Counted from the first letter of the stretch, positions 1-35,087 are shown. The stretch is 35,087 nucleotides of DNA from a virus (IMGVR_UViG_3300027858_000017:1-35087); one strand, 5' to 3'. Notes: generated from the sequence alone by a model not told the origin. Numbers and translations are program-made.

Positions 1-1
1 A

Positions 2-301
2 AACAATGATCTTTTTTTTTCTTTAACAGATGTTGCAAAAGAATTGGATGTTAGATTAAATGGTGAAAAAGCAACAAATCAAAAGATCACAAAAAAACAG
101 CTTGAAATCATCCTTGATTTAAAAACAAATATTTTGAACATTAATAATAAAGACGAATGGACAGCCTTAATAAAAAGCATGAAAAATGACGGAGTAGAAA
201 AAGCAAACGATATGACATCAGAACAAGGGGATGAACTTATCACATATTTAAAAGCTATTGCTGCGACCCCTACACACGCCCGCACAATTTACTACCTTTG
301 A
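2..301 (+). CDS. C-terminal end of a phage recombination-type protein (cut by left edge)
   Basis: The frame is open from the first bases of the window to TGA 299-301, so this is the end of a longer gene. The visible part begins NNDLFFSLTDVAKELD, then a helical domain with ITKKQLEIILDL and MTSEQGDELITYL. Short C-terminal domains of this pattern (a KQL helix, then an acidic 'xxEgxxLIxxL' helix) occur at the ends of several phage recombination or DNA-binding proteins; I infer that role and do not see a catalytic site. The first in-window start would be TTG 44, which has no ribosome site, so an upstream start is preferred. It may be the missing C-terminus of the gene cut by the right edge (34158 onward), which would fit if the genome is circular. 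In the last third a second frame is open and may be reached by frameshifting. Confidence 0.6.
   Translation, partial: NNDLFFSLTDVAKELDVRLNGEKATNQKITKKQLEIILDLKTNILNINNKDEWTALIKSMKNDGVEKANDMTSEQGDELITYLKAIAATPTHARTIYYL
247..253 (+). other. Possible -1 frameshift slippery heptamer T TTA AAA
   Basis: TTTAAAA lies exactly in the X XXY YYZ register of the upstream frame (codons TTA 248-250 and AAA 251-253). The -1 frame is open from 235 to 429, so slippage here would replace the last 16 residues with a 58-residue extension. No clear downstream pseudoknot was seen. Such heptamers also arise by chance in AT-rich DNA. Confidence 0.35.
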
Positions 302-429
302 TTTTAATACACGGTTTAAAAAAAGTTGATTATGCGGGCATACAAAAATTAGGTTATCCTGGATCATGGGCAATAAGTTATGGCGAAATCCAAGATGTTA
401 AACAATTTTTTACAGAAAAAGGAGTATAA
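253..429 (+). CDS. -1 frame extension of the upstream gene, or a small separate ORF
   Basis: The frame ending at TAA 427-429 is open back to 235 and overlaps the end of the previous gene. Its translation, including VDYAGIQKLGYPG and AISYGEIQDVKQFF, looks like a real protein. There is no ATG or GTG; the only likely start is TTG 298, which overlaps the upstream stop and lacks a Shine-Dalgarno site. Three readings remain: a -1 frameshift at the TTTAAAA heptamer at 247-253, a small gene started from TTG 298, or a one-base sequence error that split one gene. The stop lies only three bases before the ATG of the next gene (433), as expected for a real gene end in a packed operon. No domain was recognised. 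Confidence 0.4.
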   Translation, partial: SYCCDPYTRPHNLLPLILIHGLKKVDYAGIQKLGYPGSWAISYGEIQDVKQFFTEKGV

Positions 430-432
430 ATT

Positions 433-990
433 ATGATAGAAGTAATTTTACATTGGGACGATGAATCGATAACAACAGATGAAACAATCTCAGAAACAGA
501 CTTAGAAACCGCAGAATCAATAGGCAAAGTCCCGGTTGGGAAATATTTTTGTGAATGTGTATCTTCTACACCAAAGCAAAAAAACTTTGCAAATTATAGT
601 TGTATTAGCGCTAATTTACGATGGGAAATTCAAAAAATCCTCGAAATTGACGGTAAGGACGTCAAAGATGATGCCGGGAAAATGTATCTTGGCAGGTTTA
701 TTTTTGACGATGTCGCCTTGTACGCTCTAGGCGAAAAAGACGGAATGAAAAAACGAAGGATAATGATTATCAAACGGCTTGGGCTACTTGCCAAAAACGA
801 AACAACAATAACAAAAGATTTATGGGCACATAAAATCATCGGGAAAAAAGCGATAATTGATTACATTGACGAAACTTATACAGACAAATCAGGCGTTGAA
901 AAAACATTTAGGAAAGTCAGTTTTTGGGGGTATGAGTCAGCAACAGGTACCGAAGACACAGGATTAATTCCAGATATTAATGATATATAA
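433..990 (+). CDS. DUF669-like phage ssDNA-binding protein
   Basis: 185 aa with ATG 433 preceded by GGAG at 421-424. The pattern fits the DUF669 type of phage single-strand DNA-binding protein. It has an opening 'P.G.Y' strand (PVGKYFCECV, about residues 35-44) and a central WEIQKILEIDGK segment. It also has a 'KKRR..IIKRLGL' helix near residues 115-125 and a final VSFWGYE strand near residues 163-169. The C-terminus is short and acidic (IPDINDI), as in many SSB proteins. It sits between a recombination-type protein and a nuclease plus primase-helicase, which supports a role in coating single-stranded DNA during replication or recombination. The assignment is by pattern only; no alignment was possible. 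Confidence 0.5.
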   Translation: MIEVILHWDDESITTDETISETDLETAESIGKVPVGKYFCECVSSTPKQKNFANYSCISANLRWEIQKILEIDGKDVKDDAGKMYLGRFIFDDVALYALGEKDGMKKRRIMIIKRLGLLAKNETTITKDLWAHKIIGKKAIIDYIDETYTDKSGVEKTFRKVSFWGYESATGTEDTGLIPDINDI

Positions 991-1000
991 TGATTTCCAT

Positions 1001-1051
1001 AAAATCAAGAATTTTTGGAGCATAGATATAGCTTCGAAAATTTTTGATTTT
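1001..1051 (+). terminator. 21-bp intergenic RNA hairpin
   Basis: Arms 1001-1021 and 1031-1051 are complementary along all 21 positions if three G-U pairs are allowed, with a 9-nt loop ATAGATATA. The 3' arm ends in GATTTTT. It fills the gap between two genes and stops just before the AGGAG ribosome site of the next one. It could be a weak terminator, an RNA-processing site or a translational control element. The U-run is short, so the terminator reading is uncertain. Confidence 0.5.
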
Positions 1052-1072
1052 TAGAAACGCAGGAGAAAAAAA

Positions 1073-1297
1073 ATGGTTAAGATATCAGGCAGATTAAAAA
1101 GGATACTTTGGCAATCATTAGATACAGACTTTGTAATTGTTTGCTTTTCCTCAATAAATCAAGATTTTGAATTTATTGCTACTGGTGATTTTATCAACCC
1201 AATTAATGGATTAATATATAATCTAAGCGGACAATGGACTATTCATCCTGCGTATAATAAACAGTTAAAAATTGAATCTTGTTGTTTGGAACCATAA
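1073..1297 (+). CDS. Stand-alone RecD2 N-terminal-like domain protein (74 aa)
   Basis: ATG 1073 follows AGGAG at about 1061-1065. The whole 74-aa protein matches the pattern of the OB-like N-terminal domain of RecD2/YrrC helicases. It has an initial GRLKRILW strand (family 'G.v..i.f.n'), a TGDF...GLIYNLSGQW segment (family 'Gd...G..l...G.W'), and then HPAYNKQLKIES, which resembles the family 'HPkYG.QFkvE' signature. No helicase domain follows: the stop at 1295-1297 ends the protein and the next gene is a nuclease. It may act as a small DNA- or protein-binding accessory factor in the recombination operon, or be a remnant. The domain match is inferred from memory of the family consensus. Confidence 0.55.
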   Translation: MVKISGRLKRILWQSLDTDFVIVCFSSINQDFEFIATGDFINPINGLIYNLSGQWTIHPAYNKQLKIESCCLEP

Positions 1298-1344
1298 ATA
1301 ATGACTAAATTTTATTCTTAAAACATTTGATTTATAGAAAAAGT

Positions 1345-1800
1345 ATGACTAAAAAACAAGATTTTGTTATTATAATAGATAGCAGAGAGCAACGGCCATA
1401 TACCTTTAGGAGTATCGGACCTGATTTTCCACAAACAAAAACCTCTGGGCTCAAAACTGGTGATTATAGCCTTATTGGTTTCGAAAATGAAATTTGCATA
1501 GAAAGAAAAACACTTGCAGATCTATTTGGCAGCATGGGATCAGGTAGAAAACGCTTTGAAAAAGAAATAATGCGAATGTCTAAGATGAGTTATGCCGGGT
1601 TGGTTTTAGAGTCCCCACTAACAAATATTTTTATAAATCCACCGCCACGATCAAAAATGAATCCTAGGGCTGTTTTTCGTTCTCTTATTAGTTGGTCAAT
1701 CAAATATAATATAGCAGTCTGGCCAGCGTGGAATCGTGAGGCAGGGGAAAAAATCACCTATTTATTGCTTAAAAACTTTTTTATAGGGAAAAGAGGGTAA
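1345..1800 (+). CDS. ERCC4-domain (XPF-like) endonuclease
   Basis: From ATG 1345 the protein is 151 aa and is essentially one ERCC4 nuclease domain. Visible catalytic motifs are IDSREQRPY (D12, E15), GDYSLIG (D40) and the hallmark ERK triad ICIERK (E53, R54, K55). A hydrophobic core follows: YAGLVLES and the SWSIKYNIAVW helix-strand. Proteins of this size occur in phages as structure-specific or Holliday-junction-type nucleases acting on branched DNA. A longer reading from TTG 1327 adds six residues outside the domain and is less likely. It is packed against the primase-helicase (stop 1800, next ATG 1803), so the two are probably translated from one message. Confidence 0.85.
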   Translation: MTKKQDFVIIIDSREQRPYTFRSIGPDFPQTKTSGLKTGDYSLIGFENEICIERKTLADLFGSMGSGRKRFEKEIMRMSKMSYAGLVLESPLTNIFINPPPRSKMNPRAVFRSLISWSIKYNIAVWPAWNREAGEKITYLLLKNFFIGKRG

Positions 1801-1802
1801 AT

Positions 1803-4043
1803 ATGGTTTTTGACGAAATAAAGTCGGAAATATTAGCAAAGTTAGACCTTAAAACAGAGTTTGAAGCATTGGGAATAAAATTGATTGGTGAGCCGTCCGC
1901 ATCAGGCTGGATAAAATGCAAGTCACCATTTAACGGAGACAACAACCCATCTTGTGGTGTTTGTGTAGATCCATCAAGCAAGGAAACGGGGTATCTCAAA
2001 ATATTTAATGGATCGGGGCCACGGTCAGCAATCAATTTTTTTGATTTGGCAAAAGAGTTATCACCAGTTTGTGCAGGTAAAAATTTCGTTGATATTTTAA
2101 AGTTTTATGCCGATCAATCCAATGTTTCATTTGACAACCAAAAAAAAAATAAAAACATTCCTTTCCACAAAAAAATCATCAAAACTTATGATTATATTGA
2201 CCTTGCCGGGGACCTTAAATACCAAGTTTGCAGGCTTGAGCCTAAAAGATTCTGCCAGCGCCGGCCTGATCCAAAAAAACCAGGTGTTTTTATTTGGGAC
2301 ATGCAAGGTGTCACGCCTATACCATACAAGCTTAATAATATTGTAGACAATAAGACGATTTATTGTGTTGAGGGCGAAAAAGACGCGGACAACCTAACGG
2401 CGCTAGGTTTGCCTGCTTTTACATTGTTAGGTGGAGCCGGAAAATTTCAAAAAGAGATTTTGCTATATTTTAGAAAAAAAAATATTGTTTTATTGCCTGA
2501 CAATGACGACGCCGGAAAATCTCATATGGCCCGACTTGCCAACGAATTCTACAAGGTCGCTGGATCAATAAAAATTATTAATCTTCCAGGACTTAACCCA
2601 AAAAATGACATTAGCGATTGGATTGAGGGCGGAGGAACCAAAGAAGAGCTTTTGACCTTGTGCGAAAATGCAGATTTTTTTATACCTGATGAAGACCCAA
2701 TACTGAAATTAAATCATCGCCATGCAATTGTAAGAATAGGAAATAAATATAAAATTTTAGAGGAAAGTTACAACGAGACAAATGAATTAGATATTAATTT
2801 CTTGTCCGAGCGTAGCTTTAAACTACGTTATTCCGGGCATACGATACAAAATCCGTTTGCTGGTCAAAAAAATCAACCTTTGACAATAAAGCTCGCTAAC
2901 GCATGGTTAAACGATATTAGACATAAAACTTATGAAAAGGTCATATTTTCGCCTAATAATAAAAACAAAAAATTTTATAATTTGTATAAAGGACTATCCT
3001 TTGAACCCATAGAAGGAAACTGGGATTTATTCAAAGGCCATATCTTTGAGAATATTTGTTCAAAAAATTTAGATTATTTTAACTGGCTTTTGGCATGGAT
3101 GGCCAGGTTAGTGCAAGAGCCAGGAGGGGACAAGCCGGGGACATCGATTGTTTTGAGAGGCAAGCGTGGAACCGGAAAAGGTGTTTTTGTAGATACTTTT
3201 GGACAACTTTTTGGTCCTTATTATTCAGTGATTGCACACAGTAAGCAAGCAACAGGCCATTTTAACGCACATTTAAAACACTGTATCTTGTTATATTTAG
3301 ACGAGGCCTGGTTCGCGGGTGATAAAAGCGCCGAGGGTGTTTTAAAAAATCTAATAACATCAAAAAAGCACGCTATCGAATTAAAAGGCGTAGATATTGA
3401 TATGCAAGATAATTTTGTCAATTGTATTATATCATCAAATTCAAATTGGGTGGTGCCTGCTGGGATTCAGGAACGGCGCTTTTTTGTATTGGATGTTGCG
3501 GAAAATTATATACAAAACAACAAATATTTTGGAGCAATAATAAACCAAATGTATAAAAAAGGAGGCCTTTCCGCTATGTTGTTTGATTTGTTAAAAATAG
3601 ATTTCTCTTCCCAAAATCTTAGGCAAGCGCCGAAGACTGATGGATTATTAGATCAATTACTCCATAACTTTTCACCTTTTCTAAATTTTTGGATGGGAAA
3701 ATTATCATTAGATGATGATATAGGCGACTCAGACACAGGCATTGGAGAAAATAATATCATATCAAAAACGAGACTCTATGAGCAATATAAAAATTTTTGT
3801 GTTGGGTCTCATGCAAAATATATAGATTCGTTTGCTATTTTTGGAAAAAATCTTGCTAAATGTTGCAAATTTTCAACAATGCAAAAGACAGCATCTGATG
3901 GTCAAAGGCGATATAGATGTTATATATTCCCAAAAAAAGACCAGTGTAGAAAACAATTTGTTGAATATATCGGACAAGACATCAATTGGGACTCAGCAGA
4001 CATACCAGAAACAAAAAATAACAATAGCTGGGTTAAAAGCTGA
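1803..4043 (+). CDS. Bifunctional primase-helicase (TOPRIM plus DUF5906-type SF3 helicase)
   Basis: 746 aa, the main replication enzyme of the window. The N-terminus has a degenerate CHC2-like zinc site: C39, then PSCGVC with C51 and C54, around an SPFNGDNNPS core. A TOPRIM fold follows, with VEGEKD (E190) and PDNDDAG (D233, D235, D236), which would hold the metal for primer synthesis. The C-terminal half is a DUF5906-type helicase with Walker A GKRGTGKG (453-460), Walker B LLYLDEA (D500, E501) and a VPAGIQERRFFVLDV arginine-finger segment. This architecture is typical of phages that carry primer synthesis and unwinding on one chain. It starts two bases after the nuclease stop and is followed by a strong terminator, so it closes the early transcript. 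Confidence 0.9.
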   Translation: MVFDEIKSEILAKLDLKTEFEALGIKLIGEPSASGWIKCKSPFNGDNNPSCGVCVDPSSKETGYLKIFNGSGPRSAINFFDLAKELSPVCAGKNFVDILKFYADQSNVSFDNQKKNKNIPFHKKIIKTYDYIDLAGDLKYQVCRLEPKRFCQRRPDPKKPGVFIWDMQGVTPIPYKLNNIVDNKTIYCVEGEKDADNLTALGLPAFTLLGGAGKFQKEILLYFRKKNIVLLPDNDDAGKSHMARLANEFYKVAGSIKIINLPGLNPKNDISDWIEGGGTKEELLTLCENADFFIPDEDPILKLNHRHAIVRIGNKYKILEESYNETNELDINFLSERSFKLRYSGHTIQNPFAGQKNQPLTIKLANAWLNDIRHKTYEKVIFSPNNKNKKFYNLYKGLSFEPIEGNWDLFKGHIFENICSKNLDYFNWLLAWMARLVQEPGGDKPGTSIVLRGKRGTGKGVFVDTFGQLFGPYYSVIAHSKQATGHFNAHLKHCILLYLDEAWFAGDKSAEGVLKNLITSKKHAIELKGVDIDMQDNFVNCIISSNSNWVVPAGIQERRFFVLDVAENYIQNNKYFGAIINQMYKKGGLSAMLFDLLKIDFSSQNLRQAPKTDGLLDQLLHNFSPFLNFWMGKLSLDDDIGDSDTGIGENNIISKTRLYEQYKNFCVGSHAKYIDSFAIFGKNLAKCCKFSTMQKTASDGQRRYRCYIFPKKDQCRKQFVEYIGQDINWDSADIPETKNNNSWVKS

Positions 4044-4065
4044 CCAAAAATCAAGTGTTTATATC

Positions 4066-4108
4066 AAATAGGTACTAAAATATGTTTTCATTTAGTGCCT
4101 ATTTTTTT
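4066..4108 (+). terminator. Rho-independent terminator after the replication operon
   Basis: Arms 4066-4079 and 4091-4104 form a 14-bp stem with one G-U pair. They are closed by an 11-nt loop and followed by T's to 4108. It lies 23 bases after the primase-helicase stop. Confidence 0.85.
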
Positions 4109-4261
4109 ATCTATAAACTAAACACACGTAAGCATGTGTATTGCACACCCTTATACACACCCTAATTATTATATAAGTATATGATATTATTACTACTACA
4201 CAGGGTACACAGGTAAAATCATAAAAATACAAAAACATGAAAAAGCTATTTACCATATTAG

Positions 4262-4288
4262 CTGTACAAGAAGTTGTACAGGTTTTTT
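4262..4288 (+). terminator. Intrinsic terminator built from two TGTACA motifs
   Basis: Stem CTGTACAA (4262-4269) pairs perfectly with TTGTACAG (4274-4281) around a GAAG tetraloop, followed by G and six T's (4283-4288). The arms contain the TGTACAA core that is also the unit of the 9-bp array downstream, so the site could double as a protein-binding palindrome. Confidence 0.7.
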
Positions 4289-4381
4289 GAAAAGTAGCTT
4301 TATCGTGCAGCGAGTTAAAAGGGGCCTTTTGGGTGTGTTGCCTGTGTATGTTAACAATATCAGGCACTTACAAAATATTTG

Positions 4382-4424
4382 CCTGTGCACTACCCTGTGC
4401 ACAAAAAGAAAATAGGGTGTGCAC
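4382..4424 (+). repeat. CCTGTGCAC / GGGTGTGCAC repeats
   Basis: CCTGTGCAC at 4382-4390, CCCTGTGCAC at 4393-4402 and GGGTGTGCAC at 4415-4424 share the palindromic core GTGCAC. Related CACACCC and CCTGTGTATG words occur at 4145-4160 and 4340-4350. A protein-binding cluster is possible. Confidence 0.55.
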
Positions 4425-4585
4425 AAACCTAATATATATAATAATATTAAATAGTTACATCATGTTTTACGCATTTGGTCAAAAAAGTGCTTACCCTGTG
4501 TATGCAAAATATATATAATAATATCAGGTGTATATGTATTCTTTTAATTAGATTTGAAGGCCTGAATAAAGAATTATGTATATAC

Positions 4586-4664
4586 AATTTGTATGATTTG
4601 TATGATTAATATAATCTCTATGGCCGATATAAGATGTGTGTTTATGTGTGTTTGTGTGCGTTGA
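4586..4664 (+). repeat. Short tandem repeats with 9-bp then 10-bp period
   Basis: AATTTGTAT, GATTTGTAT and GATTAATAT follow one another in 9-bp steps (4586-4612). TGTGTGTTTA, TGTGTGTTTG and TGTGCGTTGA follow in 10-bp steps (4635-4664). They lie just upstream of the main 9-bp array. Confidence 0.6.
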
Positions 4665-4700
4665 TCTGGTTTACACAATCGTATAATCGTATAATTTGTA

Positions 4701-4790
4701 TATACAAGCCGTACAAGACATACGGTATGTACAAGATGTACAATATGTACAAGTTGTACTGTACAATCAAGCTGTACAATGTATACAAAG
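4701..4790 (+). repeat. Ten-unit 9-bp tandem array, consensus TGTACAAGA
   Basis: Cutting the sequence into 9-mers from 4701 gives ten units in strict register. Units starting at 4728, 4737, 4746 and 4773 begin TGTACAA. Units at 4701, 4710 and 4782 differ by one or two bases in that core; 4719, 4755 and 4764 are degenerate. The core is palindromic (TTGTACAA). Phased short iterons of this kind are usually binding sites for an initiator or regulator. The array ends 18 bases before the promoter at 4808. Confidence 0.75.
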
Positions 4791-4807
4791 ATAAACACAG
4801 ATAGCGA

Positions 4808-4836
4808 TTGACAATTATTTTTGTGTTTATTATTAT
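4808..4836 (+). promoter_or_regulatory. Sigma70-type promoter for the zinc-ribbon and methyltransferase genes
   Basis: TTGACA (4808-4813), 17-bp spacer, TATTAT (4831-4836). Predicted start near 4843, about 45 bases before the ATG at 4888. The adjacent 9-bp array is well placed to regulate it. Confidence 0.75.
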
Positions 4837-4887
4837 GATAGACAAACACAAAAACATAAAATTTATTTTTGAGAGAGAGAAAAAAAA

Positions 4888-5370
4888 ATGGCTAAAAAGT
4901 TAGATTTAACCGGGCAGATATTTGGACAGTTAACGGCTATCAAACAAGCAACGAATAAAGGCAGATACACCAGGTGGCAGTGTCAATGCAAATGTGGCAA
5001 GATAGAAAATTTTTTGACATCTGAATTATGCAGCGGTAAAAAAATCCATTGTAGTGATTTAAAGGCACATCCAAGGACTGAGCTTGACCGATATATGGAG
5101 CTACATGATAAAATTATTAAAAAGCCTATTATTTTTAAAATCAACAAATGGAAAGATAATATTGAGCTTGTACAACAGATTGGCGCAAAATTTACTTCAG
5201 CCTTGATCCGGAAATTTGGGATTGACCGGAATCAATGGGTCGCTTATGCCTTACAAGACAAAAAAATTAGTAAATTTGGGATGCAGTTAAGATATGAGGC
5301 CATAGGAGAGCATGGAGAGTACAAGTTTTTTTACCAAGGTGAAGAAGCTATAATGCTTAATGGGCATTAA
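4888..5370 (+). CDS. Zinc-ribbon phage protein of the homing-endonuclease-associated type
   Basis: 160 aa, ATG preceded by a GAGAGAGAG purine run. The first 55 residues follow a pattern common to phage HNH/AP2-type DNA-binding proteins: DLTGQIFGQLTAI, then WQCQCKCG (C32, C34, C36), then C48 and C55, which together can make a treble-clef or ribbon zinc site. In that family the ribbon usually precedes a nuclease or AP2 DNA-binding domain. Here residues 60-160 show no HNH or AP2 motif, only a mixed helical and strand region rich in K, I and Q. It is probably a DNA-binding protein. It is the first gene after the repeat region and promoter and is followed after 18 bases by the methyltransferase. 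Confidence 0.6.
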   Translation: MAKKLDLTGQIFGQLTAIKQATNKGRYTRWQCQCKCGKIENFLTSELCSGKKIHCSDLKAHPRTELDRYMELHDKIIKKPIIFKINKWKDNIELVQQIGAKFTSALIRKFGIDRNQWVAYALQDKKISKFGMQLRYEAIGEHGEYKFFYQGEEAIMLNGH

Positions 5371-5388
5371 TACACAAGGATTGTAAGA

Positions 5389-6096
5389 ATGGAAATAGGC
5401 GTTGAAAATATTAAAAAACATAAAAACTGCTATTACTCAACAGACAATGGTATATTATTTTGTGGGGATTGTTTGGAAGTTATGCAGACAATTGGTTTTG
5501 TTGACATCTTGTTGACTGATCCACCATACGGGATAGGCATGGATAAAGGTTTTAAAACCCCTGGAAAATTTGAGGGATCAAATGTACGAATTAAATGCAG
5601 ACAATATAATGATAATTGGGATGCAGAAAGGCCGTCAAAAGAAATTTTTGATAATATGTTAAAAATTGCTAAATTATGTTTGATATTTGGTGGAAATTTT
5701 TTTGCCGATATATTGCCATTAGGTACACACTGGATCGTATGGGATAAAAAAACTACTATGCCAACATTTGGCGATGCTGAACTTATTTGGACAAACAGCA
5801 AACGTAAATCAATAAAAATTTTTGTGTATGAATATAATGGTTTATTCGGAAAAGAAAAAGAAAGATTTCATCCAACACAAAAACCGGTCGTCTTGATTAT
5901 GAGACTTTTGGATCGATACTCTAAACTTGGCGATCTTGTTTTAGATTGTTTTTTAGGCTCAGGAACTACGGCAATCGCCTGTGAAAGATTGGGGCGCAAA
6001 TGGATCGGGATTGAAAAAGACGAGAAATACTGCGAGATAGCAGCAAAAAGGCTTGAAACTGAAACATCCCAATTAAAATTATTAAGGATTGATTAA
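5389..6096 (+). CDS. Orphan DNA methyltransferase (N6-adenine or N4-cytosine, beta-type order)
   Basis: 235 aa. Motif IV DPPY is at residues 44-47 (LLTDPPYG), directly after the N-terminal LFCGDCLEVM segment. The S-adenosylmethionine-binding motif I comes late as DCFLGSGTT (186-194), followed by CERLGRKWIGIEKDE. This order (catalytic motif before the AdoMet motif) is that of the beta class in the N6_N4_Mtase family. The FHPTQKPV motif before it is also typical. No restriction enzyme gene is next to it, so it most likely modifies phage DNA to escape host restriction or regulate its own transcription. The target sequence cannot be read from the gene. It ends just before a strong bidirectional terminator. 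Confidence 0.93.
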   Translation: MEIGVENIKKHKNCYYSTDNGILFCGDCLEVMQTIGFVDILLTDPPYGIGMDKGFKTPGKFEGSNVRIKCRQYNDNWDAERPSKEIFDNMLKIAKLCLIFGGNFFADILPLGTHWIVWDKKTTMPTFGDAELIWTNSKRKSIKIFVYEYNGLFGKEKERFHPTQKPVVLIMRLLDRYSKLGDLVLDCFLGSGTTAIACERLGRKWIGIEKDEKYCEIAAKRLETETSQLKLLRID

Positions 6097-6106
6097 ATGA
6101 TTTTAC

Positions 6107-6146
6107 AAAAAACCCCCTTAATAATCATAATATTAAAGGGTTTTTT
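6107..6146 (+). terminator. Bidirectional intrinsic terminator
   Basis: AAAAAACCC...TTAATA (6107-6123) pairs with TATTAAAGGG plus TTTTTT (6131-6146), giving a long stem with A and T runs on both sides. It lies between the end of the plus-strand methyltransferase and the end of the minus-strand cassette, and can serve both. Confidence 0.88.
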
Positions 6147-6162
6147 ATTGTGAAAACTTAGG

Positions 6163-6333
6163 TTATTTATTATCCCCCCACAAAAGGTGACCGGTGTAAC
6201 AAAATGAAAGCACCAGTAAAAGCAACGGGACAAACGGGCCGAGATTTATATTTGCTCCAATTTGAACAAAAAAAGCGCCTGCAATCATGCCCGTTGTCAT
6301 TGCTACCATTATAATAGTTAGTAATATTTTCAT
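6163..6333 (-). CDS. 56-aa membrane protein with two transmembrane segments
   Basis: Minus-strand ATG at 6333-6331, preceded by a strong GGAGG at 6344-6348 with good spacing, ending TAA at 6163. The product begins MKILLTIIMVAM and has two hydrophobic stretches: about residues 2-24, and 34-52 containing FVPLLLLVLSF. A short Q-I-G-A-N-I-N-L-G turn separates them. It lies downstream of another small membrane protein gene in the same direction. Function is unknown. A two-helix miniprotein could be a holin-like protein, a superinfection-exclusion factor or a host-membrane modifier. It lies in a separate minus-strand cassette far from the endolysin, so the exclusion or lysogenic-conversion reading is preferred, as inference only. 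Confidence 0.72.
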   Translation of the reverse strand: MKILLTIIMVAMTTGMIAGAFFVQIGANINLGPFVPLLLLVLSFCYTGHLLWGDNK

Positions 6334-6390
6334 TTTTATTGTTCCTCCATTTATTGCTTAATGAAAAGTTTATAATTGATTTGATATTAA

Positions 6391-6594
6391 TCACTTGCCT
6401 TTATCTTCTGTAGAGAGATCGAACTCAGACGGGCTGTAATGGTAATGTATCTCGGGATATTTTCCATTAACGTGCAATGTAACGATGCTAGGTTGTCTCA
6501 ATGACCAGATTTCCTGCTGCGCCGAAAATGCCCATAAGCCAATATAAATTAAGGCTATTAAAACACAGAGTTGAATAAAAATTTTAGTTACCAT
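6391..6594 (-). CDS. 67-aa single-pass membrane protein
   Basis: Minus-strand ATG at 6594, TGA at 6391. The N-terminus (MVTKIFIQL...) carries one transmembrane segment at about residues 5-25. It is followed by a 40-residue soluble tail with VTLHVNGKYPEIHYHY, rich in aromatic and histidine residues, and an acidic end. With one lysine before the helix, the tail is predicted to face the outside of the inner membrane. The ribosome site is weak (A-rich leader), but a consensus minus-strand promoter lies 38 bases upstream. It forms a two-gene cassette with the 56-aa gene. I do not recognise the family. A spanin-type or exclusion role is possible but not shown. Confidence 0.68.
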   Translation of the reverse strand: MVTKIFIQLCVLIALIYIGLWAFSAQQEIWSLRQPSIVTLHVNGKYPEIHYHYSPSEFDLSTEDKGK

Positions 6595-6631
6595 ATTTTT
6601 TTTTAGTTAATTAATTATTTTTATTTCTTAT

Positions 6632-6660
6632 AATATAATAAGATTTGAAAAATCAGTCAA
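6632..6660 (-). promoter_or_regulatory. Minus-strand sigma70 promoter of the small membrane-protein cassette
   Basis: Read on the minus strand: TTGACT (6660-6655), 17-bp spacer, TATATT (6637-6632). Predicted start near 6625, 31 bases before the ATG at 6594. It diverges from the late promoter at 6720. Confidence 0.8.
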
Positions 6661-6719
6661 GCAGTTTTTAGTTACAACACGATAAAATATGTTAATAAAA
6701 AGCTGTTTTGTTTTTTTTA

Positions 6720-6748
6720 TTGACAAATGACAAAACTTGAGATATATT
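6720..6748 (+). promoter_or_regulatory. Sigma70-type promoter for the late (structural) genes
   Basis: Consensus TTGACA (6720-6725), exactly 17 bp, TATATT (6743-6748). Predicted start near 6755. It precedes the terminase genes and no other clear promoter was seen until the minus-strand region, so it probably drives the long structural operon. It overlaps the earliest possible ATG (6727), arguing for a later start of the small terminase. Confidence 0.82.
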
Positions 6749-6795
6749 ATATAATACAGTGTAAAGGATATTATATTAGTTTTAATTATGGGATT

Positions 6796-7302
6796 ATGAA
6801 CATGACATGTAAGCCGTTAACCGAAAATATTATGGTGAATTCAAAAAAACAAAAACCGCTTGTCAAGGAAAATGGCAAACCAGTGAGAAAAATCTCTAGC
6901 CATTACAAAACAGAATACGCTGGAATTGCTTATGATTTGCTTGCGAAATCTGATGAGGCAAAAACAAAGTCGCATCTATGCAGAGCTTTGCAATGCACAA
7001 GATTGACTTTATTAGCATGGATGAGACGACACCCGGAATTTAAAGAGGCCGTTGAAGCCGGTTTGCAAATTGGGGAAGCCAATTGGAGAGATCGGATAGC
7101 AAAATATGCCTTTGAACCTACATCGATGGTTAATAATGGGTTGATTAAATTATTGTCAAGTAATGTGTACGGGATACAAGGGGATCAGCCAGTGGCTTTA
7201 CAGGTTAGTCAAATCAATCATGGCGATCCGGAGGCGGAATTGAAAAAAAGAGGAATACCTGTACCTGTTGTAGCAAACGAAGATATCAAAAATAATACAT
7301 AA
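6796..7302 (+). CDS. Terminase small subunit (probable)
   Basis: About 168 aa from ATG 6796, directly upstream of the large terminase. A helix-turn-helix region is visible: YAGIAYDLLAKSDEAKTKSHLCRALQCTRLTLLAWMRRHPEF. The pattern 'HLCRAL.CTR.TLL.WM..HPEF..AV' is typical of small terminase DNA-recognition domains, which mark the packaging site. It is followed by GEANWRDRIAKYAF and LIKLLSSNVYG, a common oligomerisation stretch. The start is uncertain. ATG 6727 sits inside the promoter spacer. ATG 6796, 6802 and 6832 are all in frame, and none has a good ribosome site (AAAGGA at 6763 is too far). The C-terminus ends in a proline and valine-rich linker. Confidence 0.72.
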   Translation: MNMTCKPLTENIMVNSKKQKPLVKENGKPVRKISSHYKTEYAGIAYDLLAKSDEAKTKSHLCRALQCTRLTLLAWMRRHPEFKEAVEAGLQIGEANWRDRIAKYAFEPTSMVNNGLIKLLSSNVYGIQGDQPVALQVSQINHGDPEAELKKRGIPVPVVANEDIKNNT

Positions 7303-7329
7303 GTTACACTGTGATATAAAAGACAACAC

Positions 7330-8787
7330 ATGAATTATACTATTGATGACATTGATATTCTTGAGCGTTTCTGGGTTGAGAAATCACGTAATAATTTCCT
7401 GGCTTATCGTCAATTTATGAGAGCAAACGATTTTATACCGGGATGGTTTATTGCTGATTTGTCATTAAGGCTTCAACAATTTTATGTTGATTTAAGGTCT
7501 AGACGAAGACCGATTTTGCTTATACAGTCCCCTCCCCAACATGGGAAATCCTGGAGTGTATTTGATTTTTTGGCATGGGTTGCCGGCAAATGGCCAAAAG
7601 TGCGATCAATATATGCAACATTTTCCGATATTTTAGGCACAAGATGCAATCTTGCTCAACAACGACAAATGGATAGTCGCAAATATAAAATGATTTTTCC
7701 TGATGTCCAATTGCCGAAAATGAGAAGCGGGGCGGTCAGAAACTCATGGCAGTTGGAATATATGGACGCAAACGAAATGATCACGGGCGGCCAATTTAGA
7801 AATACGACAGTTGAGGGAAGAGTGACAGGGGAGTCGCTTGACTGTGGAATTATTGATGATGCAGTCAAAGGTCGTGCTGAGGCAAACAGTATCACAAAAA
7901 GTCAAAAAATTTACGAATGGTTCCAGGATGATTTCAGCACAAGATTTTCCGAGTATGCAGGATTGCTCATTATTATGACAAGATGGACAACACATGATTT
8001 GATTGCACGTCTTAAGGATACAACAAAAAATTTTGAATTGGTCAATTATCAAGCGATTGCCACGAGGGACGAAAAACACCGGAAAGAGGGAGAGGTACTT
8101 TTTCCTGAGCTAAAATCTATTGAATTTTTAAAAGACAAAAAGCACCTAATGGCTCAAGCATCATGGGAAGCATTATACCAGGGAAATCCTGTTTTAAGAG
8201 GTGGAAATCTTTTTAAAGATGATTACTGGAAATGGTATACACGGTTACCACAGATTAAATATAAATTTATTACAGCAGACACAGCGCAAAAAACCAAGAC
8301 ACAAAACGATTGGACGGTGTTCCAGTGCTGGGGGTTCGGGATTGATGAAAAAATTTATTTACTTGACAAAATGAGAGCAAGGTTAGAATCGCCTGCTTTG
8401 CGTAGGGAAGCTGAAGCGTTTTATAACAAGCATAATATACCAAGAGCTAATATCGACGACCCTGTTTTGCGGACTATGTATATCGAGGACAAATCAAGCG
8501 GCTCTGGCCTTATACAAGAGTTGCGTAGACACAAAATAAAGGTTGTTGAAGTACCTAGGATAATCGACAAATATTCACGGGGTGAAGATGCAGCGGCTTT
8601 TGTCGAAATGGGTTTAGTCGTGCTTAATACTGCTATCTCAGATATTGGAAATTTAACCAAAGAGGCAAGAGAATTTCCCAATGGTGAATTTGACGACGAT
8701 ATTGATTGTTTAATGACAGCGATTGAGGTAACTTATATCAATAAAAAAAATACGAATCTGTTAAGGCAGGCGATGGAGGCTAACTAG
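7330..8787 (+). CDS. Terminase large subunit (packaging ATPase-nuclease)
   Basis: 485 aa with both activities visible. ATPase domain: Walker A SPPQHGKS (residues 67-74), Walker B CGIIDDAV (D176, D177), and the coupling motif IIMTRWTTHDLI. Nuclease domain: ITADTAQK (D317), MYIEDKSSG (D387) and the acidic cluster EFDDDIDCL (D455-D459), which hold two metals in RNase H-fold terminase nucleases. It docks on the portal, pumps DNA into the prohead and cuts it. The TAG stop shares its last base with the GTG start of the portal gene, so the two are translationally coupled. Confidence 0.95.
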   Translation: MNYTIDDIDILERFWVEKSRNNFLAYRQFMRANDFIPGWFIADLSLRLQQFYVDLRSRRRPILLIQSPPQHGKSWSVFDFLAWVAGKWPKVRSIYATFSDILGTRCNLAQQRQMDSRKYKMIFPDVQLPKMRSGAVRNSWQLEYMDANEMITGGQFRNTTVEGRVTGESLDCGIIDDAVKGRAEANSITKSQKIYEWFQDDFSTRFSEYAGLLIIMTRWTTHDLIARLKDTTKNFELVNYQAIATRDEKHRKEGEVLFPELKSIEFLKDKKHLMAQASWEALYQGNPVLRGGNLFKDDYWKWYTRLPQIKYKFITADTAQKTKTQNDWTVFQCWGFGIDEKIYLLDKMRARLESPALRREAEAFYNKHNIPRANIDDPVLRTMYIEDKSSGSGLIQELRRHKIKVVEVPRIIDKYSRGEDAAAFVEMGLVVLNTAISDIGNLTKEAREFPNGEFDDDIDCLMTAIEVTYINKKNTNLLRQAMEAN

Positions 8788-10064
8788 TGGCTGACAAATC
8801 TTTAATGGATGGATTCTCGAATATTATCAAAGGGTTGGGTACCTCAAAAGATCCCCGGGTTTATAATTATTTTCGGCAGGGAATGCCAATTACCCAAACA
8901 ATAGCAAATAATCTTTATAATTATAACTGGTTAGCAGCAAAGGTCGTAGATATCCCAATTGATGATGCTACTCGCAAATGGCGCAGTATCCTGATTTCAG
9001 ATGCCGAAAAAAAGGAGAAGGTTGAAAAAGCTTTGAAAAGGTTTGATGTTAAAGGCAAGATAAATCAGGTCGCAAAATGGGCGAGGGTTTTCGGGGGGGC
9101 GGTTGTTTTAGCCATTGTCGAAAATGATAATCTTGCGGATCCCTTGATTATAGAAAACATAAAAAATGATTCCTTAAAAAATTTTATTATATTGGATAGG
9201 CATCATATCCATCCATCAGTAGTCAACCGTGATATATTATCCGATAATTTTGGCAACCCGGAATATTATACTATATCCAGAGGCGGTCAAAGGATCCACC
9301 ACACAAGGCTTTACAAAATGCAAGGGAGCTTAACGACCTTAATGGAGTTGGAAAAACAAAACTACTGGGGTAACTCAATTTTTACAAGCTTGTTTGACCC
9401 AATTGCAGACAGTCAAACGGTTTCACAATCTATTAGCAATCTTATTTATGAGGCAAATGTTGATGTTTATCATTTGGAGGGATTAAATTCCTTGATCGCT
9501 GAGGGCGCGGACGATTTAGTGATCAAACGATTAAAAATCGCTCACGAAATGAAAAGCATAATAAATGGTATAGCACTTGACGCAGAAGATAAATATGACA
9601 AAAAATCTAATAATTTCACGACTTTGCCTGATATAGACGACAGGTTTATACAAAAAGTTACGGGGGCATCTAATATTCCAGTGACTCGATTTATAGGGGT
9701 TTCTCCAGCAGGGTTAAATTCAACAGGCGAATCAGACATGCTCAATTACTATGATTTTGTCCAAAATATTCAGGAAAATATTTTAAAACCTGCCATTGAT
9801 TGGATGGATAATATAATATTATCATCTACCGGTTTTACTGATATTTTTGATTATGAATTTAAACCATTGAAACAATTGACAGAAAATGAACAAGCGGACA
9901 TCAACTTAAAAATTGCTAATCGTGATCAGATTTACTTGGATCAAGATATCATCAGCGGATCAGATGTTATGGCGGAATTGGCAGAGCATGGCACATACAT
10001 TTCTATCGATGAAAATCGAATTGAATCAGAAAAAGAAAGCCTAGAATTTGATGAAATGGCTTAA
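8787..10064 (+). CDS. Portal protein (DUF1073 family)
   Basis: 425 aa, starting with GTG 8787 that overlaps the terminase stop by one base. The N-terminal half follows the DUF1073 portal pattern: a conserved WLAAKVVDIPIDDATRKW segment, then ARVFGGAVVLAIV and a LDRHHIHPS strand. The TGASNIPVTRFIGVSPAGLNSTGESD segment (about residues 290-315) is a portal landmark, followed by a long helical C-terminus with NEQADINLKIANRDQIY. Portals form the ring through which DNA enters and leaves the capsid. The family name is shared with phage portals found in Mu-like myophages, and the following Mu gpF-like gene agrees. Confidence 0.92.
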   Translation: MADKSLMDGFSNIIKGLGTSKDPRVYNYFRQGMPITQTIANNLYNYNWLAAKVVDIPIDDATRKWRSILISDAEKKEKVEKALKRFDVKGKINQVAKWARVFGGAVVLAIVENDNLADPLIIENIKNDSLKNFIILDRHHIHPSVVNRDILSDNFGNPEYYTISRGGQRIHHTRLYKMQGSLTTLMELEKQNYWGNSIFTSLFDPIADSQTVSQSISNLIYEANVDVYHLEGLNSLIAEGADDLVIKRLKIAHEMKSIINGIALDAEDKYDKKSNNFTTLPDIDDRFIQKVTGASNIPVTRFIGVSPAGLNSTGESDMLNYYDFVQNIQENILKPAIDWMDNIILSSTGFTDIFDYEFKPLKQLTENEQADINLKIANRDQIYLDQDIISGSDVMAELAEHGTYISIDENRIESEKESLEFDEMA

Positions 10065-10092
10065 TTTTATCTAAAAAAAAGGGATTAAATCA

Positions 10093-10278
10093 ATGGCGGT
10101 ATCTATAAATTGTACACAAGGAAAAACGTTGATTAATACATTTAATACGGAAATTATATTGAAAGTTGATATAAATACAGATAATTTATGTAATTCAATT
10201 TTGATATCGTGCTTTGATGTTGAAGTGACAAATTTTAAGTTTTTAGTGCCTCCTGATGATAGATTGTTGATATTATAG
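10093..10278 (+). CDS. Small hypothetical protein (61 aa)
   Basis: ATG 10093 is preceded by GGGA with normal spacing. The 61-aa product (MAVSINCTQGKTLINTF...) is strand-rich and moderately hydrophobic, ending VPPDDRLLIL. No family was recognised. It lies in the 240-base gap between the portal and the next structural gene, in the same direction. A small virion component is possible. It could also be a spurious frame. Confidence 0.45.
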   Translation: MAVSINCTQGKTLINTFNTEIILKVDINTDNLCNSILISCFDVEVTNFKFLVPPDDRLLIL

Positions 10279-10305
10279 TTAAATTAAGGAAAAAGGGGAG
10301 ATATT

Positions 10306-10773
10306 ATGGCAAGAGGATCCTTAAAAGTTTTCGATGATTTTGCTTTACAATTAGGACAAGGACAACATGATTTTTTAAATGATACATTAAGATTAGGATT
10401 TATTGATGACACGATAACACCGGACGTTAAAGATATAGCGCCGACTTGGGATAAATACAAAAATTATGAGGTGTCATTCGCTGGAGGGTATATTTCCGGC
10501 GGTATGATTTTAGAATTTGTAATATATGAAATGTTGCCGAAAATTGTAAACGGTGAAAAGATAACAACCTTGAAAGCTTCCAATCTTTTTTTACCTCAAA
10601 ATGATGCAGGATTTATAAACGCATCATGGGGAATACTCTATAATGATACCAATGACACCGATATAGCTTTAGCGTATATTTGCTTGGGCGGCCCCATTTC
10701 TGAAAAAGACGGACCGGTTGAAATTGTCTGGAATAAATCAGGAATTTTGAATCTTGCAACAGTGGAAAAGTAG
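10306..10773 (+). CDS. Putative virion structural protein (fibre or decoration type)
   Basis: 155 aa, ATG preceded by GGGGAGAT. It resembles a widespread phage family that begins 'F..FA...G...hDl.nDt.k.al...' and later has 'GGYtsGG' and 'A.ai.YdDt'. Here the matching segments are VFDDFALQLGQGQHDFLNDTLRLGFI, AGGYISGGMI, and ASWGILYNDTNDTDIALAYICLGG, ending in a WNKSGIL strand. Members occur next to tail fibre adaptors and head genes and are thought to be structural. The next gene is a fibre-tail adaptor-like protein, which supports a role at the virion surface. The exact position in the particle is not known. Confidence 0.5.
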   Translation: MARGSLKVFDDFALQLGQGQHDFLNDTLRLGFIDDTITPDVKDIAPTWDKYKNYEVSFAGGYISGGMILEFVIYEMLPKIVNGEKITTLKASNLFLPQNDAGFINASWGILYNDTNDTDIALAYICLGGPISEKDGPVEIVWNKSGILNLATVEK

Positions 10774-10784
10774 GAGCGTATCCT

Positions 10785-11063
10785 ATGGGATATTATCTAA
10801 AATCATTTATTAAAAATCCTGATGCGGTCCTGGACTATGGCATAGATTGGGCTGCATGGTTAAATGCTGATGTCATAATTAATAGCGCCTGGGTCGTGTC
10901 TGATGGCATAATAAAAAGAGCCGACTATTTTGATAAAAAAATAACGAATATTTGGTTGTCAGGTGGGACTGTTGGCAATATATACACTATAATTAATTAT
11001 ATTGTCACAAGTGATTGTAGGGAAGACAGCCGGATTTTTTATATCAGGTGTCAAAATACATAA
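10785..11063 (+). CDS. Phage fibre-tail adaptor-like protein
   Basis: 92 aa, ATG after AGGAGCGT. The sequence follows a small phage family in which an aspartate and tryptophan-rich N-terminus (DPDAVLDY.IDW..WL) precedes 'TtvWLsGGT.G..Y.vtn.i.Ts.gr...rs..i.c'. Here the segments are NPDAVLDYGIDWAAWL, NIWLSGGTVGNIYTIINYIVTS and DSRIFYIRC. Members are described as fibre-tail adaptors or head-tail structural proteins. The gene sits directly upstream of the Mu gpF-like protein, 21 bases after its neighbour. Confidence 0.62.
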   Translation: MGYYLKSFIKNPDAVLDYGIDWAAWLNADVIINSAWVVSDGIIKRADYFDKKITNIWLSGGTVGNIYTIINYIVTSDCREDSRIFYIRCQNT

Positions 11064-11069
11064 AAAAAT

Positions 11070-11876
11070 ATGGCTAAAAAAACAAGGATTAAAAAGGCGG
11101 CACCAATAAAACCGGCTAAGACAGTTGAGGTAAATTATAGGCGGACTCTCAATAAATTCGCGAAAGTTTTGATAAAATCTGTTAATGAAAATGTCCTTAT
11201 TTTTTTAAAATCTCAAGAGGCCTCATATGTTATAGATGGGATCGACGACCAGTTAGAAAATATTTTTAATGAATTGAATTCTAAATTTTTGGGGGTAGCC
11301 GTTGCGGGTTTTGCTGAGACAACGGCCACACAAACAGTTAATAAAATCAACCAAGTTAATAAAGCCAAATTTGCCCGGTCAATCGGGAGAGCAACAGGCA
11401 TTGATTTAGGGTCGGTGATAAGTCAAGAAAATCTTGATGATTTTATATCTCTTAATATAAAAAAAAATATTAGTCTGATCAAGTCATTGCCTGAGGAATA
11501 TATAAAGCAGGTAGAAATTGTTGTCAATAATGGCGTAGCAAGCGGGAAGACTTATGCAACAATAGAACAGGAAATAAGATCTAGAATCGGTGTAAACCAC
11601 AAACTATTTTCCCGGATTAAAACCATTGCAACAAACGAAACACAGACAATCCATGCACAGTTGATGCTCAGGAGATCGGAAAACTTAGGAATAAAAGAAG
11701 GCATCTACAGGACAAGCGAAGACGAAAAAGTTAGAGATTGTCACAAAGAATTAAATAATGTCAGATATGATTTGTCTAAAGGGGCATGGTCAAAGACATG
11801 TAAAAAATTTATACAACCGGGAATAACTGATATAAATTGTAGATGCTCATATTCACCAATCATCGAAATAATTTAA
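11070..11876 (+). CDS. Minor head protein, Mu gpF-like
   Basis: 268 aa. The C-terminal domain carries the signature of the phage Mu protein F-like family: a helix with RIKTIATNETQTIHAQLML, then YRTSEDEKVRDCHKELNN, and PGITDINCRCSY (C-R-C near the end). These proteins sit at the portal and are needed for head assembly. The N-terminal 60 residues are basic (KKTRIKKAAP...), which may bind DNA or the capsid. Its start follows the previous stop by only six bases and has little ribosome site, suggesting translational coupling. Confidence 0.87.
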   Translation: MAKKTRIKKAAPIKPAKTVEVNYRRTLNKFAKVLIKSVNENVLIFLKSQEASYVIDGIDDQLENIFNELNSKFLGVAVAGFAETTATQTVNKINQVNKAKFARSIGRATGIDLGSVISQENLDDFISLNIKKNISLIKSLPEEYIKQVEIVVNNGVASGKTYATIEQEIRSRIGVNHKLFSRIKTIATNETQTIHAQLMLRRSENLGIKEGIYRTSEDEKVRDCHKELNNVRYDLSKGAWSKTCKKFIQPGITDINCRCSYSPIIEII

Positions 11877-11887
11877 AGGATTAATAA

Positions 11888-12982
11888 ATGGAACCAATCA
11901 CGATTTTAGAAGATTCTATGCCATTTAAAGCTATTTTAGACCAAATCACCGGGTTTTTGACAGCACCTGTAACTCTTGCAAGAACTGGTGTGCAGTATTA
12001 TTTGGGATCAGAAATAGGGCTGAAAGATAGGGCCAATGAAAAAATCGGGGTGATGAGACCAGAGACAGAAGTCTTTAACCCTGATAGTGTTGCAAGTTTT
12101 GTAAATTTGGTTATAACAGACGACCACCCCAATGAATTGGTAACAATTAATAATGTCAAAAATTTGCAAAAAGGGACAGTGTCGCATGTAAAAAGAGATG
12201 GCGAAGTTTTGACAGGATTAATAACAATAACAGACCAAGAACAAATAAAAAAAGTAGAACAGGGAAAAGTCGAAGTATCTGTTGGATATATTAACACTTT
12301 AACGGAGGGAAAAGGCATACATGGCGGGTTAAATTATGAGTTTGTACAGACTGCAATTAAGGCTAATCATTTAGCAATTGTTGACACCGGTCGATGTGGG
12401 CCGGAATGCAAGCTAACATTAGACAATGAGGAGGTTAAAAGGATGTTAATTAATATAGGCGGCATCGAATACGATGTTGAAGACAATCAATTAGCTCAAG
12501 CGATCATGAAAATGCAAGAAGATTATAATATGGAAAAAAGAGGATTAAGGGAAGAGTTAGAAAAGATAAAAGGGGAAAAAGAAGAGGAGGAAAAAGAGAA
12601 AGAAAAGGCAACGGCTACGGCGGACGCATTGCAGGGGGAAAAGTTATCTGATGAGGATATTAACAAACTGGTCGCCGGGCGTGCTGTATTGTTGACTGAT
12701 GCGACCCTCATTTTGGGGGAAAATATGCCAGTATGTGCAGAAAATCCCATTGAAATTAAAACAGCAGTAGTTAATAAAATTTTGCAAGATATGGATTTAG
12801 AAGGAAAATCTGATGAATATATAACGGCAGCTTATGATATCGCTATTGAAAAATTTAAAAAAGCAAAAGATTCTTTGGGAAATTTAAGCCAGGATTTTAA
12901 AGATGATAATAAAAACATTGTAACTCGTGATTCCGTACGTAAGAAATACATGAGTGACACTTTAGGATTGGGGGGGGAATAA
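11888..12982 (+). CDS. DUF2213 family capsid protease-scaffold-like protein
   Basis: 364 aa. The N-terminal domain (about 1-180) matches the DUF2213 pattern: LTAPVTLARTGVQYYLGSEIG, NLVITDDHPNEL (a histidine that fits the catalytic His of prohead proteases), and KVEVSVGYINTL (the serine in a matching S-x-G-Y segment). The C-terminal half is a charged coiled coil with EKEEEEKEKEKATA, as expected of an internal scaffold. Such proteins are thought to guide prohead assembly and cut themselves out. The protease role is inferred from the motif pattern. It lies immediately upstream of the cement and capsid genes, the usual position. Confidence 0.72.
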   Translation: MEPITILEDSMPFKAILDQITGFLTAPVTLARTGVQYYLGSEIGLKDRANEKIGVMRPETEVFNPDSVASFVNLVITDDHPNELVTINNVKNLQKGTVSHVKRDGEVLTGLITITDQEQIKKVEQGKVEVSVGYINTLTEGKGIHGGLNYEFVQTAIKANHLAIVDTGRCGPECKLTLDNEEVKRMLINIGGIEYDVEDNQLAQAIMKMQEDYNMEKRGLREELEKIKGEKEEEEKEKEKATATADALQGEKLSDEDINKLVAGRAVLLTDATLILGENMPVCAENPIEIKTAVVNKILQDMDLEGKSDEYITAAYDIAIEKFKKAKDSLGNLSQDFKDDNKNIVTRDSVRKKYMSDTLGLGGE

Positions 12983-12983
12983 C

Positions 12984-13463
12984 ATGCCAGTACAAACAAC
13001 ATACGAAAAAAATCAAATGCCAGCCTTTGAGGGACAAAGGGCGAATTTAGGATTAATTAATATTATATCAAAAGTTGTAGAAGGTAAAGGGATACCTTTT
13101 GGCCGGGCAGTTGTGAGGGGGACCGCTGATAATCAAGTTAAACTCCCGTCTAAATCCGGTCAATATTTTATGGGCGTGACAGAAATGACAACGGCATGGA
13201 CGGAAAATAGTGATGGCGTATACCTGTACGAAGAATTTAGAGAAGCAAATATCATTGATTTCGGCATGGTTTGTGCATACACTGAGCAAGCCGTTGTGCC
13301 CGGGGATAGCGTATACTTCAGACACACAACCAAAAAATCATCTGATATCGCCGGCAGGTTTAGGCGGGATTCGGACGATAAAAATGCGGATAAAGTTGTT
13401 GGTGCAACATGGGAGACTACGACGCCTGCTGGTGGAGTTGGCCAAATAAAACTACGTTATTAA
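12984..13463 (+). CDS. Head decoration (structural cement-like, DUF2190-type) protein
   Basis: 159 aa, starting two bases after the previous stop. It begins MPVQTTYEKNQMPAFEGQRAN and is strand-rich, with PFGRAVVRG, GVTEMTTAW and YEEFREANIIDFG segments. This N-terminal pattern (Q..Y......A..GQ.A.......S) followed by 'pfG.av.......' is that of the phage structural cement protein group that clamps capsid subunits together. It lies between the scaffold-like gene and the major capsid gene, the standard position. The call is by pattern and order. Confidence 0.68.
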   Translation: MPVQTTYEKNQMPAFEGQRANLGLINIISKVVEGKGIPFGRAVVRGTADNQVKLPSKSGQYFMGVTEMTTAWTENSDGVYLYEEFREANIIDFGMVCAYTEQAVVPGDSVYFRHTTKKSSDIAGRFRRDSDDKNADKVVGATWETTTPAGGVGQIKLRY

Positions 13464-13505
13464 AATCAAAATAGAACATATAATATTTTAAAGGAGATAA
13501 AAAAA

Positions 13506-14438
13506 ATGGGACAAAACTATAATATTGATGTAGCTACGGGGCTGTCTTTTCTGCTGTCTCAGTTGACTTTTTTAGAGACCAAGATGTACGAAAAAAAATA
13601 TAAATCAATTAATTATCAAGACATTGTACCGATATCAAATGAGGCCGGTGAATGGGCAGAAAGTATCACATACTTTTACATGGACGGGGCGGCCATTGCT
13701 GAATTTGTTGGTACAAAATCATTAGACGTGCCAATCGCTGAAATCGGAAGCAAAGCAATAACAATTTTGGTTGAATTAGGCGCTACGGGCTATGAATACT
13801 CTGACGAAGAGTTACGACAGGCGATCCAACTCCAAAGGCCATTGCCGCAGCTGAAATTAAACACAGCGAGACGGGCCTATGAAGAATTAGTGCAGCGCAC
13901 TGCCATGGTCGGTGATGCCACTCATAACCTCCCGGGATTTATTAATAATGCCAATGTAATGACGGAAACAGTCGCGGCTGGAGGAAAAGGTAAAACTGAG
14001 TGGGACAAAAAAACATCTAACGAAATCCTTTTTGATATCAATAACTTAATGGGTGGTGTGCTTGTTGACACTCTGCAGGTTGAGCGGCCTAACACCTTAC
14101 TTTTGCCTACCGCAAAATGGAATTATATTGCGGGGACTCCACGCAGTGATAATAGCGACACCACTATGCTACAATGGCTTGTTTCTAACAGTCCTTTTTT
14201 GACATCCGATGCTGATATCATCCCGGTTAGTGAGTTGACAGGAGCGGGGGTCGGAAATGCAAATCGCATGATGACTTACGACAAAGATATAGATAAGGTA
14301 GTCATGCATATACCGATGCCATTAAGATTTACTGAGCCACAACGCAAAGGGCGCGGTTTTCAGATTCCTGGAGAATTTAAAATTGGTGGGGTTGAATTTC
14401 GCTATCCCGGAAGCGCAAGATATGGCGACGGGATTTAA
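13506..14438 (+). CDS. Major capsid protein (DUF2184 family)
   Basis: 310 aa, ATG after AAGGAG. Characteristic DUF2184 segments are visible: an N-terminal LSFLLSQLTFLETKMYEKKY helix, a WAESITYFYMDGAAIAEF stretch, GATGYEYSDEELRQA, and MVGDATHNLPGFINN. The last resembles the family's 'GD...gl.Gf.N' segment. Further on are NTLLLPTAKWNYIAGTPRS and a final FEFRYPGSARYGDGI-like end (here GVEFRYPGSARYGDGI). The fold is HK97-like. Capsid processing by the upstream DUF2213 protein is possible but no cleavage site was assigned. Confidence 0.92.
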   Translation: MGQNYNIDVATGLSFLLSQLTFLETKMYEKKYKSINYQDIVPISNEAGEWAESITYFYMDGAAIAEFVGTKSLDVPIAEIGSKAITILVELGATGYEYSDEELRQAIQLQRPLPQLKLNTARRAYEELVQRTAMVGDATHNLPGFINNANVMTETVAAGGKGKTEWDKKTSNEILFDINNLMGGVLVDTLQVERPNTLLLPTAKWNYIAGTPRSDNSDTTMLQWLVSNSPFLTSDADIIPVSELTGAGVGNANRMMTYDKDIDKVVMHIPMPLRFTEPQRKGRGFQIPGEFKIGGVEFRYPGSARYGDGI

Positions 14439-14507
14439 TAATAATAATAACTATTTATAATTGATTATTAAGCGTATATGCAAAAAAAAAATAGATCAAG
14501 CAAAGGT

Positions 14508-14555
14508 AAATAAAAAAAAATGGTGGATTAAATAAGGGAAAATAAAAAAAAATGG
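14508..14555 (+). repeat. Duplicated translation start region
   Basis: The 16-mer AAATAAAAAAAAATGG occurs at 14508-14523 and again at 14540-14555, 32 bp apart; the second copy contains the real start of the next gene. The first copy starts a four-codon frame (ATG GTG GAT TAA). Confidence 0.7.
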
Positions 14556-14923
14556 CTATAAATCCTACATCATTTAAAATTAGATTTAATGAGTTTGATT
14601 CGGTTTTAGATGCCTATATTCAGCTTTTTATCGATGACGCGATGGTGATTTTAAATCCTGTTTTTTGGGGGTCTAAGTATGACCTTGGACTGTATTATTT
14701 AACAGCGCATTTTTTATCGCTTAGTAATCGGACAAATATCGGGGCGTCTGGGTCATTTGGCCCCGTTGCTCCTGTTGCGTCAAAATCAGTGGATGGTGTT
14801 AGCATCTCATATAATAATCCTGTTATTAATAATATGAGCGATGCCATTTATGGGTCGACAATTTATGGGCAAAGATATCTAGCTTTAAGGCAAACATTAG
14901 GAGTTGCGGCTTGTGTTGTCTAA
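14552..14923 (+). CDS. Head-tail connector (DUF4054 family)
   Basis: 123 aa. The opening FKIRFNEFDSVLDAYIQLFIDDA and the following YDLGLYYLTAHFLSLS segment match the DUF4054 connector pattern ('F...FPEF..v.d..i...l..A...l....wg..yd....yl.aH.L.l'). These helical proteins form the ring below the portal. The C-terminus has a GQRYLALRQ helix. It overlaps the next gene by eleven bases. Confidence 0.85.
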   Translation: MAINPTSFKIRFNEFDSVLDAYIQLFIDDAMVILNPVFWGSKYDLGLYYLTAHFLSLSNRTNIGASGSFGPVAPVASKSVDGVSISYNNPVINNMSDAIYGSTIYGQRYLALRQTLGVAACVV

Positions 14924-15368
14924 TTTCACACACACAAAAAAAGAGGGCGGTTTTAAGGGTTTACATGATAGGGTGGGGCGGCCTGGCACGGTAGATGCAG
15001 GCATTATCGATGCCGGGAAACATGAAGACTCTGACCTTACAATTGCGGAAATTGGTTTTGAAAATGAATTCGGAACAGATATAATCCCCGAAAGATCATT
15101 TATAAGGAGTACAGTCCAAGGCAAAAAACGAAACATTATTGAATTACGAAAAAAACTTTTTAAAAAAATCTTAAAAGGTTATATAGAAATAGACAAGGCC
15201 TTGGCTTTGTTGGGGGAATTGTTATCGGATGAGATACGCAAAAAAATCGTAGCCATCAGGGAGCCGCCCAATGCTCCGAGAACGCTTGAAGAAAAATACC
15301 CTAAAACGAATCCACTTATAAATACAAGCCAGCTAAAAAACAGTATTACATACAAGGTTAATAGATGA
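14913..15368 (+). CDS. Head closure or virion morphogenesis protein (HK97 gp10-like)
   Basis: From GTG 14913 the protein is 151 aa. AGGAG at 14899-14903 sits nine bases before this GTG, which is why it is preferred over TTG 14904. Visible family pattern: IAEIGFENEFGT...IPERSFIRSTVQ (about residues 43-70; 'E.G...P.RsFlR'), a central helix with IDKALALLGELLSDEIRKKI, and a closing PLINTSQLKNSITYKV strand. Proteins of this pattern are neck or tail-completion factors in Mu-like and HK97-like phages. It overlaps the preceding gene by eleven bases and the next gene by four (ATGA). Confidence 0.77.
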   Translation: MLSNFTHTKKEGGFKGLHDRVGRPGTVDAGIIDAGKHEDSDLTIAEIGFENEFGTDIIPERSFIRSTVQGKKRNIIELRKKLFKKILKGYIEIDKALALLGELLSDEIRKKIVAIREPPNAPRTLEEKYPKTNPLINTSQLKNSITYKVNR

Positions 15369-15715
15369 TTAATTATAACGATGTGACAGATGCCTTTAGC
15401 GGATGGTCCGAAATTTTCGACGGCATCAGAAATAGCGGGGATTATGTGGCCGGAAGATGGGTCGCTTCTGCTCCTTTTAAATTTAAATTTTCCGGGGTTA
15501 TCCAAAATGCGACACCTGATGATTTGGAATTTTTGCCAGAAGGAAACAGAACCCATGAAGCTATAAAAATACATACAACATACAAACTCATCCCACAACT
15601 TAGGGATACAACAACAGGGGATATCGTGTTTTATGGTGGATTAAGTTGGATTGTGCATAGTGTAGCCAATCGTTACATAGGTGGGTATTATAAGGCGATA
15701 GCGATAAGGGACTAA
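15365..15715 (+). CDS. Phage head-tail joining protein (probable)
   Basis: 116 aa, ATG overlapping the previous stop (ATGA). The product has GRWVASAPFKFKFSGVIQNATPDDLEFLPEGNRTHEAIKIHTTY in the middle and a YGGLSWIVHSVANRYIGGYYKAIAIRD end. The 'P.d....peG.R....i.v.t...L' and 'V....w..gg...y.a' elements fit small head-tail joining proteins. It stands between the gp10-like gene and the neck terminator gene, the expected place. No catalytic feature is present. Confidence 0.65.
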   Translation: MINYNDVTDAFSGWSEIFDGIRNSGDYVAGRWVASAPFKFKFSGVIQNATPDDLEFLPEGNRTHEAIKIHTTYKLIPQLRDTTTGDIVFYGGLSWIVHSVANRYIGGYYKAIAIRD

Positions 15716-15718
15716 CCA

Positions 15719-16237
15719 ATGATAGACAAAGCAAGGATAGAGAATGAGTTATATGGATGGATAGTTAAGATTGATCCAAGATGTATTATTGCAAATCCAA
15801 ATGCACCAAGGCCATTAGATGCTTTATATTCAACACTGCATATAATTGGCACTTTTCCGCAGGGGGTGGCGGAAACTAGAGGAATTTATAAAGCCAATGA
15901 TCAATCAATAGACATGAAATATTCGGATGTTGAAGAGGTAATGGTAAGTATAAACACTTTTTATTCTGGCGCTTTTCTGCTGGCAACATCAATCAAAGAC
16001 AGTTTTATAAAACTTGCTGCTTATGATTATTTTACAACTAATAATTTACTTGGCTACTTGAGATCGTCTGATGTTAGGGATTTAACAACAGGGATTGACA
16101 AACACTGGGAGGACCGGGCACAATTTGACTGTTTTTTTGCAACAAGATCTTTAGAGATGGAAAACATTGAAGTTATAAGAAAAGTTGAATTAACGAATAA
16201 ATTAGACGGAGTAACGACTATAATAACCCAAAAATAA
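15719..16237 (+). CDS. Neck/tail terminator protein (gp12-like)
   Basis: 172 aa. The segments FPQGVAETRGIYKANDQSIDMKYSDVEEVMVSIN and LGYLRSSDVRDLTTGIDKHWEDRAQFDCFFATRS, followed by IEVIRKVELTNKL, fit a phage family annotated as neck terminator gp12-like. Its closing pattern is 'sS.vR......g..WE.RAq.D..F......e...vi..ve'. Such a protein caps the tail tube and sheath below the neck. It precedes the sheath gene directly, in agreement. Confidence 0.75.
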   Translation: MIDKARIENELYGWIVKIDPRCIIANPNAPRPLDALYSTLHIIGTFPQGVAETRGIYKANDQSIDMKYSDVEEVMVSINTFYSGAFLLATSIKDSFIKLAAYDYFTTNNLLGYLRSSDVRDLTTGIDKHWEDRAQFDCFFATRSLEMENIEVIRKVELTNKLDGVTTIITQK

Positions 16238-16252
16238 AGGAGAAATAAAACG

Positions 16253-17737
16253 ATGGCAACTCGGCCCATTACAAGATTTGTAGATATACAGATAAAAAAA
16301 GATATACCCAGGATCTCTGAGGCTGGGTTTAATATTTTAATGATTATAACAGATTCTGCGTTGCTTTCCACAAGCCGACGAAGTCGGAGCTTTACGACTG
16401 TCGATTCTGTTGCAGATTTTTTTGGTAAGGGATCTGAAGAGGAAGCAGTCGCAGATGCATTTTTTAATCAAGATCCTTTCAACAAATATCATCCTGATAT
16501 TTTACAGTTTGGACGATTTGCCGATGATGCAACGACGGCATTGCTTGAGATGGGAGATTCCCCACTTTTAAGAGTAGCCGAATGGCAAGCGATATCGGAT
16601 GGAGAATTCCAAATCGCTTTTAATGGCGGTTCTGTTGTTGAAATAACAGGCTGCGATTTTACAAAGGTTACTAGTATGGATGATGTTGCTGCTGTGATTA
16701 ATGCAAAATTGGGCATCAATGGCGATTGTTATTTCAATGTAAACAGATTTAATATTGGGTCAACATCGGATGGTATATCTTCGATGATAACGCCTTTAAG
16801 TTCTGTGATCACCCAAACAGGCACAGATATTTCTGGAGCGGGATTTTTAGATGGGGATATTATAAAAAGTCCTACAAATTTGGGCGGGGCGGTCTTATCA
16901 CAAGGACAAGAAGCAGAAACGTTTGAGGCAGCACTAACGGCAATAGGTAATGTTAACGATGACTGGTACGCAATGGGAGCAATAAAAAAATATAGGGACA
17001 CAGCCATCGCTGAAGACATGGTTCTTTCTATTGAGACAAGGCGAAAAATATTTATTATTACAACTAACGACCCAAATGTTTTGATTTATGGGGCAAATTC
17101 TTTTTCAAAGTATATAAAGGATTTAAATTATAAGCAGACTGGAACCATTTATCATGACAACTATAATTTTTATCCTGATGTGTCATGGATGGGGCAACAG
17201 TTACCGAAACCGGTAGGCTCTACAAACTGGGCGTACAAAAAATTGGCAGGACGAGCAGATGGAGCAGCTCAAAATATTACATCTGTTTTTTTGACCAGGG
17301 CCGAAAAAGATGCGGCGCTTAATGCAAACTGCAATCTTTATTCTTCAATTTTGGGTTCTGAGTTCACATATTTCGGCACAATGGGAGGCGGAAAAAATAC
17401 AGACAAAGAAGGCGAATTCATTGATATTATCCGTAATATTGATTTCCTCCAGGCAAGGATCGAAGAAGGCCTTTTTTCGCTTTTGTCAAAAAAAGATATA
17501 ATTCCGTTTACAAATGCCGGTATTTCCATGGTTGATAATCGGCTTAAAAGTTTGTTGGAAAAATTCGGTGTAAAGCAGGGCATCCTCGTTGAAGGGTCTG
17601 TGAAAACTTTTTTCCCGAAACGGTCAGAAGTCAGCAAGGAAAATAAAGACGATAGGCTTTTACCTGATGGGACATTCCAGGCCGAACTGGCGGGGGCGGT
17701 AAATACTATCATTATACGAGGCACTGTGTTTGTCTAG
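16253..17737 (+). CDS. Contractile tail sheath protein (DUF3383 family)
   Basis: 494 aa, ATG after AAGGAG. The N-terminus VDIQIKKDIPRISEAGFNILMIITD and the YTSVDSVADFFG-like segment (here TTVDSVADFFGKGSEE) match the DUF3383 sheath pattern. So do ADAFFNQDPFNKYHPDILQFGR and the central WYAMGAIKKYRD. Near the C-terminus INNIGI-type strands, then DDRLLPDGTFQAELAGAVNTIIIRGTV, form the handshake region that links sheath subunits. The presence of a sheath shows that the virion is a myovirus. Confidence 0.92.
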   Translation: MATRPITRFVDIQIKKDIPRISEAGFNILMIITDSALLSTSRRSRSFTTVDSVADFFGKGSEEEAVADAFFNQDPFNKYHPDILQFGRFADDATTALLEMGDSPLLRVAEWQAISDGEFQIAFNGGSVVEITGCDFTKVTSMDDVAAVINAKLGINGDCYFNVNRFNIGSTSDGISSMITPLSSVITQTGTDISGAGFLDGDIIKSPTNLGGAVLSQGQEAETFEAALTAIGNVNDDWYAMGAIKKYRDTAIAEDMVLSIETRRKIFIITTNDPNVLIYGANSFSKYIKDLNYKQTGTIYHDNYNFYPDVSWMGQQLPKPVGSTNWAYKKLAGRADGAAQNITSVFLTRAEKDAALNANCNLYSSILGSEFTYFGTMGGGKNTDKEGEFIDIIRNIDFLQARIEEGLFSLLSKKDIIPFTNAGISMVDNRLKSLLEKFGVKQGILVEGSVKTFFPKRSEVSKENKDDRLLPDGTFQAELAGAVNTIIIRGTVFV

Positions 17738-17770
17738 GGTTTCTTAACAAACAAAAGGAGATATAAAAAA

Positions 17771-18193
17771 ATGGGAGAATTCAAAACTTTTTCGTTCCAA
17801 AATGTAAATGTGATTTTCGGCATCCTTGAACTTGGGGGATTTGCGGATGGTGATGACGCCGTGGTGATTGATACGGAAACGGACCAGTTTAATGATTTAG
17901 CCGGAGCAAAAGGCGACGTTGTTAGGTCACAAAGTAACGATAATAGATGCACAATAACAGTTAAACTGTTACAAAATGCTGAAAGCAATACGGAATTATC
18001 GGCCATATATAATGTTGATAGATTTTCAGGAGCCGGGGTCGTGCCCATGATTATTGAGGATAAAGAAACAGGAGAAACTTATATAATTAATAACGCCTGG
18101 ATTCAAAAATTTCCGACAGTGACAAGGGGCCAGAATGTTAACTCCATGGATTGGGTTTTTCGGGGCGATGTTTTTAGTCCTGTTTTGTCTTAA
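17771..18193 (+). CDS. Tail tube protein (DUF3277 family)
   Basis: 140 aa, ATG after AAGGAGAT. The opening FQNVNVIFGILELGGFADGDDAVVID and the VRSQSNDNRCTITVKLLQNAESNTELSAIYNVD core match the DUF3277 pattern ('G.ea.......G.......G........G.vtv.L..tS..n..Ls'). Members form the inner tube of contractile tails. The order after the sheath is standard. The C-terminal GQNVNSMDWVFRGDV matches the family's final strand. Confidence 0.88.
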   Translation: MGEFKTFSFQNVNVIFGILELGGFADGDDAVVIDTETDQFNDLAGAKGDVVRSQSNDNRCTITVKLLQNAESNTELSAIYNVDRFSGAGVVPMIIEDKETGETYIINNAWIQKFPTVTRGQNVNSMDWVFRGDVFSPVLS

Positions 18194-18208
18194 TAGGAGT
18201 TTATAAAG

Positions 18209-18646
18209 ATGAGCCGAGAGCAAAAAAGCAAAATTATTGGCACCACAGAATATCTTGTCACGCAAATGGATGCAGTTAGTGCATTAAAAATACAAACAAA
18301 GCTAATCAAAATATTAGGACCGAGTGTATTGTCTCTCTTGGACGATAAGACGGAAAACACAAGTAGCAAGATATCAAAAATGATCCCACAATTGATGGAG
18401 AATTTTGATGATGAGCTTGTGAATGAGCTTGTATTGTCTCTTTTTAAAAGCGGCGTGTTTGTGAAAGAAAATAATGTGCCCAAAGTTGTTGATTTTGCTA
18501 CACATTTTGCAGGAAAACCAACGGAAATGTGGCAAGTAATGGCTTTTATTTTGGAGGCAAATTTTAACCTGGGGGAGTTGTTAGGGTCGGATTTGCCCAC
18601 CACAAAAACAGCGGCGGAAGATCTGACCAGAAAAAGTATAATGTAG
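18209..18646 (+). CDS. Tail assembly chaperone, zero-frame product
   Basis: 145 aa, ATG after AGGAG. A small, helical, charged protein located between tube and tape measure: the fixed position of the tail assembly chaperones. The N-terminal pattern YLVTQMDAVSALKIQTKLIKILGP and the acidic middle with MENFDDELVNELVLSLF fit that group. It ends at TAG 18644-18646, but a -1 frame is open from 18568 to 18801 and carries a natural C-terminal domain without a start codon. This suggests a frameshifted longer product, as in phage P2 (E/E+E') and lambda (G/GT). Confidence 0.82.
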   Translation: MSREQKSKIIGTTEYLVTQMDAVSALKIQTKLIKILGPSVLSLLDDKTENTSSKISKMIPQLMENFDDELVNELVLSLFKSGVFVKENNVPKVVDFATHFAGKPTEMWQVMAFILEANFNLGELLGSDLPTTKTAAEDLTRKSIM

Positions 18647-18801
18647 ATTTATTTATTGCAAGGTTAGTCAATAGCCGACTGGCTACTTTGCACGAGTTAC
18701 AAACAATTTATACATTTAGCGATATTCATTACCTGGACGAAATCTTGAATATCCAAGAAGAGCAAGAATATTTGCAATATAAAAAAGAATTTAATAAATA
18801 A
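18568..18801 (+). CDS. -1 frameshift extension of the tail assembly chaperone
   Basis: The -1 frame is open from 18568 to TAA 18799-18801 and overlaps the upstream gene by about 79 bases. After the zero-frame stop it encodes a convincing helical sequence (LFIARLVNSRLATLHELQ, YLDEILNIQEEQEYLQY) with no ATG or GTG. Candidate slip sites in register are G GGG GAG (18571-18577), A AAA ACA (18604-18610) and A AAA AGT (18631-18637). Each allows perfect re-pairing only in the P site. The last, seven bases before the stop, is favoured because of its Lys AAA slip. The expected long product is about 197 aa. Confidence 0.65.
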   Translation, partial: PGGVVRVGFAHHKNSGGRSDQKKYNVDLFIARLVNSRLATLHELQTIYTFSDIHYLDEILNIQEEQEYLQYKKEFNK

Positions 18802-18819
18802 CACAAGGCTATATATATA

Positions 18820-20385
18820 ATGACAGAAATAGAAAATTTAACAGCAAGATTGGGCTTTGAGTTTGACGATAAAAAGCTTAAAAAATTTGATAAGCTATTG
18901 GCTGGAGCGGTTAAAGGACTAACTGCAATAGTAGCAGGAGCGGCGGCGGCTTCTACAGGTATATTTTTTTTCACAAACAAAATCGCATCGGCAAACGATA
19001 GATTGAACGGATTAGCCAAGACATACGGAATCGCCATTGAAACGATGCAGGAATTTGGATTTGTTGCGGAATTAAACAAAGGATCGGCTGGCTCAATGGA
19101 TTCCGCGCTCGGGAATTTATCAAAAACAATGTCTGAAGCATCAAGGGGAGTTGGTGCTGGTGTAGAAACATTTGGAATGTTAGGTCTTTCTGTTACAACT
19201 TCGACCGGACGGCTTAAAAAAGTTGATGATATGATGCTTGAGATTGCGGACTCAATCGCAAAATTAGGCAGTCAAGCGCAAAGGTTAGAGTTTGCTCAAA
19301 AATTAGGCTTTGGCCCTGATTTATTGTTGACATTACAACAGGGCAGTAATGCAATTAAGCAACAAAGACAGGAGGCTAGGGCGTTAGGTTTTGTTTTTTC
19401 GCAGGATGCTGCAACGGCGGCGGAAAGATTTGCCGATGGTTTGCTCCGTGTCAAAATGGTTTTCAAAGGTATTTCCACTTTGATCGCGACAAGATTTATG
19501 AGATTTTTTGTACCGATAATGGATGTTTTTACAAAATGGTACAAAATCAATAAAGATATAATAAAACAAAATATAGTAGTTTTCCTCGATAAAATTTTTA
19601 ATGTTTTTAAATATTTAATTATTGGTGTTGGCAGAGTCATTTTTTTATTTACTGACCTGATCAATGTATTAGGCGGCCTTAAAAGTACACTAATTGTTGT
19701 TTCTGGCATACTTCTTGCAATGAACGCATCGGCTTTGTTAGTGCCTGTTTTAATGGCTGCCCTTGTTGCTGGTCTTGCTTTAGTGTTTGAGGATCTGATC
19801 GTATATGCAAAGGGCGGAGATTCGGCAATAGGAAATTTAATAAAAGATATTCCTATACTGATAAAAATATTAGATAATTTAATCGCAACGATGAAAATGG
19901 TTAAAGAAGGATGGAAAGGAATTTTTAAAAATGATACCTGGGAAAACATAAAATTTTATTATAAAGACATGTGGAAAAAGATAAAACGTGGCGAAACTGG
20001 CTTGGATTATGAAGACCTGAGCAAAGAAACAGAATCTAATCTTAATCTCCCCGAAAAAGTTTATCATTATTTTAGGGAGCTAGGATCGATATATACTACG
20101 CCTGATAAATCAGATATAACAGATAATAGTGATTCAAATGTAATAAGTAAAATTATAAAGAGTTTGCCAGGCATCAACACATCTAGTAATGCTTATAGTT
20201 ATCTAAGGAGCGGAGAAAAAAATATAACAAATAATAACAGTAATAAAAAAACCAATAATATAACCGTCAATGTAAATGGTGGAGATCAGGACGAAATTAA
20301 AAGGACAATCAATAATATCTTGGGGGAGCAATACAGCATCGCAGAAACAAATTTAGGCTTGCAAATAGGAAACAATATAACATAA
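18820..20385 (+). CDS. Tail tape measure protein
   Basis: 521 aa. It starts with LTARLGFEFDDKKLKKFDKLL, followed by hydrophobic glycine and alanine-rich segments (AIVAGAAAASTGIFFF), as in many tape measures of this group. The middle has long helices (LDKIFNVFKYLIIGVGRVIFLF, LLAMNASALLVPVLMAALVAGL) that can cross or enter membranes during DNA ejection. The C-terminus is asparagine-rich (INNNNSNKKTNNITVNVNGG-type). At 521 aa it is short, so a short tail is predicted if length scales as in other phages. It follows the chaperone genes and precedes the baseplate set. Confidence 0.85.
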   Translation: MTEIENLTARLGFEFDDKKLKKFDKLLAGAVKGLTAIVAGAAAASTGIFFFTNKIASANDRLNGLAKTYGIAIETMQEFGFVAELNKGSAGSMDSALGNLSKTMSEASRGVGAGVETFGMLGLSVTTSTGRLKKVDDMMLEIADSIAKLGSQAQRLEFAQKLGFGPDLLLTLQQGSNAIKQQRQEARALGFVFSQDAATAAERFADGLLRVKMVFKGISTLIATRFMRFFVPIMDVFTKWYKINKDIIKQNIVVFLDKIFNVFKYLIIGVGRVIFLFTDLINVLGGLKSTLIVVSGILLAMNASALLVPVLMAALVAGLALVFEDLIVYAKGGDSAIGNLIKDIPILIKILDNLIATMKMVKEGWKGIFKNDTWENIKFYYKDMWKKIKRGETGLDYEDLSKETESNLNLPEKVYHYFRELGSIYTTPDKSDITDNSDSNVISKIIKSLPGINTSSNAYSYLRSGEKNITNNNSNKKTNNITVNVNGGDQDEIKRTINNILGEQYSIAETNLGLQIGNNIT

Positions 20386-20419
20386 TAGAAGCTGGTTTCA
20401 ATTCATAGGTAAAAACAAA

Positions 20420-20953
20420 ATGTCCATAGCTCAGATGATTTTTAATAAAGGGAACTACATAGAAAATATCGAATTAGACGCTATAATCTCAGAGAGTGCG
20501 ACCGCCGTTGCCGAAGTTACAGAAAATCCTGTTGAGTATGGTGCAGACATAAATGACCATATGATTATAAAGCCTATGTCTTTTACAGTTTCCGGGGTTG
20601 TAAGTAATGTCAATTCAAAAAATATAAGTTTTCCGACAGACTTTCCCGCGTCATTTAGCAAAACTACTAATAAAAGTCAAATAACATGGGAAGCACTTTT
20701 GAAGCTGCAGATCAATAGGACGCCTTTCACATTAGTCCAGGGCCTTAAAAGATACTCTAACGTAGTCATAATTAGTTTAAGCGAAACGCAAGACGTTGAC
20801 ACAGCTAATGGCCTTTTTTTTACCGCAACACTGAAGGAAATCATCAAAGCAGGGGCTCAACTGGTCACAAAGGATCAATTCAAAGATCAAAAAATCGCAG
20901 ATATGGCACTACCTAGTATACATGGTGGACTAAAACAAATTACAAAGGGTTGA
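20420..20953 (+). CDS. Dit-like tail/baseplate protein, N-terminal type
   Basis: 177 aa. The sequence IELDAIISESATAVAEVTENPVEYGADINDHMIIKPMSFTVSGVVSN matches the pattern of the small Dit-like tail proteins: 'i.ld......e.....vt.hPve.Ga.itDHv...p......g'. WEALLKLQINRTPFTLVQGLKRYSNVVIISLSETQD fits the rest of that domain. These proteins form a ring around the tube tip in myophage baseplates. It is followed by the plug and hub genes. Confidence 0.77.
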   Translation: MSIAQMIFNKGNYIENIELDAIISESATAVAEVTENPVEYGADINDHMIIKPMSFTVSGVVSNVNSKNISFPTDFPASFSKTTNKSQITWEALLKLQINRTPFTLVQGLKRYSNVVIISLSETQDVDTANGLFFTATLKEIIKAGAQLVTKDQFKDQKIADMALPSIHGGLKQITKG

Positions 20954-20990
20954 TATGAGTTAAAACAAATTACAAAGGATTAAAACAAGT
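20931..20990 (+). repeat. 30-bp tandem repeat spanning the end of the Dit-like gene
   Basis: TAAAACAAATTACAAAGGGT (20931-20950) recurs as TAAAACAAATTACAAAGGAT (20961-20980), 30 bp later, with a partial third copy TAAAACAAG at 20981. The copies straddle the stop of one gene and the start region of the next. Confidence 0.75.
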
Positions 20991-20994
20991 TAAA

Positions 20995-21279
20995 ATGGAT
21001 TATTTACCATTAACAAATAGCCCCGAGGAAAAATTCAATATATCTATTTTTGAGAATGTTTTTATTATCCGACAATGCTGGAACACACTCGGCTTTTGGA
21101 CATTAGATATTCAAAATGCTAATGGAAAAAACCTTGTGTTGGGCATAAAAATAGTCGCACACACAAAACTATTACAACAATATCCTTTCTTTTCTTTTGA
21201 TTTTTTAAGCCTGAATAGTTCTGACCCAGTAAGGCATAATTTAAGTTTATTCAACTTAAGAATTATAAAACGTTATTAA
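20995..21279 (+). CDS. Baseplate plug protein (probable)
   Basis: 94 aa. The sequence YLPLTNSPEEKFNISIFENVFIIRQCWNTLGFWTLDIQNANGKNLVLGIKI fits the small baseplate plug family of Mu-like and Pam3-like phages ('lPl.......f.v.l.g..y.l.l.wn...g.W.ldi.d..g..ll.G..l'). It closes the tip of the tail tube. It follows the Dit-like gene and precedes the hub gene. Confidence 0.72.
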   Translation: MDYLPLTNSPEEKFNISIFENVFIIRQCWNTLGFWTLDIQNANGKNLVLGIKIVAHTKLLQQYPFFSFDFLSLNSSDPVRHNLSLFNLRIIKRY

Positions 21280-21350
21280 TTGGTCTTATCTTAAATAAAT
21301 TTATGTTATGCTTTTTTTTAAAAGAATATTTAATCTAAAACTATTAACTT

Positions 21351-22208
21351 ATGTTTAAACGTGTTTTCAAAATATTGATTCCTGAAAAATTAATTGAAAT
21401 CACAGGACTGAGGGTAAATTTCAAAGTTGAAAAAAGCCTTATCGGGTACCCTAACCTGGCAAATATAAAAATTTATAATCTGTCAGAAAACAATAGAAAT
21501 AATATTGAAAAACAAGGGTTAAAAATCCAATTATATGCAGGTTATGAAGATGTTTCTATGCCCTTAATTTTTGAAGGTGATATTGTAAATGTCGTCCATA
21601 AAAAAGAAAATACAGATTGGATTAGTGAATTATTTTGCGCGGATGGATTAAATATTTTAAATAGCGCAGTCATAAATAAGACTTTCCCTGCGGGCATAAG
21701 CCCTGAAAAAATATACAACGAACTTGTTGGCCATATGGTGGGAATAAAAAAAGGAGCAACTGAAGGCATAAAAAACTGTTTGTCTGGGAAAAGGTCAATT
21801 TTGCGAGAAATGCAATTATCGGGAAGTGTAAAGGAATTTTTGGACAGATTAGCCAAAGACTGCGGATTTGATTACTCTATTAATGATGGAGTAATAGAGA
21901 CAACCCCAACAAATTTGCCATTGGATGATATTCCGCCGATAATTATTAATCAAAATACCGGTATGATTGGCAGCCCAGAAAGAACCGAAATCGGACTTAA
22001 TGTAAGCCACTTATTATTGCCTGAGCTAAAGCTTGCCAGGACAATTAAGGTTGAGGCAATTACGACTAAATTAAATGTAGGCAACTTATTTTTTCATAAA
22101 ATTCCACCTGTAAGAAATTCTGGGGTGTATAGAATTGACAAAATAATACATACAGGTGATACTCATGGGGGGGCCTGGTTGTCTCAGATATACGCAAGAA
22201 TTTTTTAA
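21351..22208 (+). CDS. Baseplate hub protein (gp44/gpD-like)
   Basis: 285 aa. FKVEKSLIGYPNLANIKIYNLSENNRNNIEKQGLKIQLYAGYED matches the first domain of phage hub proteins ('v.k.....pN...i.iyNLs...r..i...g..v.L.aGY'). It is followed by LIFEGDIVNVVHKKENTDWISELFCADG and a second domain ending with GVYRIDKIIHTGDTHGGAWLSQIYA ('y.v..v.H.gD...g.W.t.'). Hub proteins form the trimer between tube and spike. It is followed by the spike gene. Confidence 0.87.
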   Translation: MFKRVFKILIPEKLIEITGLRVNFKVEKSLIGYPNLANIKIYNLSENNRNNIEKQGLKIQLYAGYEDVSMPLIFEGDIVNVVHKKENTDWISELFCADGLNILNSAVINKTFPAGISPEKIYNELVGHMVGIKKGATEGIKNCLSGKRSILREMQLSGSVKEFLDRLAKDCGFDYSINDGVIETTPTNLPLDDIPPIIINQNTGMIGSPERTEIGLNVSHLLLPELKLARTIKVEAITTKLNVGNLFFHKIPPVRNSGVYRIDKIIHTGDTHGGAWLSQIYARIF

Positions 22209-22300
22209 TGTTTGAAAAATTAATAATTAAGATAAAAGTTTTTTTAAATGGTTGAAAAATTAATAATATACACAAGGTTTTTTTAAATGGCTGAAAAAAC
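22201..22300 (+). repeat. Three near-tandem copies of a translation start region
   Basis: Units begin at 22201, 22239 and 22278, about 38-39 bp apart, each reading approximately TTTTTTTAAATGGTTGAAAA. The third contains the real ATG (22287) of the spike gene; the first two start short frames MFEKLIIKIKVFLNG and MVEKLIIYTRFF that soon stop. Confidence 0.8.
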
Positions 22301-23096
22301 AAAATCATCGCTTGAAAAAGTTATACAGACTGCAATTGATTCAGCCTTGGAAAAAGTCCATACATGCTTACCTGCACGGGTTATAAAATTTGATAGTAAA
22401 AATCAATTGATTGACGCACAGATTACGATACAAAAAAAGCTAGCTGGAGAGCTTGTTAATTTTCCTCTTTTGGTTAATGTCCCAATTCGTTATTGGAGAT
22501 CAAAAACATTTTCAATAACTTTCCCGATTGAAATCGGGGACCATGTAAAAATATTTTTTGCTGAAAAATCAATTGATACCTGGTTGTTGAGAGGCGGGAT
22601 ACAAAACCCTTTTGATGTTAGAAAGTTTGACCTATCGGATGCATTTGCCGAGCCGGTTATGTACCATCAAAAAAATATTATTCCTGATTTTTCACCAAAA
22701 AATCTTGAGATTAAAACCAACTCAGGAGATACTAAAATAATTATTAAAGCGGACGAAGAGGTGGAAATAACCACAACTGGCAAAGCTACAATAACAGCAT
22801 CAAAAGATATTGACATAAATACATCAGCAGATATAAATATAGATGCATCAAAAAATGTAAATATAAACGCGTCAAAAAATGCAAATGTTAATACAACCGG
22901 GGACACAAACATAAACACAACAGGCGACACAAATATAACTGCATCAAAAACAATAATTATTGACGCTCCATTAATAAAACTAGGAGCGGCGGCTATAATG
23001 GGAGTGTCACGGGTTGGGGATATAACCTCGTCAAATCATGGCGATAATCATACCCATACATTATTGCCTGGCAGTTTAAAAGTATTGACTGAGTGA
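22287..23096 (+). CDS. Baseplate spike protein (Gp138-like N-terminal domain, beta-helix tip)
   Basis: 269 aa. Residues about 20-120 form an OB-type domain as in Gp138 spikes (CLPARVIKFDSKNQLIDAQIT, PIRYWRSKTFSITFPIEIGDHVKIFF). Then comes a long run of T/N/D/I-rich repeats (about 155-225; ITASKDIDINTSADINI and similar) expected of an intertwined triple beta-helix. Near the C-terminus, H251, H255 and H257 (HGDNHTHTL) could bind a metal at the needle tip, as known for other myophage spikes. The spike pierces the outer envelope after sheath contraction. The envelope interpretation is inference. Confidence 0.85.
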   Translation: MAEKTKSSLEKVIQTAIDSALEKVHTCLPARVIKFDSKNQLIDAQITIQKKLAGELVNFPLLVNVPIRYWRSKTFSITFPIEIGDHVKIFFAEKSIDTWLLRGGIQNPFDVRKFDLSDAFAEPVMYHQKNIIPDFSPKNLEIKTNSGDTKIIIKADEEVEITTTGKATITASKDIDINTSADINIDASKNVNINASKNANVNTTGDTNINTTGDTNITASKTIIIDAPLIKLGAAAIMGVSRVGDITSSNHGDNHTHTLLPGSLKVLTE

Positions 23097-23108
23097 TACC
23101 AAAAACTT

Positions 23109-23477
23109 ATGGATAACAAAATGACAATATACGACATAGCATTTAACAAAGATCATGACATGCATTTAGATGGAGCCGACATCGCTTTTACAGATGATAA
23201 TACAATGCTTATCCAAAAATTGATCATAGAATTACAGTTTTTATTTGGCGAGTGGTTTTTGGATGTCACAAAAGGCATTCCGTATACACAATTTATTTTT
23301 GAGCAAGGAAGCGGCCTTGATGATATCTATAATATTTTTTATACAAAAATTGTTAACACTGAAGGGGTAGAAAATATCCAAAAATTGGAATTGACACCAG
23401 ACCCAAATAACAAAGGATTAAGGGTAGATTTTGCCGTAAATAGTAATATGTCAGGAGTTGTTGAGGTGACAATATGA
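23109..23477 (+). CDS. Baseplate wedge protein (gp25/W-like)
   Basis: 122 aa. MTIYDIAFNKDHDMHLDGADIAFTDDNTMLIQKLIIELQFLFGEWFLDVTKGIPY follows the gp25/W-like pattern ('yd.......D........gd......l.q.v...l.t..GEw..d...G..w'), with an EWFLD core. It joins wedge and hub. The overlap ATGA with the next gene (J-like) indicates coupled translation. Confidence 0.82.
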   Translation: MDNKMTIYDIAFNKDHDMHLDGADIAFTDDNTMLIQKLIIELQFLFGEWFLDVTKGIPYTQFIFEQGSGLDDIYNIFYTKIVNTEGVENIQKLELTPDPNNKGLRVDFAVNSNMSGVVEVTI

Positions 23478-24628
23478 GCGGATTGACACCAGAAGGATTT
23501 GATCGTAAAAGATTAGTTGATATAAAAATTGATATAGAAAACGCCTTGAAATTAGCGTTTGGCAACAACATAGACATCACACCCGAGAGCGGGTTTGGCC
23601 AATTTATTGGCATACTTAGCGAGGCTTTGTCGGATCAATGGGAAAGTCAAGAAAATGTTTACAATGCGCTATATCCATCAACGGCTCAGGGGAACCAACT
23701 GTCCAATGTTGTAATGTTTAATGGGATCAAACGACAAAAAGAAGTTTATTCTACTGTTGTCGGTACTTTGACAGGAGCTAAAAAGACTAAAATCCCGGCG
23801 GGGAGCAAGGCAAGCGTACAAAGTACCAGGGATTTTTTTGTGACCTTGACAGATTCGGAAATTCCTGAAAATGGCGTAACTTTTGTACCGTTGCAAAGCG
23901 AAACAGCGGGAGCAATTGAAGCCGTTGCCGGGACTTTAACAAAAATCGAAACCCCTATCTTTGGATGGGAATCTATAACTAATACATCCGATGCTTTTGT
24001 TGGGAAAACTGAGGAAACGGATACAGAGCTTAGGATCAGGCGAAGGGACTCCATATATGTTCTTGGCAACAATTTAGTTGACTCCTTATATGGTCAACTT
24101 TTGAGTCTGGACGGGGTCAAAGATGCAGTTGTAATCAGTAATGGCAGTGATATCGTAGTTGATGGCATACCACCACATCAATTTTTAGTCTCTATTATTG
24201 GCGGATCAGATGAGGAAATCGTCAAAACAATTTGGGCCAACACACCACAGGGTATAGCATCATTTGGAAATACAATGATAGAACATCCTGATATACAAGG
24301 ATATTTGCAGCCTGTAATGTTTACCCGCCCGTCCGAAGTCCCTATTTATTTTAAAATATATATTACGACAAATTATGTAGAATTTCACTGGACACAAATC
24401 CATGACATAAAACAAGCTATAGTAGATTATGGATTAAAAAATTTTAAGATTTCTGACGATGTGATCAGGACAGAATTTTTTACCCCGATAAATAGTATCC
24501 CGGGGATACTAACTATCGATTTAAAAATTGGATTAAATGCAATTGATATTAGTACAGACAACATATATATTAGTAATGATAAAATATCTATATATGACAT
24601 ATCTTGCGTGGAGGTATATGACATATGA
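23474..24628 (+). CDS. Baseplate J-like wedge protein
   Basis: 384 aa. Recognised by GFGQFIGILSEALSDQWESQENVYNALYPSTAQGNQLSNVVMFNGIKR, typical of baseplate J proteins ('p.sp.g.l.....e.......vy.a..p.tA.G..Ld......gi.R'). TELRIRRRDSI and VGWESITNTSDA-type segments also fit. The middle contains a DGVKDAVVISN module and a long C-terminal beta region. Overlaps neighbours at both ends (ATGA). Confidence 0.9.
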   Translation: MSGLTPEGFDRKRLVDIKIDIENALKLAFGNNIDITPESGFGQFIGILSEALSDQWESQENVYNALYPSTAQGNQLSNVVMFNGIKRQKEVYSTVVGTLTGAKKTKIPAGSKASVQSTRDFFVTLTDSEIPENGVTFVPLQSETAGAIEAVAGTLTKIETPIFGWESITNTSDAFVGKTEETDTELRIRRRDSIYVLGNNLVDSLYGQLLSLDGVKDAVVISNGSDIVVDGIPPHQFLVSIIGGSDEEIVKTIWANTPQGIASFGNTMIEHPDIQGYLQPVMFTRPSEVPIYFKIYITTNYVEFHWTQIHDIKQAIVDYGLKNFKISDDVIRTEFFTPINSIPGILTIDLKIGLNAIDISTDNIYISNDKISIYDISCVEVYDI

Positions 24629-25317
24629 CTGATAACCAAATCGTAAAAAAAGGAATTGACAGGCTCGTTTATCAATTCGAGAAAAGCGTTAAATTTCAAG
24701 AGTTTATTGCATCTTTCCTTAATGAATTCCAGGAATTATATAATTCTGAAAATCAATTATTAAAATATCGATATATTGATACAGCAGAAGGGGTACAACT
24801 TGACGGCATAGGCGAAATCGTTGGATTACCACGGCCAAAAATTGAAACTATTTTGGAAGCATTCGGATTTTTAGAAGACCCAACGGCGCTAGGCTTTGGG
24901 GATTTTTTTAACCCTGATGTTGGTGGCTATTTTTGGGACGGCATAAGCGGATCTTATATACTCGCTAGTGATAAGATTTATCGGATTTTGATTAAAGCGA
25001 AAATTTTAGAAAATCAAACGCCTATGAATGTAGATGATACAATACAAATTATCTCTAACATACTAATGGATACTGAAGTCGAGTATTATCTACAATCAAA
25101 TCTTCATCCTCGCTATTATATAGCCAGATATTTGGATAATTTTGAAATTGAGTTAGTATGCAGATTACCAATGTTAATTGGGTTAGGTGATGTTTGTTTT
25201 ATTTTGTGGACCCCTGACACAACTTTTTCATTTTTGGAAGATCCTGAAGGGCTGGGATTCGGTGATATAGATAACCCCGATGTGGGCGGTACTTGGGCAT
25301 CAATAATCGGGAAATAA
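24625..25317 (+). CDS. DUF2612 baseplate component with an internal repeat
   Basis: 230 aa. N-terminal region: YSENQLLKYRYIDTAEGVQLDGIGEIVGLPR-type segment (here LYNSENQLLKYRYIDTAEG, then VQLDGIGEIVGLPRP), the DUF2612 landmark 'a.G.qLd.iG.ivG..R'. The protein contains the same motif twice: FLEDPTALGFGDFFNPDVGG at about residues 83-102 and FLEDPEGLGFGDIDNPDVGG at about 203-222, the second at the C-terminus. This class links the wedge to the fibres. The fibre gene follows immediately. Confidence 0.8.
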   Translation: MTDNQIVKKGIDRLVYQFEKSVKFQEFIASFLNEFQELYNSENQLLKYRYIDTAEGVQLDGIGEIVGLPRPKIETILEAFGFLEDPTALGFGDFFNPDVGGYFWDGISGSYILASDKIYRILIKAKILENQTPMNVDDTIQIISNILMDTEVEYYLQSNLHPRYYIARYLDNFEIELVCRLPMLIGLGDVCFILWTPDTTFSFLEDPEGLGFGDIDNPDVGGTWASIIGK

Positions 25318-25331
25318 AAAGGAGCAAATAT

Positions 25332-28220
25332 ATGACAAAACCGGAAATTTTACCCGTATGGGACGAAACAAGAGTTAACACAAGAGAGCCAGACATCGAC
25401 CATCGAAATGATGGGTGGGTGTCACCTGGAGGGATACCCAGAAAGCCATCATATCAATATTTTAATTTTTGGCAAAATAACGTGTATAGATGGATTGATG
25501 AGATAAACAAGTCCGGAATTTTAAGCTATGATGCCTTGACAAACTATACGTCTAACAAGTCTTATGCTGTAGGGAAAAATGGGGATTTATATAGATGTCT
25601 TAAGAATAATGGGCCTGGTTCTTTCATAGTCGATCCCGTTTACGATAAAACCGGCACTTGGGAAACAATAGGGACAAGTCCCGGTGTGATCCCTGGCCCC
25701 GATATTTCTCCATCATTCCCGGCCAATCATAAAGATGGGTTAAGGTTAAATGATAACGCTGATTATAAAAATAGTTATATTGTATATCCTGGGGAGGCGC
25801 GGGATGATACAAACACGGAAAACATAAAATTTAACGAGGGAAACTATGAAACTATGTTAAAAACGACTGACCCATTCGTAACAGGCAATAGGCAAGGGTC
25901 TTTAGATTTTGGGTCAATTAGTATCAATAAATGGTATCATATTTTTATCATAAAAAATGTAGAAACGGATACAGTCGATTTTTTAATGAGTTTAGGGCCC
26001 AGGTATCCAGTATTGCCTAATGGGTTTACAAAAAAAAGATGGATAGGTGCAGTGTTGACTGATTCTAATAAAAATATCACCCCTTTTATTCAAAAAGGAA
26101 ATTGTTTTCTTTGGCGAAATATTGAAAAATTTGATGTGGACCGCACTGACTTGGGGACAGCGGCAAGACGGGCAATATTAAATACACCGTCCCATATTGA
26201 AACAATTGCACATATAAATTATAAATTCCACAAAGGAAAAAAGGCTTTTTTAGATATTTTTGATTGCTTTAGAACTAGACCTAGTAGTTTCAATCACCCA
26301 TTTGCACTTGGGATTGTCTCAGTAAGTGAGGATAAACAATTTACAAACGGATGGTTGAGTATACGCACAGATTCGAACCAGACAATAATGGTTGTATCGA
26401 GTGCCCAGGAATCAACTTTGCAAATTATTACTTTAGGTTGGGAAACAGACTTTAACCTCAGATATCAGTCCGGAGCATTACCGGGATTTGAAGAAGAGGA
26501 AGAAGAAGAAGAAGAAACAGGAGAAGAAGAACAAGAAGTAATGGATTATTATAAAATGATTGCAGAAATTGAAAAAAATATATGGGCATATTATAAAAAA
26601 ACCAGCACAAAAGAAAAGACAATAGAAGACATTAAGAAAACATTAAGGCGATATTTTGAAGAAAACACTAGCGGGAGTATTGAGAACGACGAGAAAGTTG
26701 TCAAACAAATTGAGAAAGACATCAGAGAATACTATAATAATCCATATTTAAGACCAGAGGAAGTAGTTGAGCAGATAAAAATGAATTTAGAAAAATATTT
26801 AAGAGGATCTTATCCTCAGGAAGAGGAGGAAGGAGAAGAAGGAGAAGAAGGAGAAGAAGGAGAAGAAAGCGGAGACATTGAAGAAAAAATGTATTATAAT
26901 ATCATGATGACGGCAATCGAAAAAAGCTTAAAAGAATATTTGTATGATGGGACAATCGGAAAAGACAAAGCAGTCGGAAGCATCAAAAAAAGCTTAAAAG
27001 AATATTTAAAAAAATATCCAAGAGAAAATGACAAAGCAAACGAAAAATTGGTTAATCAAATCGAGAAAAATATAAGGTCATATTTCAACAATGAATTTAT
27101 GAATAAAGAAGAAATAACTAAACAAATTAAGATAGATTTAAACAAATATTTGGAAAGATATTTTCAGCCAAAAATTGGAGAAAATATAAATTATGAAAAT
27201 CCGAAAAGAATTGAAAGTAACATTGAAGAACAAGCAAATAATGAAGGTTTGGAAAAAGTTGAAAGCAATGTTGAAAAGATGACAGATTATGATAAGATAG
27301 TTAAAGAAATTGAAAGCAGTATTAGAAAATATTTTGAAAAAAAACCAGATGGGATTGAAGAACGAGAACGGGAAGATCAGGAAGAGCAAGAAGAACAGAA
27401 AGAACAGAAAGAGCAAGAGAAAGAAGAACAAAAACAAATAGAAAAAGAACAAAAGATTGAAACAAAACCAGTTTATGACAAAATAATCGGAGAAATTGAA
27501 AGCAGTATAAGAAAATATTTTGATAAAAAGCAAGAGCCAGACGAAATTGAAGAACAAGAGCAGGCAGAACAGAAAAAAGAAACAGAGCAGGAAAGACAAG
27601 AACGAAAACGAATAGAAAAAGAACAGAGGCAAGAGCAGGAAAAAAGAGAGCAAGAGAAAAGGAAAAAACAGGAACAAGAAAAAAAGGAGCAGAAGAAAAA
27701 AGCAGAGCAAGAAAAACAGGAACGAAAACAAATAGAAAAAGAAATAATAAAAAAGCAGGAGGAAAAAGAAAAAGAAATAAGAAAAGAAGAAGAACGAGAA
27801 AAACAAGAACAGAAACAAAGAGAGCAAGAGATAAGGAAAGAAGAGGAACAAGAGAAAAAAGAGCAGAAGAAAAAAATAGAACAGGAAAAACAGAAGCAAA
27901 AACAAATAGAGAAAGAACGAAAACAAGAACAAGAAAAAAGAGAGCAAGAAAAAAGAAAAAAAGAGGAGCAAGAGAAAAAGGAGCAAAAGAAAAAAGCAGA
28001 GCAAGAAAAACAAGAACAAAAACGAATAGAGCAAGAAAAAAGAAAAGAGCAAGAGAAGAGAGAACAAGAAAAAAGAAAAGAAGAGGAATTGAAAAAACAA
28101 GAACAAAAACAAAGAGAAAAAGATAGAGAAAAGCGAAAAAAAGAGCAGGAGAAAAGAGAAAAAGAGAGAGAAAAAGAGAGAGAAAAAAGAGAACAAGAAC
28201 GAGAAAAGCAAAAAAGATAG
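25332..28220 (+). CDS. Tail fibre with a repeat-built, highly charged helical C-terminal half
   Basis: 962 aa from ATG 25332 (AAGGAG upstream). Residues 1-385: a fibre N-terminus with WVSPGGIPRKPSYQYFNFWQN, then a small aromatic, possibly carbohydrate-binding element with YTSNKSYAVGKNGDLYRCLKNN, and a beta-rich head domain. From residue 386 the composition changes. An E-rich linker leads to ten copies of a 15-residue helix, consensus IxxxIexxIxxYfxx, at about 409, 430, 456, 478, 525, 547, 573, 595, 656 and 718. The first eight form two four-helix modules with nearly equal spacings (21/26/22 and 22/26/22). A GEE-repeat linker at 497-515 separates them. Residues 733-962 are almost only E, K, Q and R. 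It may form a long single helix or coiled coil. It follows the baseplate, so a fibre role is likely; the C-terminal function is unknown. Confidence 0.82.
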   Translation: MTKPEILPVWDETRVNTREPDIDHRNDGWVSPGGIPRKPSYQYFNFWQNNVYRWIDEINKSGILSYDALTNYTSNKSYAVGKNGDLYRCLKNNGPGSFIVDPVYDKTGTWETIGTSPGVIPGPDISPSFPANHKDGLRLNDNADYKNSYIVYPGEARDDTNTENIKFNEGNYETMLKTTDPFVTGNRQGSLDFGSISINKWYHIFIIKNVETDTVDFLMSLGPRYPVLPNGFTKKRWIGAVLTDSNKNITPFIQKGNCFLWRNIEKFDVDRTDLGTAARRAILNTPSHIETIAHINYKFHKGKKAFLDIFDCFRTRPSSFNHPFALGIVSVSEDKQFTNGWLSIRTDSNQTIMVVSSAQESTLQIITLGWETDFNLRYQSGALPGFEEEEEEEEETGEEEQEVMDYYKMIAEIEKNIWAYYKKTSTKEKTIEDIKKTLRRYFEENTSGSIENDEKVVKQIEKDIREYYNNPYLRPEEVVEQIKMNLEKYLRGSYPQEEEEGEEGEEGEEGEESGDIEEKMYYNIMMTAIEKSLKEYLYDGTIGKDKAVGSIKKSLKEYLKKYPRENDKANEKLVNQIEKNIRSYFNNEFMNKEEITKQIKIDLNKYLERYFQPKIGENINYENPKRIESNIEEQANNEGLEKVESNVEKMTDYDKIVKEIESSIRKYFEKKPDGIEEREREDQEEQEEQKEQKEQEKEEQKQIEKEQKIETKPVYDKIIGEIESSIRKYFDKKQEPDEIEEQEQAEQKKETEQERQERKRIEKEQRQEQEKREQEKRKKQEQEKKEQKKKAEQEKQERKQIEKEIIKKQEEKEKEIRKEEEREKQEQKQREQEIRKEEEQEKKEQKKKIEQEKQKQKQIEKERKQEQEKREQEKRKKEEQEKKEQKKKAEQEKQEQKRIEQEKRKEQEKREQEKRKEEELKKQEQKQREKDREKRKKEQEKREKEREKEREKREQEREKQKR
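26832..26867 (+). repeat. Four perfect copies of GGAGAAGAA (coding GEE)
   Basis: Four exact 9-bp units at 26832, 26841, 26850 and 26859 inside the fibre gene, encoding the linker between the two four-helix modules. Likely to vary in number by slippage. Confidence 0.85.
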
Positions 28221-28257
28221 AGAAAAAGGAACAGCAGAAAGACCAAAAGAAAAAAAA
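27357..28257 (+). other. Strongly purine-biased tract
   Basis: About 900 bases in which the plus strand is made almost only of A and G, with scattered C in CAA/CAG codons and few T. It encodes the charged tail of the fibre and continues past its stop. The opposite strand therefore shows long artificial frames of F, L, S and C. Tracts of this kind can form triplex or R-loop structures. Confidence 0.7.
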
Positions 28258-28295
28258 ATAAGCTCATCTAAAACATCATAAAGAGAATTTTATAT

Positions 28296-28637
28296 ATGAA
28301 TAAATTTTTAATGTTTAACCCAACTGACCCGTTGATGCTAAATTTGCAAATAATTACCATCACTATCGCGGTTATCAGCGGGATCGTCCTGGTGTTAAAA
28401 TGGTTAGGGATTATATCTATGGATAAAAATATAAAATTTGGGCATAGGGGTTCTTTATCGAGCACGGAAACCCTTGAAAATATTAAAAATTTACAGAAAG
28501 AAAAACAAGATATAAAATTATGCGATGTTAAAACTGCAAACTTTGAAAAAATATTACAGGAAATAAAAAACGAACAGCTACATCAAAGGCACATGCTTGC
28601 GACTATAGCCGGCAAAATAGGCATACATCTTCAATAA
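28296..28637 (+). CDS. Single-pass membrane protein with a coiled-coil tail (113 aa)
   Basis: ATG 28296. One transmembrane segment at about residues 18-38 (IITITIAVISGIVLVLKWL). It is followed by a short basic region and a helical tail with LENIKNLQKEKQDIKL and NFEKILQEIKNEQLHQRHML. It sits between the fibre gene and the small protein cluster before the endolysin, where phages commonly keep holins or spanins. One helix plus a long charged tail would suit a spanin-like or accessory lysis protein more than a classical holin. The topology cannot be decided from the sequence, and no family was recognised. Confidence 0.65.
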   Translation: MNKFLMFNPTDPLMLNLQIITITIAVISGIVLVLKWLGIISMDKNIKFGHRGSLSSTETLENIKNLQKEKQDIKLCDVKTANFEKILQEIKNEQLHQRHMLATIAGKIGIHLQ

Positions 28638-28730
28638 TAAAAATAAACAAAAAGCTTTACAAACAAGAAAAAGTTGTATATATTTGCAGGTGTTAATAAT
28701 AAACATGTTGTTTTTTTTAAAGAGTTGATA

Positions 28731-29192
28731 ATGCAGATAAAATGGATAATCACAATATCACAGTCTAAAATAGCGCAAATTGTATGGAGGTTTGGTCGTC
28801 CAGTATTTGTAAGGATAGCAAAAAAATCAGGAAATAGTTTTGACAATACATTTGTATTTTTGATGGATATGCTGATACCAGCAAAACAAAAAAAAACACC
28901 AAATAAAAAAAAGGAGGGAAAGGGAAAAAAGGAAGGTGGCAAAGATAAAAATAATCTAATAAAGGAGGAAGAATCAATGGAACGTGGAGACGTAAGGAAA
29001 GGAATGGGAGAAATGGATGTCGTGAAAAATTTCTTTACACCTGCAATACTAAAATCATCGCATATTGTGCAGGCAGCCTGGAAAATTTTGCGCCCCTTGT
29101 TGGCGGTACCGGCAGGAATTACACGCAACGAGCTTGACGACAAACTAGTTGCTTTAATCGATGACATATTAGACATTGATTATAATGATTAA
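28731..29192 (+). CDS. In-frame fusion of two copies of a small repeated protein (153 aa)
   Basis: From ATG 28731 the frame encodes a first divergent copy (SKIAQIVWRFGRPVF, NSFDNTFVFLMDML). A lysine and glycine-rich linker rich in K, G and E follows, and then a second copy (SSHIVQAAWKILRPLL, NELDDKLVALIDDI). The same pattern is found a third time in the separate gene 29228-29440. The shared pattern is 'S.i.q..W...RP.........n.lDd....l.d.i'. A strong ribosome site and ATG at 28977 lie inside, so the second copy can be made alone. A TTG at 28674 would add 19 residues but has no support. Its function is unknown. Confidence 0.55.
   Translation: MQIKWIITISQSKIAQIVWRFGRPVFVRIAKKSGNSFDNTFVFLMDMLIPAKQKKTPNKKKEGKGKKEGGKDKNNLIKEEESMERGDVRKGMGEMDVVKNFFTPAILKSSHIVQAAWKILRPLLAVPAGITRNELDDKLVALIDDILDIDYND
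28977..29192 (+). CDS. 71-aa repeated small protein, second copy, with its own start
   Basis: AAAGGAGG at 28961-28968 lies eight bases before ATG 28977, the best ribosome site of the area. The 71-aa product aligns along its whole length with the 70-aa product of 29228-29440: MDVVKNFFTPAILKSSHIVQ against MEVIQKFFDPAILRSSIVAQ, and VPAGITRNELDDK against IPAGMTHNELDDK. It shares its frame with a longer reading that starts at 28731. No transmembrane segment is evident. The amphipathic, proline-containing helix followed by an acidic end does not match a family I know. It is located before the amidase. Confidence 0.7.
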   Translation: MERGDVRKGMGEMDVVKNFFTPAILKSSHIVQAAWKILRPLLAVPAGITRNELDDKLVALIDDILDIDYND

Positions 29193-29227
29193 TTAATTAA
29201 TTTTATTAAAAAAAAAGGAGACAAAAA

Positions 29228-29440
29228 ATGGCAGAAGAAAAAGGACTAATGGAAAGAATGTATGATATGGAAGTTATCCAAAAATTTTTTGACCCGGCCA
29301 TATTGAGGTCGTCAATAGTTGCGCAGACAATATGGAAAGCACTCAGACCTTTGCTTGCTATACCGGCAGGCATGACACATAATGAGCTGGACGATAAGAT
29401 TATAGATTTTTTGGACAATATCATAGATATCAACAGTTAA
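29228..29440 (+). CDS. 70-aa repeated small protein, third copy
   Basis: ATG 29228 follows AAAAAAGGAGAC. It is a clear paralogue of the 28977 gene, with the same order: acidic start (MAEEKGLMERMYD), FFDPAIL helix, W..LRPLLAIPAG, NELDDKIIDFLDNI. The two genes are 35 bases apart. They are probably the result of tandem duplication, kept because of dosage or because the two products assemble together. No signal peptide, transmembrane helix or catalytic motif is visible. Its place between membrane protein and amidase suggests a role in lysis or in a late structure. The evidence is positional only. Confidence 0.72.
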   Translation: MAEEKGLMERMYDMEVIQKFFDPAILRSSIVAQTIWKALRPLLAIPAGMTHNELDDKIIDFLDNIIDINS

Positions 29441-29483
29441 ACAAAAAGTTTATTATTTTTATTGATAATTCATGGGTTATTAA

Positions 29484-29531
29484 AAAAAAATGGTATGGTA
29501 TACTGGTTTTAATATGCCATATCATTTTTTT
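29484..29531 (+). terminator. Hairpin with A/T runs just before the endolysin start
   Basis: AAAAAAATGGTATGG (29484-29498) pairs with CCATATCATTTTTTT (29517-29531) over 15 bp with one G-U pair. It looks like a bidirectional terminator and covers the earlier possible starts of the amidase. It may reduce readthrough into the lysis gene. Confidence 0.68.
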
Positions 29532-29543
29532 AAAAAAAAAATA

Positions 29544-30107
29544 ATGGAAACTATATGCATTGACCCAGGCCACGGCGGCCAAGATTTTGGCGCGGTATAT
29601 GGCGATAAAAATGATTATGTCGCCGAAAAAAATTTTAATTTGTCTATTTCTTTTTTTTTGCTGTATGAATTAATGTTGACAGGTTATCATGTGATCATGA
29701 CAAGATCAACAGACGAAACATTGTCTTTATATGATAGATGCATGATAGCCAATAAAAACAAGTGTGATTTGTTTATATCAATACATGGTGACGCCTTCGG
29801 CGATCCCAGCGTCTCAGGATCAACAACCCATATTTCGAAAAATGCAAGTGTTGAAGCGGAACAAATAGCTTGTTTGATTAACGATGAATTTAAAATCGCA
29901 TTTCCATCGCGAAAAAATAGGGGCACAAAAAAGTCAAATTTTTATGTGCTTAAGCATACTCAAATGTCGGCTGTTTTAGTTGAGTGTGATTTTTTAAGTA
30001 ATCCAAAATCTCGTAGATTTTTAAAAAAGCCAGAAAATCAGATGGCTATAGCCAAATCTATATGTCACGCTGTTTCACAATACACTGAGACCAATAAATC
30101 GCATTGA
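29544..30107 (+). CDS. Endolysin: N-acetylmuramoyl-L-alanine amidase (Amidase_3)
   Basis: 187 aa from ATG 29544. It cleaves the bond between N-acetylmuramic acid and the stem peptide. Zinc and catalytic residues are visible: CIDPGHGG (H10), VAEKNF (E28), FISIHGDAF (H81) and VLVECDFLSN (E147, the likely catalytic acid). There is no signal peptide or cell-wall binding domain, so release through a holin or other membrane pore is expected. The start at 29544 is chosen because the domain begins right there. The hairpin at 29484-29531 covers the possible start at 29490 and also overlaps ATG 29514. No Shine-Dalgarno site precedes it, which is unusual for the window and may mean low or controlled translation. 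Confidence 0.9.
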   Translation: METICIDPGHGGQDFGAVYGDKNDYVAEKNFNLSISFFLLYELMLTGYHVIMTRSTDETLSLYDRCMIANKNKCDLFISIHGDAFGDPSVSGSTTHISKNASVEAEQIACLINDEFKIAFPSRKNRGTKKSNFYVLKHTQMSAVLVECDFLSNPKSRRFLKKPENQMAIAKSICHAVSQYTETNKSH

Positions 30108-30137
30108 TCGTTAACAATATATTTTAAATTTTGTATC

Positions 30138-30572
30138 ATGGAAAAAAATATAAAATATAAAAAAGGTTTTAAAAATCAGTTAGCAAATGACTACGAAATT
30201 GAGATAGCGCTTGATTTGCCTAAATTTTATAGGACAGAACAGAAATATATAACACTTAGTTATAATACACCAAACAAAGCAAATTTAAAAATATCTAAAG
30301 GTTATGCTTGGGACGGGGCATCAGGGCCAACATGGGATGATAAAAAAAATACTAGAGCGTCTCTTGTCCACGATGCCTTGTACCAATTGATGCGGTTTAG
30401 AAAACTTGATCGCAACTACAGAAAATCCGTTGATATAATTTTTTTGAGAATATGCCTTGAAGACAAAATGTGTATAATTAGATCTTATTATTATTACTTT
30501 GCGATCAGACTTTTTGCTCGATTTGCAACAAGTCCAAGAAATAAAAAAAAGGTTATATCCGCCCCTGTTTAA
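30138..30572 (+). CDS. DUF1353 family phage protein
   Basis: 144 aa. The signature GYAWDGASGPTWDDKKNTRASLVHDALYQLMR (about residues 55-86) is the DUF1353 hallmark, with W-D-G-A-S and the conserved SLVHDALY helix that has a histidine and an aspartate. The rest is helical with an aromatic run (SYYYYFAIRLFARFA). Such genes are commonly found next to endolysin genes in phages; their biochemical function is not established. It has no clear ribosome site. Its stop codon lies in the loop of a terminator. Confidence 0.82.
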   Translation: MEKNIKYKKGFKNQLANDYEIEIALDLPKFYRTEQKYITLSYNTPNKANLKISKGYAWDGASGPTWDDKKNTRASLVHDALYQLMRFRKLDRNYRKSVDIIFLRICLEDKMCIIRSYYYYFAIRLFARFATSPRNKKKVISAPV

Positions 30573-30588
30573 GGAAATATAACCTTTT
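30547..30588 (+). terminator. Bidirectional terminator between converging genes
   Basis: AAAAGGTTATAT (30547-30558) pairs perfectly with ATATAACCTTTT (30577-30588), 12 bp, with the DUF1353 stop TAA (30570-30572) in the loop. It separates the plus-strand late region from the minus-strand accessory operon. Confidence 0.75.
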
Positions 30589-30594
30589 AATGCT

Positions 30595-30628
30595 GTGATT
30601 TGATTTAAAAACAATAGGGTTTTTTTAT
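30595..30628 (-). repeat. 3'-flank repeat, copy next to paralogue 1
   Basis: Contains the 16-mer ATTTAAAAACAATAGG (30603-30618), also at 32128-32143, with similar flanks on both sides. On the minus strand it reads AAAAAC, CCTATT, GTTTTT, a weak hairpin that could end the minus-strand transcript. It lies directly after the stop of the last gene of that operon. Confidence 0.65.
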
Positions 30629-30629
30629 C

Positions 30630-31028
30630 CTACATATGCCAGGTTAATGGGTATCCTGCTTTTTCCCAGTCTTTCAAAGCCTGATCCCAGTTAATAACAT
30701 GTTGAGCTATAATTTTTATGTCCCCTGTTTTAAGATTTTTTTCAATCTCGAAATCCGGAAAGACATATTTATTGAAGCCGTGATCATCAACAATGACTTT
30801 GATACAACTTGTTTTTTTAAATTTGCCACTAGCAATAGCCAGCTTTTCCGATATTTCAATTTCAGGATTTTGACTGATGGCGTGTATTTTCCCAGGTATT
30901 TTATCAAGGCTAAGGCTTGAGTCGTCAATTTCGTTTCGTATTTTTGCAACATAATCTAACCCGATATTTTCTTCTTCTTTAGATACTGCATAATACCGCA
31001 CAGCAGAAAATTTTATTGTTAATTTCAT
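30630..31028 (-). CDS. Accessory paralogue 1 (132 aa, unrecognised family)
   Basis: Minus strand, ATG 31028, preceded by AAGGGG. One of three closely related proteins in this operon. Shared pattern: M(K/E)L.I.F.A, then AVSK, GLDYVAKIR, LSLDKIPG.I, ISEKLAIASG.FKKT.YI.VIV.D.G.NKYVFPDFEIEKN..TGD, and a final LKDWEKAG.PL.W. It is small, mixed alpha-beta, without signal, membrane segment, zinc site or catalytic motif. I do not recognise the family. The position in a promoter-driven minus-strand cassette between lysis and early regulation is typical of moron or anti-defence genes; the role is not shown. This copy differs most from the other two in the last third (INWDQALKDW in place of IDCEQVLKDW). 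Confidence 0.78.
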   Translation of the reverse strand: MKLTIKFSAVRYYAVSKEEENIGLDYVAKIRNEIDDSSLSLDKIPGKIHAISQNPEIEISEKLAIASGKFKKTSCIKVIVDDHGFNKYVFPDFEIEKNLKTGDIKIIAQHVINWDQALKDWEKAGYPLTWHM

Positions 31029-31078
31029 TTTTTCCCCTTTTTGTTTTTTTTTTATTTTGTTATTTTTTTTTCTATTGA

Positions 31079-31492
31079 TTATTCTTTATCTTTCATGTAC
31101 CAAAAAAGTGGAAACCCTGCTTTTTCCCAGTCTTTTAAAACTTGCTCACAGTCAATGCTATATTTAGGGATAATCTTTTCGACACCTCCTGTTTCCAGGT
31201 TTTTTTCAATCTCAAAATCAGAAAAAATATATTTATTTAATCCATAATCATTAACGATGACTTCTATATAATTAGTTTTTCTAAACAATCCACTAGCAAT
31301 AGCTAATTGTTCCGAGATTTTAATTATAGGATTCTGACAAATAGAATCTATTTTTTCAGGTATTTTCTCAAGGCTAAAATTTTTAGCTCCAATTTCATCT
31401 CGTATTCTTTCAACATAATCTAACCCCATTATCTTTTCTGGTTTAGACACTGCACAATCACGTTCAGCAGAAAATCTTATTTTTAACTCCAT
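31079..31492 (-). CDS. Accessory paralogue 2 (137 aa)
   Basis: ATG 31492 is chosen because AGGAG stands at 31500-31504 and because the product then begins MELKIRFSAE like its sisters; a longer frame from 31558 has no support. The pattern of the family is clear: GLDYVERIRDEI, SLEKIPEKI, ISEQLAIASGLFRKTNYIEVIVNDYGLNKYIFSDFEIEKN and IDCEQVLKDWEKAGFPLFW, followed by a short tail (YMKDKE) that the third copy lacks. It lies 50 bases upstream of paralogue 1 and 44 bases downstream of the pyrophosphohydrolase-like gene. Function unknown. Confidence 0.78.
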   Translation of the reverse strand: MELKIRFSAERDCAVSKPEKIMGLDYVERIRDEIGAKNFSLEKIPEKIDSICQNPIIKISEQLAIASGLFRKTNYIEVIVNDYGLNKYIFSDFEIEKNLETGGVEKIIPKYSIDCEQVLKDWEKAGFPLFWYMKDKE

Positions 31493-31536
31493 TTTTTCTC
31501 TCCTTTTTGCTTTTTTTTTGTTAAAATCAAGCTTAT

Positions 31537-31860
31537 TTACTTGTTGATACGTTCGCAAAATAATCCCTCCAGCAATAATAAATAATTGATATTATCACCT
31601 AATTTTAAATCAATTAATGCCTTTGTAATTTTTTCGGGGTCTGTTTTAGACCAGCTTATCATATCTTGGACTGAGGCCTCATGCTTTACCATGATTCCTT
31701 TGAGTGCTTGTTCTGGTGTACAATTCGATATCCTAGCTGCCACTTTAAAATTGTGAAAACGATCTGATTTTGTTGAGTATTCATCGCTTTTATAGGATAA
31801 AGTATTCTGTATTTTATCCCAGCGTTCTTTTAAGATTTTATTAAATGTTGGATGGTCCAT
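31537..31860 (-). CDS. All-alpha NTP-pyrophosphohydrolase-like protein (tentative)
   Basis: 107 aa, ATG 31860, preceded by TAGGAAAT. The sequence resembles a small family common in phages and Firmicutes: a first helix with LKERWDKIQNTLSYKSDEYSTKSDRFHNFKVAARISNCTPEQALKG, then KHEASVQDMI, and a last helix with LIDLKLGDNINYLLLLEGL. The 'K..EY....dR.hNF', 'K...s..D.i' and 'kl.D..NY..L' elements recall MazG-like or DUF1599-type proteins that bind or cleave nucleotides. The catalytic E-x-x-E pattern is not certain, so hydrolase activity cannot be claimed. It is inserted between members of the paralogue family in the same operon. Confidence 0.6.
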   Translation of the reverse strand: MDHPTFNKILKERWDKIQNTLSYKSDEYSTKSDRFHNFKVAARISNCTPEQALKGIMVKHEASVQDMISWSKTDPEKITKALIDLKLGDNINYLLLLEGLFCERINK

Positions 31861-31921
31861 TTTTTTATTTCCTATATTATAAAATTATTAATTTTGTCTG
31901 CATGCTAACAATTTTTCATGC

Positions 31922-32083
31922 TTATATTTTCTCATGCTCACAATCTTTTTTTCCGCCTATAATTATTTTTCGTCCTATAGCATCAAGCCAGACCTCAGCC
32001 CCGCAATGCTTACACGTTGCGATATATTCCCATCTAATATCAATCCCAGGATTTTCCGCATAATGCTTCGGCTTGTTTTCCAT
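31922..32083 (-). CDS. 53-aa zinc-ribbon protein
   Basis: Minus strand, ATG 32083, TAA at 31922; AAGGGG lies upstream. The product begins MENKPKHYAENPGIDIRW and has CKHC (C24, C27) and DCEH (C48, H50), a C2CH zinc ribbon. The middle is strand-like (GAEVWLDAIGRKIIIGG). It is in the correct direction and spacing of the minus-strand operon. It was not in the supplied frame list because of its length. Probably a nucleic-acid or protein-binding adaptor. No known family was recognised. Confidence 0.7.
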   Translation of the reverse strand: MENKPKHYAENPGIDIRWEYIATCKHCGAEVWLDAIGRKIIIGGKKDCEHEKI

Positions 32084-32116
32084 GTTTTTTTTTGCCCCTT
32101 CTTGTTGTTTTTTTTT

Positions 32117-32152
32117 GTGATAATTTAATTTAAAAACAATAGGTTTTTTTAT
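32117..32152 (-). repeat. 3'-flank repeat, copy after paralogue 3
   Basis: Second copy of the element at 30595-30628, sharing ATTTAAAAACAATAGG (32128-32143) and the following T-run. It lies downstream of paralogue 3 on the minus strand, separated from its stop by a hairpin. Confidence 0.65.
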
Positions 32153-32205
32153 AATAATCTGATAAAAGTCTCATTTTTGCAACCTTTACCAGATTATTTT
32201 TTTTG
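32153..32205 (+). terminator. Intergenic hairpin after paralogue 3
   Basis: AATAATCTG (32153-32161) pairs with CAGATTATT (32190-32198). An additional TAAA/TTTA pairing is possible with a bulge, and T's follow to 32204 on the plus strand. On the minus strand the run is of A's, so its use as a minus-strand terminator is doubtful. Confidence 0.5.
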
Positions 32206-32208
32206 CCT

Positions 32209-32613
32209 TTAGAATATATTCCATAGTAACGGACAACCTTCTTCTTTCCAATCTTTTAAAACCTGCTCACAGTCAATGCTATATTTAGATGTGATATTTA
32301 TTACATCTCCTGTTTCTGGGTTTTTTTCAATCTCGAAGTCTGGGAAAACATACTTATTTAATCCGTAATCAGTTACAATGACTTGTATATAGTGTGTTTT
32401 TTTAAATAATCCACTAGCAACCGCCAATTTTTCCGAGATATCAATTATAGGATTCTGACAGATAGATTCTATATCTCCAGGTATTTTGTCAAGGCTAAGG
32501 TTTTGGTCTTCCGCTGCATCTCGTACTTTTGCAACATAATCTAACCCTACGGTATTAGCTGTCTTAGAGACTGCATAATGAGGCTCGGCTTCAAATCTTA
32601 TTTTTAATTCCAT
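32209..32613 (-). CDS. Accessory paralogue 3 (134 aa), first gene of the minus-strand operon
   Basis: ATG 32613 follows AAAGGAG on the minus strand. It carries all features of the family: MELKIRFEAEPHYAVSK, GLDYVAKVRD, LSLDKIPGDI, ISEKLAVASGLFKKTHYIQVIVTDYGLNKYVFPDFEIEKN and IDCEQVLKDWKEEGCPLLW. It is the closest to the promoter and therefore probably the most strongly expressed. Cysteine 125 is not conserved in the sisters. The order from the promoter is paralogue 3, zinc ribbon, pyrophosphohydrolase-like, paralogue 2, paralogue 1, so duplication was followed by insertion of other genes or rearrangement. Function unknown. Confidence 0.78.
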   Translation of the reverse strand: MELKIRFEAEPHYAVSKTANTVGLDYVAKVRDAAEDQNLSLDKIPGDIESICQNPIIDISEKLAVASGLFKKTHYIQVIVTDYGLNKYVFPDFEIEKNPETGDVINITSKYSIDCEQVLKDWKEEGCPLLWNIF

Positions 32614-32744
32614 TTTTTTGTCTCCTTTGTAGTTGTTAGTTTTTATTGTTTTTCTGCTTTTTCTTTGTTCTTTCCATCAAACAATCGATACCCGCCTACC
32701 CTCTTTGGGGTGTGTGCTTGGTTTCACTCGATCATTTGAGTCCT

Positions 32745-32773
32745 ATATTACAAGATCCAAAATAAAAAGTCAA
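32745..32773 (-). promoter_or_regulatory. Minus-strand sigma70 promoter of the accessory operon
   Basis: On the minus strand: TTGACT (32773-32768), 17-bp spacer, TAATAT (32750-32745). Predicted start near 32738, 125 bases upstream of the first gene's ATG (32613), leaving a long leader. It diverges from the early promoter at 32846; a TTGTAATAATTATTTAACAA word at 32791-32810 between them may be an operator (weak). Confidence 0.75.
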
Positions 32774-32845
32774 GCTTTTTTTCAACTATGTTGTAATAAT
32801 TATTTAACAATAAAATCAATAAGTTATACAGCTTTAAATCTTATA

Positions 32846-32874
32846 TTGACTTTTTTTTACAATATGGATATAAT
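32846..32874 (+). promoter_or_regulatory. Sigma70-type early promoter before the first HTH gene
   Basis: TTGACT (32846-32851), 17 bp, TATAAT (32869-32874): perfect -10. Predicted start near 32881, 33 bases before ATG 32914, which has AAGGAGG at 32901-32907. Confidence 0.82.
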
Positions 32875-32913
32875 ATTTTTAAATTTTTATACCATTATAT
32901 AAGGAGGCACGAT

Positions 32914-33117
32914 ATGACAAAAAAACAGTTAACAAATTTCCAGAAATTGGTGAAAGATAATCATCAAATATTATTAGATGCAGGGTACAGCCAGTCTACC
33001 ATCTATAGCTGGCGTAACGGTGTATACCCGCATTTGCACAAGGTGGCAGGATTGGCAAAAGTCCTTGGTGTGGATGAGCGCGAACTCCCTTATTTTTTGC
33101 CAATTAGAAAAGATTAA
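32914..33117 (+). CDS. Cro/C1-type HTH regulator (67 aa)
   Basis: ATG 32914 after AAGGAGG. The 67-aa protein is one helix-turn-helix domain: a first helix FQKLVKDNHQILLDAG, the turn-recognition part YSQSTIYSWRNG, and a third element HLHKVAGLAKVLGVDERELPYF typical of XRE-type domains. Size and position after an early promoter, opposite a divergent promoter, resemble Cro. No partner repressor of C1 size is present. It probably represses the minus-strand operon or its own promoter. That is inference from layout. Confidence 0.72.
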   Translation: MTKKQLTNFQKLVKDNHQILLDAGYSQSTIYSWRNGVYPHLHKVAGLAKVLGVDERELPYFLPIRKD

Positions 33118-33180
33118 TATAAGGCGATAAAGGCCAGGGTAATAATAAAAAAAAATATAACAAAGTTTTTGTTTTTGTTG

Positions 33181-33209
33181 TTGACAGATTATTTTTAATA
33201 AGATAACAT
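33181..33209 (+). promoter_or_regulatory. Possible promoter before the second HTH gene
   Basis: TTGACA (33181-33186), 17 bp, TAACAT (33204-33209). The -10 is poor (four of six bases), but the -35 and spacing are perfect. It would drive the second HTH gene, the exonuclease and the following gene. Weak Cro-like control is possible. Confidence 0.55.
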
Positions 33210-33250
33210 ATAAAACAACACCAACAACAAACAATAAGGAGGGGGTAACA

Positions 33251-33451
33251 TTGACGACACGAAAACTTTTAAGGGATAGAATCAAGCTAGTGTGCAAGAC
33301 ACAGGATCAATGCGCTTATGATCTCAAGATTGATGCCGGGATTTTGTCAAAAATTATAAATTGCACTAAGGACCCGACGGATGATCAAGTGGTAAAACTG
33401 AGTAATTACCTTAATGTGACAACAAAGGAGGTGGTCCTTAAAAATGGATGA
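33251..33451 (+). CDS. Small HTH protein (66 aa), TTG start
   Basis: TTG 33251 lies after AAGGAGGGGG, a very strong ribosome site, which decides the start. The 66-aa product has an XRE-like pattern: LLRDRIKLVCKTQDQCAYDLKIDAGILSKIINCTKDPTDDQVVKLSNYL, with the helix-turn-helix near residues 15-40. It is probably a second DNA-binding regulator of the early region. It overlaps the exonuclease gene by eight bases (ATG 33444, stop 33449-33451). An AAGGA..TCCTT hairpin at 33425-33439 masks part of the next ribosome site, which may couple the two. Confidence 0.7.
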   Translation: MTTRKLLRDRIKLVCKTQDQCAYDLKIDAGILSKIINCTKDPTDDQVVKLSNYLNVTTKEVVLKNG

Positions 33452-34142
33452 TGATAAGATATATAAATTTAGGATGTCTGATCAAAAAACATACACATTA
33501 GATATGGACACAAAAATATGTGCATTTGACATAGAGACAATCGCGCGACCATTATCAGATGAGACTATCAACACATTTTGCAAACTCGGAAATTTAAAAG
33601 ACCCTAAAAAAATTGCAATAAAACAAGCAGAAACAAGAGCAAAACTTGGAGCTAACCCATTAACTGCGATGGCTTGTTGTGGGGGTTGGTACGCATCCGA
33701 GGAGGACAAGGGATATTTTTCGCTGGAAAATAATTCAGCCGAAGCAGAAAAAGAATTTTTGACGAAATATTGGAGCCAGTTGGCTAAATATGATTTACTT
33801 GTATCTTATAACGGGATTGCATTTGATTCAAGGATTTTATTGTTTAGGTCAGCAGTCCGCGATGTTGAAATACCCTTCCACCTTAACCGAAAAAGGTACA
33901 ATATTAAAGGTAATCATCTTGATCTGTATCAAATATTAACAGATTGCGCACCTTATGGACAAGGAAAATTAGACTTTTTTTTGTCAATGTTTGATTTAGG
34001 CGACAAAACACCTGATATTGATGGTAGCATGATACAAGATTATTATAATAATGGGTTACACAAGGATATCGGCGTATATTGTGTTCAGGACTGTAAGCAA
34101 ACTTTAAAACTTTTCCACAAAATTAAAACATATTTTTTATAA
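33444..34142 (+). CDS. DEDDy-type 3'-5' exonuclease
   Basis: 232 aa. Three exonuclease motifs are visible: motif I CAFDIET (D29, E31), motif II LLVSYNGIAFDSRIL (D128), and motif III VYCVQDCKQT (Y212 and D216, the Y-x3-D form). The sequence resembles the exonuclease domain of family B DNA polymerases, without a polymerase domain. The enzyme would trim single strands in replication or recombination. ATG 33444 overlaps the preceding gene; AAAGGAGG at 33424-33431 is its ribosome site and is partly in a hairpin. It is followed after 15 bases by the recombination-type gene at 34158. Confidence 0.85.
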   Translation: MDDDKIYKFRMSDQKTYTLDMDTKICAFDIETIARPLSDETINTFCKLGNLKDPKKIAIKQAETRAKLGANPLTAMACCGGWYASEEDKGYFSLENNSAEAEKEFLTKYWSQLAKYDLLVSYNGIAFDSRILLFRSAVRDVEIPFHLNRKRYNIKGNHLDLYQILTDCAPYGQGKLDFFLSMFDLGDKTPDIDGSMIQDYYNNGLHKDIGVYCVQDCKQTLKLFHKIKTYFL

Positions 34143-34157
34143 TAAGGAGGTTATAAT

Positions 34158-35087
34158 ATGATACATGGATTGTTACCATCACTTGCTGAGTCTGGCCGCA
34201 TAAAGCTCGGCAAAAAAGGAAAAGCCGTAACATCTAAAGATGGGAAAACTTTTAGACTGCCTGAAAAATTATCATATTTTCTGTTGACAACAACAGAAAA
34301 AGATCAAGACACAGACGACTACATTATAGACACCGAAATAATGGATATTTTAAAAAAGAATGGAAAAGCAGCATATAATGCTGATGGTAAATTAGTAGGA
34401 ATCCCCATAAGACTTTTATATAATGATATAGATATGAATCTGTCAACACAATATGTTAGTTATGTTGGGGGATTGCTGGCTTGCTCAGGGGATGGACAAG
34501 AAGGCAAGACCAGAGACGGACGCAAAGTCAAATGCCCCTGTGGAAAGTTGGACAACTCCTATGTAGGCAACGATAAATGCAAGCTTTATAGTGTCTTAAG
34601 TGTTTTAATTGAGGGGGCGCGAATTGGCACTTGTTATAAATTAAGGACAACGTCTAATAATACAGCGAGACATCTTATTAGTAGCATGATTTTAATCAAA
34701 ACACGTACAGGGGGACTTTTAGCTTTCATACCGTTGCAATTAGTAGTCAGGCCAAAAAAAACAATTATTCCTAGCACCGGGGCACCGGTTACTGTATATG
34801 TTGCGAGTCTTGAGTATCCAGGAAGCGAGGATGAGCTGAGGGAAAAAGCGCTTAAAATGGGGGCCGAAAGTGTCAAGCTTATTGCTAATATGAGAGATAT
34901 CGAGGCTGAGGCTAAAAAATTCATAACGCCTATTGATAACATAAACGAAGAGTTTGAAATAGCAACGGAATTTTTTCCAAATTCTATAGAACTAAAGCCA
35001 GAAACAAAGAAAATTGAACTAGGACAAGAAACAAAAAAACTTGAGCTTAAACCAGAAATAAAAAAAAAGGTAGAACCTAATATGATA
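34158..35087 (+). CDS. Recombination-directionality-factor-like / phage metal-binding protein (cut by right edge)
   Basis: ATG 34158 after AAGGAGG (34144-34150); 310 codons are visible and the frame is open at the right edge. The N-terminal 230 residues resemble the Gp3-like or recombination directionality factor-like phage family. They have a four-cysteine site (C109, C126, C128, C141 in ACSGDG, KCPCGKLD and DKCK). CPCG and the following strand-rich part are also typical. After about residue 285 there is a linker with three similar units, ELKPETKK, ELGQETKK and ELKPEIKK. In such proteins a short helical C-terminus follows, as in the fragment at the left edge. Joining the ends directly would add two codons (KQ) and stop; removal of one A would give a continuous product. 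Confidence 0.72.
   Translation, partial: MIHGLLPSLAESGRIKLGKKGKAVTSKDGKTFRLPEKLSYFLLTTTEKDQDTDDYIIDTEIMDILKKNGKAAYNADGKLVGIPIRLLYNDIDMNLSTQYVSYVGGLLACSGDGQEGKTRDGRKVKCPCGKLDNSYVGNDKCKLYSVLSVLIEGARIGTCYKLRTTSNNTARHLISSMILIKTRTGGLLAFIPLQLVVRPKKTIIPSTGAPVTVYVASLEYPGSEDELREKALKMGAESVKLIANMRDIEAEAKKFITPIDNINEEFEIATEFFPNSIELKPETKKIELGQETKKLELKPEIKKKVEPNMI

Follow-up and report, generated by a model that had tools for sequence, protein, structure and literature searches.

Orphan small genes are common in the variable regions of phage genomes. For accessory genes of highly variable phage regions, screening has revealed host-directed functions, including counter-defence (PMC12373910), and such genes can be multiplied: in T4, selection by toxIN leads to amplification of the counter-defence gene tifA (PMC9391042), and in phage T6 the segmental amplification of anti-defence loci is driven by SegB (PMC13096335). 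On paralogue arrays in phages, our literature search yielded nothing specific. Here we describe an accessory operon of an uncultured tailed phage whose core consists of three diverged paralogues, P1, P2 and P3, and we discuss how it relates to morons, anti-CRISPR loci and amplified counter-defence genes.

Genome context and layout of the operon

The window, i.e. the whole stretch of DNA that was analysed, has 35,087 bases (GC 35%) and is a fragment, as are many of the virus records with which it was compared. Its structural genes are akin to those of a group of IMG/VR contigs, the large terminase being ~53-69% identical for the closer ones, and the terminase of the nearest cultured relatives, Erwinia phage RF1 and Yersinia phages, is ~45% identical. 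Scanning genome contigs with the terminase, towards a host assignment, gave no match. In five long relatives (L089-L102, contigs of 41-46 kb with a terminase that is 56-66% identical), most genes for head, tail and baseplate are conserved, and so is their order, but neither the operon nor a copy of the paralogues was found there, and a nucleotide search with the whole operon against phages gave no match either. As these five contigs keep the structural genes and lack the operon, the latter is lineage-specific within the set of genomes compared. In the three of these contigs that were inspected throughout (G014, G021 and G031), the tail-fibre gene is followed by an opposite-strand replication module instead of lysis genes and operon. 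The genes of this module, named from their translations and not by a family search, encode a DnaE-like polymerase, a VRR-NUC-like nuclease and a helicase. No clean empty site that would show insertion was seen among the relatives.

Several other features of the window deserve mention. A DNA N6/N4 methylase gene (5389-6096, plus strand; PF01555, E 4e-30), the product of which possibly protects against restriction, has a match in one of the five long relatives (G021), confined to the C-terminal part. The predicted tail-fibre protein (25293-28220, plus strand; overall GRAVY -1.52) is matched by relatives in its N-terminal part only and ends in several hundred extremely charged residues with E/K/R/Q runs, which look like a long single-alpha-helix or coiled-coil extension; the corresponding low-complexity part (~26490-28217) contains tandem repeats of 3 to 294 bp and protein repeats of the type IEKNIRxYF. 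Short tandem repeats span gene junctions in the tail region at 22188-22298 and 20931-21002, the latter with the ribosome-binding-site-like unit AAAGGA, and a 27-bp tandem repeat (2.9 copies, 34989-35067, plus strand) lies within the last, truncated ORF, a Gp3-like or recombination-directionality-factor-like gene at 34158.

The five genes at 30630-32613 are the only ones assigned to the minus strand, where they occupy 1.7 kb as compared to 29.2 kb of plus-strand genes. On one flank they are bordered by an Amidase_3 endolysin gene and a DUF1353 gene, on the other by two small HTH genes of the Cro/CI type (32914-33117 and 33251-33451), both divergent from the operon, and by a PolB-type exonuclease gene. 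The features of the locus are, in the presumed direction of transcription:

32745-32773, minus strand: candidate promoter TTGACT-17-TAATAT, 9/12 consensus matches, suitably positioned upstream of P1
32672-32740, minus strand: hairpin, richer in GC (local GC 0.41-0.46), within what is presumably the 5' leader of the mRNA (-20.6 kcal/mol, z -2.4)
32209-32613, minus strand: P1, 134 aa, orphan family copy 1 (Shine-Dalgarno sequence AAAGGAG)
32153-32198, minus strand: strong hairpin in the intergenic gap that follows P1 (-20.6 kcal/mol, z -6.9)
32110-32150, minus strand: copy of a 41-nt repeat downstream of P1, 80% identical to 30585-30625
31922-32083, minus strand: small CxxC...CxH protein, 53 aa, zinc-ribbon-like at best
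31537-31860, minus strand: all-helical protein, 107 aa, assigned to phrog_6802 by its PHROG match, with a four-helix AlphaFold2 model
31079-31492, minus strand: P2, 137 aa, orphan family copy 2 (Shine-Dalgarno sequence AAAGGAG); length counted from the ATG, the mechanical ORF beginning at an upstream TTG
30630-31028, minus strand: P3, 132 aa, orphan family copy 3 (Shine-Dalgarno sequence AAAGGGG)
30585-30625, minus strand: copy of the 41-nt repeat downstream of P3
30545-30588, minus strand: intrinsic-terminator-like hairpin with a U8 tract (-16.2 kcal/mol, z -4.9)

Each ORF has a good Shine-Dalgarno sequence just upstream, and both the separate minus-strand unit and its placement between lysis genes and early regulators are as an earlier note on this DNA had described them. 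The consensus promoter that the note ascribed to the unit exists as a sequence, but its 9/12 match is not better than chance and proves little by itself, as in this AT-rich region such matches are common (24 promoter-like sites versus 16.6 +/- 4.0 expected). On the opposite strand there is a strong consensus promoter match (11/12) at 32846-32874. At the far end, the operon is predicted to have its own terminator, i.e. the hairpin at 30545-30588, which is followed by U8 on the minus strand and overlaps the end of the convergent DUF1353 gene. Owing to its G-U pairs, the hairpin downstream of P1 folds far less well on the plus strand (-11.0 kcal/mol, z -3.2) than on the minus strand, and yet it is the plus strand that has the U-tract. 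Through an effect on RNA stability or processing, this hairpin could keep P1 separate from the genes that follow, or it could halt plus-strand read-through. Neither the leader nor the hairpins matched a known RNA in Rfam.

In base composition, the genes for P1, P3, the 107-aa protein and the 53-aa protein lie within about 1.2 sd of the GC content of the other genes, and P2 is the sole operon gene to deviate (z -2.3). The moron-like layout proposed earlier holds with regard to the opposite strand, the operon's own predicted terminator, a unit that was not found in the related phages and the diverged paralogues, but composition speaks against a strict moron and the promoter match says little for one. 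As four of the five genes have ordinary composition and the promoter match is at chance level, we avoid a strict assignment and do not claim that the operon is a moron; that it works like one describes it best.

The neighborhood of the operon also allows for a different explanation, namely a leftward lysogeny or superinfection-immunity operon under a repressor-controlled divergent switch, whose paralogues would shield the infected or lysogenic cell from related phages or modify the host. Such a switch would fit the divergent arrangement with the two Cro/CI-type HTH genes, the 11/12 promoter match on the opposite strand and the recombination-directionality-factor-like gene that follows at 34158. 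However, neither an integrase nor a full-length CI-type repressor was recognised within the fragment, no clear repeated or shared operator was found in the intergenic region between the divergent promoters, and the paralogues are soluble in character (GRAVY about -0.3), unlike many superinfection-exclusion proteins. We regard a lysogeny operon as unlikely.

The companion genes

Over its full length, the 107-aa protein matches phrog_6802, a PHROG without assigned function (E 7e-32). Relatives are present in 124 phage records, mainly of Gordonia, Flavobacterium and Arthrobacter phages, and occur in actinophages and Flavobacterium phages as well as an archaeal virus; six relatives have the motifs K-EY, R-HNF, KH-S-D and K-D-NY in common. 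The four-helix AlphaFold2 model (pLDDT 72) gave nothing significant in Foldseek, and the dUTP pyrophosphatase DR2231 aligned with it at Z 5.0 (rmsd 3.2 over 72 residues), a score that helical proteins of no relation to it reached as well. Searches in Pfam, NCBIfam and PDB sequences returned no MazG, dUTPase or NTP-PPase family at E < 1. The label NTP-pyrophosphohydrolase-like, given to this gene in the earlier note, was not borne out by these profiles. As compared to the all-alpha NTP pyrophosphohydrolases, i.e. MazG, dimeric dUTPase and DR2231, the protein is similar in its four-helix model and in motifs of the E/D/K-N-Y type, but differs in that neither a profile nor a fold match is significant. 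A MazG-type fold is only weakly suggested, and a pyrophosphohydrolase of the MazG/dUTPase-like kind is a reasonable guess.

If this guess was correct, the operon might serve nucleotide metabolism, the phrog_6802 protein hydrolysing (d)NTPs and the paralogues assisting in this pathway as regulators or additional subunits. There is a precedent in cyanophages, whose MazG functions as a dGTP/dCTP pyrophosphohydrolase (PMC6850273), and the wide distribution of phrog_6802 relatives, the conserved motifs within an all-helical model and the presence of all-alpha DR2231 among the weak matches are in line with it. Against it stand the lack of a significant profile match to any NTP-PPase family, the tie of DR2231 with unrelated folds at Z 5, and two other virus records (L005 and L006) that carry phrog_6802 relatives without the paralogue. 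The latter argue that the phrog_6802 protein and the paralogue are not obligate partners, and in the other phages inspected PHROG 6802 sits among other genes than here. A role of the paralogues in nucleotide metabolism is rather doubtful, slightly more so than the lysogeny operon. In the moron-like reading the 107-aa protein would be a co-expressed helper.

The zinc ribbon reported earlier does correspond to a small protein with a CxxC...CxH pattern, but with no significant family, PDB or phage match it is zinc-ribbon-like at best.

Three paralogues of an orphan family

P1, P2 and P3 are homologous far beyond chance (P1 versus P2, E 1e-56; P1 versus P3, E 1e-49), with pairwise identities of 60-68% over the full length, which bears out the earlier description of three related proteins of 132-137 aa. 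Between the pairs dN is 0.19-0.25 and dS 0.68-1.03 (NG86), i.e. dN/dS is about 0.2-0.3; the differences concentrate at third codon positions (p 0.0008 to 0.004 per pair), and the other reading frames are full of stops. By these measures all three are real genes kept by purifying selection at the protein level, and, with dS of ~0.7-1.0, the duplications are old. As selection holds every copy, each probably does something slightly different. The strongest conserved block of the three-way alignment, IxVIVxDxGxNKYxFxDFEIEKN, is followed by LKDWxxxGxPLxW, and divergence is found mostly at residues 8-13, 18-22, 29-39 and 100-118. The proteins are soluble in character and mildly acidic, with net charges of -9.3, -4.5 and -1.1.

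The 41-nt sequence located 3' of both P1 and P3 contains a 21-nt core that occurs in these two places only (0.04 expected), from which we conclude that 3' flanks were duplicated along with a gene. By sequence, P1 is closest to P2, whereas it is P3 with which it has the flank in common, so that the order of the duplication events is not simple; conversion or the loss of one 3' flank is possible. Two other genes, those for the CxxC protein and the 107-aa protein, are now enclosed by the array.

A second duplicated pair is located nearby on the plus strand (28674-29192 and 29228-29440). The former encodes a 172-aa protein without a Pfam match, whose last 67 residues are 54% identical to the 70-aa protein encoded by the latter (E 4e-23). 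Together with the paralogue array this makes two independent gene duplications within 4 kb, while none of the five long relatives contains a paralogous gene pair at E 1e-6.

The tandem arrangement of P2 and P3, the co-duplicated 3' flank and this second, independent pair could also mean that the three copies do the same job and are kept merely for more product. Copies maintained for dosage only would, however, be expected to differ less than by dS 0.7-1.0 and 32-40% of their amino acids, and the copies differ in net charge as well. We give dosage slightly less credence than the role in nucleotide metabolism, and prefer the view that the copies have probably diverged in function.

In Pfam, PHROGs, NCBIfam and PADLOC, P1, P2, P3 and their majority consensus gave only non-significant matches. 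phrog_29695, for which the consensus gave E 0.015 and P1 gave 0.12, was not reproduced by P2 or P3 and is taken as noise, as are phenylalanine ammonia-lyase, the best PDB sequence match of the three-sequence profile (E 0.41), and tape-measure matches in tblastn (E 0.4-0.9). Apart from these, tblastn in phages and plasmids detected no relative of the paralogues, nor did pattern scans of IMG/VR with different conserved stretches or of 84,980 species genomes, which require exact short peptides and may miss distant homologues. No paralogue match was obtained either when 74 virus records (11 + 42 + 21), mostly reached via the terminase and many of them fragments, were searched with a profile. AlphaFold2 on P1 with its paralogues resulted in an unusable model (pLDDT 41), with which Foldseek, not interpretable at this quality, found nothing under E 0.05. 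By eye, the C-terminal half (KYVFPDF...) looks weakly like HicB antitoxins, an idea that was dropped as it had no Pfam support. We thus consider the paralogues an orphan family in the collections searched, relatives of which may exist elsewhere; the family had been called unrecognised before, and the profile searches, which point to no known virion or metabolic family, agree. Single-copy homologues in structural operons were not encountered, the searches having found no homologue at all. Virion accessory proteins, e.g. decoration proteins or head and tail add-ons from an accessory site, might likewise be small, soluble, present in several copies and encoded beside late lysis genes, but the strand opposite to all structural genes, the lack of a significant match to a structural PHROG family and relatives that have the same structural gene set without paralogues make this explanation improbable.

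Proposed role and comparison with known systems

Based on the accessory anatomy and on the published screens and counter-defence amplifications, we hold inhibition of host proteins to be the most likely function and tentatively propose a moron-like accessory operon whose copies have diverged for target variants, a reading that is possible and no firmer than that. The operon would be transcribed leftward as one unit from the divergent promoter region beside the early HTH regulators up to its own terminator. Its core would be the anciently duplicated orphan family of small, soluble, mildly acidic proteins. In the infected cell, each copy may bind to a protein of the host and inhibit it; the target would probably belong to a defence system or activate one, and the copies would have diverged to cover variants of it. 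Co-expressed with them, the CxxC protein and the helical protein of phrog_6802, which is perhaps a nucleotide pyrophosphohydrolase, may help in host takeover. What speaks against this proposal is that composition is clearly foreign only for P2 and that the promoter match is at chance density. Further points against it are that the operon holds no recognised defence or anti-defence gene, that the searches yielded no homologue whose neighbors could reveal such a linkage, that the published amplifications concern fresh copies and not old ones, and that the window, a fragment, has no clean empty counterpart among the relatives.

An anti-defence role of the operon is plausible, but the searches turned up no positive sign of it. 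None of the five genes is a recognisable defence or anti-defence gene: defence-related families gave one sub-significant match only with the five proteins, and no characterised anti-defence protein was matched in Pfam, PHROGs, NCBIfam, PADLOC or PDB, where PADLOC covers defence and not anti-defence families and the P1 model used has a pLDDT of 41. The more specific idea that the paralogues are a new counter-defence family, expanded and diverged against a host defence system that exists in several variants, the neighboring genes acting in the same pathway, is unlikely on present evidence. If the family did serve counter-defence, the phage would keep several diverged versions of an inhibitor, and a comparison of the copies could be used to map which targets each one recognises. 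Otherwise, the locus would be one more orphan accessory operon, valuable as a real gene family not covered by the libraries. It is an orphan gene family within a familiar kind of operon, noteworthy for its three old copies, each of them under selection and without a relative found.

Among known systems, phage morons and accessory-gene islands are closest: like them, the operon is a small independent unit between conserved operons, on the opposite strand, with a predicted terminator of its own and orphan small genes, and it was not found in relatives. It differs in its weak promoter match, in a composition that is not clearly foreign and in three diverged copies, which are unusual. In anti-CRISPR (acr-aca) loci an HTH gene belongs to the same operon, whereas here there is no HTH gene on the minus strand and both HTH genes are divergent and outside the operon, so that we do not file it as anti-CRISPR. 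With the amplified counter-defence genes, i.e. T4 tifA and the SegB-driven segments, it shares, as these are described, the presence of several copies of one small phage gene within an accessory region. Those copies, however, have newly arisen under selection, whereas the three described here are old, diverged and under purifying selection.
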